A DNA stretch of 64,000 bases, from NCBI RefSeq assembly GCF_001548115.1, contig NZ_AP014821.1, positions 3,041,262-3,105,261 on the forward strand, read 5' to 3'. The stretch comes from Geminocystis sp. NIES-3709 (GTDB taxonomy: Bacteria > Cyanobacteriota > Cyanobacteriia > Cyanobacteriales > Cyanobacteriaceae). Every line of letters starts with the position of its first letter. Positions within the stretch are counted from its first letter, which is position 1. The translations under genes were made by a program, and so were the position numbers. The notes below the pieces were generated by a model. It was not told the origin of the DNA, made no database searches, and worked only from the letters and a program-made list of their open reading frames with translations. This document shows positions 1 to 64,000 of the stretch, in pieces.

Positions 1-1
1 C

Positions 2-73
2 GGAAATTATCTCAAAAATATTCGATCGTACTCAGAATTAGGATTTAATCTAGTTTTGGAAGATGTTTACTAA
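2..73 (+). CDS. 3' end of an unidentified protein (partial)
   Basis: The window opens inside a reading frame that runs without interruption to TAA at 71-73. The visible tail is about 23 residues and ends in LVLEDVY. Its composition looks like a protein end, but it is too short to assign to a family. It lies about 80 bases upstream of the FHA-GGDEF-EAL gene on the same strand. It could be chance open frame in AT-rich sequence. Confidence 0.3.
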   Translation, partial: GNYLKNIRSYSELGFNLVLEDVY

Positions 74-152
74 TTAACTGATTATTTATTACTTGCCTTC
101 TCCAACTAATTTACTTTTTAGCAAACCCTAATTATGTTGATTTTTACCCTTA

Positions 153-2279
153 ATGAGCAGCTTAGATCATCAAAAAAATCATCTTTTACACTTATTTCCT
201 GATAATCCCTCAGAACAAATGATACTTTCTTTAACAGAGAGTATTTATTCCATTGGTCGTCATTCTGACAGTAGTATAAAATTAAATTCATCCTCCGTTT
301 CAAGACATCATGCCACTTTAATTAGAAAAGATTTAGATGACAATGAAAATATATATATCTTAATTGATGGAGATTTAAAAGGTAAAAGAAGTCAAAATGG
401 TATTTTAGTTAACGGAAAAAAAACTATACATCATTTACTACAAGATGGTGACGTAATCATATTTGGTGATAATCAGCATAAAGCTATTTACAAACAAGAA
501 AATGTTTTACCCGTCAATTTTTCTTCTTCTGATTTAGTTGAACAAAAATCGATTAATAATCTTAAATTATCTAGTAATTTTAGTAGAGAAAAGTTACAAG
601 ATACTCTAGTTATTTCTGAAGAAAATTTACAGGAAAATTTAACTCATAAAGATATTAATAGGTTAGCTTCTTTTCCAGAACTATCACCTAATCCTATTAT
701 TGAATTTGATTTTGATGGAAAAATAACTTATACAAATCCTGCAGCTAATTTATGTTTTAAAGACTTATTAACTAAAAAGAATATTTCCAGTCCTTTAATT
801 GCTGGTTTACATAATAAACCAAATCAAAGTAATGGAGGATTAATCATCAGAGAAATAAAAATTCAAGATAAATATTTTGAGCAATATATTCATTATTTAT
901 CAAGAGAAAATGTTATTAGAACTTATATTTTTGATATAACAGAAAGAAAAAACTCTGAAGAAAAACTTAAATACCAAGCCTTTCACGATACTTTAACAGG
1001 CATTCCTAATCGAGATTTTTTTTATTGGAAATTAGCACGATTACTCAAAAAAAGAAAGCAAAATCAACAAAAATTAGCTATTTTATTTATTGACATCGAT
1101 CGATTTAAAAACATTAACGACACATTAAATCATACAACAGGAGATAAATTATTAGAAAGTTTTTCCCATCGTTTAATTTCCTGTTTGCCATCCCATTGTT
1201 TTTTATCCCGTTGGGGAGGGGATGAATTCACCTTAATTGTACCCTTAGATGACGATTTACCTAGTTCTAAAAATATTGCTGAAATTATTATTAAAAGTCT
1301 CAAAAATCCTTTTTTAATTAAAAAATATACTATTTACGTCACCTGTAGCATTGGAATTGCTACTTATCCCGAAGATGGTTTAGACGAAAAACATTTAATA
1401 AAAAATGCCGACATTGCTTTATTTAGAGCTAAACAAATGGGCAAAAATAATTTTAAATTTTACACAACTAAATTAAGTCAAGAACAAATGCTATTATTTG
1501 AGTTAGAAAATAGCTTATATAATGCTTTACAAAATCAAGAATTATTTTTAAATTTTCAACCCCAATTCAATTTAAAATATAACACGATGTCAGGGGTAGA
1601 AGTTTTATTAAGATGGCAACACCCCACTTTAGGTATGGTTTCTCCCGCCAAATTTATACCCTTAGCAGAAGAAACAGGATTAATTATTCCTATAGGAGAA
1701 TGGGTATTAGAAAAAGCCTGTATTTTAGGGAAACAATGGCAAGATTTAGGCTATTCACCGTTAGTAATTGCAGTTAATGTTTCAGCTAAACAATTTCAAC
1801 AAGAAAGTTTTATTGATCAAGTCAAAAATGTTTTAAACAAAACTCAATTTAATCCTGAATATTTAGAGATAGAAATTACCGAAACTATTTTAATGCAAGA
1901 TGTAGAAAAAACAGAGTTAATTATTAAAGAGTTATCTGATTTAGGAGTCAAATTTTCTTTAGACGATTTTGGCACAGGTTATTCTTCTCTTAGTTATCTT
2001 AAAAAATTTCCTTTTCATACCATTAAAATAGATCAATCTTTTGTGAGAGATTTAGAGATAAATCAACAAGATCAAGCCTTAGTTACTGCTGTCATTACTT
2101 TAGCTAAAGGTTATCGTATGAAAGTAGTTGCAGAAGGAGTAGAAACAGAAAATCAAAAATTATTATTAAAAAATCTTAACTGTGATATAATTCAAGGCTG
2201 GTTAGTAAGTAAGCCTTTAAAACAAGGAGATTTTGCAACTTTGTTGACTCGATATAACAAAAAAATCAGCCAAGTTTAA
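153..2279 (+). CDS. FHA-PAS-GGDEF-EAL cyclic di-GMP signalling protein
   Basis: A 708-residue predicted cytoplasmic protein that makes and/or breaks cyclic di-GMP. An FHA phosphothreonine-binding domain (about 25-112) keeps GR at 35-36, SRHH at 50-53 and the NG pairs. A PAS-like domain (about 165-265) follows. The GGDEF domain (about 270-435) has WGGDEF near 353-358 and no RxxD inhibitory site just upstream. The EAL domain (about 445-700) has EVLLRW near 483 (an EVL variant), DDFGTGYSS near 604 and AEGVET, so the phosphodiesterase residues look complete. No membrane segment is seen. The FHA module suggests input from a Ser/Thr kinase (inference). ruvX follows after 24 bases on the same strand. 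Confidence 0.93.
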   Translation: MSSLDHQKNHLLHLFPDNPSEQMILSLTESIYSIGRHSDSSIKLNSSSVSRHHATLIRKDLDDNENIYILIDGDLKGKRSQNGILVNGKKTIHHLLQDGDVIIFGDNQHKAIYKQENVLPVNFSSSDLVEQKSINNLKLSSNFSREKLQDTLVISEENLQENLTHKDINRLASFPELSPNPIIEFDFDGKITYTNPAANLCFKDLLTKKNISSPLIAGLHNKPNQSNGGLIIREIKIQDKYFEQYIHYLSRENVIRTYIFDITERKNSEEKLKYQAFHDTLTGIPNRDFFYWKLARLLKKRKQNQQKLAILFIDIDRFKNINDTLNHTTGDKLLESFSHRLISCLPSHCFLSRWGGDEFTLIVPLDDDLPSSKNIAEIIIKSLKNPFLIKKYTIYVTCSIGIATYPEDGLDEKHLIKNADIALFRAKQMGKNNFKFYTTKLSQEQMLLFELENSLYNALQNQELFLNFQPQFNLKYNTMSGVEVLLRWQHPTLGMVSPAKFIPLAEETGLIIPIGEWVLEKACILGKQWQDLGYSPLVIAVNVSAKQFQQESFIDQVKNVLNKTQFNPEYLEIEITETILMQDVEKTELIIKELSDLGVKFSLDDFGTGYSSLSYLKKFPFHTIKIDQSFVRDLEINQQDQALVTAVITLAKGYRMKVVAEGVETENQKLLLKNLNCDIIQGWLVSKPLKQGDFATLLTRYNKKISQV

Positions 2280-2303
2280 AAATTATTTCTGAGAAAAATT
2301 TTC

Positions 2304-2726
2304 ATGGAAAGATTAGCGGTATTAGGATTAGATATTGGTTTAAAAAGAGTTGGAGTCGCCGGTTGTGATGGTTTAGGATTGTTAGCTACTGAGTTAACTA
2401 CTGTTTATCGTACTTCTTTTGAAAATGATGTGGAAGCCTTCCGTAAATTAGTAATGGAAAGACAAGCAACATTATTAGTGATCGGTATTCCTTATACCAT
2501 GAATGGGGAAATTGGTTTTCAGGCTAAACAAGTGGTAAAATATGCCAAAAGACTCGGTAAAGCCCTACAATTACCTTTAGAATTTGTGGACGAGAGACTT
2601 ACTTCTGTAGAGGCAGAAGAACAATTGAAAAGTAGTAAAAAATATTCTTCCCGTGATAAAGGTTCGATCGATCGACGGGCTGCGGCCATTATCCTACAAC
2701 AATGGTTAGATGCAAGAGGACAATGA
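2304..2726 (+). CDS. ruvX: Putative pre-16S rRNA nuclease YqgF / Holliday junction resolvase-like RuvX
   Basis: A 140-residue RNase H-fold protein of normal length for the YqgF/RuvX family, which matures the 5' end of 16S rRNA in E. coli and was earlier proposed as a Holliday junction resolvase. The start has LGLDIGLKRVG with the first catalytic Asp at 10. A DERLTS block lies near 96-101 and the closing IDRRAAAIIL block near 121-130 carries the last acidic residue. It lies close behind the GGDEF-EAL gene and may be co-transcribed with it. Confidence 0.93.
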   Translation: MERLAVLGLDIGLKRVGVAGCDGLGLLATELTTVYRTSFENDVEAFRKLVMERQATLLVIGIPYTMNGEIGFQAKQVVKYAKRLGKALQLPLEFVDERLTSVEAEEQLKSSKKYSSRDKGSIDRRAAAIILQQWLDARGQ

Positions 2727-2897
2727 AGAGAGGACAATGAAGATAGGTTTTAGGTTGATTTTCCCATGACTCTCATCAATCAATTAGCTAAATTAATCTG
2801 AATCAAATCAATTATTACGCATTTCTTCTCAATTCTTTACCTAATAACTAACACCTAACATCTTATCATTACCAATAAATTTTATAGTTCACTGAGG

Positions 2898-3425
2898 TTA
2901 AACAGATTTGTTTTTAGCCATTGCAACTTGAATATTTAACCATTTTATTTCATCTTCGATCGCCCAACGACATCTACGCCAAGCCTCTAACTGATAAGGA
3001 TCACGATCATCAGAAACAATATTTAATTCCTTTTCTTTATTTTCTAATTGCAACTGACAAATAATTAAACGATGTTGTAATAGTTTTAGCCTTTCTTGGG
3101 GTTCTAAATAAGTGAAAAAGAAAAACTTAATCATAAAACGAGAACGGGCATTCACCCAACTTTCTTGAGGATGTTCTAACATTTTTTCTTTCCATTTCAG
3201 AACACCTTTTTTCGTAATACTGTAGATTTTCCGAGTAATAATACTATCTTCCTGTTCAGTTAATACTTTGATTAGTTCCCTTTCTTCTAAGCGTCTTAAA
3301 AGAGGATAAATTGCACCATAGTTAACACTGATACATCCACTCATAAATAATTCCATTTGTTGTTTGAGTCGATACCCGTGCAGTGGTTCTTTTTGCAATA
3401 GTCCTAAAGTCGCTAATTCTAACAT
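2898..3425 (-). CDS. PadR-family transcriptional regulator
   Basis: A 175-residue PadR regulator. The N-terminal winged helix (about 1-80) has the family signature: LATLGLLQKEPLHGY, then YGAIYPLLRRLEERELI. The rest is a helical dimerisation region of the PadR C-terminal type. PadR proteins usually repress a neighbouring efflux or detoxification gene until a small molecule binds. Here the gene is divergent from an RND pump, 108 bases away, and a promoter and palindromes lie in the gap, so it probably represses the pump and perhaps itself (inference). Confidence 0.9.
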   Translation of the reverse strand: MLELATLGLLQKEPLHGYRLKQQMELFMSGCISVNYGAIYPLLRRLEERELIKVLTEQEDSIITRKIYSITKKGVLKWKEKMLEHPQESWVNARSRFMIKFFFFTYLEPQERLKLLQHRLIICQLQLENKEKELNIVSDDRDPYQLEAWRRCRWAIEDEIKWLNIQVAMAKNKSV

Positions 3426-3432
3426 AAGATTT

Positions 3433-3497
3433 TTGTCAATTTATATCAAATTGATATATAATTCTGATATTGTAAAACTTAAATATACTATCAGAAT
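3433..3497 (+). promoter_or_regulatory. Promoter and operator-like palindromes for the RND efflux genes
   Basis: A promoter-like pair lies on the plus strand: TTGTCA at 3433-3438, an 18-base spacer, then TATAAT at 3457-3462. Inside the spacer is a perfect palindrome, tatatcaa-a-ttgatata (3442-3458), which touches the -10 box. A second inverted repeat, attctgata (3461-3469) and tatcagaat (3489-3497), starts in the -10 box and spans the expected transcription start. Such placement is typical of repressor sites. The divergent PadR protein is the obvious candidate to bind. Confidence 0.55.
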
Positions 3498-3533
3498 GTT
3501 GCTGTTATAAAAATTAACCTCAGTGTAACTAAT

Positions 3534-5078
3534 ATGACTAATCCTAACTCTCCTCCGACCTGTGAGGAATCGAATATTGAGCAAGAAAAATTACAGGTTA
3601 CTCCCTCTAGCCATGAAACTACTCAACAATCTTCTTCCCGTTGGCGAATAGTTTTAATTTTTTTATTTGTGGCTTTAGTAGCTGGTGGTGGGGGTAAATT
3701 GTGGTTAGCCAGTAACAATAAGGAAAAGAATGCTCCTTCTAATGCGATGACAGCAGGACAACCTCAAGCCTTACCTGTAAAGTTAGAAACTTTAAGTAGT
3801 CAATCTTTAGAAGATAGTACCACGGTGATAGGTACTTTAGATGCTCCAAGAGCGGTAACAGTTAAGTCGGAAATTAGTGGAAGGGTAAACCAAATTTTAG
3901 TCAGTGAAGGGGGAAGAGTTCAAGCAGGGGAAGTGATTTTGACGGTAGAAAGTGATGAGTTACAAGCCGAATTGTTTCAAGCAAAGGCTCAACTTCAGAA
4001 TGCTCAAGCTCGTTTATCTCAACTTAAAACGGGAAGTCGTACTGAAGATATTGCTGAGGCAAAAGCACAATTAAATCAATCGATCGCACGATTAAATAAT
4101 GCCAAAGAAGGTGCTATTCCCGAAGAAATTGCCCAAGCTAAAGCTCAAGTGGAATCAGCAAAAGCAGAGTTAGATTTAGCACAGGAAAGAATTAAAAGGT
4201 ATCGTAATTTAGAGCAAGAGGGAGCGATTTCTCAAGATCAATTTGATGAGCGACTAAAAACAGAACGTCAGGCGATGGCCGCTCTTACTGAGGCACAACG
4301 TCGTTTATCAGCCTTAAGTAAAGGAAGACAAGCAGATCTTAATGAGTTAGAAGCAGAAGTAGAACAAGCTAGACAAAACTTAAAACGTTTAGAAAATGGA
4401 GCAAGAATAGAAGAAATTGCCCAAGCAGAAGCAGATGTCGCCGAATCAATGGCACTGATAAGAACGATCGATGTGAAAATCAAAAAAACAGAGATTGTTG
4501 CCCCTTTTACGGGAATTATTGGAGATATACCTATCAAACTTGGTGATTATGTGGAATCTGGAGATGAATTAACCACCATTACGGAAAATAATGTTTTAGA
4601 GGTTGATCTTTCCGTTCCTTTAGAACAGGCGAAAGAACTACAGTTAGGCTTACCTGTCGTAATTTTAGATGGTGAAGGGGAAGCAGTTACATCAGGTAAA
4701 ATTAGTTTTATTTCTCCGAATGTGACGGCAAATAGTCAATTAGTTTTAGCTAAAGCTACCCTTGAAAATGGTTCAACCAATTTGTTTAACAGAGGCTCAG
4801 TCCAAGCAAAAATTATATGGGATCAACGTCAAGGGATTTTAATTCCTTCTGCCGCAGTGTCTCGTCTAGGTGGAAAAACTTTTGTCTTTGTTGCCGAATC
4901 GGCGGAGAATTCCACACCAGACAAACCCCAATTAATAGCAAAACAGAAATTAGTCACTCTTGGTACTCTTCAAGGTAATAACTATCAAGTTTTGAAAGGT
5001 TTACAAGTAGGAGAACAAATCATAACCGCAGGTATTTTAAACCTCAGTGATGAAGCTCCTGTTATGCCGTTAAAGTAG
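3534..5078 (+). CDS. RND efflux periplasmic adaptor (HlyD/AcrA family)
   Basis: A 514-residue membrane-fusion protein that would link an inner-membrane RND pump to an outer-membrane channel. A cytoplasmic Ser/Thr-rich tail is followed by one membrane anchor (about 38-58), then half of a biotinyl-lipoyl domain near 100-150. A long Ala/Gln/Glu-rich coiled coil (about 150-300) contains repeats such as EDIAEAKAQL and EEIAQAKAQV, and lipoyl and beta-barrel regions follow. It is longer than AcrA because of the extended hairpin. The RND pump follows after 58 bases of heptamer repeats. No TolC-like gene is in the window. Confidence 0.92.
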   Translation: MTNPNSPPTCEESNIEQEKLQVTPSSHETTQQSSSRWRIVLIFLFVALVAGGGGKLWLASNNKEKNAPSNAMTAGQPQALPVKLETLSSQSLEDSTTVIGTLDAPRAVTVKSEISGRVNQILVSEGGRVQAGEVILTVESDELQAELFQAKAQLQNAQARLSQLKTGSRTEDIAEAKAQLNQSIARLNNAKEGAIPEEIAQAKAQVESAKAELDLAQERIKRYRNLEQEGAISQDQFDERLKTERQAMAALTEAQRRLSALSKGRQADLNELEAEVEQARQNLKRLENGARIEEIAQAEADVAESMALIRTIDVKIKKTEIVAPFTGIIGDIPIKLGDYVESGDELTTITENNVLEVDLSVPLEQAKELQLGLPVVILDGEGEAVTSGKISFISPNVTANSQLVLAKATLENGSTNLFNRGSVQAKIIWDQRQGILIPSAAVSRLGGKTFVFVAESAENSTPDKPQLIAKQKLVTLGTLQGNNYQVLKGLQVGEQIITAGILNLSDEAPVMPLK

Positions 5079-5083
5079 GAGTC

Positions 5084-5132
5084 TCCCATATCCTGTCTCC
5101 TGTCTCCTATATCCTAACTCCTATCTCCTCAA
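5084..5132 (+). repeat. Seven-unit heptamer tandem repeat (TCCTNNN)
   Basis: Seven consecutive 7-base units start TCC and mostly fit TCCTNNN: tcccata, tcctgtc, tcctgtc, tcctata, tcctaac, tcctatc, tcctcaa. They fill nearly the whole gap between the adaptor stop codon and the pump start codon. This resembles the short tandemly repeated repetitive (STRR) sequences of cyanobacteria. Confidence 0.8.
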
Positions 5133-5136
5133 AACT

Positions 5137-8100
5137 ATGTTTGTTGATTTTTTTATTAAACGTCCTGTTTTTTCCACTGTTTGCTCTCTGATTATCCTCT
5201 TAGTAGGCATAATTAGTATTTTTATCTTACCAGTCGATCGATTTCCTGATATTAGTCCCACCCAAATTCAGATCACCGCTAATTATAATGGGGCTAATGC
5301 AGAAGTAGTGGAAAATACTGTTACCAATATTTTAGAAAGACAAATTAATGGTATAGAAGGATTAAAATACTTGTCTTCCAGTAGCAGTAATGATGGCACT
5401 AGCAGTATTACCGCCACCTTTGAATCTTCACGGGATAAAGATTTAGCCGCCGTTGATGTACAAAATCAAGTTTCGATCGTGGAATCACAATTACCAGAAG
5501 TAGTACAAAGATCTGGGGTAACGGTAAGTAAACAATCGAATAATCTTTTGATGGGGTTTGGCTTATTTAGCGAAAATGAGGAATACGACAATTTATTTTT
5601 AAGTAATTATGCCGATCGTTATCTGGTGGATGCCTTAAAAAGAATTGAAGGAGTAGGTAATGTTAGGGTATTCGGTGAACGACGTTATGCCATGCGTTTA
5701 TGGCTCGATCCTAGTCGTCTTGCTAGTCGAGGTTTAACTACTGGGGATATATCTGAAGCCTTGAGGGAACAAAATATCCAAGTAGGAGCAGGTAAAATTG
5801 GGGCAGAACCGGCGATCGAAGGACAAGAATATCAAATAGATTTAAGAGCCATTAGTCAATTAACTTATCCTGAAGAATTTGAAAATTTAATTCTGAAAAC
5901 TGATGAAAATGGGGGGATAATTCGCTTTAAAGATGTTGGTAGAGTAGAATTAGGATCTCAAGATTACGGTTCTTTTTTACGTTTTAGAGGTATAGAAGCC
6001 GTTGGAATTGGTATTTATCAACTACCCGGATCTAATGCGTTACAAGTTGGGAAAAATGTTAAAGCCGAAATGGTTAGATTATCAACGGAATTTCCCAAGG
6101 GAATCGAAGCAAGATTGGCTTTTGATACCACCGCATTTATTGAAGAGTCATTGAAAGAGGTGATAATGAACCTTTTCGTTTCTATTGGTTTAGTGGTTTT
6201 AATTATTCTGGTTTTTTTGCAAGATTGGCGTACAACTTTAATTCCCTCTCTCACTATTCCCCTGTCTTTAATCGGTACTTTTGCCTTCGTTAAAGCCTTC
6301 GGTTTTTCTATCAATACCTTAACCCTTTTTGGCTTAACCCTTGGAACGGGGATCGTGGTAGATGATGCGATCGTCGTTGTGGAACAAATTCACCGTTATA
6401 TCCAAGATAAAGATATGGAAGCCGATGAAGCCTCTAGTGTGTCTATGAAACAGTTATTTGGAGCGGTTATTGCAACTTCTTTGGTATTGATGGCGGTATT
6501 TATTCCCGTGGCTTTTTTCCCCGGTACAACGGGTGCTTTATATCGTCAATTTGCTCTGACGATCGCCTTTTCTATTCTCATTTCAACTTTTTTGGCATTA
6601 ACTTTAACTCCTTCCCTATGTGCTTTATTACTCAGAAAAGGACAGCATCCCCCTGCATGGTTAGCACCGATTTTTAATACTTTTAATATTTTTCTGGATT
6701 GGGTAACGGAAAAATACGAACGATCGTTAATCTTTTTAACTCGATTTAAACTCTTTATTATTGGAATTTTTATCGTTTTAATTGCTTTTACGGGTTGGTT
6801 ATATGTAAGAGTTCCTACTTCTTTTTTACCAGAAGAAGATCAAGGCTATTTTATTACTATTGTTCAAGGGCCAGAAGGAGTTTCTTTGCAATATACCAGT
6901 GATGTCATGGCAAAAGTAGAAGAGGAAATTCTCAAAATGCCTGAAGTTAGGGCAACCTTTGCCATCGGTGGTTTTTCTTTTGGTGGGAGTACTCCTAATC
7001 AGGGAGTTATCTTTGCTCCTCTTAAACCTTGGGAAGAACGAAATACTCCTGATCAAAGCGTTCAAGCCATTATCGGTAAATTGTACGGCAAATTTGCCAC
7101 CATTCCTGAAGCCAGAGTTATCCCTATTAATCCTCCTGCTATTCAAGGTTTAGGCACTTTTGGCGGTTTTACTTTTAAAATGCAAGATCGTAGAATTAAC
7201 CCTGATCTTAACTCTATGGTTGAGGTAATGGGACAATTTTTAGGACAAGCCAATCAAACTGAAGGTTTACAAGCCGTTTTTACCCAATTTGCCGCTAATA
7301 GTCCTCAATTACTAATAGAAGTAAATCGTGATCGAGCCAAACTTTTAGAAGTAGATTTAGAGGATATTTTTAGAACTCTTGAAACTGCTTTAGGAGGAGA
7401 ATATATAAATGATTTCACTATGCAACAACGCACCTATCGAGTTTATTTACAAGCAGATCAAAAATTTCGATCGAATCCCGAAGATATTAATAATCTGTAT
7501 GTGCGATCGGATAATAATGAAATGATACCCTTATCTAATTTAGTGACAGTGACTCCCACAACAGGAGCGCAAAGCATAGATCACTATAACTTATTCCGTG
7601 CGATCGATATTAACGGTTCAGCGGCTCCCGGTTTCACTTCAGGACAAGCAATTACAACTGTCGGAAATCTAAATAAACAAATTTTACCAGTCGGTTTTGG
7701 TTATGAGTGGACAGGTATATCTTTAGAAGAAATCAGTGCAGGAGGTTTGGCGATCGTTATTTTCAGTTTAGGATTATTATTTGTATTCCTAGTTTTAGCC
7801 GCTCAGTATGAAAATTATATTGATCCTTTAATCATTATGTTAGCCGTTCCTTTAGCCATATTAGGCGCATTGTTAGCACAAATGTTGAGAGGTTTTCCAA
7901 ATGATGTTTATTGTCAAATTGGGTTAGTTATGTTAATTGGATTAGCAAGTAAAAACTCCATTTTAATTGTGGAATTTGCCAACCAATTAAGGGAAGAAGG
8001 ATTACCCATTGTAAAAGCAGTAATTGAGGCATCAAAACAAAGATTAAAATCAATTTTAATGACGGCTATTTCTAACTTAGTCGGTACTTTACCTTTGCTT

Positions 8101-8259
8101 ATTGCCACAGGTGCGGGGGCTGGAAGCCGACAATCTTTAGGAACGACGGTTTTCGGCGGAATGTTAATTGCTACTTTTTTAAGTCTATTTGTTGTACCCA
8201 TTTTATATATGGTAATAAAAATAGGAACAGAGAAAATTTTTATCCAAAAACAATACTAG
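5137..8259 (+). CDS. RND multidrug efflux transporter (AcrB/HAE1 family)
   Basis: A 1040-residue inner-membrane proton-driven pump, the usual length for the AcrB family. It starts MFVDFFIKRPVFSTV, the family's first membrane helix. The proton relay is intact: adjacent Asp residues at 409-410 in GIVVDDAIVVVE, and Lys 939 in GLASKNSILIVEFA. Two large periplasmic loops sit between membrane blocks. It forms an operon with the adaptor upstream and probably needs an outer-membrane channel encoded elsewhere. The substrate cannot be read from sequence. Confidence 0.96.
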   Translation: MFVDFFIKRPVFSTVCSLIILLVGIISIFILPVDRFPDISPTQIQITANYNGANAEVVENTVTNILERQINGIEGLKYLSSSSSNDGTSSITATFESSRDKDLAAVDVQNQVSIVESQLPEVVQRSGVTVSKQSNNLLMGFGLFSENEEYDNLFLSNYADRYLVDALKRIEGVGNVRVFGERRYAMRLWLDPSRLASRGLTTGDISEALREQNIQVGAGKIGAEPAIEGQEYQIDLRAISQLTYPEEFENLILKTDENGGIIRFKDVGRVELGSQDYGSFLRFRGIEAVGIGIYQLPGSNALQVGKNVKAEMVRLSTEFPKGIEARLAFDTTAFIEESLKEVIMNLFVSIGLVVLIILVFLQDWRTTLIPSLTIPLSLIGTFAFVKAFGFSINTLTLFGLTLGTGIVVDDAIVVVEQIHRYIQDKDMEADEASSVSMKQLFGAVIATSLVLMAVFIPVAFFPGTTGALYRQFALTIAFSILISTFLALTLTPSLCALLLRKGQHPPAWLAPIFNTFNIFLDWVTEKYERSLIFLTRFKLFIIGIFIVLIAFTGWLYVRVPTSFLPEEDQGYFITIVQGPEGVSLQYTSDVMAKVEEEILKMPEVRATFAIGGFSFGGSTPNQGVIFAPLKPWEERNTPDQSVQAIIGKLYGKFATIPEARVIPINPPAIQGLGTFGGFTFKMQDRRINPDLNSMVEVMGQFLGQANQTEGLQAVFTQFAANSPQLLIEVNRDRAKLLEVDLEDIFRTLETALGGEYINDFTMQQRTYRVYLQADQKFRSNPEDINNLYVRSDNNEMIPLSNLVTVTPTTGAQSIDHYNLFRAIDINGSAAPGFTSGQAITTVGNLNKQILPVGFGYEWTGISLEEISAGGLAIVIFSLGLLFVFLVLAAQYENYIDPLIIMLAVPLAILGALLAQMLRGFPNDVYCQIGLVMLIGLASKNSILIVEFANQLREEGLPIVKAVIEASKQRLKSILMTAISNLVGTLPLLIATGAGAGSRQSLGTTVFGGMLIATFLSLFVVPILYMVIKIGTEKIFIQKQY

Positions 8260-8366
8260 AATTAAATAAAATTTGTTGAATAATAGATGGATTAACTTTT
8301 GAGAATTTTATCATGCTGTAAATGAACTCACACAATGGCTAGTTAAAAACATCAATAAATCTTATT

Positions 8367-8397
8367 AAGTAACTTGAAATATAGTTACTTTTAAAAC
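8367..8397 (+). terminator. AT-rich hairpin, possible terminator of the RND operon
   Basis: Arms aagtaact (8367-8374) and agttactt (8383-8390) pair perfectly around an 8-base loop and run into a short T-rich stretch. The hairpin is about 107 bases after the pump stop codon. The stem is AT-rich, so termination would be weak. Confidence 0.3.
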
Positions 8398-8502
8398 AAC
8401 TTTTCAGGTACGAAAACCTAAGTTAGAGTACTTTATAACGGTGAGAAATGCTATATCCTTTTTCAATGTTTACCTAAAACTAAAAATAATTTGACAATAA
8501 TC

Positions 8503-8530
8503 TCCCAATAATGATAATATTTTGCAATAA
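8503..8530 (+). promoter_or_regulatory. Fur-box-like sequence upstream of the Bfd-like gene
   Basis: TGATAAT at 8512-8518 followed by ATTTTGC gives a partial match to the 7-1-7 Fur box (TGATAATnATTATCA), about 55 bases before the start of the iron-sulfur protein gene. The surrounding region is rich in AATAAT, so a chance match is possible. Iron control would be expected for a Bfd-type protein. Confidence 0.25.
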
Positions 8531-8572
8531 TAATAAATATCAACTTAAAATAAGTAAGATAAATAGAGATAT

Positions 8573-8749
8573 ATGTACGTTTGTATTTGCAAAGGTATAA
8601 CAGAGAGAGATATTCACAAAGCCGTAGAACAGGGTATTTCTTCCTTAGAAAAACTCTCTGAAGTGACTTCTGTTTCTAAAGATTGTGGGTGTTGTACAGA
8701 TTATGCTTGTAAAGTTTTACGGGAAGCAATGAAATCTCAAAAAATATAA
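8573..8749 (+). CDS. Small Bfd-like [2Fe-2S]-binding protein
   Basis: A 58-residue protein with the bacterioferritin-associated ferredoxin pattern: CIC at 4-6, then CGCC near 38-41, which supplies the four cysteines of a Bfd [2Fe-2S] centre, plus a later Cys at 46. The body GITERDIHKAVEQG matches the helical scaffold of the family. Bfd reduces bacterioferritin to release stored iron; cyanobacterial relatives may serve other iron-sulfur partners. The ATG is the first in frame. It is convergent with dapL and may be iron-regulated (weak Fur-like site upstream). Confidence 0.85.
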   Translation: MYVCICKGITERDIHKAVEQGISSLEKLSEVTSVSKDCGCCTDYACKVLREAMKSQKI

Positions 8750-8855
8750 TTAGGGTATAAAAGACAGAAATATAGAAATTTGATTATAGGGTGTTATATT
8801 ATCCCCATTTCTCTTTTCTTGATGTTAACTTCTCTCTCTTATCCCATATCAGTTG

Positions 8856-10097
8856 TTAGGAAGAAAATTTCATCGTTGTAGTAATGCGTTTCATAGCTTC
8901 TAGCACATTTTCTCTACTGTTAAAAGCACTAAGACGAAAATAACCCTCTCCTGCCGCACCAAAACCAGATCCGGGTGTACCTACAACATTGACGTTGTGT
9001 AATAATTTATCAAAGAAATCCCAACTAGATAAACCATCAGGGGTTTTTACCCACACATAGGGAGCATTAACCCCACCATAAACGGTTAATCCTGCTTTCG
9101 TCAATTCTTCTCGAATGATATTGGCATTTTCTAAGTAAAATTTGACTAATTGTGCAATTTGTGCTTGGCCTTCTTCCGAATAAACAGCTTCTGCACCTCT
9201 TTGTACAATGTAGGAAACTCCGTTAAATTTCGTTGATTGACGGCGATTCCAGAGTTTCCATAATTCTACTTCTGAACCATCACTGGCTTTTCCTGTTAAA
9301 TTTTTAGGTACCACTGTTAAAGCACAACGAGTTCCTGTAAATCCCGCATTTTTAGAGAAAGAGCGAAATTCGATCGCACAATCTTTAGCACCTTCAATTT
9401 CATAAATGGAGTGAGGTAAACTAGGATCAGTGATAAAGGCTTCATAGGCGGCATCAAACAAAATAATTGCTTCATGTTTTTTTGCATACTCTACCCAAGA
9501 CTGTAAATATTCTTTCGTGGCGATCGCACCTGTGGGATTGTTAGGAAAACAAAGATAGATTAAATCAACGGCTTGTGTGGGTATCTGGGCAATAAAATCA
9601 TTTTCTGCACTGATGGGAAGATAAACTAAACCCTCATACTCTCCCTTTTCATTAGCGTCTCCTGTATGTCCTGCCATAACGTTAGTATCCACATAAACGG
9701 GATAAACAGGGTCTGTTACTGCAATTTTATTGTTTTTGCCAAAAATGTCCAGTATATTACCTGTATCGCACTTAGAACCATCGGAGATAAAGATTTCATC
9801 GGCGGATATATCACAGCCACGACTCTGAAAATCATGTTGAGCAATTTTCTCTCTTAGCCAATTATAACCCTGTTCTGGCCCATATCCTTTAAAAGTATTT
9901 CGATCACCCATGTCTGCAATAGCTTTAACCATAGCATCTTGACAGGCTTGAGGTAAAGGTTCAGTAACATCACCAATACCTAAACGAATAATGTTCGCGT
10001 TAGGGTTTTCTTGGGCAAAAGTATTGACACGTCTTGCGATTTCTGGGAATAAATAACCAGCTTTTAATTTTAAGTAATTATCGTTAATTCTCGCCAT
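8856..10097 (-). CDS. dapL: LL-diaminopimelate aminotransferase
   Basis: A 413-residue class I/II PLP aminotransferase that converts tetrahydrodipicolinate to LL-diaminopimelate in one step, the route to lysine and peptidoglycan used by cyanobacteria, plants and Chlamydia. Family features: start [42 protein letters not shown] near 183-191, and the PLP-binding Lys at 249 in [13 protein letters not shown]. The length is standard. It is a single gene with convergent and remnant neighbours. Confidence 0.96.
9520..9527. repeat. HIP1 palindrome (GCGATCGC), representative copy
   Basis: The highly iterated palindrome of cyanobacteria. Other exact copies include 14636-14643, 33916-33923 and 34390-34397. 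The shorter core CGATCG occurs many times in coding and intergenic sequence. HIP1 is a marker of cyanobacterial chromosomes. Confidence 0.9.
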
Positions 10098-10151
10098 TAT
10101 GAATATATGTAAAGATTATCTATATTAGTTTATCATTATCTGAGATTTGGC

Positions 10152-10244
10152 GTTGCAGATGTCTTATTAAAAGATTTAGATGCTGGTACTTTATTAGAGG
10201 ATAAGGTTTATGATAGCGACGAACGGCAAATTAATAAACTTTAA
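10152..10244 (+). pseudogene. Remnant of a DDE transposase (IS5/IS4-like)
   Basis: A 30-codon open stretch ends in TAA and encodes LLEDKVYDSDERQ, which resembles the ADKAYDSD block around the second catalytic Asp of IS5/IS4-type transposases. No start, inverted repeat or remaining domain is present, so it is a decayed scrap. Assignment rests on one short motif. Confidence 0.35.
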
Positions 10245-10377
10245 AAAAGGCATAACTGCTGTAATACCTCCGAACAATAACAGAAAAGAGCAACGATAAT
10301 ATGATAAATACCTTATATCAACTACGGTAATTTTCCACTTGTCTTGTCTTTATCATTTTCTTGATGTCGAACTAAGG

Positions 10378-10475
10378 TTAATTCATGTTAACAGATTCAT
10401 ATTCAATATGTCTTCTTAAAACTTGTAAATTATCTTCATAAAAAAGTTGATTAGTTATAGCAATAAAAAATAAAA
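10378..10475 (-). pseudogene. N-terminal remnant of a DNA adenine methyltransferase
   Basis: The minus strand encodes LFYEDNLQVLRRHIEYESV and then runs into a stop. This matches the start of N4/N6 DNA methyltransferases of the type III/beta class, whose N-terminus reads roughly YGDNLxVLRxxIxxESVDLIYLDPPF. The DPPY-type catalytic motif that should follow is missing, so the gene is broken just after its first conserved block. This suggests a lost restriction-modification system. Confidence 0.4.
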
Positions 10476-10592
10476 TTATCTTTCGTTGTTTATTTTTATT
10501 TAATTTATAAAAATATTTTATTTGAATTTATGAGATTTTAATTATAAAGTGAAACTATTTTACTTAATTCTGAAAAATTGATTATCAGTTAA

Positions 10593-10727
10593 TTATTGTT
10601 CATCGTCTATTATTAATCCACTACCTTCACAGAAAACACAAGTTTCTTCTCTTTGAATTTCTCCAGTGCAATCTCTAATTTCAATGTACCCTTTTCCATC
10701 GCAATGGATGCAAGTTTGATTTTCCAT
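10593..10727 (-). CDS. 44-residue DnaJ-type zinc-finger protein
   Basis: A complete small frame from ATG at 10727 to TAA at 10593. It has two CxxCxGxG knuckles of the DnaJ central-domain type: CIHCDGKG at 6-13 and CVFCEGSG at 30-37. Two such knuckles are enough to bind one zinc ion. There is no J domain or membrane segment, so it is a stand-alone zinc ribbon. It is divergent from the kinase gene (82 bases). Function is unknown; assistance to folding or a metal-related role is only inference. Confidence 0.7.
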   Translation of the reverse strand: MENQTCIHCDGKGYIEIRDCTGEIQREETCVFCEGSGLIIDDEQ

Positions 10728-10809
10728 TATTAACTTTTTTATGTTATTTGATTCATCTATGCTAAATTCTATTATTATTTGATTAGTGGTAAAAAAAGTT
10801 TTTATATAA

Positions 10810-12636
10810 ATGAGTAATTGGAAAAAAGGATTAAAACTAAATAATGGTCAATACGTTATTGAGTCTATTTTATTAAGAAGTGGTACAGGATTTTATTATC
10901 GAGCAAAAGATACCAGTAATTCACAATTAGTAACAATAAAAGCTACTAATATATTCTGGTCATCCCATGAAGATAAAAAGAATTTTGAAGAAAAGTTAAT
11001 TAAACAGGCACAATTAATCGCTAATAAATGTTCTAGTCCTAATATTATCAAACTTTATCCTGAAGTTTTCCTCGAAAATAATCGTGCTTACATGATAATG
11101 GATTATCTTGAGGGAATGGATTTGGCTACTTATGTCGATCGAAAAGGTAAATTGTCCACTGATTCTGCATTAAAATTAATTACTAAAATTGGATCTGCTT
11201 TAAACATCCTTCATCAAAATAGGTGTATTCATCAAGACATTAAGCCACAAAATATCATCATTGATCAGAATACAGAAGAGCCAATACTAACAGATTACGG
11301 ATTAGCCGTCAAATTATTTGCTTTAGCACCAAGAAAAACCCAAAATATGGACTCTTTTAGTCCACCAGAACAGTCTGCTAATAATAACACTAAACCAGCT
11401 ACAGATATTTATTCTTTATCTGCTATACTTTATGTTTTAGTAACAGGACAATTACCTACTCCTGCAAATTTCAGAAGTTATAGAGATTTAATTCCACCCC
11501 AACAATATAACCCAGAATTGAGCGATCGATTTAATCAAGCTATCATTCAGGGAATGGAATTAGACATAGAAAAACGCCCTCAAAATTTAAGAGATTGGTT
11601 TCAACTATTTAAGGAAAATCAACCCGATAATTCACCGAATATTCCGAATAAAACCCTCACCGCAGAAATGAGGGAAAAAATACTTTCCGCAGTGGTAGAT
11701 AATGACGAAACCATTGTACAAAAAATATCTCCTATTAATGCACCACCCACCATTATTAAACCTAAAACTAACTATCCGAATATCGAAACCTTTGAGTTTG
11801 AGACAATTTCGATCGAACCAGAGAAAAAATTATTTGGTTTAATGTCAAGTCTTAAGAAAAATACTATCACCAAAAACGGACAATTTTTTGTGGAATATCT
11901 GGGAGAAGGAGTTAACCTTGATATGGTATTCATTCCGTCAGGATCATTTATGATGGGATCAAATAATAACGAAGTTGGTAGAGATAAAGATGAAAACCCT
12001 GTACATTTAGTTAATCTAAATTCTTTTTATATCAGTAAATATCCCATTACCCAATTACAATGGCGTACAATATCATCATTCCCCAAAGCAGGCCGCCCCG
12101 TCAAGAATAATCCTTCAGCTTTTAAAGGGGATAACTTACCAGTAGAAAAAGTATCATGGTTAGACGCTCAAGAATTTTGTAAACGCCTAACTAAATATAC
12201 GAATAGAAACTATAGATTACCAACAGAATCAGAATGGGAATATGCTTGTCGTGGTAACACTAAGTCAGCATTTTTCTTTGGAGATACTATTGCCCCTGAC
12301 ATTGTCAACTATGATGGAAGAAATGATCATAAAAAAGGAAAATTCGACAAAAAAACAACCCCTGTAGATAGTTTTTATCCTAACCCCTTCGGTTTATACG
12401 ATGTTCATGGTAATGTCTGGGAATGGTGCGAAGATCACTATACTAATAATTATGTCCATACACCGAAAGATGGTTCAGCCTATAATGCAACTATGAGTAA
12501 TCAACCGAGGGTTGTTAGAGGGGGTTCGTGGTCTTTATCTTCGCAATATTGTCGTAGTGCAAAAAGAAGTAGTTATGCCGCCGATTCCAATTACAATTTT
12601 ATCGGTTTTAGGGTTGTGTGTGTGATTGATAATTAG
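10810..12636 (+). CDS. Ser/Thr protein kinase fused to a formylglycine-generating-enzyme-like domain
   Basis: A 608-residue predicted cytoplasmic protein. The kinase domain (about 10-275) has VTIK with Lys 44, HQDIKPQN at 141-148 (catalytic Asp 143) and DYG at 162-164 in place of DFG. A linker follows. The C-terminal SUMF1/FGE-sulfatase fold (about 375-605) has MVFIPSGSFMMGS, RLPTESEWEYACRG, GNVWEWC and RVVRGGSW. The ATP-binding Gly loop is weak (LLRSGTGFYY), but Lys and Asp remain, so activity is plausible. Such fusions occur in cyanobacteria. The FGE-like part may be a recognition module rather than an oxidase. The IS630 element begins about 40 bases downstream. Confidence 0.92.
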   Translation: MSNWKKGLKLNNGQYVIESILLRSGTGFYYRAKDTSNSQLVTIKATNIFWSSHEDKKNFEEKLIKQAQLIANKCSSPNIIKLYPEVFLENNRAYMIMDYLEGMDLATYVDRKGKLSTDSALKLITKIGSALNILHQNRCIHQDIKPQNIIIDQNTEEPILTDYGLAVKLFALAPRKTQNMDSFSPPEQSANNNTKPATDIYSLSAILYVLVTGQLPTPANFRSYRDLIPPQQYNPELSDRFNQAIIQGMELDIEKRPQNLRDWFQLFKENQPDNSPNIPNKTLTAEMREKILSAVVDNDETIVQKISPINAPPTIIKPKTNYPNIETFEFETISIEPEKKLFGLMSSLKKNTITKNGQFFVEYLGEGVNLDMVFIPSGSFMMGSNNNEVGRDKDENPVHLVNLNSFYISKYPITQLQWRTISSFPKAGRPVKNNPSAFKGDNLPVEKVSWLDAQEFCKRLTKYTNRNYRLPTESEWEYACRGNTKSAFFFGDTIAPDIVNYDGRNDHKKGKFDKKTTPVDSFYPNPFGLYDVHGNVWEWCEDHYTNNYVHTPKDGSAYNATMSNQPRVVRGGSWSLSSQYCRSAKRSSYAADSNYNFIGFRVVCVIDN

Positions 12637-12741
12637 GGATTGGGAGTTGAGAGTTAAAGTAAAGTATTAAATTGAATAAGCTAAGACGCATTGATTTGGT
12701 ATATAATTTAAGTCAGAAAAGATAAAACTTAGGTGTGATTT

Positions 12742-13899
12742 ATGCCTTCTAAAAATTTTTTGTCAGAGGAAGAAAGAAAGTATCTACAAGATGCTTTAAA
12801 AATAGAAAAGAGATCGGAAGTCAGGGAAAGAATTTTAATATTTTTATTAGAGAATGATGGTAAAAATTATCAAGAAATAGCAGTTTTTTTGGGTTGTTCC
12901 CCCAAAACGGTGGCTTACTGGGCAGTTCATGGTAATCCTAATAATGTAGATTCATTGCAAGATAAAAGAAGAAAAGGAAACCAAACAAAAGCAACGGATA
13001 AATATATTGAAAGATTATTAGAAGTAGTTGATAAAAATCCTGAAGATTTTGGATATGATTTTGGTCGATGGACGGGGCAAAGATTATCAGAACATTTGGA
13101 AAAAGAAACAGGAATTAAATTAAGCAAATCACAAGTAGTGAGGATATTAAAAAGAAAAAAGTATAGTTATATTTGGGGAAAATATAGTTTAGAAGACAAA
13201 CAAAATCAAGAACAAAGAAAAGCATTTAAAGAAAAATTAGAACATTACATAGAAATAGGTAAAGAGAATCCTGAGTTAGTTCAAGTATGGTTTTGGGATG
13301 GGGCGTTTAAAGTGGCGAACTAAATTCGCCACACAGCCCCTCATGAATGTGGTTTTAGTTTAAGGGTGATAAGAAGAAAAACATGGACGAAAAAAGGAAA
13401 AAGAAAAAAGGTGAAGGGAGAAAGAAGAAGAGGAAGAGTAAATATCATGGGAGGAATAAGATATTCGGATAAAAAAAGAAGATGTTTTGTAATAAAAAAA
13501 GGTGATTCAGAAACGTTTTGTGAACAATTAAAAAAGTTATGGGAAGAAATAAAAAATGAATGGGTAAGTAAGGGAAATGATGAAAAAGATTTTAAAGAAT
13601 GTGGTCCGAAAATAATCATAATATTAGACAACGCAAGTTTCCATAAAAAAAAGGAAATAGTAGAAAAAATAGAAAAAAATCTACCGAATATAAGACTAGA
13701 ATATTTACCGGTATATAGTCCAGATTATAACTTAATAGAATTAGTGTGGCATTCGGCAAAGGAATATATAGCTTATAGAAACTTTGAAAATAAAGAACAG
13801 CTAGAAAAAACAGTAAATTACTTATTAAATGAAGGAAGTTTAGTAATTAATTGGAGTAAAAAATTTAAGAATAAGGGTGAATTAATCAATGTAAGTTAA
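12742..13899 (+). pseudogene. IS630-family transposase interrupted by a 45-bp insert
   Basis: Two open stretches (12742-13323 and 13366-13899) are in the same frame. The first has the helix-turn-helix domains (EIAVFLGCSPKTVAYW) and ends just after WFWD, the first catalytic Asp (186). The second resumes CGFSLRVIRRKTW and carries LDNASFHKK and YSPDYNLIELVWH, the later D and E blocks. Between them is a 45-base insert with an in-frame TAA at 13321-13323. Removing it restores DECGFSL and a 370-residue transposase. Spacing of AGGTG before ATG 12742 supports that start. Confidence 0.9.
13301..13345 (+). repeat. 45-bp palindromic insert inside the transposase gene
   Basis: The insert contains a hairpin with perfect 8-base arms gtggcgaa (13312-13319) and ttcgccac (13325-13332) around ctaaa, and outer arms ggggc/gcccc. 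ATG occurs on both sides (13298-13300 and 13343-13345), a possible 3-base duplication. It is much richer in GC than its host gene. The length is a multiple of three, so only its internal TAA breaks the frame. It looks like a tiny mobile palindrome. Confidence 0.7.
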
Positions 13900-14016
13900 A
13901 TGCGTCTTAGCTTACCTTTTATTTGTACAAATTTTTTGTGAGTAACGCCCCTTGTCTCTTGTTAATTGAATTAAAGTTTCTGACATCAAACTCAGGTAAA
14001 ATCCCATTTCCAATTC

Positions 14017-14724
14017 CTATACTTTATCTTTCAGATTCAAAACTCTAATTTCTGGACATTGATTATTAAAACAAAGCCAATGACAGGCGAATAAATTAGG
14101 TTGTTGTACGTTAATCGATGCTATAGCAGGAGTGGCAGGAAAGGGCCATAATCGATCGAAAATAATATCTTGTTCTAACATCTTAAACTGTAATAAGTAA
14201 ACAGAAGGTATCGCCTGAATCGACTTTAACAATTCACCACCAAGTTTTTGTAATGGAGAGTATAGTTGAGATGGGTAATCATAAGGCTGTTGATAGGAGT
14301 TAGGAATAACACCCTCTCCGATAATTTCTCCATAAATAAATTTTTCCCCGCTAAAAATAATCGGCAACCATAAATCACCTAACCATAAATTATCTTTACT
14401 GGTTTTATAACCAAAATGTTGTTGAACCCACTTTCTTCTTTTTTCTAAATCTCTACAAGCAAAATAGATATGTTGTGCTGGAAAATTAAACCACTCAGGC
14501 AATTTAATCGTTAAAGGAAAATAAATAATATCTTCATCTTGTTGTGATATGTTTAGAGATCTTGACCACAAATCCGCCGCACTGATTATTTTTACTTCAT
14601 GAAACTTATTATCTTTCATTATACTATTTTTAAGTGCGATCGCCATTATTTCTGCTACAGGTGCAGTAGAACAAATTTTTCCACCATCGACTTGGGCATT
14701 CACAATAATAATAACTTTTGACAT
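14017..14724 (-). CDS. Unrecognised protein, 235 residues
   Basis: I do not recognise the family. The frame is well formed and starts MSKVIIIVNAQVDGGKICS, a short beta strand then a Gly-containing turn. Residues 85-110 are Trp/Arg-rich (ACRDLEKRRKWVQQHFGY). There is no signal peptide or membrane helix, so it is probably cytoplasmic. Cys residues at 18, 89, 218 and 228 are scattered and form no known motif. It is a single gene downstream of the IS630 element, in convergent orientation to it. A conserved cyanobacterial hypothetical protein is the likely description. Confidence 0.7.
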   Translation of the reverse strand: MSKVIIIVNAQVDGGKICSTAPVAEIMAIALKNSIMKDNKFHEVKIISAADLWSRSLNISQQDEDIIYFPLTIKLPEWFNFPAQHIYFACRDLEKRRKWVQQHFGYKTSKDNLWLGDLWLPIIFSGEKFIYGEIIGEGVIPNSYQQPYDYPSQLYSPLQKLGGELLKSIQAIPSVYLLQFKMLEQDIIFDRLWPFPATPAIASINVQQPNLFACHWLCFNNQCPEIRVLNLKDKV

Positions 14725-15056
14725 TCTCTGACTGGTGAAGTTATAAATTCTATTATCTCAGTTTTAGTGATTTATTGATATTGATTTATCTAATATGTAT
14801 TGAAAAAGACTATTCCTGACAGTTTTGAATCAATTATGATTACTGTTTCCTATTCCCTCTCTTTACCGATGATTTTAGATCGAACTCAGGTAGTTTGTAA
14901 AGGATGAGAAAAAAATTCATTGGTTTATGTGCGGCAAAATAATATACAAGTTAGCCTAAGATTGAAAAGAAAGTTTACAACTTTTAATTATTTCTAAATT
15001 TAGAGAAATCTAGTATTTAGAATTATTATCTTAATACATTGTCGTCAAAAAAAATC

Positions 15057-15539
15057 ATGAAAGAAACGATTAGAGAATTTTTACAACCCATAGCTGATAT
15101 ATTTTCTAGTTTTAATACTCCTGAATCGATCGTACATTGGGGACACCCTTTTTTTATGGGAATTGTTATTTTTGCCATGGGTAGTGCTGTTGGTATTACT
15201 GGTTGGCGTAGTAGGATTTCCGAAGATCAAGAATTAAAACAAACAAATAAAGGAAATCATCGTAAGATAGCTCCTTGGTTATTTCTATTTATTACTATGG
15301 GCTATAGTGGTGGAGTATTGTCGTTGATTATGCAAGGACAACCTATTTTTGAAAGTCCTCATTTTTGGACTGGTTCAACAGTTATCGGTTTATTAGGCTT
15401 AAATGGTTTAATCTCGATAACGGGTTTTGGTGGCAATAAAGAAGGTTTACGCACTGCTCATGCTTATCTCGGTAGTATTGCCTTAGTAATTATGTTTGTC
15501 CATGCACTTCTTGGCTTAAAGTTAGGACTGTCTATATAA
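15057..15539 (+). CDS. DUF4079 family membrane protein
   Basis: A 160-residue membrane protein of the cyanobacterial/plastid-lineage DUF4079 type. The signature HWGHPFFMGIVIFAMGSAVGITGWRS is interrupted here to stay short: HWGHPFF near 28-34 leads the first helix, and WLFLFITMGYSGG, a third helix and HAYLGSIALVIMFVHALLG complete four membrane segments. Conserved His residues at the helix ends resemble cytochrome b561-like haem ligands (inference). I chose ATG 15057; a TTG 18 bases upstream is in frame but less likely. No ribosome site decides between them. Confidence 0.85.
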   Translation: MKETIREFLQPIADIFSSFNTPESIVHWGHPFFMGIVIFAMGSAVGITGWRSRISEDQELKQTNKGNHRKIAPWLFLFITMGYSGGVLSLIMQGQPIFESPHFWTGSTVIGLLGLNGLISITGFGGNKEGLRTAHAYLGSIALVIMFVHALLGLKLGLSI

Positions 15540-16058
15540 CCTCAGTTCGACAGAAGAAAAATGATGAAGACGAGACAAGTGAACAAGTGGAATGGGAAAA
15601 AATTCTCAATATTTGTATATTTTTGAGAGAATTTTATTCATTCACAAGAAATACAATCTACCTGTCTGCCTGTCAACGAGAGTCAATCATTACCTATTCT
15701 TATATCTAACTCAGGTTATACTCACATCTTGCACCAATACATAAAAACTAAATAAAAGGTGGCAGGTAGTCGGTGTCAGGTTTAATGATTTTTGACTATT
15801 TTGAGGGTTGAGGCAACAATTAAGAGTTTTTTTGCAGAATAGCTTAAAGTTAATTGTTTTTTCTTAACCTAAAACCTGCAACCTGAAACCGAAAACCTAA
15901 AAGCCGAGATGTTTTTCACTATGAGTGCAAGATCTCAGTTATATAAGTAATATTTTGATAAAGGCTTATAAGTAGGTTGGGTAAAACAAAATACAACCAG
16001 ATAAATAAAAAAATTAGCAAATTAGGGTTTTTCAAACTTAACCCAACCTACCACAAAA
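15540..16058. other. Intergenic region with paired repeats
   Basis: A 519-base gap between convergent genes. It contains atcttgcac (15727-15735) and its complement gtgcaagat (about 15924-15932). Opposite-sense phrases lie in between: caggtagtcggtgtcaggt on the left and cctgcaacctgaaacc on the right. The GTAGGTTGGGT hairpin follows on the right side. No gene is seen. The layout suggests a decayed miniature element. Confidence 0.4.
15972..16051. repeat. GTAGGTTGGGT inverted repeat
   Basis: Perfect 11-base arms gtaggttgggt (15972-15982) and acccaacctac (16041-16051) enclose a 58-base AT-rich loop, just after the stop codon of the TPR gene. The GTAGGTTGGGT phrase is a familiar intergenic repeat of cyanobacterial genomes. 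A related phrase, caacccaacttacc, occurs near 57727-57740 after a STAS gene. Confidence 0.6.
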
Positions 16059-17210
16059 TTAGGTGTTTATTCTGGTTAAAGCGTTACGAGATAGAGTATG
16101 ATTAGGATCGATCGAGAGACATTTTTGGTAACAGACGATCGCATCAGAAGTCAAGTTCAATTTTTCTGAGGCTAAACCCTTATGATACCAAGCAGACAAG
16201 AAATTAGGTTGAACACCTAAAACTCGATCCCAACTGATAATTGCTTCTTGCCATTTACCAAGACTATATAAAGCGTTACCCCGATTATTCCACGAGTAAT
16301 AGTCGTTTACGTTGATAGCGATGGCTTGATCAAAACTATGAATTGCTTCTTCAAAACGATTCAAGTAAGCTAACGCACTTCCCCGATTATGCCATGCTTG
16401 AGTAAATTTACGATCGACACTCAACACTTGATCCCAAAATGCGATCGCTTCTTCTAAATCCCCTGTTTCGGCTTTCTCTAATCCTAAATTGAATAAATCG
16501 TTAATAGTTTCGGGAGAGGGGGATTCTTTGAAGGGTATAGATTCTAACTCCGTTTCTTGGACAATTTTTTCCATAATCATACCCGGATCAACCGTATTTA
16601 TACCTAATTCCTTCGCTGTATTTTCCGCAAATTCGGGGTTATTTTGTAGTAAAGAAAGCACATCCCCCAAAGAACTGGCAGATTCCGTCAATTCAAGATC
16701 CTTATCCGGATCATTTTCTGTATCTTGATTTAAGCGCGATCGTAAGGACTCGACGATCGGATTATTTTGTCGGCGGTTTAATAATTCCGTACCAATTTCA
16801 TAGGCTAAATCTCCCACAGGACGCAAAAAAGGCAAAGAAGCGGTGACTTCTCCTAAGATAATCATTCTAGCGGCAAAATGATAATGAGGTGCAGGGGAAG
16901 CCATTAACTGATTGCGATAGCGTTGTAACCAATCTAACCAAATTTCGACCGTAATTCGTGGGGTTAATTTTTCAAAAAATTGCTCAATCCGATTTTCTTG
17001 CCATCCATTAGCGACTCCTTGCAAAAGTTGATGAAAGAGGAATTCCAGATCACTGTCTTTGACAGATCCTAGCGATTTGTGGGATGATGTCTTTGTGTTA
17101 CTTCCATTACCCTCGTTATCATGGTGATTTTCGTCTTCATCATTAAGGGGATCATAGGCTTGAATAGTAGCAGGAATTTGTTTAAGCCATTGTTTTAGTT
17201 TCTTGATCAT
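16059..17210 (-). CDS. TPR-repeat protein
   Basis: A 383-residue protein. An acidic, Asn/His-rich segment near 20-45 and a helical domain of unknown type (about 48-175) come first. Four tetratricopeptide repeats of 34 residues (about 240-380) follow, with units such as AWHNRGSALAYLNRFEEAI, SWNNRGNALYSLGKWQEAI and AWYHKGLASEKLNLTSDAI. TPRs bind partner proteins. There is no signal peptide, so it is probably a cytoplasmic scaffold. The start at 17210 gives a basic N-terminus MIKKLKQWLKQ. It is divergent from dnaX across a 440-base gap. Confidence 0.85.
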   Translation of the reverse strand: MIKKLKQWLKQIPATIQAYDPLNDEDENHHDNEGNGSNTKTSSHKSLGSVKDSDLEFLFHQLLQGVANGWQENRIEQFFEKLTPRITVEIWLDWLQRYRNQLMASPAPHYHFAARMIILGEVTASLPFLRPVGDLAYEIGTELLNRRQNNPIVESLRSRLNQDTENDPDKDLELTESASSLGDVLSLLQNNPEFAENTAKELGINTVDPGMIMEKIVQETELESIPFKESPSPETINDLFNLGLEKAETGDLEEAIAFWDQVLSVDRKFTQAWHNRGSALAYLNRFEEAIHSFDQAIAINVNDYYSWNNRGNALYSLGKWQEAIISWDRVLGVQPNFLSAWYHKGLASEKLNLTSDAIVCYQKCLSIDPNHTLSRNALTRINT

Positions 17211-17652
17211 TACTTTTGCGCATTAAAAGCTATTCCTAAATATATATTGTCAATTAAAATATTGTAAAAATTAATTTAAACTGTCATAACTGACTTAATC
17301 TTATCCTCAACTATCAATAGTGAATCAAAGATTTATTAATCAAACCTCAGTTCGACACAAAATTTATGGGTAAGGTTCAACAATGCACAATGAACAATGT
17401 ACAATTGGCAAAAACCCCCGAACCTAGAACTTGTGCGGATTGAATTGTCAAAGGTCAAAAAGCAGAAGGAAAATATATAATATGTAAGGGTTTCAGAATT
17501 TATCAATGTCTTAACTATATCGTTTATTGCTATAAAACCTCTCACCTTGTCTATTCCATTAACCATAACATCCTAAAAATTGAAGTAGTGTCTATTTGGT
17601 GACACTATGAATAAATCTTAGCAAACATCAATTTTCAATTCTCAATTAAATC
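17211..17652. other. Intergenic region between the TPR gene and dnaX
   Basis: A 442-base AT-rich region holding short runs of the type acaatgcacaatgaacaatgtacaa (17381-17405, given here only as a phrase), i.e. imperfect 7-8-base tandem units. Promoters for the two divergent genes must lie here, but no clear -35/-10 pair stands out. I see no gene. Confidence 0.35.
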
Positions 17653-19449
17653 ATGACTTACGAACCCTTACATCATAAATATAGACCACAAACTTTTGCC
17701 CAATTAGCAGGACAAGAGGCGATCTCACAAACCCTCATCAACGCTATAAAAAGTGAAAAAATAGTTCCCGCTTACCTATTTTGTGGCCCTCGTGGTACTG
17801 GAAAAACATCAAGTGCCAGAATTTTAGCGAAATCACTTAATTGTTTACAAAGCGATCAACCTACTGATGAACCCTGCGGAGTTTGTGAAGCCTGTAAAAG
17901 TATTACTAATGGTTCGGCTTTAGACGTGATTGAAATTGATGCGGCTAGTAACACTGGGGTTGATAATATTCGAGAAATCATCGAAAAAGCTCAATTTGCT
18001 CCTGTTCAGTGCCGTTATAAGGTATATGTTATTGATGAGTGTCATATGCTCAGTACGGCGGCTTTTAACGCTCTTTTAAAGACTTTAGAAGAACCTCCCT
18101 CACGAGTAATCTTTGTCTTAGCAACCACAGATCCGCAACGGGTATTACCAACAATTATCTCTCGATGTCAAAGATTCGATTATCGTCGTATTCCTTTAGA
18201 AGCGATGATTACTCATTTACGAGATATTGCCACGAAGGAAAATATTGATATTACTATTGAAGCATTATCGATCGTCGCTCAATTATCTAACGGGGGAATG
18301 CGAGACGCACAAAGTTTACTAGATCAACTTAGTCTATTATCAGAAACCATAACTCCTCAAAAAGTATGGGATTTAGTGGGGGCGGTTTCGGAACAAGATT
18401 TATTGGAATTGATACAAGCGATCGCCACTGATAACCCTGAAAATGTGATTACTCAATGTCGTAAACTGCTCGATCGAGGTAGAGAACCTTTAATAGTATT
18501 ACAAAATTTAGCTAACTTTTACCTTAGCCTTTTAATTAGTAAAACAGCACCCCATAGAAACGACTTGGTAGCCATTACCGCCGATACTTGGTCAAAATTG
18601 AAAGAAGAAGGAACAAAATGGCAATTAAGCACTATTTTACAGGGGCAAAAAAAACTTAAAGATAGCGAAGTACAAATTAGAAACACGACTCAACCGAGAC
18701 TCTGGTTAGAGATTACCTTACTAAATCTTTTACCCTCCGCTAATATTGCTACCGTCACTGTGGAAGCCATCAAAACAAATCTTTCTATTAACTCATCGGG
18801 AGCATCCCTTCAAGTTGTCAAAACTCCTTCCGAAAAAACATCTTCAGAAACAAAAATTATTGAAGATAATAGCTCTAAAGAAAACATCGAAAAAATTGAT
18901 TTAACTTCCTTTGGTGATGTGATGGAAAAAGTTGTTCAAGCAATTAGCAAAATCACTACAAAATCTTTTGTTAGACAAAACTGTAAGATAACAAGTATTG
19001 AAGGACAAATGGTCAAAATAGCCGTTGGTAGTAAATTTTTATTAGATGTAGGTAATCGACAAAAAAAAGATATTGAAGAAGGATTTAATAAGGTATTTGG
19101 AAAAACTATGTCTATTGTTTTATTTGAAAATAAAGAAATAAAATCAGAAAAAATTGAATCAAAAAATGATGATGAAATAGAAACATCTACCTCTGTTAAA
19201 TCTGTTAATGTAAACTCTAATTCTATTCCAAAACTTAATAATCCTTCCCCTTCAAAACCAGCAGAAATAGTTGTCTCTAATTTAGGAAACACCAACCAAA
19301 ATACACTAAATGCAGCGACAAATTTAGCTAAAAGTGTCAATGGTGAAATTGTTTTAATTGAGCCTAAATCAACAGAAATAAAACCTGAGATAAAATTAGT
19401 TAATCGTCCAGAAATAAATAGTTTTGACGATGATGATATTCCATTTTAA
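17653..19449 (+). CDS. dnaX: DNA polymerase III subunit gamma/tau
   Basis: A 598-residue clamp-loader ATPase. The Walker A motif GPRGTGKTSSA is at 45-55, zinc-binding cysteines are at 64, 75, 78 and 81, Walker B VIDECHML is near 125, and the SRC sensor (IISRCQRFDYR) is near 173. Domain III ends near 362 (RLWLEITLLNLL). The tau tail (363-598) is Lys/Glu/Ser-rich and ends FDDDDIPF, a short acidic C-terminus. No intein is present. An A-run at 18647-18654 could allow frameshifting to a shorter product; see findings. Confidence 0.95.
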   Translation: MTYEPLHHKYRPQTFAQLAGQEAISQTLINAIKSEKIVPAYLFCGPRGTGKTSSARILAKSLNCLQSDQPTDEPCGVCEACKSITNGSALDVIEIDAASNTGVDNIREIIEKAQFAPVQCRYKVYVIDECHMLSTAAFNALLKTLEEPPSRVIFVLATTDPQRVLPTIISRCQRFDYRRIPLEAMITHLRDIATKENIDITIEALSIVAQLSNGGMRDAQSLLDQLSLLSETITPQKVWDLVGAVSEQDLLELIQAIATDNPENVITQCRKLLDRGREPLIVLQNLANFYLSLLISKTAPHRNDLVAITADTWSKLKEEGTKWQLSTILQGQKKLKDSEVQIRNTTQPRLWLEITLLNLLPSANIATVTVEAIKTNLSINSSGASLQVVKTPSEKTSSETKIIEDNSSKENIEKIDLTSFGDVMEKVVQAISKITTKSFVRQNCKITSIEGQMVKIAVGSKFLLDVGNRQKKDIEEGFNKVFGKTMSIVLFENKEIKSEKIESKNDDEIETSTSVKSVNVNSNSIPKLNNPSPSKPAEIVVSNLGNTNQNTLNAATNLAKSVNGEIVLIEPKSTEIKPEIKLVNRPEINSFDDDDIPF

Positions 19450-19502
19450 AAGAAATCTTTTGAAAGAAAATTTAAAGTTTAGAATGTTTAATATTACTAA
19501 CA

Positions 19503-19555
19503 TTGAAATAAATTTCAAGAAAGTCATAGCAAAAGTTACTACAGTGGCTAAATAA
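19503..19555. repeat. Dispersed hairpin repeat, copy 1
   Basis: A palindrome ttgaaataaatttcaa (19503-19518) is followed after 7 bases by atagcaaaagt and a degenerate second palindrome. The same two-part arrangement occurs at 27035-27080. This looks like a dispersed non-coding repeat family. Confidence 0.55.
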
Positions 19556-19652
19556 TTGATCAATTAAACTAATTATTAATTTTTTATTTTCCATTTTCCA
19601 TTAAAATAAACTAGCATTTTATCTTTTGGGAGAAATTCCCCTACAGTAATTC

Positions 19653-21275
19653 ATGATTAAAAAAATAGTCAAAGTTTTAAAATATCTTGGAGTTTCGTTA
19701 ATCTGTTTTGGGTTAATTGTTGCGTGTAATAGTAATTCAGGAGAACAAATTACTCCTACTACCACAGATAATAATGGTAGGATTACGATCGGGACTACCT
19801 TAAAAGCCAGAACATTAGATCCAGCAGACAGTTACGAATTAGCAGGTTTAAACCTTATTTATAATTTGGGTGAAAGTCTTTATACTTATCAATTAGGGAC
19901 AACGGAATTAATTCCTTTATTAGCTACAGAAATGCCCAAAATTAGCGATGATGGGTTAACCTATACTATCCCTTTAAGAAAGGGAGTCAAGTTTCATGAT
20001 GGTGGGCAATTCAACGCCGAAGCCATGAAATTTTCTTTAGATAGATTTATGAAAAATGAAGGAAAACCATCTTTTTTACTTAAAGATACCATAAAAGATG
20101 TCACTGTTACGGGAGACTATGAATTAACTATTACTCTACAAAAACCTTTTGCCGCCTTTCCTGCTTTACTTGCTTTTCCGGGGGCTTGTGCTGTATCTGT
20201 TCAAGGCTATACTATTGGAGAAGGACAATTTAAGCCTAATGAATTTATTGGTACAGGACGCTACAAATTAACTGCTTTTAATAGTGATTCCGTGACTTTA
20301 GAGGTATTTTCTGACTATTGGGGTGAAAAACCTGTTAATAACGGTATCGATTTACAGATTTATGCAGGTAATTCTGCCAATCTTTACAATAGTTTTTTAA
20401 CGGGGGCGATAAAAGTAGCCTATCAAACTTTTGCACCAGAACAAATTACAACATTAGTACAAGAAGCTACGGCAGGAAAATTCCAAATGGTTCAGGGTTC
20501 TGGTACTGTGGTAAGTTATATGGTGTTGAATCGTAATCAAAAACCATTAGATCAAGTTGAAGTACGACAAGCGATCGCCCTTTTACTCGATCGAAATCTG
20601 ATGATTGAAAGAGTATTACAAGGACAATCTGATCCTCTTTATAGTTTAATACCTAATGTATTTGACGTATCTCAACCAGTTTTTCAAACCACTTCTCCAG
20701 AAGAAAATATTATCCAAGCCAAAGAATTATTAACTAAAGCAGGGTTTTCTGCGACTAATCCGGCGGTGGTTGAAGTTTGGTATCCTTCTGCTTCCAAAAC
20801 CCGTAGCGGTGTGGCATCTACCTTAAAAGCGATCGCCGATCAACAATTAGAGGGTATAATACAATTTATTCCCAATGCAGTAGAAAGTGCGACAGCTTTT
20901 AGTAATTTAGGTAAAGGTATTTATGGTACTTTCTTGGGTGACTGGTATCCCGATTTTCTTGACGCTGATAACTATATTCAACCATTTTTACAATGTACTA
21001 AAGGTAGCGAAACGGAAGGATGTGTTGAAGGTGCGGCACAAACTCAAGGTTCATTTTTTTACAATACTAAAGTAAATGAATTAATCGATACACAACGACA
21101 AGAAACCAATCCCGAAGCCCGTAAAACTGCTTTTGGTGAAATTCAAACCATCATGAAAGAAGAAGTACCTTATATTCCCTTATGGCAAAATAAAGACTAT
21201 GCTTTTGCTCAAAATGGCATTACGGGGGTAACAATTAATCCTAGTCAAAATTTCCCCTTTTGGACTATTAAGTAA
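19653..21275 (+). CDS. Peptide/nickel-type ABC transporter substrate-binding lipoprotein
   Basis: A 540-residue family 5 solute-binding protein, exported and lipid-anchored. The signal ends in a lipobox with Cys 25 (GLIVAC). The SBP_bac_5 fold follows, with GTTLKARTLDPADSYE, GLTYTIPLRKGVKFHDG near 105-121 and AIALLLDRNLMIERVLQG. The family binds di- or oligopeptides, nickel or similar ligands. No permease or ATPase gene lies beside it, so it works with components encoded elsewhere. The start ATG is followed by a basic KKIVK stretch as expected for a signal. Confidence 0.92.
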   Translation: MIKKIVKVLKYLGVSLICFGLIVACNSNSGEQITPTTTDNNGRITIGTTLKARTLDPADSYELAGLNLIYNLGESLYTYQLGTTELIPLLATEMPKISDDGLTYTIPLRKGVKFHDGGQFNAEAMKFSLDRFMKNEGKPSFLLKDTIKDVTVTGDYELTITLQKPFAAFPALLAFPGACAVSVQGYTIGEGQFKPNEFIGTGRYKLTAFNSDSVTLEVFSDYWGEKPVNNGIDLQIYAGNSANLYNSFLTGAIKVAYQTFAPEQITTLVQEATAGKFQMVQGSGTVVSYMVLNRNQKPLDQVEVRQAIALLLDRNLMIERVLQGQSDPLYSLIPNVFDVSQPVFQTTSPEENIIQAKELLTKAGFSATNPAVVEVWYPSASKTRSGVASTLKAIADQQLEGIIQFIPNAVESATAFSNLGKGIYGTFLGDWYPDFLDADNYIQPFLQCTKGSETEGCVEGAAQTQGSFFYNTKVNELIDTQRQETNPEARKTAFGEIQTIMKEEVPYIPLWQNKDYAFAQNGITGVTINPSQNFPFWTIK

Positions 21276-21411
21276 AAGGAAGGAGACATTTAAGTTTACA
21301 AATGAAGCGAGAAGACAGGAAGACAATTTAATTTATTTATTTCATTTCTGATTAGGGTTTGCCGAATAAATCAGAAAGATGGAGAAACTATCCTTTATAA
21401 ATAAACTATAA

Positions 21412-21444
21412 GCCTTGTCAATTTATTTTATTGCAAGGCGTTTT
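21412..21444 (+). terminator. Hairpin with T-tail after the binding-protein gene
   Basis: Arms gccttg (21412-21417) and caaggc (21434-21439) enclose a T-rich loop, followed by gtttt. It lies 137 bases after the binding-protein stop codon and before the convergent CHAT gene, a suitable place for a Rho-independent terminator. Confidence 0.4.
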
Positions 21445-21499
21445 AAGGTATTAAAATTTTCAGGTACAAAAGTTAATCAATAATCCATCGTGTAATAAA

Positions 21500-22912
21500 T
21501 TACCATGGGCTACTAATTAAAGTAAATCCCGCCCAATAAAAGGGATGAGATAAATTAACTTTACCTTTAACAGCAAGACTTTCCGGTAAGTTAATATTTC
21601 CATGAGGAGTAATTAAACGATTATCTTCAAAATATATTTCTCCTTGTAACAATAAATTTTGAGCTTGACGTAAAGCCTCTGCTTTTGTCAGATTTGTCTG
21701 GGATTGATTAATTAACTGCTCATAAAATTCAGTAATTAGTGCAAAAGTACCTAAATCACTAACACTCCATAAAGTACCCAAAGCGGAATTAACTCCTGAT
21801 TGTAAAGCAATTCCCGTAAAACCTAATTGAGAATCTCGATCGCCTAAGGCTGTATTACAAGCACTTAATACTAATAAATCGGGAGGATTTTGCCAAGGCA
21901 TATTGGACATTTGATCTAATGTTAATTTATCATCCCACAATTGAATATAAGAATCAGTGACATCTCCCGGATTAAAATTGGCATGGGTTGCCAAATGTAC
22001 AATCTGAAAAGAATTAGTTTTTAATTGCTGTTGCATATTGGGCAAAGTGAAATTCTCATTGAGTAAAATTTCTGTGGGAGATGTTATACTCGATCGTTGT
22101 AATCGGTTATCAATATTTTCTATTTCTAATGTCACCGCAGGAAGAGGATCATTGTTAAGAAATTTAGATGCACCCATAGCCAAAACTGTAGCATTTTTCA
22201 TGGGTTCATATTTTGCATTGATTAAATTAAAAGCAGGAATACGACTGATATTATATTTTTCAACTAAGAATTTTTCTCCATCATATAATGCACTTAATGG
22301 TAACAGTCTGACTCCATTTCCCATACAAAATAAAATATTATCGATATTTTCTGCCTCTAAAAATTCTTTTTGATAAGGCTCAATAATCCATTTATATAAT
22401 TGTTTAGATTGTGCTAAATCCATGGGACTATTAACACTTTCAATTTCTCGATAAAAATCTTCTACAACTTTTGTAATTTTGTTTAAAGGAGCATCTTCAA
22501 TATCTTTAACAATAATTTCACCTTTTTTACTCAAATATACTAGGTGTAAATATTTTTCTTCTGGCATTACCCAAACAACAGCAGAATTAGTCCCTGTTTT
22601 TTCATCCATCTCGGCCAAAATTGCAGCCATTTCCAAAGAACTTTGTTCACTATCTGCTATATTTTTATTAAAAAAAGTTTCATATTCTTTCTCTAATCTT
22701 TGCTCCATTTTCAACATTTTTCCATTCAAAATAGCCTGTTTAGGATCTTCAGGAATTTGTTGAGCATTGACAAAATAAGAGTTTAAAACAATAGTTAATG
22801 AGAGGAGAGTTAATCCTATAAAAATAAATACTTTTCTGAATAAATAATTTACTTTTTTTAAATTTATTATCCGATTATATAAGAATCTAAGGCTTTTCAT
22901 ATCATTTCTCAT
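21500..22912 (-). CDS. CHAT-domain protein with an N-terminal export signal
   Basis: A 470-residue protein with a caspase-like CHAT protease domain (about 190-470). The catalytic His is in IVHLATHANF and the Cys is in VLSACNTALGD. An N-terminal hydrophobic segment (VFIFIGLTLLSLTIVLNSYF, about 28-47) followed by NAQQ suggests export or anchoring. Cyanobacterial CHAT proteins often carry TPRs; this one has a short helical region instead. ATG 22912 and ATG 22900 are both possible starts. The substrate is unknown. It is convergent with the binding-protein gene. Confidence 0.9.
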   Translation of the reverse strand: MRNDMKSLRFLYNRIINLKKVNYLFRKVFIFIGLTLLSLTIVLNSYFVNAQQIPEDPKQAILNGKMLKMEQRLEKEYETFFNKNIADSEQSSLEMAAILAEMDEKTGTNSAVVWVMPEEKYLHLVYLSKKGEIIVKDIEDAPLNKITKVVEDFYREIESVNSPMDLAQSKQLYKWIIEPYQKEFLEAENIDNILFCMGNGVRLLPLSALYDGEKFLVEKYNISRIPAFNLINAKYEPMKNATVLAMGASKFLNNDPLPAVTLEIENIDNRLQRSSITSPTEILLNENFTLPNMQQQLKTNSFQIVHLATHANFNPGDVTDSYIQLWDDKLTLDQMSNMPWQNPPDLLVLSACNTALGDRDSQLGFTGIALQSGVNSALGTLWSVSDLGTFALITEFYEQLINQSQTNLTKAEALRQAQNLLLQGEIYFEDNRLITPHGNINLPESLAVKGKVNLSHPFYWAGFTLISSPW

Positions 22913-23211
22913 GGACTTCGATCGTTATTAATTATTCACTGATTCTAAAACAAATTTCAGGAATTAGGGATTAAAATACACAGAAATTAACTCGATCCAT
23001 TGAAGACCCAAAAGTCCGTTTTAGGAAAAAATACGACTAAATTCCCAAGATTTATGAATAACCGCATGTCTTGTATCTATGAAAAAATTGTTACAAAAAG
23101 AGCTTAACAAAATTAAACAAAAAAATTAAAACTATTTTTTGATTATTAAAAAAACAATTTTTATACTAATGTGTCAAATGTCTGAGGGGGCGACAAAGTA
23201 TTCATAAGGCA
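22913..23211. other. AT-rich intergenic region
   Basis: About 300 bases upstream of the CHAT gene. It should hold that gene's promoter. No coding sequence, clear repeat or RNA gene is seen. Confidence 0.4.
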
Positions 23212-23440
23212 GATTGGATAAGGGAAATAGCTCTCATACCTTGACGATAATAAGAGTGTTTTTGAGGAAATAAAGAGGTTAATTCTTCTAATTGTTCTTG
23301 GAAAAAGTAGATTTCACTTAGCCATTTTATCGCATTTAAACCAATAGAAAAATTACTATTTCTTTTATATCTTCTCCCTTTTTCTGTCGGACGAACTATA
23401 TAGCGTTTCTTACAATGATGAGGTACAATTTTGAGATTAG
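23212..23440 (-). pseudogene. 3' fragment of an unidentified gene truncated by an IS
   Basis: A minus-strand frame of about 75 codons ends in TGA at 23212-23214 and is open up to the IS end near 23440. It encodes a basic stretch (CKKRYIVRPTEKGRRYKRN) and then a helical tail (GLNAIKWLSEIYFFQEQLEE). There is no start codon in the surviving part, so it looks like the 3' end of a gene cut by the insertion. I could not find the matching 5' part on the other side of the IS. I do not recognise the family. Confidence 0.4.
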
Positions 23441-24694
23441 AACTTACGCATTGACAAATAACTCAAAAAGTGTATAGCTTATTTTTAGTATTTTAAAATA
23501 CACTTTATCAATGTCATCCTTGGATTTCTGTCAGCAATATTGACAAAACTCTTCTTTTACCAAGAAAATAGTTCTTCATTTTGGCACTGAATATTTAGAG
23601 ATGAAAATTAAATCAAAAGCAACAAATTCTAATTGTAATTTAGCTATTTATATTCTTTTTTTACTTTCAGAACCTAAATATGTCAGTTGCGTAAGATTAT
23701 CTAATATTTTGAATAATTTATCTCATGATTCTGTCAATCGATTTTTAATTACACAACAATATGAACCTCAAGATTTATTTGACCAAGTAAAAGAATTTAT
23801 TATTTTAAAAGGAGGAACATTAAGTGTTGATGATATGGTAATTGATAAACCATACAGTAATCATCTAAAATCAGAATTAATTGATTACTATTGGTCTGGA
23901 AAACATCATAAAACCGTAAAAGGAATTAATTTAATTACTTTATATTATACAGATGTAAATGACATTTCAGTACCGATAAATTATCGAATTATTAATAAGC
24001 AAGAAGGAAAAACAAAACACGAATATTTTTTAGAAATGTTAGGGGAAATAAAGCAATGGGGGTTATTTCCAAACATCATAACAGGAGACAGTTGGTATGG
24101 TAAGAAAGAAACCTTAAAGTTCTTTAAAGACAAAGAACAGAGCTTTTTATTTGCCATCCAATCTAATCGTCAAGTTTCCCAGAAAAATAAAAAATTTGTC
24201 AGGGTAAAAGACTTAGAAATTCCTGAAGAAGGTTTATTAGTTTATTTAAAAGAATTTGGCATAGTTAAAGTATTTAAAAAGATGTTCAAAAACGAATATC
24301 GTTATTATGCTATATGGTTATCAAATTCTGAGGAATTAAATGAAATAAATAGGGAAACTTTTAACTCAATTCATGACAAACATTGGGGAATATAACAATA
24401 TCATAGAGCCTTAAAACAACTATGCAATATTGAAAGATTTCAAGTTAGGAAAACCGAGGGAATCAAAACCCATATATTTAGTTCAATTGTCGGTTTTATC
24501 CAATTAGAATTAGCAGGATTTAATTCAGAAATAATAAATTGGTATGACCTGAAAAGAAATATGTTTAATGAAATAATTCGTTCTTTTATTATGAATCATT
24601 TACCTGCATAATTTATTAAAAAATTACTTGGTTTCTAATCAGATTAAAATTAGATGAACATATTTTTCCTTTTTTGTCAATGCGTAAGTCCTAA
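23437..24694 (+). mobile_element. IS4/IS701-like insertion sequence with intact ends
   Basis: About 1.26 kb. Terminal inverted repeats acttacgcattgacaaa (23442-23458) and its complement (24673-24689) match perfectly over 17 bases and extend outward as ttag/ctaa with one mismatch. One transposase gene fills the interior. A target duplication is not clear. The left side cuts an unidentified minus-strand gene. Confidence 0.85.
23601..24611 (+). pseudogene. IS4/IS701-like DDE transposase with a nonsense codon
   Basis: The frame runs from ATG 23601 to TAA 24393-24395, then continues in the same frame to TAA 24609-24611, giving 336 codons in all. The DDE blocks are LSVDDMVIDKPYS (first Asp), TGDSWYGKKE (second Asp) and HWGI-stop-QYHRALKQLCNIE. 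In relatives the last block reads HWxIExYHRxLKQ, so the stop replaces the predicted catalytic Glu (GAA to TAA). The rest of the gene shows no damage, so the loss is recent. Confidence 0.88.
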
Positions 24695-24964
24695 CCACTA
24701 ATAATTAAAATTGATTGATGTTGAGAATTTTATCATTAACCGCCCTTCAGGAGATAAGGCTAAAAGCATAAATCTGCAGGCATCGATTATTGTAGATTTA
24801 ATTATTGTTTCCTTAAATGGATCATTATTTTTATGGATAACTCTAACTCAAAATCATTTCCAAAATAAAAAAGTTTTTTGAACAACCTCTAATTGTTCAT
24901 TGTCCATTGTTGAGGTACATTAGATAAAGAAAGTCATCGAAATTAAAGATTAAGGACTGAAAGG
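24695..24964. other. Intergenic region before the RNase II gene
   Basis: 270 bases between the IS and the RNase gene, containing the imperfect repeat phrase aattgttcattgtccattgt (24889-24908). The only regulatory detail I can support is AAGGA at 24952-24956, eight bases before the GTG start of the RNase. Confidence 0.35.
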
Positions 24965-26968
24965 GTGGAAAAAGGTACTTTAGTTGAATTTAGAGTTAAT
25001 AACGATCGTCGTTTAGCTGTAGTAGATAAACCAGAAGGAAAAAAAGATTGGATAGCCATAGATGAAAGAGGAAATCCCCACAAAATTCGTCCCCAGAGAG
25101 TAGATTATCAAATCAAAGGAGAATCTTTCAAATATACCGAAATCACCAAATTTAAGGCAGAAATAGAACCTTATTTAGACGAATCCAACTTAGAAATAGC
25201 ATGGGAGTTATTGGTGGAAGACTCAACCCCTGTTACACCTTTAGAATTAGCGTCTCTAATTTTTTCCGAAGAAACTCCGGCGGTATGCTATGCCGCCCAT
25301 ATTCTTCTATCCGATGATAAAATTTATTTTAAGAGAAAGGGTGATGTTTATGAACCTCGATCGAGCGCTCAAGTAGAAGAAATTAAGCATCAAATCGAAA
25401 TAGAAACCCAAAAGAAACAAGAAAAAGAAGGATTTATCACTAAACTTCAAAAAGCATTAGAAGGGGAAACCGTTAGATGGCAAGAAAGCGATTCGGTGAA
25501 ACTCAACTTTTTAGAAAAATATGCTTTACAACCTGATAACCCTCCCAAACAAGCACAAGAAATTTTAGAATCCCTCGGTCGACAAAAAAGTGGTGATTCT
25601 GCGGTACAGTTGCTGATAGACTTAAAACTATGGGATAAACATGAAAATATATTCTTACGTCGTAGTTCTTACCCTAATTATTTTCCTCTGCAAGTATCTG
25701 AAGCTGCTCATTCTATCCTTGAGCAAATTTCCGCCGGTACGATCGAAGATACAAATCATCGACTTGATTTAACTCATCATAAAGTATATACGATCGATGA
25801 TGAAACCACCGAAGAAATAGACGACGGTTTAAGCGTAGAAACCTTAGAAGATGGCACATTACGCTATTGGGTACATATAGCAGATCCCACCCGTTTAATC
25901 AAACCCGGAGATATTTTAGATCGAGAAGCTCGAAAACGTAGTACCAGTTTATACCTTCCCACTGGGATGATTCCCATGTTTCCTCAAGAACTAGCCACAG
26001 GCCCTATGAGTTTAGTTCAAGGTCAAATTTGCCCTGCATTGAGTTTTGGGGTTACTCTTGACGATAATGGTGGAGTTATAGACTATGAAATTCACTCTAC
26101 CCTAATCAAACCAACTTATCGTTTGACTTATCATGATGTTGATGAAATGTTACATTTGAATATTCAGGCGGAACAACAAGTAAAACAGTTGGCAGAAGCG
26201 GCCAAAAAACGATCGCAGTGGCGCAAAGATAATGGATCTGTGATGATTTCTATGCCTGAAGCTATCATCAAAGTAAAGGACAATGAAGAAGTTACGATCG
26301 AATTATTAGATCCTTCTTTTTCTCGTTCTCTTGTGGCTGAGATGATGATATTAACAGGGGAAGTAGCAGGAAAGTATTGTCAAGAACATAATATCCCCGT
26401 AGCTTTTAGGAGTCAACCGCAACCAGAATTACCCCCAGAAGAAGAATTAATACTTTTACCCCCTGGCCCTGTAAGATCTTGTGCTTTAAGGCGTTGTATG
26501 CCTAAAAGTGAAACAGGATTATCCGCCGCCCGTCATGCCAGTTTAGGGTTAGAAGCTTATACTCAAGTAACCTCACCCATTCGTCGTTATACGGATTTAC
26601 TAGCCCATTTTCAAATTAAAGCCCATTTACGAGGAGATGAATTACCTTTCCATAGGGATAAGATGCAGGAAATGATATTCGAGGTAATGGCTACATCTTC
26701 TGAAGCTGTGTTGGTAGAAAGACAAACGAATCGTTATTGGAGTTTACAATATTTACAAAAACATAGCGGCGAAATTTGGCATGGTTTGGTATTGCGTTGG
26801 TTACGGGAAGACGAGAATTTAGCCTTGATTTTATTAGAAGATTTAGGATTAGAATTTGCCCATCGTTTTGATCGTGTTCCAAAAATAGGAGAGCAACTGA
26901 GGTTACAAGTACATTTTTGTGATCCTCAACGAGACGAAATTCGCTTTAAAGAAGCAGTAAGTAGTTAA
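24965..26968 (+). CDS. Exoribonuclease II family protein (RNB domain)
   Basis: A 667-residue 3'-5' exoribonuclease of the RNase II/R class. The N-terminus (about 1-80) resembles a small beta-barrel RNA-binding region. The RNB catalytic domain (about 265-590) starts HKVYTIDDETTEEIDDGLSVE, listed here by key residues: the paired Asp in TIDD and the Asp pair in EIDDGLS bind the metal. YTQVTSPIRRYTDL near 535 is the family's closing block. A GTG start with AAGGA eight bases upstream is well placed. It resembles cyanobacterial RNase II more than RNase R in length. Confidence 0.92.
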   Translation: MEKGTLVEFRVNNDRRLAVVDKPEGKKDWIAIDERGNPHKIRPQRVDYQIKGESFKYTEITKFKAEIEPYLDESNLEIAWELLVEDSTPVTPLELASLIFSEETPAVCYAAHILLSDDKIYFKRKGDVYEPRSSAQVEEIKHQIEIETQKKQEKEGFITKLQKALEGETVRWQESDSVKLNFLEKYALQPDNPPKQAQEILESLGRQKSGDSAVQLLIDLKLWDKHENIFLRRSSYPNYFPLQVSEAAHSILEQISAGTIEDTNHRLDLTHHKVYTIDDETTEEIDDGLSVETLEDGTLRYWVHIADPTRLIKPGDILDREARKRSTSLYLPTGMIPMFPQELATGPMSLVQGQICPALSFGVTLDDNGGVIDYEIHSTLIKPTYRLTYHDVDEMLHLNIQAEQQVKQLAEAAKKRSQWRKDNGSVMISMPEAIIKVKDNEEVTIELLDPSFSRSLVAEMMILTGEVAGKYCQEHNIPVAFRSQPQPELPPEEELILLPPGPVRSCALRRCMPKSETGLSAARHASLGLEAYTQVTSPIRRYTDLLAHFQIKAHLRGDELPFHRDKMQEMIFEVMATSSEAVLVERQTNRYWSLQYLQKHSGEIWHGLVLRWLREDENLALILLEDLGLEFAHRFDRVPKIGEQLRLQVHFCDPQRDEIRFKEAVSS

Positions 26969-27034
26969 TAGTACTTAAATATTAATAAAGAGACGAAAAT
27001 CGATCGATCTTTAGGTTTTTTAACTCAACTCACA

Positions 27035-27080
27035 TCGAAATAAATTTCAATGCTAATAGCAAAAGTCAGCTAAAGCGACT
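27035..27080. repeat. Dispersed hairpin repeat, copy 2
   Basis: cgaaat-aa-atttcaa is followed by atagcaaaagtc and agtc-agctaaag-cgact, matching the layout at 19503-19555. It lies between the RNase II and M16 genes. Confidence 0.5.
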
Positions 27081-27168
27081 GAAAAAAGAGAATTAAACCA
27101 AAACTTATGATAATTCACTTAGAATTATATGGATCTTACCTTCAAATAAATCGTAATAGAATTAAATT

Positions 27169-28644
27169 ATGAAAATTAAATTACATAAAATTTCCCAATG
27201 GTTAGCATTTAGTCTTGTTACTATTTTTCTTATTATTAGCAGTCATCAAGGGGTTTTAGCGGATGTAACTCGTAGTTATAAAGATTTACAATATCCTCCT
27301 CTGCCAGAAATTAAACTCCCTGAATACCAGAGGTATCAATTAAAAAATGGTATGGTGGTTTATCTTATGGAAGATCATCAATTACCCTTAATTAGTGGTA
27401 GTGCGATCGTGCGTACTGGTTCAAGATTTGAGCCATCTAATCAAGTTGGTTTAGCTGAATTAACGGGAAGTTTGATGCGATTGGGAGGTACTAAAAATCA
27501 TCCTCCAGATCAATTAAATACTATTCTCGAACAAAAAGCGGCATCGATCGAAACTTCTATCGGAGATACTTCTGGCAGTGCTAGTTTTTCTTCTCTTAGT
27601 TATGATTTTGATATGGTTTTTCCTCTTTTTGCGGAAGTCTTACAATCTCCAGCTTTCGATAATCAACAATTTGAACTACAAAAAACCGGAGCTAGAGGTG
27701 CGATCGCCAGAAGAAATGATAATCCCAGAGATATTGCTAGACGAGAATTTGATAAACTAATTTATGGTGAAAGTAGTCCTTATGCTCGTACTGTAGAATA
27801 TGAAACTCTCAATAATATTAGTCGGGAAGATTTAATTAATTTTTATAGTAAATATGTTCGTCCTGAAAACATTATTTTAGGAATAGTAGGAGATTTTGAA
27901 CCCGAAGAAATGAAAGTAACCATCGAAAAAACTTTCGATAACTGGGTTGTTTCGACTTCATCACCTAATCTCGAAACCACTTCTCCTCAACAAAAAAATA
28001 CTAATGGTATATTTATTGCAGATCAACCACAACTAACTCAAAGTAATATTTTATTAGGGCATTTAGGAGGTAAATTAAAGGATGCAAACTATCCTACTCT
28101 TAGTGTTATTAATGGGGTTTTAAATGGTTTTGGAGGAAGACTTTATAATGAAATCAGATCTCGTCAAGGATTAGCTTACTCTGTGTATGGTATTTGGAGT
28201 GCTAATTATGATTTTCCCGGTGTCTTTATTGCCGGTGGGCAAACTAAAACGGAAACGACAGGACAGTTTATCAAATCTATGATCTCAGAAATTGATCGTT
28301 TGCGCAGAGAATCGATTACTGAAGATGAGTTAAACTACGCTAAAGATTCTATCCTTAACTCCTTTGTTTTTCAATTTCAAAATCCTACTCAAACTTTATC
28401 TCGATTGATGACTTATGAGTATTATGGTTATCCTGCCGATTTTATTTTTGACTATCAAAAAGCTATAAAAAATACAACTGTTAGTAATGTTTTAACCACT
28501 GCTCAGGAATATTTAACGCCTGATAAAATTGTTACTTTAATTGTGGGAAATCAAGATAATATTAAAAGTCAATTGACTAACTTAAATCAACCTATTAAAA
28601 CTGTAGATATTTCGATCGATAAACAGAGCAATTCTAAATTGTAA
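27169..28644 (+). CDS. M16 peptidase-family protein lacking the zinc site
   Basis: A 491-residue pitrilysin-type protein with an N-terminal signal (about 1-31, ending GVLAD). Two M16 half-domains follow. The place of the HxxEH zinc motif reads VGLAELTGSLMRLGG, so the metal ligands are absent. In contrast the C-terminal substrate-holding block NEIRSRQGLAYSVYG keeps the conserved Arg and Tyr. This is the classical non-catalytic partner of a heterodimeric M16 enzyme. No adjacent catalytic partner is present; the nearest is at 36788. Probably periplasmic or lumenal. Confidence 0.9.
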   Translation: MKIKLHKISQWLAFSLVTIFLIISSHQGVLADVTRSYKDLQYPPLPEIKLPEYQRYQLKNGMVVYLMEDHQLPLISGSAIVRTGSRFEPSNQVGLAELTGSLMRLGGTKNHPPDQLNTILEQKAASIETSIGDTSGSASFSSLSYDFDMVFPLFAEVLQSPAFDNQQFELQKTGARGAIARRNDNPRDIARREFDKLIYGESSPYARTVEYETLNNISREDLINFYSKYVRPENIILGIVGDFEPEEMKVTIEKTFDNWVVSTSSPNLETTSPQQKNTNGIFIADQPQLTQSNILLGHLGGKLKDANYPTLSVINGVLNGFGGRLYNEIRSRQGLAYSVYGIWSANYDFPGVFIAGGQTKTETTGQFIKSMISEIDRLRRESITEDELNYAKDSILNSFVFQFQNPTQTLSRLMTYEYYGYPADFIFDYQKAIKNTTVSNVLTTAQEYLTPDKIVTLIVGNQDNIKSQLTNLNQPIKTVDISIDKQSNSKL

Positions 28645-28704
28645 CTTACAGCAGTTTTCATTTCTTTAAACAAAACTTTCCATTCTCCTTTGCAACTTTG
28701 CACT

Positions 28705-28733
28705 CCTCCCTAATTAGGGGGGATAAAGGGGGT
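28705..28733. repeat. CCCTAATTAGGG palindrome with G-rich tail
   Basis: A perfect 12-base palindrome ccctaattaggg (28708-28719) lies within a C-rich then G-rich run ending aaagggggttg. The phrase resembles common cyanobacterial intergenic repeats of the type CCCCCTAA...AAAGGGGG. It lies between the M16 and aldo/keto reductase genes. Confidence 0.5.
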
Positions 28734-28811
28734 TGCGAGAGATAAAAAATGTAGTTTATTCATTGGAAAAACACTGTAATTAAAAATTTTATAAACTGAG
28801 ATAATGTAATT

Positions 28812-29774
28812 ATGGAAACAAGACAACTAGGAAACTCAAATCTTTATATCACACCCATAATAATGGGTACATGGCAAGCGGGAAAAAGAATGTGGGTAGG
28901 TATTGAGGATAGTGATAGTATTAAGGCGATTCGAGAGGCTTTTGAATCTGGGATCACTACGATCGACACCGCCGAAGTATATGGAGAAGGACATTCAGAA
29001 AGAATTGTTGGACAAGCCTTAAAAGATGTTAGAGATCAAGTTATCTACGCTACCAAAGTTTTTGCTAATCATCTAAAATATGATCAAGTCCTTACTGCCT
29101 GTCATCATTCTTTAAAAAATCTTCAAACGGATTATATTGATTTATACCAAATTCATTGGCCTTCAGGAAGTTGGAATAGTGAGATTGTACCCATTGAAGA
29201 AACCATGAAGGCGTTAAACGATTTGAAACAAGAAGGAAAAATTAGAGCAATAGGAGTTTCTAACTTTTCCCGTGAACAATTGGCAGAAGCATTGCAGTAT
29301 GGAAATATCGAGAGTATTCAACCCCCTTATTCTTTATTGTGGCGTGGAGTAGAAAAAGAAATCCAACCTTATTGTGTAAAGCATAATATTTCAATTATAG
29401 CTTATTCTTCCCTTGCTCAAGGCATTTTAACGGGAAAATTTGGCACTAAACCTAGTTTCGCTGAAGGTGATCATCGTAAAGATCATCGTTTATTTCAATC
29501 TCCCCATTGGGAAAGAGTACAAACAGCTTTAAGTCAATTAGAACCTATCGCAAATAAATATAATTGTACATTAGGTCAGTTATCGATCGCATGGTTAATT
29601 CGACAACCAAAAACTAATGCAATTATAGGGGCTAGAAACTCACAACAAGTTAAACAAAATAGTCAAGCGATGGAAGTTAATTTAACACAGGAAGATGTAA
29701 TGAAAATTAGTGACATCAGTTATGAAGTTACAAAACATTTAGACAACAACCCTGTTATGTGGAATTTTGAATAA
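28812..29774 (+). CDS. Aldo/keto reductase
   Basis: A 320-residue NADPH-dependent oxidoreductase with a TIM barrel. The tetrad is visible: Asp in TIDTAEVYGEG (with the Tyr), Lys in YATKVF near 79-84 and His in YQIHWP. The cofactor-binding block near the C-terminus (AIIGARNSQQVKQN) is present. The closest type is the general stress-related AKR group. The substrate cannot be told from sequence. It is a single gene with standard length. Confidence 0.93.
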   Translation: METRQLGNSNLYITPIIMGTWQAGKRMWVGIEDSDSIKAIREAFESGITTIDTAEVYGEGHSERIVGQALKDVRDQVIYATKVFANHLKYDQVLTACHHSLKNLQTDYIDLYQIHWPSGSWNSEIVPIEETMKALNDLKQEGKIRAIGVSNFSREQLAEALQYGNIESIQPPYSLLWRGVEKEIQPYCVKHNISIIAYSSLAQGILTGKFGTKPSFAEGDHRKDHRLFQSPHWERVQTALSQLEPIANKYNCTLGQLSIAWLIRQPKTNAIIGARNSQQVKQNSQAMEVNLTQEDVMKISDISYEVTKHLDNNPVMWNFE

Positions 29775-30030
29775 TATTAAATTCCAACTTTATATTTATG
29801 TTGTTACTGTTTTATGAGAAAACTCAAGTAAGAAGTGATTTTAGACTAATTATTATAGCAATAAACGGGTTAGTTAATTCAGCAACGCCGAGATTTCTAA
29901 TATTAGGATTATCAATTAAACTATACTAAATAATAACTGTCTTAGATTAATTAAATTATCTCCATAAAAAGTTAATTTTAGATATGCCTAAAATACGTTT
30001 AATAATTACAAAACAAGGTTATACAAACAG

Positions 30031-31269
30031 ATGAATATCGATTTATTAATAGAAGAAGCAGAAAAAAAACTTATACCAACTTTCACTCAAATCGATCGAC
30101 AAGTTAAACAACATTTGCAAAAAATTCTTACAGCTTTTCAAGATCATCGAGTAGGAGTTCATCATTTTTCTAGTGTTAGTGGTTATGGTCATGATGACTT
30201 AGGTAGAGAAGTTTTAGACAAGATTTTCGCTCAAATTTTTAATGCCGAAAGTGCGGCGGTTAGAGTTCAATTTGTTTCGGGAACTCATGCGATCGCTGCC
30301 TGTCTATATGGAGTATTACGCCCTGGAGATGAAATGTTAGCAGTGGCAGGACATCCTTACGATACCTTAGAAGAAGTGATTGGAGTACGAAGCGAGGGAC
30401 AAGGTTCACTACAAGAATTTGGAATTAGTTATCGAGAGTTAGATTTAACTTCAGAAGGGTGCATTGATTGGGATGGTTTAGATAGGGCGATTAAACCTGA
30501 AACAAAATTAGTTTTAATTCAACGATCGTGCGGTTATTCGTGGCGACAGAGCCTGAGCGTGGCAGATATTCAGCGAATTGTCAAGGTTGTTAAACAACAA
30601 AATCCTGACACCGTGTGTTTTGTTGATAACTGCTATGGAGAATTTATCGAAAATCTTGAACCAACAGCTGTAGGAGTTGATTTAATGGCAGGATCATTAA
30701 TTAAAAATCCGGGGGGTACAATTGTTACCGCAGGAGGTTATGTGGCAGGAAGAGAAGACTTAGTGGAAAAAGCCTGTTGTCGTCTTACCGCCCCCGGTAT
30801 CGGTAGCAGTGGAGGGGCAACTTTTGATCAAAATCGTCTCCTGTTTCAAGGTTTATTTTTAGCACCTCAGATGGTAGCAGAAGCAGTGAAAGGTAGTCAT
30901 ATCATCGCTTTGGTATTTTCTGAGTTAGGTTATGAAGTCAATCCCTTACCTTTTGTACCTCGTCGAGACATTATCCAAGGAATAAAACTCGGTAATCCTA
31001 AAAAATTGGTAGCCTTTTGTCGATCGATTCAACGTAACTCTCCTGTAGGATCATATCTTGATCCTGTACCTGCACCTATGCCGGGATATGAGAGTAATTT
31101 AGTTATGGCTGGGGGGACTTTTATTGACGGTAGTACATCTGAATTTTCTGCCGATGGACCTTTACGAGAACCCTATATTGTATTTTGTCAGGGAGGTACT
31201 CATTGGACACATACTTCGATCGCTATTTCTGAAGCCATTAAGGCAATTATAAACCTAAGTGAATCATAA
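30031..31269 (+). CDS. Methionine gamma-lyase-like PLP protein (aluminium-resistance family)
   Basis: A 412-residue PLP enzyme of the Met_gamma_lyase (YnbB-like) family, annotated historically as aluminium resistance protein. The family start HHFSSVSGYGHDDLGRE, FVSGTHAIA (cofactor phosphate region), FVDNCYGEF with the PLP-contacting Asp, and the Lys in GSLIKNPGG are all visible. The true reaction in cyanobacteria is not established; C-S lyase activity is expected from the fold. It stands alone, upstream of and convergent with purL. Confidence 0.92.
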   Translation: MNIDLLIEEAEKKLIPTFTQIDRQVKQHLQKILTAFQDHRVGVHHFSSVSGYGHDDLGREVLDKIFAQIFNAESAAVRVQFVSGTHAIAACLYGVLRPGDEMLAVAGHPYDTLEEVIGVRSEGQGSLQEFGISYRELDLTSEGCIDWDGLDRAIKPETKLVLIQRSCGYSWRQSLSVADIQRIVKVVKQQNPDTVCFVDNCYGEFIENLEPTAVGVDLMAGSLIKNPGGTIVTAGGYVAGREDLVEKACCRLTAPGIGSSGGATFDQNRLLFQGLFLAPQMVAEAVKGSHIIALVFSELGYEVNPLPFVPRRDIIQGIKLGNPKKLVAFCRSIQRNSPVGSYLDPVPAPMPGYESNLVMAGGTFIDGSTSEFSADGPLREPYIVFCQGGTHWTHTSIAISEAIKAIINLSES

Positions 31270-31322
31270 AATTTTTGATAAAGGTGATTGTGGGTACTGA
31301 ATTGCCTCACAAATTTTAATTT

Positions 31323-33590
31323 TTAAAGTCTATTCTCGATCGCATTTGCCCAAGTATCAGTAATCGTTTTAACATCTAAATTGATGAGATTATTAATACT
31401 TAAAACTTGAGATTTTACTTCCCCTATTTGTTGCCAATTATTGTCTAACTTTTGTGTTAATAAACTTTCCCATTGGGCTTTATTTTCTGGAGAAATTGAC
31501 ACTATAATTAAACTAGCTAACTCACCGAATAAAACATTATCAAGACGGGCATTAATTTCAGGTAAATTCACTTCACAACCTAACTTGCCACTGATACAAG
31601 ATTCTGCTAAAGCAACAGCAATTCCTCCTTCGGTAACATCATGGGCAGATTTAACGAAACCTTGACGAATGCCATCACGACAAGCCTCTTGCACTTGTTT
31701 TTCTAACTCATAATCTAACTCAGGAGGTTTTCCGGCAACAGTATTATGAATTGTCGCTAAATATTCAGATGCTCCTAATTTAGGATTAAATTTACCCAAT
31801 AGATAAATCAAATCTTCTTCTTTTTGCCAACCCTGCCCACAAATTTTGTTGATGTCGGCAATTAAACCTACCATGCCAATAACAGGAGTCGGGTAAATGG
31901 GTTGAGGATTGCCTTCACTATCGATCGTCTCGTTATACAATGATACATTACCCCCCGTAACAGGGGTTTTAAACTCTTTACACGCCTCAGAAATTCCTTG
32001 ACAGGCATGATATAACTGCCAGTAACCGATCGGTTTTTCAGGACTTCCAAAGTTAAGATTATCAGTAATGGCAATAGGTTCAGCACCAACACAACTCAAA
32101 TTACGGGCGGCTTCAGCAACGGCTAATTTTGCTCCCAAATTTGGCTCTAAATAGACATAACGAGGGTTACAATCCGTTGTAGCGCCAATACCTGTTTTGG
32201 CTAACTCTGGTTTCCCGTTAACAGGGCGCACTCGAATAATGGCGGCGTCTGCTCCGCCCGGAAGCATGACAGTATTATTTTGCACTTGGTGATCATATTG
32301 TCGATAAATCCATCGTTTTGAGGCAATTGTAGGAGTATCTAATAAAGTTAACAAAATTTGCTCCCAATTTTGCCCATTTACACCATTTTTCTCGATATTT
32401 GGTAAATCTTGTTCTGTCCATGCCCATGCTTTAACTGCATATTCTGGAGGATTTGTCAAGACTTCGTGGTGATAAATTGGCGTATTATCTGCTAAAGCTG
32501 TTGATGGAACTTCCGCCGCAACTTTTCCTTGATGTAAAATTCTGACAATAGCCTCATCTATGACAGTACCAGCTACTACTGCATGAAGTCCCCACCGTTC
32601 AAATATATCGATTAATTCTTGTTCCCTTCCTTTTGCTGCTACAAAGAGCATTCTTTCTTGAGATTCTGACAAGAGATACTCATAGGGTATCATACCTTTT
32701 TCACGAGCGGGTATTTTATCTAAGTCTAACTCTATTCCAACGCCACCTTTTGCCGCCATCTCTGAGGTTGAGCAAGTAATACCTGCCGCTCCCATGTCTT
32801 GTGCCGCTACTACTGCACCTGTTTTAAAGGCTTCCAAACAGGCTTCTATCAAGGATTTTTCGAGGAAAGGATCACCTACTTGTACTGCAGGACGATCATC
32901 CATAGATTCATCCGTCAATTCAGCACTAGCAAAACTAGCTCCTCCCATACCGTCTCTACCTGTCGTCGATCCTACATACAGTACAGGATTACCAATTCCT
33001 GAAGCTCCTGATTTTACTATATCATCAGTTTCCATAAGTCCGATCGCCATTGCATTAACGAGGGGATTGCCACTGTAAGCGGAGTTGAAATAAACTTCAC
33101 CGCCAACAGTGGGTACGCCGACGCAATTACCATAATGTGATATACCTTCTACAACTCCTTTAAATATTCTCTTGGTATGAGGATTATCTAAATTTCCGAA
33201 GCGCAATGAGTTTAAAATAGCGATGGGGCGTGCTCCCATAGTGAATATATCTCTTAAAATGCCTCCTACGCCTGTGGCCGCACCTTGAAAGGGTTCGATC
33301 GCGCTAGGATGATTATGGGATTCTATTTTAAAAGCTACCCTTAAACCGTTACCAAAATCCACAACTCCTGCATTTTCTCCTGGCCCGACTAATATTCGAT
33401 CGCCGACAGTGGGAAACTCTGACAGTAAAGGTTTTGAGTTTTTATAACAACAATGTTCTGACCACATTACCCCAAACATACCTAACTCGGCTTTATTGGG
33501 ATGTCTGCCTAATCTTTTAACGATGTCTTCATATTCAGCAGGTTTAATGCCTTCGGAGGCGATTTCTTGAGGAGTAAAGGGTGCGGACAT
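31323..33590 (-). CDS. purL: Phosphoribosylformylglycinamidine synthase subunit PurL
   Basis: A 755-residue small-type FGAM synthase II, which works with PurS and PurQ in purine synthesis. Key blocks: [17 protein letters not shown] near 37-53, [20 protein letters not shown] near 90-109, and the second half [17 protein letters not shown] and [12 protein letters not shown]. The length is standard for cyanobacteria. No other pur gene is adjacent, so the pathway is dispersed. Confidence 0.97.
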
Positions 33591-33822
33591 ATTTTCTCTA
33601 CATTAATTAACTAATAACAATATATCAGTACAATCGGCAATGAGCAAGTAAAGTGTAAGGTTACTGACATAACAAAATTTTTGATAGCACAGAAGAATGA
33701 TTATTTTTTATAGACTTAAAATAGATGAAAGTAATGAGAATGTGATATGATTATAATTATGAATCGTCTCATGATTAAATTCAATTTTGATAAAATTGTA
33801 AATAGACATAGTACAAAAATTA

Positions 33823-35319
33823 ATGAATCATTTTGGTCAAGAATTTTCACTATTATTAAGGGCGTGTTATCCTCTTATTTATATCCCCACCCAAGAAGAA
33901 GAAAGAGTTGAGAAAGCGATCGCACAAATAGGGAAAAATGTGAATAATCGTAATATCTATACATGGGATTTTGTCGAAGGTTATCAGGATAATCCTAATA
34001 ATGCTAACTTAGGACGGCGTAATCCTTTACAAGCCCTAGAATTTATCGAAAAATTACCAAGTAACACCCCAGGAATTTTCATTTTAAGGGATTTTCAGCG
34101 ATTTTTAGAAGATATATCTATTTCTCGTAAATTGCGTAATTTAGCTCGAACCTTGAAAGCACAACCGAAAAATATTATTATCGTTGCCCCCGAAATTAAT
34201 CTTCCCACAGAGTTAAAAGAAGTATTTACTATTGTCGAGTTTGCTTTACCTCAAGCTGAGGAAATTAAAACAGAAATTCAACGACTATCCGCCTCTACAG
34301 GACAGTTTCTCACAGATCAATTTTTGGCTGAATTAGTTAGATCCGCTCAAGGATTATCCCTAGAACGCATTAGAAGGGTTTTAACAAGAGCGATCGCTCA
34401 AAATGGAAAATTAGAAGGAGAAGACGTAGAACTGATATTAGAAGAAAAAAAACAGTCCATAAGACAAACACAAATCCTTGACTACTACCCTGCTAAAGAA
34501 CAAATTTCTGACATTGGCGGTTTAGATAATCTCAAGGAGTGGTTATTAAGACGGGGTGGGGCTTTCAGTGAATCAGCAAGAGCTTACGGGCTACCTTATC
34601 CTAGAGGATTACTATTAGTTGGTATTCAAGGTACAGGAAAATCTTTGACGGCAAAAGCGATCGCACACCATTGGCACTTACCATTACTACGATTAGACGT
34701 GGGACGATTATTTGGAGGATTAGTCGGAGAATCAGAATCCCGAACCCGTCAAATGATTACCTTAGCAGAGGCTTTATCTCCTTGTATTTTGTGGATTGAT
34801 GAGATAGATAAAAGTTTTACTGGTGTTGATGGCAAAGGAGATTCTGGTACAGCAAGTAGAGTATTTGGCACATTTATTACATGGTTAGCCGAAAAAGAAA
34901 GTCCAGTTTTTGTGGTAGCCACTGCGAATAATATTCAAAATTTACCGGCAGAAATGTTGAGAAAAGGAAGATTTGATGAAATCTTTTTTGTGGGATTGCC
35001 CAGTCAAGACGAAAGAGAATCAATTTTTAATGTTCATTTAACAAGATTACGTCCCCATAATTTAAGTAGCTATGACACTAAACGATTAGCTTATGAAACC
35101 CCCGAATTTTCTGGAGCGGAAATTGAGCAAACAATCATTGAAGCTATGCACTTAGGTTTTAGTCAAAATAGAGACTTTACCACCGAAGATATATTAAGTG
35201 CGGCTAGTCAAATTATACCCTTAGCTCGTACTGCGAAAGAGCAAATTGAGTTTTTACAAAATTGGGCAACATCAGGAAAAGCTCGTTTAGCCTCTCGTAA
35301 TCAATTAAGGTTAACATAA
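33823..35319 (+). CDS. ycf46: Ycf46-type AAA+ ATPase
   Basis: A 498-residue AAA+ ATPase of the cyanobacterial/plastid Ycf46 family. The N-terminal domain (about 1-180) is family-specific, starting FGQEFSLLLRACYPLIYIPT. The AAA module has Walker A GIQGTGKS at 267-274 and Walker B ILWIDEIDKSF near 324-334. The sensor region FVVATANNIQNLP and an RKGRFDEIFFV arginine finger follow. Ycf46 proteins have been linked to CO2-use regulation in Synechocystis; the substrate is unknown. It stands alone. Confidence 0.93.
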   Translation: MNHFGQEFSLLLRACYPLIYIPTQEEERVEKAIAQIGKNVNNRNIYTWDFVEGYQDNPNNANLGRRNPLQALEFIEKLPSNTPGIFILRDFQRFLEDISISRKLRNLARTLKAQPKNIIIVAPEINLPTELKEVFTIVEFALPQAEEIKTEIQRLSASTGQFLTDQFLAELVRSAQGLSLERIRRVLTRAIAQNGKLEGEDVELILEEKKQSIRQTQILDYYPAKEQISDIGGLDNLKEWLLRRGGAFSESARAYGLPYPRGLLLVGIQGTGKSLTAKAIAHHWHLPLLRLDVGRLFGGLVGESESRTRQMITLAEALSPCILWIDEIDKSFTGVDGKGDSGTASRVFGTFITWLAEKESPVFVVATANNIQNLPAEMLRKGRFDEIFFVGLPSQDERESIFNVHLTRLRPHNLSSYDTKRLAYETPEFSGAEIEQTIIEAMHLGFSQNRDFTTEDILSAASQIIPLARTAKEQIEFLQNWATSGKARLASRNQLRLT

Positions 35320-35731
35320 TCTTTTATATGTTATAGCCTAGACTTCATAGACACAAAACACCAAATAATAACGAAAAAAGAGATTATCATGAACAATCAA
35401 GAAAAACAAAAATCGACTTATTATAATACCAATTCTACAATATACATCTGGTAAAAAATATTTATATAGGTTCGTAGTGAGGGCAAAAGCCCTTCTTTTT
35501 AATCCTCGATCGAACTTAATAAACCACATTAAGATTTACGAAACATACTTTACTTTACAAATTTTATACAATTCGGGATTAATTTAGTACAGTGATGAAG
35601 AAAATATGATAGTATAATAATCACTTCCTTAGTTTTGTTTTCCTTGAAAAACACATAGATTATAAAAAATAGGTTAAATTTGTTATTTTATCTCTTGTAC
35701 ACTGTTTTATTGTATCAATTATAGTCGATGT
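35320..35731. other. Intergenic region after ycf46
   Basis: 412 bases between ycf46 and a convergent DUF29 gene. The only structure I can support is the terminator-like hairpin near 35480, listed separately. No gene is seen. Confidence 0.4.
35470..35500 (+). terminator. GTAGTGAGGGC hairpin with T-tail
   Basis: agggc-aaaa-gccct (35480-35493) forms a tight stem followed by tcttttt. It is part of the phrase ttcgtagtgagggc, a common cyanobacterial hairpin repeat, of which a degenerate relative is at 62579-62603. It can serve as a Rho-independent terminator for ycf46. Confidence 0.5.
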
Positions 35732-36214
35732 CTATGGATAAAATTTAGTTAAATCTATATTATGAGGAAACCAATTATCATCTAATAACTGAACTAAAGT
35801 ATAAGGGCATTGATTAGGGAAAATCTTTTTATTTAAACCTGTTTTAATCAATACATATTTAACAGATTTTTTGTAAATGTTCTCTCTTTCCTTCTCAAGA
35901 TGTTTCCGTAAATTATTAGTCATATCCGTTTCTAATTCATCTCGAAAATTAGTAATTTCTGCCGCCCAATGACGATGATTAATTTTTTCTGAATCCCAAT
36001 ATTCAATTAATAGTAAATGAATAATAATTTGTTTTAAGTAACTTTCCCCACTCCGTTTAATATCCCTAACCAAATTTTCTAATACCTCTTTCAAACTATC
36101 TAAATCTAAATCAGTTATATTTTTTCGTTTTATTTGCTCTAAAGTAACTTCATACCATGCCAAATAATCTTCATTATATAAGTCTTTTAAATTTACTTTC
36201 TTTAAAGATTGCAT
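35732..36214 (-). CDS. DUF29 family protein
   Basis: A 160-residue all-helical protein of the DUF29 family, abundant in cyanobacteria. Signature: LYNEDYLAWYEVTLEQIKR, then LENLVRDIKRSGESYLKQIIIHLLLIEYW and RHWAAEITNFR. No catalytic motif is visible and the function is unknown. DUF29 genes often sit with toxin-antitoxin or Uma2-type accessory genes; here a truncated Uma2 remnant lies just upstream on the same strand. Confidence 0.85.
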   Translation of the reverse strand: MQSLKKVNLKDLYNEDYLAWYEVTLEQIKRKNITDLDLDSLKEVLENLVRDIKRSGESYLKQIIIHLLLIEYWDSEKINHRHWAAEITNFRDELETDMTNNLRKHLEKERENIYKKSVKYVLIKTGLNKKIFPNQCPYTLVQLLDDNWFPHNIDLTKFYP

Positions 36215-36257
36215 AAAATTTTTTCTCGCCTCATAACTCTTATTTGCTATATTTATT

Positions 36258-36362
36258 TCAGTTCGATCGAAATCTTAAATCTCTATGGTTGTGGCAAAGT
36301 TCAAAAAATTGTTCATCACTTAGTTGCAACTTTAATTCTAAAGGTACTGATAAATAAACCAT
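36258..36362 (-). pseudogene. N-terminal remnant of a Uma2-family endonuclease
   Basis: A 34-residue frame with LQLSDEQFFELCHNHRDLRF, which matches the N-terminus of cyanobacterial Uma2 (DUF820) proteins, roughly LxxTDEQFxxLCxxNRDLRxERT. It stops where the family continues for about 150 more residues. No remaining Uma2 part is seen downstream, where DUF29 starts 44 bases later. It is therefore a deletion remnant. Confidence 0.6.
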
Positions 36363-36419
36363 AATTTTTCTTAACAATCACTATAGTTATAATTGATCAT
36401 CCTAACACAAAGGCTAAAA

Positions 36420-36447
36420 AGCACTCCCTAAGTTAATACAGAGTGCT
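36420..36447. repeat. AGCACTC/GAGTGCT inverted repeat
   Basis: Seven-base arms agcactc (36420-36426) and gagtgct (36441-36447) around a 14-base loop, nine bases before a transposase remnant. It may be part of the old IS end. Confidence 0.4.
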
Positions 36448-36456
36448 ATAACGAAA

Positions 36457-36612
36457 ATGTCAGCCCCATATAGTTATGATTTGAGAAAAAAAGCTGTTAA
36501 TGCCGTTGAATGAGGCACAAAAAAAAGTCATGTTTGCTAAACTTTAAATCTTAGTCGTAATACTCTTGATCTTTGGCTAAAAAGGGAAAAAACGCTTTAT
36601 TCTGGTAGATAA
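36457..36612 (+). pseudogene. N-terminal remnant of an IS630-type transposase
   Basis: The frame starts MSAPYSYDLRKKAVNAVE, then TGA, GTKKSHVC, TAA and TLNLSRNTLDLWLKREK. With the stops read as Arg and Lys this is the helix-turn-helix domain of IS630-type transposases (APYSYDLR...SRNTxxLWxxR). All catalytic parts are gone. It is older and more decayed than the other IS copies here. Confidence 0.7.
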
Positions 36613-36787
36613 ATTTTGATTACTATTTGAAGTTTTAGTAGTAGTCATATCAATTGTACAAACAGAGGGCTCTAAAAAACGATTATCAAAAGTGAAAAAG
36701 ATCAATTGTCAATAATTCATGATTATTTTTGTGGGGAAGTAACGATATTAGAGTTAAGATTAAGAAAAGGTAAATAAATGTTGTTGC

Positions 36788-38074
36788 ATGATATTTTCAA
36801 TCGATCGCAATACTCAAAGTCAACCATCTTGTCGTTATGATCTTAACGTAATTTCTTTTTCTAATGGATTAACTTTGGTTCATCAGGAAATCCCCTCTAG
36901 TTCCGTTGTTGTTGCAGATGTATGGATAAATGCTGGTGTCACTACTGAGCCAGAATCTTGGTCTGGTATTTCTCATTTCTTAGAACATATGATCTTTAAG
37001 GGAACGAAGAATATCTTACCCGGTGATTTCGACTATATTGTGGAAAGTACAGGAGGATGTGCTAATGCCGCTACAAGTTATGATTATACCCACTTTTTTC
37101 TGACTACAGCTTCTCAATATTTGCCCGATACCTTACCCTATTTAGCAGAAATTATATTACAAGCAGAAATTCCTGATGAAGAATTTTATATTGAACGGGA
37201 TGTAGTATTAGAAGAACTTCGATCGAGCTATGATGATTATGACTGGATTATTTTGCAAACCATCGCTAACACTATTTATCAAAATCATCCTTATCGACGA
37301 TCGGTATTAGGAGAAGAACCTCTATTGTTACAAAATACCCCTAACCAAATGCGGTGTTATCACAAAACCTATTATCAACCTGAAAATATGACGGTAGTCT
37401 TGGTTGGCAACATTGATAAAGATAGTTCTATCTCTCTTGTGGAAAACTGTTTCCAAGATTTTGCGGTACGATCAGAATGTCCTAATATTTATTTTGACAG
37501 TGAACCTCCTATCATTGATATTCGTCGTAAGGAATTATTTTTGCCCAGATTAGAACAGTCTAGGCTAATTATGGGATGGATGGGGCCAGGTATTGAAAAT
37601 TTAGAAGGTGCGATCGCGCTTGATATGTTATCCTTGATTTTGAGTGGTGGTAGAACTTCAAGGCTAGTTAGAAAATTAAGGGAAGAAGAACATTTAGTAT
37701 TAGATATTAGTTGTGATTTTTCTTTACAAAAATATTCTAGTTTATTTACTATTTCAGCTTATTTATCAGAGAATAATATTGAACAAATAGAGAACATTAT
37801 TAGAAATCAAATTTATCAATTACAAAAAGAGCCTGTTACTCCTAATGAATTGAAAAATTGTCAACGATCGTTATGTCATGATTATATTTTCTCTACTGAA
37901 ACTCCCGAACAATTAGCTGGATTATACGGTTATTATCAAATACTCAAAAAAGCAAATTTAGCCCTTAAATATCCACATATAGTGAAGCAATTAACGGCTG
38001 AAAAATTACAGTCTTATGCTTCCCAATATCTCTCTCCTGAATATTATGCCGTATGTGAAGTTAAATCCTGTTAA
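36788..38074 (+). CDS. M16 zinc peptidase with HxxEH
   Basis: A 428-residue M16 processing peptidase. The zinc motif HFLEH is at 63-67 (in ISHFLEHMIFKGTKN), with the distal Glu in a block near 137-144 (ERDVVLEE). No signal peptide is seen, so it is probably cytoplasmic. The C-terminal block that normally holds Arg and Tyr reads KLREEEHLVLDIS, where the GLAYS pattern is lost. This protein and the one at 27169 thus have complementary defects. The SucD-like gene follows after 190 bases. Confidence 0.92.
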   Translation: MIFSIDRNTQSQPSCRYDLNVISFSNGLTLVHQEIPSSSVVVADVWINAGVTTEPESWSGISHFLEHMIFKGTKNILPGDFDYIVESTGGCANAATSYDYTHFFLTTASQYLPDTLPYLAEIILQAEIPDEEFYIERDVVLEELRSSYDDYDWIILQTIANTIYQNHPYRRSVLGEEPLLLQNTPNQMRCYHKTYYQPENMTVVLVGNIDKDSSISLVENCFQDFAVRSECPNIYFDSEPPIIDIRRKELFLPRLEQSRLIMGWMGPGIENLEGAIALDMLSLILSGGRTSRLVRKLREEEHLVLDISCDFSLQKYSSLFTISAYLSENNIEQIENIIRNQIYQLQKEPVTPNELKNCQRSLCHDYIFSTETPEQLAGLYGYYQILKKANLALKYPHIVKQLTAEKLQSYASQYLSPEYYAVCEVKSC

Positions 38075-38264
38075 TTATTAAAGTCTTCTCAAAAAGATAG
38101 ATAAGACGTTTTAGTAGTAATGAGTTTGTACAAAAAATTAATAAGATGGTGAAATTTTGGTTTTGTTTAACACTTAATTCATAATTTAATTTCGAGAAAC
38201 CTATATACTAATGAATAAATAATTATTGTTTGTCAATCTAAAAATCAGGGAGAATTTATAATTT

Positions 38265-39200
38265 ATGGTTTGGAATTTTGATGGTCAAATTTTAATACAA
38301 GGTGTTGATCAACCAAAAGCGTTATCTTATTTAAAAGAATTTAATTTAGATAATCGTGATATTATTGCTGGTATTCCCGATCGATATATTGATGAAAAAA
38401 TTGAGAATATATCTGTGTTTGATTTAGTAACAGAAGCGATGGACACTTATCCAGAAATCAAAACTACAATTATTTTTAGTCATCCTTATAATGTTTTGGA
38501 TGCGGGTTTAGAAGCTATTGAATCAGGAATAAAACAAATTATAATTAATACAGAAAATATTCCTCCTTTAGACTTACTTAAACTATGGCAAAAAGCAGAA
38601 GATAAACAAGTCAAAATATTAGGAACTTCTCAGGCAGGAATTTTAATTCCTGAAAAAATTTGTTGGGGTGTTAATAATGCTAGTTTATATCGATCGGGCA
38701 ATGTAGGAATTATTAACTATGGAGATAGTATCATTAGTAGTGAATTTGCCTTATTTTTACAAAAAAAAGACTTAGGTGAATCGATCGTTATCAATTTAGG
38801 TAATAATAAGTTTATTGATATTGATTGGGATTTTTGGTTGCAAATATTAGCAGAAAATGAATTGACAGAAATAATTTTAATAAATATTAGTGATTGTTCA
38901 AATATTGATCAAGAAAAGTTCATTTCAGCTTTAAATAAAATTGAACATAAACTTATAGTCGTCTATTTATTAGATCCTAATAATCTCAAATTTATGATTC
39001 AAAATAATAGTGCTAAAATTATCACTGATCAAATTCCAGAATACTTAAATAGAGTTTTATCTGCAACTTATTTTCGAGAGTATTTAGAAAAAAAAGATAT
39101 TACAGTAACTCAACAATATCAAGAAATCATCCCACTTATCTTAAAATCTAAAAAAAGATCCTCGTTAGATTTTTCCTTAAACAAAAATCTTCAGTCTTAA
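38265..39200 (+). CDS. Succinyl-CoA synthetase alpha-subunit-like protein, probably non-catalytic
   Basis: A 311-residue protein resembling SucD: a Rossmann CoA-binding half (FDGQILIQGVDQPKAL near 5-20) and a flavodoxin-like half (RSGNVGIINYGDSIISSEFAL near 148-168). In SucD the second half begins SGTLTYE and later holds GHAGA with the phosphorylated His. I see no GHAGA here; the region is replaced by YLLDPNNLKFMIQNNSAK. The catalytic role is therefore doubtful. A regulatory or CoA-sensing role is possible. No beta-subunit gene is adjacent. Confidence 0.75.
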   Translation: MVWNFDGQILIQGVDQPKALSYLKEFNLDNRDIIAGIPDRYIDEKIENISVFDLVTEAMDTYPEIKTTIIFSHPYNVLDAGLEAIESGIKQIIINTENIPPLDLLKLWQKAEDKQVKILGTSQAGILIPEKICWGVNNASLYRSGNVGIINYGDSIISSEFALFLQKKDLGESIVINLGNNKFIDIDWDFWLQILAENELTEIILINISDCSNIDQEKFISALNKIEHKLIVVYLLDPNNLKFMIQNNSAKIITDQIPEYLNRVLSATYFREYLEKKDITVTQQYQEIIPLILKSKKRSSLDFSLNKNLQS

Positions 39201-39682
39201 CAAAAAAATTCTCATGAGGAATCTAAAAGACAAAAATATTATATTTGTAATAGTAAATTAAAGATAAAATTAAAAAAGAAAATAATTATAAAGCCATATA
39301 GGAACCAAAAAAACTTCTATAATTGATATAAAAAATTAAAAGAACATAGTTATAAAGTACCGATATTTATTAAACATTAATTGTAAGAAAAATAAAAAAA
39401 ATTAAGAAATTTAACTTAAATATTTCCTAAGATAAAACTCATTTGACTTAGATCTTATTAAATTATTAAGAAATAATCTATTATCTGTTGTCGTTTTCTG
39501 TCTTAGCCAGTAAATTAATATGTATCCTAGGCTTAGTTGAAAAAAAGAGACTTTGGCATAGTGAGGAGTCGGGAAAATTTAAAAACAAATTTTTCATTTT
39601 CGATTCGACCTTCTTTATTATTTAGTGGTATCTTAAAACATGAATGTATGTAAATTTTAAAATTTTTATTATTAAAACTATT
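39201..39682. other. Intergenic region before the NDP-sugar pyrophosphorylase gene
   Basis: About 480 bases, strongly AT-rich. I see no gene, repeat or strong hairpin. The promoter of the downstream gene must lie here but no clear consensus pair is visible. Confidence 0.35.
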
Positions 39683-40840
39683 ATGAAGGCAATGATTTTG
39701 GCGGCAGGAAAAGGTACTCGTGTACGCCCTATTACCCATACTATCCCTAAACCTTTAATTCCAATATTGCAAAAGCCCGTTATGGAGTTTTTGGTGGAAT
39801 TACTACGGAAACACGGTTTTAATCAAATTATGGTGAATGTAAGTCACTTAGCCGAAGAAATTGAAAACTATTTTCGGGATGGACAACGGTTTGGTGTGGA
39901 AATTGGTTATTCTTTTGAAGGGCGCATTGTTGATGGTGAATTGATCGGAGAGGCTTTGGGATCTGCTGGTGGGTTAAAAAAAATCCAAGAGTTTAATCCT
40001 TTTTTTGATGATACTTTTATTGTTTTATGTGGTGATGGTTTAATTGATCTTGATTTGACGGAAGTTGTCAAAAAACATAAAGAAAAAGGTGCGATCGCAA
40101 CTGTAGTCACCAAATCTGTACCGAAAGAAGAAGTATCTAGTTATGGCGTAGTGGTGACGGATGATAATGATAAGATTTTAGCATTTCAAGAAAAACCCTC
40201 GATCGAAGAAGCTTTAAGTACTCAAATTAATACAGGAATTTATATTTTTGAACCTCAAATTATTGATTATATTCCCGCAGGACAAGAATATGATATTGGT
40301 AGTGAGTTATTTCCTAAACTGGTAGAGTTAGATTTGCCTTTTTATGCTGTTAATATGGATTTTGAATGGATTGACATCGGTAAAGTACCAGATTATTGGG
40401 AAGCAGTACGATCGGTTTTAAAAGGAGAGGTTAAGAATGTGGAAATACCGGGTAAAGAAGTACAACCGGGAGTATATACAGGATTAAATGTATCTGTAAA
40501 CTGGGAAAAAGTAGATATAACTCCTCCCGTATATATTGGTGCTATGACTCATATTGAAGACGGAGCAAAAATAGTTGGCCCCACGATGATAGGCCCTAAC
40601 TGTTGGATTTGCGAAGGTGCAACAGTCGATAACAGTGTTATTTTTGAATATTCTCGTTTAGGTTCAGGAGTCCGTTTAGTTGATAAATTAGTATTTGGTC
40701 GTTATTGTGTCGATAAAAACGGTATTGCCATTGATGTTCAAGCGGCCGCCATTGATTGGTTAATTACCGATTCTCGTAAAGATTTAGCAGAAACACCTCA
40801 GAAAAATCAATTAATTGCCCAAGTAGTCAAAAATTCCTAG
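39683..40840 (+). CDS. NDP-sugar pyrophosphorylase (mannose-1-phosphate guanylyltransferase type)
   Basis: A 385-residue nucleotidyltransferase. MKAMILAAGKGTRVRPIT at the start is the nucleotide-binding loop, with TIPKPLIPILQKPVMEF following, LCGDGLIDLDL as the metal-binding region, and EKPS. The C-terminal third (about 265-345) has left-handed beta-helix hexapeptides (PPVYIGAMTHIEDGAKIVGP). I chose ATG 39683 because the frame extension upstream is AT-rich and the domain begins exactly there. It makes GDP-mannose or a similar sugar donor for polysaccharide synthesis; the nucleotide is not certain. Confidence 0.9.
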   Translation: MKAMILAAGKGTRVRPITHTIPKPLIPILQKPVMEFLVELLRKHGFNQIMVNVSHLAEEIENYFRDGQRFGVEIGYSFEGRIVDGELIGEALGSAGGLKKIQEFNPFFDDTFIVLCGDGLIDLDLTEVVKKHKEKGAIATVVTKSVPKEEVSSYGVVVTDDNDKILAFQEKPSIEEALSTQINTGIYIFEPQIIDYIPAGQEYDIGSELFPKLVELDLPFYAVNMDFEWIDIGKVPDYWEAVRSVLKGEVKNVEIPGKEVQPGVYTGLNVSVNWEKVDITPPVYIGAMTHIEDGAKIVGPTMIGPNCWICEGATVDNSVIFEYSRLGSGVRLVDKLVFGRYCVDKNGIAIDVQAAAIDWLITDSRKDLAETPQKNQLIAQVVKNS

Positions 40841-40916
40841 TAATTAATAATGAAAAAACCAATCATTCTTTCAATAAATATTACTTTCTCTCGTCCTTTT
40901 AATAAATTCTCTTATT

Positions 40917-41855
40917 TTGAATAATTTATCTTTTTCACAACAATTAATTGTCACCGATGATGGTGGAAGAATCGATTTATGGTTGTCCGATCGTGTCACT
41001 GATTTATCTCGATCGAGATTGCAAAAAATTATCGAAAATGGACAAGTCTCCCTAAATAACGAAATTTGTACTCAAAAAAAAACTATTTTAAAATCGGGAG
41101 ATGTTATCAACATTGATATTCCGCCTCCCATTGCCTCATCGGTTATCCCTCAATCTATTGCTTTAGATGTTCTCTATGAAGATGAATTTTTGATCATTAT
41201 CAATAAACCTGCAAACTTTGTGGTACACCCTTCCCCCGGTCATCAAGAAGGAACTTTAGTTAATGCTTTACTTGCTCATTGTCCTGATTTACAAGGTATT
41301 GGGGGAGTTGAACGACCCGGTATTGTTCATAGATTGGACAAAGATACAACAGGAGTAATGGTAGTCGCCAAAACAGAAGCAGTTTTACGCAGTTTACAAG
41401 AGCAAATAAAGGCGAAAACGGCAAAAAGAGAATATTTTGGGGTTGTCTATGGATCACCTCGTCAAGACTCAGGAATGGTCAATTTACCGATCGGTCGTCA
41501 TCCTATCCATCGAAAAAAGATGGCCATCGTATCTATCGAAAAAGGAGGTAGAGAAGCAGTAACTCATTGGCAACTAGAAGAAAGATTAGGAAATTATAGT
41601 TTAATAAAATTTCAGCTTGAAACAGGACGTACCCATCAAATCCGAGTCCATGCTAGTCACATCAAACACCCCATTATCGGCGATCCTTTATATAGTGCTG
41701 GTCATTCTGTTGGTGTCAATTTAACAGGTCAAGCATTACATGCTTTTAGGTTGACTTTAAGCCATCCCATCACAGGAAATATTATAGAATCGATCGCACC
41801 TTTGCCTCCAGAAATGGAAAAGTTATTGAGAATATTAAGAAAAAACATCACTTAA
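40917..41855 (+). CDS. Ribosomal large-subunit pseudouridine synthase, RluA/RluD family
   Basis: A 312-residue RNA-modifying enzyme. An S4 RNA-binding domain (about 14-75, [20 protein letters not shown]) precedes the catalytic domain. The active Asp is in [15 protein letters not shown] near 140-154, and [11 protein letters not shown] is the usual later block. The frame has no ATG before the S4 domain; TTG 40917 is the best start I can support. recR follows after 29 bases and is probably co-transcribed. Confidence 0.93.
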
Positions 41856-41856
41856 T

Positions 41857-41877
41857 TGTCAACTGTCAACCGTCAAC
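41857..41877 (+). repeat. Heptamer tandem repeat (YGTCAAC x3)
   Basis: Three 7-base units tgtcaac, tgtcaac, cgtcaac fill the gap between the pseudouridine synthase stop and the recR start. Confidence 0.75.
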
Positions 41878-41884
41878 TGAAAAT

Positions 41885-42484
41885 ATGAGTATTTTTACCC
41901 CCCCATTAGCACGATTAATCGAACAATTACAAAAGTTGCCCGGCATAGGCCCTAAAAGTGCGCAAAGACTAGCCTTTCATATCCTTAAACGTAGCGACAA
42001 AGATGCTGAAAACCTTGCTCAAGCCATTCTTGATGCAAAAAAACAAGTTGGATTTTGTCAGGTTTGTTTTCATCTTTCTGCCGATCGTATTTGTGAAATT
42101 TGTCGTAATCCTAATCGAGATCAAGATGTTATTTGTGTGGTAGAAGATTCTAAGGATGTGATCGCTCTTGAAAAAACTAGAGAATATCAAGGTTTGTATC
42201 ATGTGTTAGGAGGCGTTATTTCACCTATGGATGGTATTACTCCTGAACAACTAAATATTCAAACTTTAATACAAAGAGTTGGGAAAGGTAATATTAAAGA
42301 AGTAATTATGGCTATTAGTCCTAATATTGAAGGAGAAACAACCACGTTGTATGTCGGACAGTTGTTAAAACCATTTACAAAAGTGACTCGTATTGCCTTT
42401 GGTTTACCGATGGGAGGTGATTTAGAGTATGCGGATGAGATAACCTTAGCAAGAGCCCTAGAAGGTCGAAGAGACTTAGAATAA
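41885..42484 (+). CDS. recR: Recombination protein RecR
   Basis: A 199-residue recombinational-repair protein of standard length. The helix-hairpin-helix ([15 protein letters not shown]) is near 18-32. The zinc finger is CxxC...CxxC ([16 protein letters not shown], near 58-73). The Toprim domain ([17 protein letters not shown]) and the terminal ALEGRR block are intact. It works with RecO and RecF at gaps and forks. Confidence 0.97.
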
Positions 42485-42826
42485 GATGATTATTACAACC
42501 TAAATAGGATTGCTAATATATAGTATTTATTAGTAGGTATTACTTCAGCTTTAATACGATGGAGTATTATTTCAGTTGGATATAAAATTATCGATGAAGA
42601 TAGGCAGAAGGCAAAAAGTAAAAGGTAAAAGTAAGAAAAATTGATTAAAAAATTAGTCAAATGGATTTTAGACAAATAATCAATAAGCTATCAAGTAAGT
42701 GAAAAAAGCATTTTGTTAATTTTAAATTTGCAATTTTTAAAACTTTAAACTATTCATTACCTTTTCTTAACTTTGAAAGGATAACCTTGTACTTATAATA
42801 ATGTATTGTCAATTACACTAACTATT
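42485..42826. other. Intergenic region before the NtcA-like regulator
   Basis: About 340 bases with no gene. A possible promoter, TTGAAA at 42773-42778 and TATAAT at 42794-42799 (spacer only 15 bases), lies about 30 bases before the regulator's start. The spacing is short, so this is uncertain. Confidence 0.35.
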
Positions 42827-43447
42827 ATGCTGTTAACCTCTCCTTCTAACCATAATCTTATAAATCAAGGTCAAAAAACACAAAGAAGATTACATTTTTA
42901 TGAGCGAGGAGAAGAAATTCCTCTTATCAGTCAAGGAGTTTGGCAAGTGAATAAAGGAGTTGTACAGTTGGTGAAATTTAACCCTCAAGGAGAAGAGACA
43001 TTGTTAGGATGGGTACATTCAGATAATTTTTTTGGTCTTTGGTTTACTTCCTTAGATAGTTTTCAGGCAAAATCTTTGTCAGATGTTCATTTACAATGGT
43101 ATTCTATAACGGAAATAGAAAAAAACTCTGTTTTAGCTCAAGCAATGCTTTCTCAAGTGGTGAAAAGAATTCGACAAAGTGAGGCTTTATTGGCGATCGC
43201 AGGCAAAAGAAAAGTAGAAGATAGACTGGTACAACTATTAAAACTTTTAGCTAGGGAAATGGGAGAAAGTAGGGATTCTGGTATTCGATTAAAAGTAAGA
43301 CTTACCCATCAAAATCTAGCTAATGCCATTAGTACCACTAGAGTTACAATTACTAGATTGTTAGGGGATTTACAAAAACAAGGATTTATTTCTTTTGATA
43401 GTAGTCGCCATATTGTCGTTTGTGATCACAATATAACAAGAAACTAG
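42827..43447 (+). CDS. Crp/Fnr-family transcription factor (NtcA-like)
   Basis: A 206-residue regulator. The N-terminal cNMP-like beta-barrel (about 15-110) is shortened. The C-terminal winged helix has RLTHQNLANAISTTRVTITRLLGDLQ near 160-185, which is listed by key residues: TTRVTxTRLLGDL, identical in pattern to the NtcA recognition helix. It is likely an NtcA paralogue. I chose ATG 42827; an upstream TTG would add 7 residues. The two transporter genes start 112 bases downstream on the same strand, so it may control sulfur uptake (inference). Confidence 0.88.
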   Translation: MLLTSPSNHNLINQGQKTQRRLHFYERGEEIPLISQGVWQVNKGVVQLVKFNPQGEETLLGWVHSDNFFGLWFTSLDSFQAKSLSDVHLQWYSITEIEKNSVLAQAMLSQVVKRIRQSEALLAIAGKRKVEDRLVQLLKLLAREMGESRDSGIRLKVRLTHQNLANAISTTRVTITRLLGDLQKQGFISFDSSRHIVVCDHNITRN

Positions 43448-43559
43448 ATTATTAAAATCAAATAGTACTTAATCTTCTGCTGTTTTCAGTGTCCTCTTTA
43501 TTTCTTCATTTTATATTACTATAAAGTTATATATTTAAGTACTGTAGCTTGATGTAATT

Positions 43560-43979
43560 ATGTTTGAATTAAGCTGGATAAATGGATTAATCGGCGGTGT
43601 TTTAATTGGTGTTAGTGCTACTATTTTATTAGCTTTTAACGGAAAAATTGCTGGTATTAGTGGCATGATTAATGCGGTTTTGGAATTTAAACCTTCGGAA
43701 AAATGGCGAGTTTTTTTTCTCGGAGGAATGTTATTAGGAGGAATTATTTATGAATATGTGCTTCCCTTACCTAAAACTCCTAGTTACAATTTGGCGTTAA
43801 TTCCTATGATTCTCGGTGGTTTTTTAGTTGGTTTTGGTACAAGAATGGGAAACGGATGTACCAGTGGTCATGGGGTTTGTGGTTTAGGAAGATTGTCAAC
43901 TCGATCGTTTACTGCCGTAATTACTTTTTTAATATCGGGAATGATCACCGTATTTGTAACTAGACATATTTTAGGGTAG
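43560..43979 (+). CDS. YeeE/YedE-type sulfur transporter, N-terminal half protein
   Basis: A 139-residue membrane protein with about four helices. The signature GFGTRMGNGCTSGHGVCGLGR near 95-115 holds two Cys residues in the pattern used by the thiosulfate transporter TsuA (YeeE). In E. coli both halves are in one protein; here the second half is a separate gene two bases downstream. The pair presumably assembles as a heteromer that imports thiosulfate or a related sulfur compound. Confidence 0.9.
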   Translation: MFELSWINGLIGGVLIGVSATILLAFNGKIAGISGMINAVLEFKPSEKWRVFFLGGMLLGGIIYEYVLPLPKTPSYNLALIPMILGGFLVGFGTRMGNGCTSGHGVCGLGRLSTRSFTAVITFLISGMITVFVTRHILG

Positions 43980-43981
43980 AA

Positions 43982-44401
43982 ATGAATAATAAACAGAATA
44001 TAGTTGCTTTAATAAGTGGTTTATTATTTGGTTTAGGCTTGGCAGTGTCTCAAATGATAGATAGAGAAAGAGTCATTGGATTTCTGGATGTTATGGGAAA
44101 GTGGGATGCAACCTTAATGTTTGTACTAGGTGGTGCAGTGGGAGTCACAATTATTAGTTTTAGATTTATTCTGCCTTTAAAACATCCTTTTTTTGATCAG
44201 AAATTTTATCTACCTACTTCCAAAGACATAGATCAAACATTAATAGTAGGATCTATCATTTTTGGTATTGGTTGGGGAATTTCAGGCTTTTGTCCGGGCC
44301 CTGGAGTTGTTTCCTTAGTACAACTAAACCTTAATCCTATTATCTTTATTTTAGCTTTTATTACTGGTTCTCTAGTTTATAAATCAATTAACAAACATTG
44401 A
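43982..44401 (+). CDS. YeeE/YedE-type sulfur transporter (DUF6691), C-terminal half protein
   Basis: A 139-residue membrane protein, the same length as its partner. The start LISGLLFGLGLAVSQM resembles the other half, and ISGFCPGPGVVSL near 105-117 carries the conserved Cys of the second repeat. With only two bases between the genes, translational coupling is likely. The equal length and shared fold suggest an ancient duplication. Confidence 0.9.
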   Translation: MNNKQNIVALISGLLFGLGLAVSQMIDRERVIGFLDVMGKWDATLMFVLGGAVGVTIISFRFILPLKHPFFDQKFYLPTSKDIDQTLIVGSIIFGIGWGISGFCPGPGVVSLVQLNLNPIIFILAFITGSLVYKSINKH

Positions 44402-44497
44402 ATTCTTTTGCTAAGATTGATACTGTTAAATTGCCCAGATATTCTTATTAATGAAGTTAACATGAGTTGATTAAAGAACAAAAGTTATTAATTAATT

Positions 44498-44538
44498 GTT
44501 CATTGTTAATGGTTCATTGTTAATTTTTCATTGTTAAT
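44498..44538 (+). repeat. 14-base tandem repeat (three units)
   Basis: Three copies of (g/t)ttcattgttaat at about 44498, 44512 and 44526 end three bases before the GGAG ribosome site of the GNAT gene. Confidence 0.7.
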
Positions 44539-44552
44539 ATGGAGTGACATTA

Positions 44553-45026
44553 ATGAATTTTAGCCATATCCAATTTTGTACGGATAAAACCACGATCGAT
44601 TTATCACAACTACAAGAATTATATAGAGCTACAGCTTTTTGGGCGCAAAATCGGACTCTTGAAGATCTTGCGATCGCCATCGACAACAGTCATCCAGTGG
44701 TTTCAGTATGGGATAACAAAAAATTGATTGGTTGTGCTAGAGCAACATCTGATGGAATTTATCGTGCTACTATATGGGATGTCGTGATTCATCCTGACTA
44801 TCAAGGATTTGGATTAGGGAGTAAATTAGTAGAAACTTTAATTAGTCATCCTCAATTAAATCGAGTGGAAAGAATTTATTTAACAACGACTCATCAACAA
44901 AAATTCTATCAAAAAATTGGTTTTCAGGAAAATACAACGACGACAATGGTGTTATATAATCGTTATCCCACCGCCAATGATGTTGTTAGAGAGTCTCAAG
45001 AGGAAGAAATAACTGCCATTGTGTAA
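44553..45026 (+). CDS. GNAT-family N-acetyltransferase
   Basis: A 157-residue acetyl-CoA-dependent transferase. The acetyl-CoA motif A is VVIHPDYQGFGLGSKLVETLI (Q/RxxGxG/A as QGFGLG). The closing part TTTHQQKFYQKIGFQ is the usual C-terminal block. It resembles the cyanobacterial/plastid Ycf52/SNAT-like proteins, so the substrate may be an amine or a protein lysine. GGAG at 44541-44544 is eight bases before ATG 44553, which decides this start over GTG 44544. Its last 41 bases overlap the convergent kinase gene. Confidence 0.88.
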   Translation: MNFSHIQFCTDKTTIDLSQLQELYRATAFWAQNRTLEDLAIAIDNSHPVVSVWDNKKLIGCARATSDGIYRATIWDVVIHPDYQGFGLGSKLVETLISHPQLNRVERIYLTTTHQQKFYQKIGFQENTTTTMVLYNRYPTANDVVRESQEEEITAIV

Positions 45027-45756
45027 GATTATCTTCTTCACTACCATTTAACATTAACTTGCCTCCTAGAATGTCTAACAAAGATTCTGCTAACATTATT
45101 TTCATGCCACTAGACAGTTGGGGAAGACTGTTTAGTTGTTTCAATTCTTCAATAGGAGATTCCACTAAATCTATATCTTCATTAATATTTAGATGTTGAT
45201 AAGGAAAATCAATAGCAATTATTGCTGTTTTATTTTCTTCATTTTTACTACAGTGTAAAACTATTTCTCCCATTTGCCCGTAATCAATTACCACTTCTAA
45301 TAAAGATAATAAGGCATCAGTTAATTTTGTTCTGTCAGACTGGGTTATGATATTTTCTTCTAACTTGCCCAATGTTAATTTCAGATTGCGGTTAGCCGCC
45401 TGTAATACCATTACTTCTTGTATATCTGTTAGTAACTCTGAGATATTTATTTTTTGAATTTCTAAAGTAACTTTTCCTACCTCTAATTTAGATACCATAA
45501 TTAATCGATCGAGAATATCCATTAATTTTTTAGCATATTTATAACCTTCCTCAATAAACTCTCTTTCTTCTTCCCTACTTTCACATAAATCATTGATAAT
45601 TAGCTGATGTAATCCCATTAAACTACCCAGTGGCGATCGAATTTCATGGGCAATCCTACCAAGAAAACCCCCCTTAAAACGACTATTTTGTAAGGATTGT
45701 TGATAAGCTATTTTTGTCTTTTTTAACTCAATTACAAGGTTATTTATATCTGTCAT
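44986..45756 (-). CDS. Histidine-kinase-like protein with a degenerate ATP domain
   Basis: A 256-residue protein. The HisKA helix has RIAHEIRSPLGSLMGLH with His near 36 (H-box HEIRSPLG). The C-terminal half has the size of a HATPase domain but the N-box reads DRTKLTDALLSLLEVVIDYG without the usual Asn pair, and I see no clear G-box. It lacks any sensor or membrane segment. It may therefore act as a phosphotransfer or phosphatase protein rather than an autokinase. Its 3' end overlaps the GNAT gene in convergent fashion. Confidence 0.85.
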   Translation of the reverse strand: MTDINNLVIELKKTKIAYQQSLQNSRFKGGFLGRIAHEIRSPLGSLMGLHQLIINDLCESREEEREFIEEGYKYAKKLMDILDRLIMVSKLEVGKVTLEIQKINISELLTDIQEVMVLQAANRNLKLTLGKLEENIITQSDRTKLTDALLSLLEVVIDYGQMGEIVLHCSKNEENKTAIIAIDFPYQHLNINEDIDLVESPIEELKQLNSLPQLSSGMKIMLAESLLDILGGKLMLNGSEEDNLTQWQLFLPLETL

Positions 45757-45796
45757 AACATATTAAATTTGATAACAATTGACAAGGAACAATGAA

Positions 45797-45817
45797 TAGT
45801 TAATAGTTAATAGTTAA
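45797..45817 (+). repeat. Heptamer tandem repeat (TAGTTAA x3)
   Basis: Three exact 7-base units tagttaa, just upstream of the alternative first ATG of the next gene (45820) and next to the kinase gene start. Confidence 0.75.
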
Positions 45818-45864
45818 TAATGAATCGTGAACGATCGATTATCCATTATCAATTATATTTTCCT

Positions 45865-47496
45865 ATGTCTTTACCCCCATCATCAACAAAACCCTATAAA
45901 AGTAGATTATTTAATTTTGTTAACCGTCATTATATCAAGTTTAATAGTAAAGTTAATCTTAAGATCCGTGAATTAGGGTATGTGGTACAAGGAAGTTTAC
46001 AGACTCTTATTTTACCGTTATTTTGGTTGTGGGAAACGACAAAAAAAATCACCAACAGTTTTACTTCTCCATCTCGCAATTCTGCTTCTTTACCTCCCAC
46101 AGAAAACTCAAATAATTTAACAGATAATAGTGATTTAATTTTGATAGTAAATCAGGCTATCAATTCTCATGCTCAATTGCCTTCCTTGCCTCCTAAAAAA
46201 TTTCAAGGTTTAGCTAGTAGATTAAAAGATAAAAAGATAATTTTTGTTTTAGAAAATAATAAATTTAAAGACATTATACCCATTAAGCAACAATCAGAGC
46301 TAAATTTACTCATTAATAATTTAACAGAGGAATTTATTGCTCAAAAAGTTTTAAATCTTTCTTCTCAATCTAATATTTTTACTAAAATTTTTTCTTGGTT
46401 TAATCTTTTAGGTAAATCAAAAGTTGAGACAAAAATTTCTCAAGATCTTAATAATCTTGAATCATCAGGTATAGCATTAAATAATAATGATTATGATACT
46501 AGTTTTTATTATAAAAATAACTCAATTATTCTTTTTCTAGACAATATTTTAGCTACTTTAGAAAGTTTAATTGTTAGACAAAAAGAAGCTATTATACAAA
46601 AAAAAGATGAACAACTTACAGAAGAAAATAAAGAAAAATTATCATTATTACTATTAATAAAAGCTGCGATCGAGTATTTCTTCAAATCAAAAAATAATCA
46701 GTTGAGTAACAATAACAATAGTATAGAAAATTTACCTTTAAATGAGAATACTTCATCTAATTTACCATTTTCAGAAAATTATATTAATACAATTATAGGC
46801 AAATCCCAAGCAAGAGCAGAGAATATTATTCCCCAAATTCAAGAAACAACTGAACAACTAATTAATCAAGGTTTAAATCAATTTAATATAGCAAAAAATA
46901 ATCTTAATAATAAATTAAATAATCCAGAAGATCCATTTCAAATACAAATTTTAATTTGGGCGGCTATTAACTATTTCTTAAGTCAAAAAAACTCTTCAAA
47001 AAAAATATCTAATAATAATAAAAAAAGTTTTTTACCTAGTTTTTCCGAAACAGAGATTATCTTAATCAATGATGAAATAGTTGATCCTTGGTTATTATGG
47101 GAAGATTTATATATTAATCCTCCTATTGATGAAACCGAAACTCTTGATAATTTTTTATTACTTGATAGCGGTATTGACATTTCGATCGAATCCTCAGAAA
47201 CTCTTATCAATAATGTAGAAATTACTACCTCTATTGAACCTCAAGAAAATTTGGTTTTAGATAAAAAAATAAGTAATAAAATAGACAAAAAAAAGGAAGA
47301 AAAAACAAATAATTTAGTCAATAAACAAGTTATTATTGAGGATGAAATTGAAGCAAAAGTTATTGAGATTAAATACGAAAAACACTTTTTAGAAATTATT
47401 TTAGAAAAGCTCGATCGAATTATTTTATGGTTGGAAGAAACTATTATTAAAATAGTAAATAAAATAAAATCCTTTACTGAAAAGTTTAATAAATAA
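45865..47496 (+). CDS. Unrecognised protein, Asn/Lys/Glu-rich
   Basis: I do not recognise the family. The protein is 543 residues. The N-terminal part (about 1-75) is basic, with a helical LWLWETTKKI-like stretch (FWLWETTKKI). The middle is Asn/Ser-rich with long low-complexity runs. Two similar helical blocks occur (LLLIKAAIEYFFKSKNN and ILIWAAINYFLSQKN), suggesting an internal repeat. The C-terminus is an amphipathic helix. No membrane segment is clear. I preferred ATG 45865 because the upstream 15 codons look like intergenic repeat sequence. Confidence 0.75.
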   Translation: MSLPPSSTKPYKSRLFNFVNRHYIKFNSKVNLKIRELGYVVQGSLQTLILPLFWLWETTKKITNSFTSPSRNSASLPPTENSNNLTDNSDLILIVNQAINSHAQLPSLPPKKFQGLASRLKDKKIIFVLENNKFKDIIPIKQQSELNLLINNLTEEFIAQKVLNLSSQSNIFTKIFSWFNLLGKSKVETKISQDLNNLESSGIALNNNDYDTSFYYKNNSIILFLDNILATLESLIVRQKEAIIQKKDEQLTEENKEKLSLLLLIKAAIEYFFKSKNNQLSNNNNSIENLPLNENTSSNLPFSENYINTIIGKSQARAENIIPQIQETTEQLINQGLNQFNIAKNNLNNKLNNPEDPFQIQILIWAAINYFLSQKNSSKKISNNNKKSFLPSFSETEIILINDEIVDPWLLWEDLYINPPIDETETLDNFLLLDSGIDISIESSETLINNVEITTSIEPQENLVLDKKISNKIDKKKEEKTNNLVNKQVIIEDEIEAKVIEIKYEKHFLEIILEKLDRIILWLEETIIKIVNKIKSFTEKFNK

Positions 47497-47565
47497 TCTA
47501 TTGCATAAATGTACCATTAACAGTATGTTATGATTTGGTGCAAATTTTCAGAATATTTTAAGTAA

Positions 47566-48558
47566 ATGGTTGACTACGGTTTAGAAGGAAAAATTATCAA
47601 AGTTGGATTAGTCGGTACAGGATACGCCGCCAAAAGGAGGGCTGAGGCTTTTCAAGATTCGCCTTTTTCCGAATTAGTAGCGGTAGTAGGTAATAGTTTA
47701 GAAAATACTGAAGATTTTTGTCAAACCTATCATATTACAGCCGTGACAAATTGGGAAGATTTAGTTAATGATCCCTCTTTAGATTTGATTTGTATTTGTA
47801 ATGTAAATCGTGATCATGGCTCGATCGTGCGGGGGGCATTATTAAGCAATAAACACGTTATAGTAGAGTATCCTTTAACTCTCAACCCCTTAGAAAGTGA
47901 AGATTTAATTAATTTAGCACGACAAAAACAAAAATTACTCCACATCGAACACATTGAGATTTTAGGCGGAGTACATCAAGCCATCAAAAAATATTTACCC
48001 GAAATAGGAACTCCTTTTTTAGCTCGATATAGTACTATATTGGCAAAAGCAAAAGTTACACCTCATTGGACTTATAACTATGATTTATACGGTTTTCCCT
48101 TTATAGCCGCAGTATCTCGCATCAATCGCTTTACAGATTTATTCGGAGAGGTGGATTCTGTTAGTTGTTTTGCTCGTTTTTGGGATGCAATGGAAAGTGG
48201 TTATTTTTCCGCCTGTTGGTGTCAAGCCCAATTACAATTTAAAAATAACATGATGGTTTGTCTCAATTATGGCAAGGGTAATCAATTTCAAAGCAACGAT
48301 CGAACTTTAGAAATTTACGGCGATCGAGGTACACTAATATTTGATGGAGAAAAAGGTAAGATAAAAAGAGGAGACGAAGAAATCGCCATAGAAGTCGCCA
48401 GTCGTCGAGGATTATTTACTCAAGATACCACATTAGTATTAGAACATTTACTAACGGGAAAACCCCTTTATATAAATAATACAGATAGTGCTTATAGTCT
48501 GAAAGTAGCTCAAGCCTCCCTTAAATCTTTTCAAAATAAGGAAATTGTGAGGGTTTAA
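47566..48558 (+). CDS. bvdR: Biliverdin reductase BvdR
   Basis: A 330-residue NAD(P)H oxidoreductase of the Gfo/Idh/MocA fold. It matches Synechocystis BvdR: VGLVGTGYAAKRRAE near 12-26 (nucleotide-binding), LLHIEHIEILGGVHQA near 125-140, SRINRFTDLFGEV, YGDRGTLIFDGE and SRRGLFTQDT. BvdR reduces biliverdin IX-alpha to bilirubin and influences phycobilisome biogenesis. The length is standard. It is convergent with the EF-G-like gene. Confidence 0.9.
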   Translation: MVDYGLEGKIIKVGLVGTGYAAKRRAEAFQDSPFSELVAVVGNSLENTEDFCQTYHITAVTNWEDLVNDPSLDLICICNVNRDHGSIVRGALLSNKHVIVEYPLTLNPLESEDLINLARQKQKLLHIEHIEILGGVHQAIKKYLPEIGTPFLARYSTILAKAKVTPHWTYNYDLYGFPFIAAVSRINRFTDLFGEVDSVSCFARFWDAMESGYFSACWCQAQLQFKNNMMVCLNYGKGNQFQSNDRTLEIYGDRGTLIFDGEKGKIKRGDEEIAIEVASRRGLFTQDTTLVLEHLLTGKPLYINNTDSAYSLKVAQASLKSFQNKEIVRV

Positions 48559-48605
48559 ACACAAAATCACCCTATCACCCCATTCCCTCATCACCAATTA
48601 ATTAC

Positions 48606-50627
48606 TTATGCTGTAGCTAAAACTTTTAAAGTCACTTTATCAGGTACTTGATCTAAATGGTCATATTTCCAATTAAAAAAGCCTACTCCTAAACTAAGCG
48701 ATCGTAATTCTATAATAAAATCTTGCATTTCGGCTTGGGGTAAATAACCATTAACTTGATCCCAGTTTTTCCAATCTGCGATCGCATTATAACCTAAAAT
48801 TTGTCCTCGATGGGTAGTAATCAACTGTAGTACTTTAGATGTAAATTCAGAAGGTACGGAAATATCAACTTGTAAGATGGGTTCAAGTAAAATGGGATCA
48901 CATTCCACCATTCCATCTGTCATAGCAATTCGTGCCGCTTGTTTAAAGGCTTGTTCTGAACTGTCCACCGAGTGATAAGATCCATCAATAAGGGTAACAT
49001 CAATATCAACTACAGGATAACCTAAAGGACCTGTCTGTAAATATTCTCTAACTCCTGTTTCCACTCCCGGAATATATTGCTTTGGCACAACACCACCAAC
49101 AATAGTTTGATGAAATTGGAAACCTTCTCCCCGAGATAAAGGTTTAATATCTAAATATACATCCCCAAATGCTCCATGACCACCGCTTTGATGCTTATAA
49201 CGTCCATGAATTTTTGTTCCCTTACGAATCGTCTCTTTATAGGGAATTTTCGGATTTTGAGTAACCAGAGATAAGTTATATTTATTTTTCAGTCTTTCTA
49301 AAGTCACTTGTAAATGAATTTCTCCTTGTCCCCACAATACAACTTCATGAGTACTTTCATCTTGTTCCCATTTTAACGAAGGATCTTCTTCTAGGATTTT
49401 GGCGATCGCACCTGAGATTTTAACTTCATCTCGGCGGTTTTCAGCGACGACAGCTTTCCCATAAACAGGTTCAAAAATTTGAGCTTGAGGAAGAGATTTA
49501 ATAGTTTTATTAGAATCCGTCAGAGTTTCTCCAGTTTTAATACCTTCTAGTCGTCCTAATGCCACAATTTCACCGACTTGCGCATAATTTAAGGATTTTT
49601 GTTGACTACCCATTAAACGATACATTCCCCCCACTCTCACACCATTAAGAGTCATACCATCGGTTAATTTACCTTGCCAAACTCTGACTAAAGACAACCT
49701 TCCACCTTGGGCATTATAGTAGGTTTTTAAAACCTGAGCGATCGCCGGTTCTTGATTTGGGGTATTGAGTCCTCGTCTTTGAGCCGTAATACTAGGTTCG
49801 GGAGCTTCTTTCATGAGACAATCGAGTAAAGGGCGTACTCCATAATCTTCTTGAGCAATACCAAAAAATACAGGTACAATTAAATCTGCACCCAATTCCA
49901 TTTTTAAATCCTTAAGAATTTCTTCCTGAGAAGGCTCAATTTCCTCGATTAATTCTTCCAATAAATGATCATCAAAATCCGCTAAAGTCTCTAGCATCTC
50001 TTGTCTTGCTTCGGTTTCCACTTCTTTGAGATGTTCAGGAAATGACACTAAATCTGCCTCGCTACCTTGATGATAGTGGTAGGCTTGTTCTGTGATTAAA
50101 TCAATGTAACCGATAATGTCTTGATCTTGTTTAATTGGGTATTGTTGGGGTACAAGAGGACGACTGGAAACATCTTTGATTGCTTTTAAAACATCCATAA
50201 AAGAATCTTGCGATCGATCCATTTTATTGATATAAACTAAATGCGGTATCTGCCAATCATCGAGGAATTTGAACAAAGGTGCAAGGGTTAAAACTTTACT
50301 GACAGAAGGTTCACAAACGATAATAGCGGCTCCTGCACCCACTAAAACATTATAGGTTTCTTGCATAAATTCCACCGATCCCGGACAATCAAGAAAAGTA
50401 AAATTAATCCCTTCATATTCAGTATAAGCAGAAGCTATCTCGATCGTCATTTTATGATTTTTTGATTCTGTAGAAAAATCCCCTACACTATTTCCATCAT
50501 TAACATTTCCCTTGCGATTAATAGCCCCTGAAACGAATAATAAACTTTCTAATAAGGTAGTTTTTCCACTAGAATAAGGCCCTACGATCGCTATATTTCT
50601 AATCGATTCACCGCTATTTTGAGTCAT
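48606..50627 (-). CDS. Elongation factor G-like GTPase
   Basis: A 673-residue translational GTPase related to EF-G but of the paralogous fusA-like type. The P-loop GPYSSGKTT is near 17-25, the G3 block reads DCPGSVEF instead of DTPGH, and G4 is NKMD. Domains II-V follow (KTYYNAQGGRLSLVRVWQGK, GQGEIHLQVTLERLK, GGHGAFGDV). The loss of the G3 His (DTPGH), which positions water for GTP hydrolysis, suggests slow GTP turnover. The role is unknown; it is not the main EF-G. Confidence 0.9.
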   Translation of the reverse strand: MTQNSGESIRNIAIVGPYSSGKTTLLESLLFVSGAINRKGNVNDGNSVGDFSTESKNHKMTIEIASAYTEYEGINFTFLDCPGSVEFMQETYNVLVGAGAAIIVCEPSVSKVLTLAPLFKFLDDWQIPHLVYINKMDRSQDSFMDVLKAIKDVSSRPLVPQQYPIKQDQDIIGYIDLITEQAYHYHQGSEADLVSFPEHLKEVETEARQEMLETLADFDDHLLEELIEEIEPSQEEILKDLKMELGADLIVPVFFGIAQEDYGVRPLLDCLMKEAPEPSITAQRRGLNTPNQEPAIAQVLKTYYNAQGGRLSLVRVWQGKLTDGMTLNGVRVGGMYRLMGSQQKSLNYAQVGEIVALGRLEGIKTGETLTDSNKTIKSLPQAQIFEPVYGKAVVAENRRDEVKISGAIAKILEEDPSLKWEQDESTHEVVLWGQGEIHLQVTLERLKNKYNLSLVTQNPKIPYKETIRKGTKIHGRYKHQSGGHGAFGDVYLDIKPLSRGEGFQFHQTIVGGVVPKQYIPGVETGVREYLQTGPLGYPVVDIDVTLIDGSYHSVDSSEQAFKQAARIAMTDGMVECDPILLEPILQVDISVPSEFTSKVLQLITTHRGQILGYNAIADWKNWDQVNGYLPQAEMQDFIIELRSLSLGVGFFNWKYDHLDQVPDKVTLKVLATA

Positions 50628-50886
50628 AATTGCTACTCCTAATCTAAGTTTAATTCTCTAATTAATTAGTTTTTTTACATCACAAAATATCAATTAATCA
50701 AAGTTTTAATGAAATTATCTTTATTGTTAGAGTAACTTATTTTGAGCTTTACTAGGTAGATTATATTTATATATCTTAAATATTAACTTTAGTGTAAAGT
50801 TTTGTTTTTGAAATGTTAATAAACTTTATTTTTTTTATTAATTTTTTACATTTGATTCAAGGATTTTTTATTAATCCAACAGACAA

Positions 50887-51837
50887 TTATCGATCGTCAA
50901 AACCATAAGTTTCTCGGATAAGATATAATGGTCTGCCTTTTACTTCCTCATAAATTCGAGCAATATATTCACCAATAACTCCTAAAGTAATTAATTGAAT
51001 TCCACCTAAAAATAAAATAGCCACAATAGTAGAAGCATAACCCGGTAAATCAATACCAAAAATCAAAGTTTTAAGCATGAGAAATAAACCATAAAAGAGG
51101 GAAATTACAGAAATAAATAAACCAAAATAACTCCATACTTTGAGAGGAATCGAACTAAAAGAAGTGATACCATCTAAAGCAAAATTCCACAATTTCCAGT
51201 AATTAAAACTGCTTTTTCCTCCGTATCGTGGCAGTCTTTCAAAATATATCGCAGTTTGCCGATAACCTACCCACGAGAATAAACCTTTCATAAAGCGATT
51301 TTTTTCAGGTAATTGTCTTAAAGCCTTCACAACTTTTTCATCTAATAAACGATAATCTCCCGTATTAGCAGGTATAGGAATAGTACTAATTTTTCCGATA
51401 AAACTATAAAAATAATCCGCCGTTTTTTTCTTTAACCATGACTCTCCCTGACGAGATTTTCTCACAGCATAAACCATATCATAACCTTCTCTCCATTTTG
51501 TTATTAAATCAATAATTAATTCTGGTGGATCTTGTAAATCTGCATCGATCGGAATAACCGCTTTTCCTGTGGTATAATCCAACCCAGCACTCATAGCGAT
51601 TTCTTTGCCAAAATTACGAGATAAATTAATAACCTTAATCCGGTTATCTAGGTAATGATAATCAATTAAAAATTTAAGGGTGTTGTCTTTACTTCCATCA
51701 TTAATACAAACTATTTCATAATCTAACTCAAGAGATTTTAATACTAATTGTAAACTAGAAAAAAGTCGCTCTAAATTTTCCGCTTCATTATAACAAGGTA
51801 TTAATAGAGATAATTCTGGTTGATTTTGTTTCACCAT
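50887..51837 (-). CDS. GT2 glycosyltransferase with C-terminal membrane helices
   Basis: A 316-residue dolichol-phosphate-mannose-synthase/GtrB-type transferase. The GT2 domain starts LSLLIPCYNEAENLERL and has the metal-binding DADLQDPPELI near 99-109. Two membrane helices (about 230-255 and 265-290) and the end GEYIARIYEEVKGRPLYLI are typical of polyprenyl-phosphate glycosyltransferases. It would charge undecaprenyl phosphate with a sugar for envelope glycan modification. Single gene. Confidence 0.92.
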   Translation of the reverse strand: MVKQNQPELSLLIPCYNEAENLERLFSSLQLVLKSLELDYEIVCINDGSKDNTLKFLIDYHYLDNRIKVINLSRNFGKEIAMSAGLDYTTGKAVIPIDADLQDPPELIIDLITKWREGYDMVYAVRKSRQGESWLKKKTADYFYSFIGKISTIPIPANTGDYRLLDEKVVKALRQLPEKNRFMKGLFSWVGYRQTAIYFERLPRYGGKSSFNYWKLWNFALDGITSFSSIPLKVWSYFGLFISVISLFYGLFLMLKTLIFGIDLPGYASTIVAILFLGGIQLITLGVIGEYIARIYEEVKGRPLYLIRETYGFDDR

Positions 51838-51906
51838 TAAAGGAGTAGGTATTAGATGTTAGATATTAGGTTAAATTAAAACTGTTAATTTATAACACTT
51901 AAATTT

Positions 51907-52023
51907 TAGCTGTTAGTTTTTAGCTGTTAGCTTTTAGCTTTTTTCCATTAAAGAATAAGTAATCAATTACTAAGTAATGTTGGCTAGAAATTTAACTTCA
52001 AAATAGCTGATAGATAACTAATT
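51907..52023 (+). repeat. Long direct repeat, copy A
   Basis: Starts with 7-base units of the type TAGCTNT (five from 51907 to 51941), then continues through ttccattaaagaataag to aactaatt. It matches copy B (54993-55098): the first 63 bases from 51911 are identical except for one 1-base indel, and the rest has short indels and several mismatches. The copies are about 3.1 kb apart in direct orientation. Confidence 0.85.
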
Positions 52024-52091
52024 TCTGATAGCTAATTAAACATAATTATTTGTCACGACTCATATAGGATTACTATAGATTTATTATTAAG

Positions 52092-52484
52092 TTAATTTTT
52101 AACTTTTAAGTTACTAGCAAAAGATTTTAAACGCAATAAGTTAACCGTTTGTCCCAAATTAAGAGGAAGCAGTGAAATTCCTTCTAAACGAGATTGAATC
52201 CAACCATCTCCCCAACACCATTCTTGATAGCCATCAATACCACCACTTAAAATTAATCTTATACAATTATTATCAATAAAATCTACTTTATTTTTAATTT
52301 CTATTAATCCTAAATAAAAACTAAAAGTATCCCCCTCAGATAATTTATTAATAGAATTTTTCTTAAATTTAAGAGGAAAAAACCATTGTTTTAACTTACT
52401 AATATCCAATAAACAATCTCGAAAAACTGTTTCTTCGACTTTTACTTCAATTCTTAATTCACTTTTTTGAAATTTACCTAACAT
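52092..52484 (-). CDS. SRPBCC-like small protein
   Basis: A 130-residue protein with the outline of a START/SRPBCC fold: RIEVKVEETVFRDCLLDISKLKQWF at the start (helix after first strand), a run of beta strands, then a C-terminal helical stretch. No known catalytic motif is visible. Such proteins bind hydrophobic ligands. I rate the fold assignment as moderate. It lies in the block bounded by the two direct repeats. Confidence 0.7.
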   Translation of the reverse strand: MLGKFQKSELRIEVKVEETVFRDCLLDISKLKQWFFPLKFKKNSINKLSEGDTFSFYLGLIEIKNKVDFIDNNCIRLILSGGIDGYQEWCWGDGWIQSRLEGISLLPLNLGQTVNLLRLKSFASNLKVKN

Positions 52485-52641
52485 AAACTATTCTTGCCTA
52501 CTTCAAAGTAACTGAGCTTCGATTATATCTTAACCAAATCTCTAAATCTTTAAAAAAATTCCCTCTAAAATATTGCTCAAATTGCCACGATCGATGAAAA
52601 TTTGATAATCTAAGCAAATAACTTATAGTAGAAAGAATAAA

Positions 52642-53805
52642 GTGAGTATTGTAATCGGTCGTGGAAAACAAGCCCGTAGAGCCTACGGTATAGATGAAAT
52701 AGCCTTAGCCCCGGGAAATTGTACACTAGATCCTATTTTAGCGGATACCCGTGTCAATCTTGGCGGTATTGAAAGAGAAATCCCTATTATTGCCAGTGCC
52801 ATGGATGGAGTAGTTGATGTCAAAATGGCTGTACTGCTGTCAGAATTAGGATCATTGGGAGTACTAAACTTAGAAGGCATCCAAACCCGTTACGAAGATC
52901 CCAATCCCATTTTAGATCGCATTGCCTCCGTTGGAAAATCAGAATTTGTCGGGTTAATGCAAGAATTATACAGCGAACCCATTAAACCTGAGCTAATTAA
53001 ACAAAGAATTATCCAAATCAAACAACTAGGAGGAATTGCGGCGGTAAGTTTAACTCCGGCTGGTGCCAGTCAATTTGGTGCAGTGGTAGCGGAAGCGGGA
53101 GCGGATTTAGTATTTATTCAAGCCACTGTTGTTTCTACTGCTCATTTATCTCCTGAGTCAGTTACGCCTCTTGATTTAGCTCGTTTTTGTGCCGAAATGC
53201 CTATGCCAGTAATTCTTGGCAATTGTGTAACCTATGATGTAACTTTAAATTTACTCAAAGCAGGTGCAGCCGGTATTTTAGTTGGGATTGGACCCGGTGC
53301 AGCCTGTACTTCTAGAGGTGTTTTAGGAGTGGGTGTACCTCAAGCCACTGCAGTAGCTGATTGCTCCGCTGCTAGGGATGATTTCCACAAAGAAACCGGT
53401 AAATATATTCCCATCATTGCTGATGGTGGTATTATTACGGGGGGTGATATTTGTAAATGTATCGCTTGTGGTGCTGATGCCGTTATGATTGGTTCACCTA
53501 TCGCTCGTAGTGCAGAAGCTCCCGGTAGAGGTTTTCATTGGGGTATGGCAACTCCTAGCCCTGTTCTGCCTCGTGGTACTAGGATTAATGTTGGCACTAC
53601 AGGTACGATCTCCGAAATTTTAAGAGGGCCAGCAAAACTTGATGATGGTACTCATAACCTATTAGGAGCATTAAAAACAAGTATGGGTACTCTTGGAGCT
53701 AAAAATATTAAAGAAATGCAGGAAGTAGAAGTCGTCATTGCACCTTCTTTATTAACTGAAGGGAAAGTCTATCAAAAAGCCCAACAATTAGGAATGGGTA
53801 AATAG
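52642..53805 (+). CDS. guaB3: GuaB3-family IMP dehydrogenase homologue
   Basis: A 387-residue protein of the IMPDH/GMPR superfamily. It has no CBS domains, which marks it as GuaB3 rather than GuaB. The substrate-binding block SAMDGVVDVKMA and the loop GPGAACTSRGVLGVG with the catalytic Cys are intact, as are ADGGIITGGDICKCIACGADAVMIG and the C-terminal GTTGTISEILRGP. Cyanobacterial GuaB3 has been reported to act as an IMP dehydrogenase. GTG 52642 is the start; no strong ribosome site is visible. Confidence 0.93.
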   Translation: MSIVIGRGKQARRAYGIDEIALAPGNCTLDPILADTRVNLGGIEREIPIIASAMDGVVDVKMAVLLSELGSLGVLNLEGIQTRYEDPNPILDRIASVGKSEFVGLMQELYSEPIKPELIKQRIIQIKQLGGIAAVSLTPAGASQFGAVVAEAGADLVFIQATVVSTAHLSPESVTPLDLARFCAEMPMPVILGNCVTYDVTLNLLKAGAAGILVGIGPGAACTSRGVLGVGVPQATAVADCSAARDDFHKETGKYIPIIADGGIITGGDICKCIACGADAVMIGSPIARSAEAPGRGFHWGMATPSPVLPRGTRINVGTTGTISEILRGPAKLDDGTHNLLGALKTSMGTLGAKNIKEMQEVEVVIAPSLLTEGKVYQKAQQLGMGK

Positions 53806-53814
53806 TTCAACAAT

Positions 53815-53835
53815 GGACAATTAACAATTAACAAT
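53815..53835 (+). repeat. Heptamer tandem repeat (TAACAAT type)
   Basis: Units ggacaat, taacaat, taacaat follow directly after the guaB3 stop codon and before the convergent RTX gene end. Confidence 0.65.
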
Positions 53836-53848
53836 TGGAAATCTAAAT

Positions 53849-54826
53849 TTAATACACTAAAATATCAAATAAGGTAGTACTGGTTTGAGTGGGAGTTACT
53901 CCATTAGTAAAAGTAGCAATTAATTCATAGTTTCCGCCGTTATTATAGTAAAGGGAAGCAGGTTGAACATCACTGGTAATGCCGTTAGGAATAATACCAA
54001 CGATGTCGTCAGTGGCACTAGCTAAAGCTGAAGATAAATCGGGAAAACCACCACTTCCAACAATTATTTTTTCATACTCAGAACTATCTAATCTGTGAAA
54101 TGGAGTTGTATTTGCAAATAGTCCTGATTGGGTTGCCAAAGAATAAGAAAGAGGTTTTGATGTAATAGCTGTTCCTGTTATATTTAAACCAAAAGTACTA
54201 GCGTTTAGAACAACTTTATCTAAACCTTTAGTAAAATCTTGAACTCGATCGCCGATTTCATTAGGATTCGTCCAAACAAACCAATCAAGACTACTATCTC
54301 CTGCAACTCCTCCAACACCTCCGGCAAGAAGATCATCTCCTTCTCCACCAACTAAAATATCTGAACCATGATCTCCAACTACTGTATCATCTCCTGTACC
54401 GCCATCTAAGTAATCGTTACCCGAAGAAATACCTTTTCCTCCATTAAGATAATCATGACCTGCACGACCAAAAATTTTGTCATTTCCAATACCACCGTCT
54501 AAAGAATCTCCTCCGAAATTGGGATTTAAAATACCTGTATTCGTAGTGGTAGGATCTCCATTCAAATCCAAATAGGGATTAATTTCGTCTTCATTCCCAC
54601 CATCAACATAATCGTTTCCAGCACCACCAACAATAGTATCACGACCATCAAGATAACTTGAATTAAGTTGACCACCATAGAGGGAGTCATCACCGTTTCC
54701 CCCATCCATGAGATCATCACCTCTTAAACCAGAAAGAATATCATTACTTGTTGTTCCGATTAATCTTTCGGTGTAATATAAGTTCGGAAGCAATATGATT
54801 CTGTTTGTACCAGTAATAGTTGCCAT
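53849..54826 (-). CDS. RTX-type calcium-binding repeat protein
   Basis: A 325-residue protein with Gly/Asp nonapeptides of the GGxGxDxUx type from about 28 to 175 (GLRGDDLMDGGNGDDSLYGG, GGAGNDYVDGGN, GGTGDDTVVGDHG, GGEGDDLLAGG). The repeats bind Ca2+ in a parallel beta-roll. The C-terminal part (about 185-325) has no repeats and ends in a hydrophobic TLFDILVY tail, likely a type I secretion signal. I chose ATG 54826 (MATITGTN); 18 codons upstream are AT-rich. It lies inside the block bounded by the direct repeats. Confidence 0.85.
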   Translation of the reverse strand: MATITGTNRIILLPNLYYTERLIGTTSNDILSGLRGDDLMDGGNGDDSLYGGQLNSSYLDGRDTIVGGAGNDYVDGGNEDEINPYLDLNGDPTTTNTGILNPNFGGDSLDGGIGNDKIFGRAGHDYLNGGKGISSGNDYLDGGTGDDTVVGDHGSDILVGGEGDDLLAGGVGGVAGDSSLDWFVWTNPNEIGDRVQDFTKGLDKVVLNASTFGLNITGTAITSKPLSYSLATQSGLFANTTPFHRLDSSEYEKIIVGSGGFPDLSSALASATDDIVGIIPNGITSDVQPASLYYNNGGNYELIATFTNGVTPTQTSTTLFDILVY

Positions 54827-54992
54827 AATAATTATATTTTTTATAATGAACTTTATATAACTATTATGACACGACAACAAGAGACATTAATTATTTGTCT
54901 AACTATCTTCTTGATCTTTCTATCGTATTCCTAAATCATTTGTGAGAATTTTAGATATTTTTAATTAAAGGGATTAGCTTTTAGCTGTTAGG

Positions 54993-55098
54993 TGTTAGTT
55001 TTTAGCTGTTAGCTTTTAGCCTTTTTTCCATTAAAGAATAAGTAATCAATTACTAATGTTAGCCAGCAATTTAACTTCACAATACCTGATAACTAATT
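54993..55098 (+). repeat. Long direct repeat, copy B
   Basis: The partner of copy A at 51907-52023, in the same orientation. It sits directly downstream (on the minus strand) of the second STAS gene, where an icfG-like gene would be expected. Further TAGCTNT units precede it at about 54975. Confidence 0.85.
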
Positions 55099-55127
55099 GC
55101 TAATTACTAATCTCTAATAGCTTAATC

Positions 55128-55442
55128 TTAATATTTGTCTTGAATAATTAAAGTGTGATTAAGCCCTGTTTTTTCGATCGTATCTAAAATCATTTCCTGA
55201 GCGCCAATAACGTAAACATCAACATTTGCCCCCATTTTCTGTTTAGAAAACACTAAAACTCTCAAACCAGCACTAGCCATAAACTCTAAGTCTGCCATAA
55301 ACAAAACTACTTTAGTTACACTAGCGGCGGCGGCTTCTTCAATTTTTGCCTTAAAATCGGCGGCATTACTACCGTCTAGTTCTCCTGCTAAAGTAATTTT
55401 TGCAACATCATCTTCTATTACTAAATTAATATCTAAAGCCAT
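55128..55442 (-). CDS. STAS-domain anti-sigma factor antagonist (Slr1859-type)
   Basis: A 104-residue single STAS domain, the size of SpoIIAA. The phospho-acceptor loop reads FMADLEFMASAGLRVLV, with Ser preceding AGLR near 58. In partner switching the unphosphorylated form binds a switch kinase and frees its target. It is the last gene of the PfpI-AGE-STAS-GlgX-STAS run and corresponds by position to Synechocystis Slr1859, a reported target of IcfG and its kinase partner. Confidence 0.9.
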   Translation of the reverse strand: MALDINLVIEDDVAKITLAGELDGSNAADFKAKIEEAAAASVTKVVLFMADLEFMASAGLRVLVFSKQKMGANVDVYVIGAQEMILDTIEKTGLNHTLIIQDKY

Positions 55443-55499
55443 TTTTTCACTCCTTTTTATGGTGTAAAGTTAATTGTTTATTTTGTTTATTGTTAATTG

Positions 55500-57620
55500 T
55501 TATTTTCCTACTAGGATAACCATAGATCGATCGCCTAATAATAACCCAGATTGATTATCTAGTAATGGTTCATTTCCCACTGTATGACTATCTTCAGGAG
55601 ATGGTACTCCCGTATTAGCAAAAATATGCCATTTTAAGGAAGGTGGAAGATTTGGCAACTCAAACCAAGTGGCTTCCCAATAGACATTCATGGCGACATA
55701 AATATAATTATCTTCTACTGTACCGCCTTTAGCGTGTTTGCCACAAAGCATAAATGCGATCGTCTTACTAAGAGGCGACCAATCTGCACTCCAAGCCTTT
55801 GTGCCGTGCCAAGTGATGTCAGCATAACCACTACCAACATAATCTCGGTTTTGGAAGTGCTGAGTATTTCTTAGTACAGGATGAGCTTTACGAAAGGCGA
55901 TACAATTTTTGGTAAATTGGAACAAATCATTATTTTTCTTCAATAAATTCCAATTTAACCAGTTGAGATCGTTATCGTGGCAATAGGTGTTATTGTTACC
56001 ATATTTTGTGCGTCCCATTTCATCACCCATGAGCATCATTGGTACTCCTTGAGATACCATAAGAATAGCGATCGCATTCTTTATTTGACGGTGACGTAAA
56101 GCATTTATACCCGGATCATCGGTTTCTCCTTCCCAACCGCAGTTCCAACTATCATTATCATTGCTACCATCGTTATTATTTTCCCCATTGGCTTCGTTAT
56201 GTTTCTCATTATAAGAAACCATATCCATTAGGGTAAAACCATCATGGGCAGTGATAAAGTTGATAGAAGTAGCCGGAACTCTACCAGCAGGGGCATATAA
56301 ATCAGGAGATCCTTGTAATCTTTGGGCTATATCCCCCACAGTGCTATCTCCTTTGATAAATTTACGAACCCCATCCCGATATTTTCCGTTCCATTCACCC
56401 CAACGCCCATAGGCTGGAAATGATCCAACTTGATAGAGTCCACCAGCGTCCCATGCTTCTGCAATGAGCTTACATTTTGCCAAAATAGGGTCAAAAGCAA
56501 GGGTTTCGAGTAAAGGAGGATTTGCTAGGGGGGCTCCCCAAGGATCTCGTCCTAAAATAGAGGCTAAGTCAAATCTAAAGCCGTCAATATGATATTCTGA
56601 AGCCCAATAACGAAGACAATCAAGGACGATTCCTCGCACGATCGGATTATTGCAATTAAGGGTATTACCGCAACCACTGAAGTTATAGTAATAGCCTTCT
56701 GGAGTCAGCATATAATAGGTTTTATTATCAATACCCCGAAAAGAAATGATGGGGCCTTTTTCGTTACCTTCGGCGGTATGATTAAAAACTACATCCAGAA
56801 TGATCTCTATCTCGTTTTTATGTAATTCTTTGACAAGAGCTTTTAATTCATCGACTTGCATTCCAAATTTACCCGTTGCGGCATAACCTGCTTTCGGGGC
56901 AAAAAAGCCCACCGTACTATAACCCCAATAGTTATATAAGGTTTCTCCCGTTTGAGGATTCGGGCGACTGTTTTCAAATTCATCAAATTCAAAAATGGGC
57001 ATGAGTTCGATCGCATTTACCCCTAACTCTTTCAAGTAGGGAATTTTATCTCGAATCCCCGCAAATGTTCCCCTATGGGTTTGTTTAATGCCTGACGACT
57101 CATGATTGGTAAAACTGCGCACGTGCATTTCATAGATAATTTGATCCTCTGGAGGAATTTCTAAAGGTCGATCGTCTTCCCAATCGAAATCGTCAAAAGC
57201 CAGTCTAGCACGATGGTGATAAATATCATCCCAGTCAGGAGTAACACCCCATACATCTCTACCGCCAATAATTTTGGCATAGGGGTCTAGTAAAATTTTA
57301 CTTCGATCGAACCAATGACCTTCTTGAAAATTATTAGGGCCATCCATACGATAGCCATATTCAAGATTTTCATAGTCTAAACCGAAGACAACCATTGAAT
57401 AAACGTTACCAATACGAAATTCATCAGGAAAAGGAATTTCCCCAAAAGGTTCGGGGTCGTGTTTATGAAACAATACTAAAATACAAGATGTGGCATAACT
57501 AGAAAAAATAGAAAAATTAACCCCTCCCGGAACAAAAGTTGTTCCAAAAGGATAAGGATTTCCTCGTCTTAATTTGAAATTACCGTAAGTGTGAGTTGGA
57601 AGAATATCAATTCTTTGCAT
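55500..57620 (-). CDS. glgX: Glycogen debranching enzyme (isoamylase type)
   Basis: A 706-residue GH13 enzyme. An N-terminal CBM48 (about 12-110, GNPYPFGTTFVPGGVNFSIFSS) is followed by the catalytic barrel: VVFNHTAEG, DGFRFDLASILGRD with the nucleophile Asp, IAEAWDAGGLY with the acid Glu and FITAHDGFTLMD. It cuts alpha-1,6 branches of glycogen. Synechocystis slr1857 has the same position in the icfG cluster. The flanking STAS genes suggest that control of glycogen breakdown is tied to a partner switch (inference). Confidence 0.95.
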   Translation of the reverse strand: MQRIDILPTHTYGNFKLRRGNPYPFGTTFVPGGVNFSIFSSYATSCILVLFHKHDPEPFGEIPFPDEFRIGNVYSMVVFGLDYENLEYGYRMDGPNNFQEGHWFDRSKILLDPYAKIIGGRDVWGVTPDWDDIYHHRARLAFDDFDWEDDRPLEIPPEDQIIYEMHVRSFTNHESSGIKQTHRGTFAGIRDKIPYLKELGVNAIELMPIFEFDEFENSRPNPQTGETLYNYWGYSTVGFFAPKAGYAATGKFGMQVDELKALVKELHKNEIEIILDVVFNHTAEGNEKGPIISFRGIDNKTYYMLTPEGYYYNFSGCGNTLNCNNPIVRGIVLDCLRYWASEYHIDGFRFDLASILGRDPWGAPLANPPLLETLAFDPILAKCKLIAEAWDAGGLYQVGSFPAYGRWGEWNGKYRDGVRKFIKGDSTVGDIAQRLQGSPDLYAPAGRVPATSINFITAHDGFTLMDMVSYNEKHNEANGENNNDGSNDNDSWNCGWEGETDDPGINALRHRQIKNAIAILMVSQGVPMMLMGDEMGRTKYGNNNTYCHDNDLNWLNWNLLKKNNDLFQFTKNCIAFRKAHPVLRNTQHFQNRDYVGSGYADITWHGTKAWSADWSPLSKTIAFMLCGKHAKGGTVEDNYIYVAMNVYWEATWFELPNLPPSLKWHIFANTGVPSPEDSHTVGNEPLLDNQSGLLLGDRSMVILVGK

Positions 57621-57746
57621 TTTTTGCTACCGATCTTTTTATCGTAACTAAGAACTAAGGTGAAACAACAGTCAACCCAATATCATTAATGTAATTTGAA
57701 CAGGAGATCAACGTTAGGTTTTGTAACTCAACCCAACTTACCATCG

Positions 57747-58076
57747 CTATAACTGTTTTTTTGCTTCTTCAACAGAGGTACAGACTGTGAAAAAGTTTAA
57801 AAATCCTGTTACTGACATAGTATCTTTTATCTCTTCTGACAATCCCACTAAAATTAGATGTGCTTCTTTTGCTGTTGCTTGACGGTGCATTGATAACAAA
57901 GTCCTTAATCCGGCACTGGACATATAGGCAACTTGCGTCATATCAATGATAATTTTTGCTTCTTCTGTCACTAACGGAATAATAGTTTCTGTCACTTGGG
58001 AGGCAACAGAAGAATCTATTTCTCCATCAATAGTAACAATTTGCACATTGTCGATGGCACTTATATTGATTTCCAT
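57747..58076 (-). CDS. STAS-domain anti-sigma factor antagonist (Slr1856-type)
   Basis: A 109-residue STAS protein. The loop VAYMSSAGLRTLLSMHRQA carries the SSAGL phospho-acceptor Ser near 58. I chose ATG 58076 because the upstream frame is made of AATTGTC repeats. It corresponds by position to Synechocystis Slr1856, a phosphoprotein substrate of the icfG cluster. A gap of 126 bases separates it from glgX. Confidence 0.92.
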   Translation of the reverse strand: MEINISAIDNVQIVTIDGEIDSSVASQVTETIIPLVTEEAKIIIDMTQVAYMSSAGLRTLLSMHRQATAKEAHLILVGLSEEIKDTMSVTGFLNFFTVCTSVEEAKKQL

Positions 58077-58094
58077 GTTTCTTTGTAATTTTTT

Positions 58095-58122
58095 AATTGT
58101 CAATTGTCAATTGTCAATTGTC
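58095..58122 (+). repeat. Heptamer tandem repeat (AATTGTC x4)
   Basis: Four exact 7-base units aattgtc between the AGE-epimerase stop and the STAS start codon, on the minus-strand operon. Confidence 0.8.
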
Positions 58123-58128
58123 CATTTT

Positions 58129-59949
58129 TTATGCAGGAACGATCGTAACTTTTACTTTAACTCTGGTGTCAGTTTTTGGTAATTGCACCGTTAAAGCGTC
58201 TGCATCAAAACTATGATAAGGTTCGCCATCGATTTCTACTTTGCTAATTTTGATACTACCCGGAGGTAAAATATCAGGAGAAACCCGTAAAATATCGTCG
58301 GCAAAACCCCCTGGAATAGGTTTAAAGTAAAAATCCATCGGTTGTTTAGTGACGAGCAAATTGGTGTAAACTGCCGCTAAATAACACAATTCAAAGGAAT
58401 GATAACCACTCATGGAGTGACTACCTTTACCCCGTTCGTTACCCCCTGCTAAGAAGGGAATACCATTGGCTAAAACGTTAAAATAAATGCCTCCGTCTTC
58501 TAAATCTAAGAACCATGCGTTGTAGAATGCCGCCGATTCTCTGGCTAAACGGTGATATTCTTGATCATTTAATACCCCAGATAAAATGAAGTAAGCAAGA
58601 ATCATTTGTTCTTGTTGCCACCAAGGTTTGCGATCGTGCCATACATAACGATGATATTTTTCCCCTTCTGGGACAATACGTTCCACTACATCATAACAGC
58701 CACCTCTTTGACGATCGCTTCCGTGTTCATTCATCAAGTTAGCGATTTTTTTCGCCAATTCTTCATATTCTGTTTTAGGTTTGAGACTGTGCATCCGCAT
58801 CAAATTCCAAGCAATTTTGTAGTTATGACCAACTACGCCTCGATTTTGTTGCCATCCCCAAGTTCGATCGGGAGTCCAATCTTGATAGAATTTTTCTTGG
58901 ACAAAGGGACTATTGTCAAAATCAGGAAAATGCTTGGCGATCGTATCAAAAGTATCCTCCAACATATCGGCATATTCCTGTTTGCCCGTAGCTAACCACA
59001 GATTAATCAGATAAGCAGGAGCGTGATCCCCTACGGAATTCCAGTTTTTACGACCTTTATTGCGTCCTAAAGTGTCACTGAGAGGATCTAACATGATGGG
59101 GTCAAGGTGAGAGAAATAACTACCATGTTCTCCTTTATCTAAGAAAAACTCATTAAATAGTTTGATAGTTTTTTCCGTGTCCGCCATAATGCGAGGATCA
59201 CCAGTACAACGGTAGGTTTGAATAGGACCTGCTAAGGCGTAAATTTGTTCATAGGCTGGAATTGCGTCGTAATCATCACCAAATTCTGAGGCAAATATTT
59301 TTTCTTCTCGATCGCCATTTACATCAATTCCATGATACCAGTAAACGATCCCCTCATCGAGATCCTCAAATCTCATGTGTTCGCGCAAATATTCTGTCCC
59401 ATTTTCGGCCGCTTTCAGAAAACTGTCATTTCCTGTCATTAAAAAAGCAGTAGCGAAACCATAAACTAAACGAGAAATAGTATCGGTTTCCTGACGAAAA
59501 CTTGTCTCAGATTGAATACCACTGATAGAAAGATTAGTACGATACTTGCGGTAGTCAAATTCTCCATCACCGAATTGTGCTTTAATATAAAACTTGCCTA
59601 AAGCGTTAATCTGATTAATCCACCAGTTTTGTTTCTCAAAAACGAAATCGTGTTTTTTCGCTCCAGCAAAGATAATTTGTTTGGCATCAAAGTATTCACT
59701 ATCAGGATAGAAAACTCCGTAAACAAACAAAAAGCGTCCGACTTCTAACATCGATCGCATATTACCTGTCGCATCGGGATAACCTTCATCAAAATTTTGA
59801 ATAATTTTGGCGTAAGCCATCGCACTTATTTTGATCTTAAATTCTCTTCCATCAGAAGTTTTAATACTGAAAATATCTTGAGACTGATCATAACTGGTGA
59901 CATAACCAGCGATAAGATCAGAAAAGGGAAAATCAATTGAAATAGTCAT
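58129..59949 (-). CDS. N-acylglucosamine 2-epimerase (AGE) family protein
   Basis: A 606-residue protein, larger than the typical 400-residue AGE epimerase because of an N-terminal extension (about 1-125, a beta-rich unit) and a C-terminal tail. The (alpha/alpha)6 barrel has WWQQEQMILAYF, GHNYKIAWNLMRMH and GSHSMSGYHSFELCYLA, with several His residues in positions typical of the active site. The substrate is unknown. It corresponds by position to Synechocystis Slr1855 and lies 102 bases after the PfpI gene. Confidence 0.88.
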   Translation of the reverse strand: MTISIDFPFSDLIAGYVTSYDQSQDIFSIKTSDGREFKIKISAMAYAKIIQNFDEGYPDATGNMRSMLEVGRFLFVYGVFYPDSEYFDAKQIIFAGAKKHDFVFEKQNWWINQINALGKFYIKAQFGDGEFDYRKYRTNLSISGIQSETSFRQETDTISRLVYGFATAFLMTGNDSFLKAAENGTEYLREHMRFEDLDEGIVYWYHGIDVNGDREEKIFASEFGDDYDAIPAYEQIYALAGPIQTYRCTGDPRIMADTEKTIKLFNEFFLDKGEHGSYFSHLDPIMLDPLSDTLGRNKGRKNWNSVGDHAPAYLINLWLATGKQEYADMLEDTFDTIAKHFPDFDNSPFVQEKFYQDWTPDRTWGWQQNRGVVGHNYKIAWNLMRMHSLKPKTEYEELAKKIANLMNEHGSDRQRGGCYDVVERIVPEGEKYHRYVWHDRKPWWQQEQMILAYFILSGVLNDQEYHRLARESAAFYNAWFLDLEDGGIYFNVLANGIPFLAGGNERGKGSHSMSGYHSFELCYLAAVYTNLLVTKQPMDFYFKPIPGGFADDILRVSPDILPPGSIKISKVEIDGEPYHSFDADALTVQLPKTDTRVKVKVTIVPA

Positions 59950-60051
59950 TTTTTGTGTTTAATATGTTGTGGTGATAAACTTTTTTTTGTTTTGACAATA
60001 ATTATTCAGCAAACCATGCAAAGCCACTAATTAAGTCTAAAGTTCAACTAA

Positions 60052-60642
60052 TTACTTTTCTATTTCTGCCAAAAAAGCATCGAGGAATAAATCAACAACT
60101 CCTGGATGTTTTCCTGTAATCAAGTTTCCATCGATAACTAAATCTGCGGTCACATCATTGTCATAAACTACATCAGCTCCAGCGTTTTCTACATCACAGA
60201 TAATGTTATGAGCACAAGTAACTTTTTTGTTTTTGAGTAAATCTGGATCTGCACAAAATAGCCAAAGACTATGACAAATAGTACCTAACTTTACATTATC
60301 TTCTGCTACTGCTTTACGCAAAAATTCAACAGCAGGGGCTTTATTTTTTTCACCTTTTTTTACTGTTACCTGATAGCGTAACCTATCCATTGCATAAGCT
60401 CCAATGGCAATTATTCCTTTATAATCGGAAGGTTTAACATCATTTACTTCAGTCGTCACGGTAGCATGAAATTCGATAATATCATTCTCAGGATTAGAAC
60501 CAAATTTAAGTTCTTTATTACCCCATAAATGTGAGATATATTCTACTTCGTAACCATTTTCAGGGAAAAACTCATTAAAACGCTTAAATTCTGTTGCGTC
60601 AAAATGTTCCTCTATAAGTACACCTATTTTTCCTTTAGACAT
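60052..60642 (-). CDS. DJ-1/PfpI family protein
   Basis: A 196-residue protein of the DJ-1/PfpI superfamily. The nucleophile elbow reads LGTICHSLWLF with Cys near 122. KIGVLIEEHFDATEFKRF at the start holds the conserved Glu of the active site. The C-terminus has ITGKHPGVVDLFLDAFL, which fits the family's closing helix. It corresponds by position to Synechocystis Slr1854. The reaction (protease, glyoxalase or hydratase-like) cannot be told. Confidence 0.88.
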   Translation of the reverse strand: MSKGKIGVLIEEHFDATEFKRFNEFFPENGYEVEYISHLWGNKELKFGSNPENDIIEFHATVTTEVNDVKPSDYKGIIAIGAYAMDRLRYQVTVKKGEKNKAPAVEFLRKAVAEDNVKLGTICHSLWLFCADPDLLKNKKVTCAHNIICDVENAGADVVYDNDVTADLVIDGNLITGKHPGVVDLFLDAFLAEIEK

Positions 60643-61040
60643 TTTTTGTTAATTGATTGAGTTAATTCGTATTAAAAAAAACACACAGATTTTTTTCAGC
60701 TAGATAACTTTGATAATAACTCCATTACTTTATTTTTTCATTAACTTTTATTAATTTGAACTTTACAGATGCCTACTAAATAGAATTGTGCAATTATAAA
60801 ATTACGATCGTTTATAGTGCCACTTCGTGATTGTTAAACTTTAATTCATCCCAAGATGGTTCTCCCAATTCTGCACTGCTAAGTAAATAATAAAGATTGT
60901 GTTGTTTTTGAAGTTTTGTAAGTTTTAATACATTTTCATAACAAACTCCGTAGAGCCAAAATGATTACAATTTCGTGATCTGAACTGCAAAGGTTATCAA
61001 ATTTCTAAAAAAAGTGTTAGGGTTGTAACAATAAATTTTG
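60643..61040. other. Intergenic region with a possible gene fragment
   Basis: About 400 bases. On the minus strand, 60812-60937 is open and encodes NLYYLLSSAELGEPSWDELKF followed by a stop, a composition like real protein. Another frame just upstream (WLYGVCYENVLKLTK) would join it with a small shift. It may be a decayed gene end, or chance. Promoters for the two divergent genes must also lie here. Confidence 0.3.
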
Positions 61041-62567
61041 ATGTACTCTAATCAATCACTCATGACTCAATTAAGTCAATCTTTACCTACCCTAGTGATA
61101 AATGATCTCACTATCACCGAAGGCAATAGCGGTACGAAAAATGAAGTCTTTACCCTTACTTGCATCAGTAAGGCACTGCAACCTATTACGGTTAATTATG
61201 CCATCGTTAACGGCATAGCTAGATCAGGAAGTTATTATGTAGCCAAAACAGGTAGTTTAAGTTTTGCCACGAATGAAACTACTAAAACAATTTCGATCGT
61301 CATTAATGGGGATACAACAGTAGAACCGAATGAGACTTTCTTTGTCAATCTAGGTAATACCACGATCGCAGATAGTCAAGGTTTAGATACAATCATTAAT
61401 AATAATATAAGTACTAATTTATTAGTGGTAGGAGATGCGAACAATAACAATCTTGTGGGGGGTAATGGTAACGATACCTTACAAGGGTTAGGAGGAAATG
61501 ACACTGTGCGAGGTGGTGCAGGTAACGATCGTATTGAAGGAGGCACGGGTGCTGATAGTATGGTAGGGGGTAATGGTAATGATACCTACTTTGTGGACAA
61601 TACGGGGGACCGAGTTATCGAAAGTTTCAACCAAGGTATCGATCGAGTTATCTCTAGTATTACTTATACTTTAACAGGTAATGTAGAAAATCTCATCCTC
61701 AGTGGTACAAGTAACCTTACAGGTATCGGAAGTGTTCTCGGTAATCGTATTACTGGTAACAGTGGTGGAAATATCCTCAATGGTAATGACGGTAATGATA
61801 CTCTTTTCGGTGATGACGGTAATGATAACCTTAATGGTGGTGCAGGAGACGATTCTATCTTAGGTGGAGATGATAATGACACCATACGAAGTGGTATTAA
61901 TAACGATCGACTTTTTGGCGGCTTAGGAAATGATCGGCTCGAAGGAAATGAAGATAATGACTACATCCTTGGAGATGATGGAGATGACACTCTCTTAGGT
62001 GGCACAGGTAATGATGAAATGTACGGTATTACTGGAGATGATTCTATTTTAGGTGGTGAAGATGATGATTATATTCAAGGAGATGACGGTAATGACACTA
62101 TTTTAGCAGGTAGTGAAAATGATTTTATCTTAGGTAGCACGGGAAATGACATTCTTGATGGTGATGTAGGTAAAGATATACTACTTGGCGGCTATGGTAA
62201 CGATACCTTAATTGGTGATAAAGGTGCAGATACTTTAACCGGCGGTGCAGGAGTCGATCGATTTGTGTTTAAATATGCGGATGAGGGTATTGACAGAATC
62301 ACTGATTTTAACGTAGCCAAAAGGGATAAAATAGTGGTTTCCGCCTCTGGATTTGGTGGTGGTTTAAGGGCAAATGCCAACCTTACTACGGCTCAATTCC
62401 GTCTCGGTAGCAGTGGCACCAATGCCAATCAAAGATTTATGTATAACAGTTCCACGGGGGCTTTATTATTTGATCAAGATGGTACAGGTATAACTCCGTC
62501 GGTACAAATCGCTACCTTGAATACAGGTTTAGCCTTAACCAATACCAGTATTTTTGTGGAAAGCTAA
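61041..62567 (+). CDS. Calx-beta and RTX repeat calcium-binding protein
   Basis: A 508-residue secreted-type protein. A Calx-beta domain (about 18-115) starts LVINDLTITEGNSG and has EPNETFFVNLGN. About twenty RTX nonapeptide units (from 142 to 405) follow, such as GGNGNDTLQGLGG, GGAGNDRIEGG and GDDGNDTLFGDDG. A non-repeat segment near 180-245 (ITYTLTGNVENLILSG) is a known linker type. The C-terminus (405-508) is a typical type I secretion tail. ATG 61041 is preferred over the TTG one codon upstream. It probably binds Ca2+ outside the cell. Confidence 0.92.
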   Translation: MYSNQSLMTQLSQSLPTLVINDLTITEGNSGTKNEVFTLTCISKALQPITVNYAIVNGIARSGSYYVAKTGSLSFATNETTKTISIVINGDTTVEPNETFFVNLGNTTIADSQGLDTIINNNISTNLLVVGDANNNNLVGGNGNDTLQGLGGNDTVRGGAGNDRIEGGTGADSMVGGNGNDTYFVDNTGDRVIESFNQGIDRVISSITYTLTGNVENLILSGTSNLTGIGSVLGNRITGNSGGNILNGNDGNDTLFGDDGNDNLNGGAGDDSILGGDDNDTIRSGINNDRLFGGLGNDRLEGNEDNDYILGDDGDDTLLGGTGNDEMYGITGDDSILGGEDDDYIQGDDGNDTILAGSENDFILGSTGNDILDGDVGKDILLGGYGNDTLIGDKGADTLTGGAGVDRFVFKYADEGIDRITDFNVAKRDKIVVSASGFGGGLRANANLTTAQFRLGSSGTNANQRFMYNSSTGALLFDQDGTGITPSVQIATLNTGLALTNTSIFVES

Positions 62568-62578
62568 ACTTCGATCGA

Positions 62579-62603
62579 CTTGTAGTAAGGACTTAAGCTC
62601 TTA
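62579..62603. repeat. Degenerate GTAGTRAGG hairpin repeat
   Basis: cttgtagtaaggacttaagctctta resembles the ttcgtagtgagggcaaaagccctt phrase at 35470-35494. It lies just after the RTX gene stop and could act as its terminator, though the stem is imperfect. Confidence 0.4.
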
Positions 62604-62714
62604 TTCTGACAGTGAATTAATGAATTAAAGATGTCTATTTCTGCTTATTACAGTAGGAAATGGGGAGATATTTTCTGATAAAATCGGGGGTTAAAAAAAG
62701 ATCGTGAGTTCATT

Positions 62715-63089
62715 ATGTCTCAATTCCCCCACGATGAATTTGTCAAAGAATATTTACCTGAATTGTACCAGAATTATGGGGAAGTAATTTCTTCTGCGGA
62801 TGTCACCAGCGAAAGAAGACAAATAGACGTGTTATTTATTCCCACAAAACCCGTACCCACCACCCCTGAAACATTAGGACTATTAGGCAAATTAGCTCAA
62901 ACCACCTGTTTACTTGAGGTCTATCGTAATCCTGTTACTTCCGAGCAAATTCGAGATTGCATTGGTAAATTAATTAGCGTACAACAAAATCAAATTAAAG
63001 AGGCAAAACGAGAAAGAAGACTTATTCCAGAGTCACAATTACCTAAATTGTGGATTAAGTACCTAGGCAAAATTAATTGTATATTTTGA
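62715..63089 (+). pseudogene. Cyanobacterial accessory protein truncated by an IS
   Basis: The frame encodes MSQFPHDEFVKEYLPELY, SERRQIDVLFIPTKP and LLGKLAQTTCLLEVYRNPVT, a family I recognise as a common cyanobacterial conserved protein (its members usually run to 250 residues or more). It ends with GKINCIF, which is encoded by the inverted-repeat end of an IS630-type element. About 115 native residues remain. The acidic pattern ERRQIDVLF resembles a PD-(D/E)XK-like or Rpn-type nuclease, but this is inference. The 3' part lies beyond the window. Confidence 0.65.
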
Positions 63090-64000
63090 ACCAAAGTTTA
63101 TAAGAATATTTTCTACTCCTTTTACTAAATCTAAATAACTTTTATAACAGGAGTTCTCTAACCATTTATATTTCATAAATCTCCACAGTATTTCTATTTT
63201 GTTTAATTGTGGTGAATAGGGTGGTAGAAAGAATATTTTTAATCCTTTTTTTTCCCATTCTTCTTCTTTATTCCAGAATTTTTTATTTTGATGAATCGAG
63301 GCATTATCCATTACTAATACTGTTTCCTTCTTTATTTTTTTACTCAAGTTATCTATACAAGCTATCACGACATCACTATTGATTGATGACTCAAATACAT
63401 AGCTTTCTAACTCATTATTTTTTTTCATAAATCCTAACACATTTAATCTTTTACTTAGGCTACTTTCTCTTTCTATTTTTCTCCCTTTTTCTTGCCATCC
63501 ATAAGGTAAACAAGGTACTAAACTAAATCCACTTTCATCACCATAATATATATCTATTTTTCCTTCATTTTCTGCTCTTTTTAGTTGCTCTAATTGTCTC
63601 TTTTTTTGTTGGTATAATTCAGGGCATACTTCCCCTTTTACCTTTTCTTGAAACGATACCACCCCATGCCCTTTTTTTTTGCCAATCTTTTTATCGTATC
63701 TTTGCTTATTTTTATCTCCCACTCATTTTCTATTTTTTCTTGAACTATCTTTAAGGTTTTTGGATGAGATTTTATCCATTCTTTTACTTTTAATTCTTGT
63801 TGCTCATTTAAAGTTGATTTTCTTCCTCTTCCCTTCAAGCTATATAATCCATTTAAACCATTTTTTTCCCAACTATTAAGCCAATTATAAATTGTATTTC
63901 TACTAATATTTAATATTAACATTATTTGAGTAATTTTATAACCTTGATAACTTAACAAAATCGATTTTGCTCGATGTCTAATTTGATAGTATTTACTTTT
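63062..64000 (-). mobile_element. IS630-type insertion sequence (partial, runs off the window)
   Basis: The left end lies near 63060, where the host frame is lost and the transposase stop codon (63063-63065) is found. The transposase fills the rest on the minus strand. It is a different subtype from the element at 12677-13914. The other end is beyond 64000. Confidence 0.85.
63063..64000 (-). pseudogene. IS630-type transposase in two overlapping frames
   Basis: The N-terminal frame (63638 to beyond 64000) has the helix-turn-helix KITQIMLILNISRNTIYNW and ends at SKDTIKRL...GMGWYRFKKR. The C-terminal frame (63063-63722) has YYGDESGFSLVP with the first Asp, LVMDNASIHQNKK with the second and YSPQLNKIEILWRFMK with the Glu. 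Homology passes from GMGWYRFKKR to VKGEVCPELYQQKK, so a -1 shift is needed at AAGAAAAGG (63641-63649), just before the stop at 63638-63640. This could be a programmed shift or a one-base loss. Confidence 0.85.

Follow-up and report, generated by a model that had tools for sequence, protein, structure and literature searches.

A 45-nt palindrome in a Geminocystis IS630 transposase gene probably belongs to an apparently undescribed family of mobile hairpins in cyanobacteria

The small dispersed repeats (SDR) of Nostoc, attributed to Elhai et al. 2008, are reportedly hairpins of 21–27 nt that are thought to be mobile, and are said to lie often nested in other repeats. Palindromic elements that reside within genes include the Rickettsia palindromic elements (RPE), dispersed palindromes that sit in frame in functionally unrelated genes and seem to be translated (PMC3733652, PMC10969869); they have been reported either at ~150 bp or as the CGTC-tagged RPE-4 and RPE-6. 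Intragenic REPs have been reported too: DNA repair genes are a prominent case (PMC3733652), and cyanobacterial tnpA-REP genes harbor REPs with the frame unbroken (PMC6006769). The CGTC-tagged REPs (Di Nocera 2013) are short tagged hairpins for which a dedicated transposase is absent, and CGTC repeats have not been reported from cyanobacteria (PMC3733652). Here, we analyzed a stretch of 64,000 nucleotides from Geminocystis sp. NIES-3709 (the window), in which a transposase gene is interrupted by a short palindrome, and we consider it highly probable that this insert is a copy of a REP/RPE-like family of 45-nt mobile hairpins in cyanobacteria.

The host of the palindrome is an IS630-family insertion sequence at 12677..13914 (+ strand), of which 24 insert-bearing copies were extracted, with identical ends and with outside flanks that all differ. 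Its terminal inverted repeats, TAAGCTAAGACGCATT (12677-12692) and AATGCGTCTTAGCTTA (13899-13914), have TA at both ends, and its transposase combines a DDE_3 catalytic domain with HTH domains (Pfam DDE_3 and HTH_33), all of which are features of IS630/Tc1 elements. The transposase is cut in two by a TAA within the insert. Its N-terminal half (12742..13323, + strand; PF13592, PF13565) is a 193-aa part with the HTH domains and the first catalytic Asp, while its C-terminal half (13343..13899, + strand; PF13358 positions 16-145) comprises the remainder of DDE_3, including the second catalytic D and the E, and has GTG at 13366 as its first in-frame start codon. A search of solved structures by sequence returned nothing relevant. 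Immediately upstream of the IS is a gene whose product joins a Ser/Thr protein kinase to a domain of the FGE-sulfatase type (formylglycine-generating-enzyme-like; 10810-12636, + strand).

The initial annotation described an insert of 45 bases with palindromic arms and a single TAA, and in these respects it is accurate. The element, ATGGGGCGTTTAAAGTGGCGAACTAAATTCGCCACACAGCCCCTC, folds into a hairpin with a 5-bp outer stem (GGGGC at 13300..13304, paired with GCCCC at 13336..13340), a 7x3 internal loop, an 8-bp inner stem (GTGGCGAA at 13312..13319, paired with TTCGCCAC at 13325..13332) and the loop CTAAA, which contains the in-frame TAA (13321..13323), all on the + strand. As single-stranded DNA, it folds far more strongly than shuffled sequences (z = -6.9, 0/200). 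Covariance model R1 matches 13298-13343 with 67.1 bits (E 3e-15), a match that follows by construction, as the window insert is one of the 11 R1 seeds. The insert had been placed directly after the codon of the first catalytic Asp; that residue is the correct one, but the empty sites described below set the bounds at 13298..13342 (+ strand), within the Asp codon, and the first two bases of the element (AT in the window, AC in most relatives) rebuild GAY, that is, Asp. The accompanying claim that the DDE codons are involved is valid for the first D and not for the other catalytic codons, since the insert separates D186 from a Glu codon that encodes a non-catalytic residue. Similarly, the flanking pair of ATG is present but is not a target duplication, as relatives at other sites show none.

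Within this 4.4-Mb genome (G000), the core insert is the same in 25 IS630 copies and is lacking in four others that are nearly identical. The four empty copies, which are the kind of site proposed initially as a check on mobility, read GGGATGAGTGTGG, while the 25 filled copies read GGGATG...AATGTGG with an additional 45 nt, and filled copies are ~99% identical to empty ones. The element was found nowhere outside IS630 in G000, including by a wider pattern search of the genome, so that the palindrome multiplied there only as IS cargo and its spread in this genome is by hitchhiking on the IS. Of 58 distinct family members, 7 have the loop CTAAA, and the in-frame stop was thus probably brought by the element itself. 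Among the four empty copies, one has an intact frame (L012), two have nonsense codons, and one is frameshifted. Within the reading frame, the filled copies differ by 12 substitutions; 3 are synonymous against 2.8 expected, and extra frameshifts or nonsense codons occur in several copies. Given this neutral ratio and the further damage, the TAA-bearing copies look like non-coding passengers that evolve neutrally and are mobilized in trans. Filled copies L029, L034, L040, L042, and L043 and empty copy L010 have 4 bp (AGGA) duplicated in tandem near codon 8; being common to filled and empty copies, this duplication points to a slippage hotspot or to spread by gene conversion.

The same IS630 nucleotide is also occupied in at least two other families. 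In G263, a genome from another family of the order, all 13 related IS630 copies are filled at the same nucleotide, and 12 of these are open frames of 396 aa that read W-D-GAFKVATQVRHTAPH-E-C. No insert-free copy was found in G263, and its active transposase therefore most likely includes the 15 extra residues. The 13 copies show 35 substitutions, 24 of them synonymous versus 8.7 expected (0/200,000 simulations as high); with the shifted copy left out, the count is 22 of 30 versus 7.75. Substitution sites in G263 are phylogenetically non-independent, which makes the P value approximate; the contrast with G000 in the synonymous share is nonetheless large. This substitution pattern shows strong purifying selection on the insert-bearing transposase of G263, which is most likely functional and tolerates the 15 residues next to the catalytic Asp. 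The IS630 site thus constitutes a natural experiment, in which an open 15-codon insert goes with purifying selection and a stop-bearing one with neutral evolution, and it can now be tested how an enzyme operates when its active site holds 15 foreign residues. The site is also filled in G205, G213, and G258 (the genus of G263) and in G153 (a third family), where the copies are degraded. In L151 and L178 of G263 and L154 of G258, a 2-nt alteration on the 3' side of the hairpin causes a frameshift, and these copies look like cases of insert decay. Other hairpin inserts of 15–16 codons were observed at four different positions of IS630 transposases (L209 in G112, L214 in G281, L181 in G285, and L215 in G168), mostly of another hairpin type (e.g., GCGCACCGCCCGCGCCGAGGCTTCCTCGGCG...), with four open-frame copies of 387 aa in G112. 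It seems that cyanobacterial IS630 genes are used by several families of small palindromes.

Beyond IS630, a covariance model built from 11 copies matched the family in 97 of 391 Cyanobacteriales genomes (E <= 0.01), often with at least 15 matches per genome, 15 being the maximum scored for any one genome. As in REPs, the family is a short GC-rich hairpin present in many copies per genome. An alignment of 59 distinct sequences has paired bases in 96.5% of its cells and double-sided pair changes in 57 cells, versus 13.0 in shuffles (0/500 as high) and 6–11 in slid controls, counts that lean towards the proposed structure because the alignment was fitted to it; a MAFFT alignment of the 11 seeds gives similar covariation (13 vs 3.9). 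Double-sided changes affect 7 of the 8 inner-stem pairs across the family. The family is apparently undescribed, with no gathering-score match to any Rfam family and no description in the literature searched, and it would add a widespread group of Cyanobacteriales to the few palindromic elements known to reside in genes. The initial proposal of a miniature mobile palindrome that had entered a mobile element is consequently borne out by a covarying family, by many flank contexts, and by empty sites, although within G000 the element is confined to IS630 and the further copies with different flanks that had been anticipated are found in other cyanobacteria.

Many copies have spread as cargo of other repeats, which renders the number of primary insertions uncertain. 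The element was seen nested in larger repeated palindromes, GCAAATGGG...TAAATCCACATTTGC or GAGGACTCCCGTT..., that copy it around genomes (L116, L120, L122, L123, L125, and L126; L106, L117, and L131). Matches in G094 and G054 to a 21-mer were set aside, being mostly other palindromes that have the inner arm alone in common with the family. Selection for stop-free frames was likewise rejected, as family members have a mean of 3.8 of 6 frames open versus 3.65 in shuffles; with open frames no commoner than in shuffled sequences, compatibility with genes may be a by-product of the 45-nt length and GC content.

Insertion contexts are biased, with G preceding the element in 39 of 49 distinct flank contexts and T-G-A-A favored downstream. 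Where the empty form is known or predicted, taken from relatives or from a conserved protein motif, junctions fit a plain 45-nt insertion with target duplication absent. The IS630 junction is GGG/ATGA (a slash marks the point of insertion), with its empty form known from relatives. Empty forms predicted from sequence apply to the junctions in a group II intron reverse transcriptase (RT; GGG/AAAAAA, empty form GGGAAAAAA, GKKTAG), in TnpB (AAAGG/ACAG, empty form AAAGGACAG), and in RecJ (ATCGG/AGAA, empty form ATCGGAGAA). Copies within genes are located in open frames of RT, RecJ, TnpB, PKS, TPR, NRPS, and radical SAM genes, running with or against the host gene and using three frames, and since 45 nt amount to 15 codons, the frame of the host gene is preserved. 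Annotation pipelines are liable to miscall genes with such inserts. The element is also found at intergenic and variable-linker positions. The radical-SAM gene was discarded as an empty-site test, with its insert in a hypervariable linker and a clean empty form absent. One group II intron (L104 in G096) has two copies of the element (1194-1239 and 1501-1546), one upstream of the ORF and the other in frame in the RT, between the NQG and KKTAGVDG motifs, and G323, a genome from a different family, has the RT site occupied as well (L130, 1501-1546).

The element thus prefers targets around GGG/A T-G-A-A and, at sites with a known or predicted empty form, adds 45 nt without target duplication; the recipient gene survives if the frame in use is stop-free. 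In G000, a TAA-carrying loop variant probably landed in the Asp codon of IS630; the transposase was broken, and the defective IS went on to reach 25 copies, presumably moved in trans by intact transposase, with one intact empty copy left. The palindrome itself might move as single-stranded DNA via a tyrosine transposase (Y1/HUH) resembling IS200/IS605-TnpA(REP), which is a guess drawn from the hairpin form and the absent target duplication. The loci read included no Y1 transposase with element copies on both sides; one IS605 tnpA had a copy on one side only. The candidate end hairpin of an IS200/IS605 element in G096 was rejected, as the hairpin is located ~55 bp inside the IS, on one side, and is passenger-like. 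Classification as a MITE was also rejected, with target duplication absent at the junctions read and ends unlike those of IS630. The case for mobility rests on empty and filled sites and on dispersal rather than on strain-to-strain insertion events, and how such tiny hairpins move is a question that can now be tested.

In the transposase tree, filled lineages are set apart from one another by empty elements. Together with the ~99% identity between filled and empty G000 copies, this sequence-based evidence favors repeated insertion at a preferred IS630 target. It had been suggested at the outset that an insert shared by intact relatives would argue against mobility; the insert is indeed shared by open relatives, and mobility stands, since the filled relatives are interspersed with empty ones. 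Repeated insertion is nevertheless the favored rather than the established history of the site, as all IS630-borne copies have the rare GTGGCG inner stem, found in 4 of 54 distinct contexts overall (similar flanks merged), which may reflect a donor subfamily in common, recombination among the IS copies, or precise losses after an early insertion. A single ancient event, in which the palindrome entered the shared ancestor of these IS630 elements at a site that is not targeted, followed by precise losses in some lineages or inter-copy recombination, is plausible at somewhat below an even chance. It is consistent with the shared stem and with horizontal movement of IS elements, and excision of the IS200/IS605 type, which is precise, would permit exact losses. 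Nonetheless, several such losses would be needed, as the insert is absent from G009 (the nearest relative of the G000 element, 88% identical), from the empty G000 copies (99% identical), and from G285 and G281, and the loops differ (CTAAA, GCAGG, and CCTGC).

Homing-like re-entry at the same IS630 nucleotide in separate cyanobacterial families, with Asp rebuilt by the first bases of the element and the hairpin either tolerated as 15 active-site residues or silenced at the RNA or ribosome level, seems unlikely; if true, such silencing would also keep stop-bearing copies active. It is very improbable that TAA-bearing copies still make active transposase via ribosome bypassing or stop readthrough and spread autonomously. 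This reading would suit the ratio of 25 insert-bearing copies to one intact empty copy, and the hairpin begins directly after the Asp codon, as in bypassing. As in mitochondrial byps and T4 gene 60, a stop-containing hairpin is located within a reading frame, but unlike in these systems, take-off and landing codons are unmatched (GAT before, CAT after), relatives with a simply open insert are translated through, and TAA-bearing copies decay neutrally, with substitutions at a neutral ratio that include nonsense codons and frameshifts; in other genes, moreover, both orientations occur. Bypassing was rejected on the grounds of the unmatched codons and the neutral decay. That the insert is an immobile regulatory RNA hairpin under selection to lower transposase expression is scarcely credible, since despite its strong fold and its retention in every related G263 copy, the same element is found in unrelated genes, in both orientations, and at intergenic and variable-linker positions.

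Under the mobile-hairpin explanation, the element resembles the Nostoc SDR, as reportedly described, in being a very small, presumed-mobile, and often nested cyanobacterial hairpin, although it is 45 nt long versus the 21–27 nt reported for SDR. Many copies have the sequence (G)ACGGGG, which is complementary to CCCCGT(C), and in this respect are similar to CGTC-tagged REPs. However, the leading G is that of the target (39/49 contexts) and the stem layout differs: the CGTC tag is an unpaired end on an 8–9 bp stem, whereas the first C here is paired within the outer stem, and the final base of CGTC would fall on the host nucleotide preceding the element, which in 10 of 49 contexts is something other than G. 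Like REPs (the hairpins of REP-associated tyrosine transposases, RAYT; TnpA-REP subclass 2.4), the element is a short hairpin with a bulge and is found in a DNA repair gene (RecJ); unlike GTAG-type REPs, it has no GTAG/GTGG tetranucleotide at its foot, judging from flank and end composition. In the loci read, no RAYT with element copies on both sides was found. RPE as described differ in size or tag from this 45-nt cyanobacterial element with a two-stem layout. Like RPE, however, the element resides in frame in unrelated genes with the product retained, as purifying selection on the insert-bearing transposase suggests.
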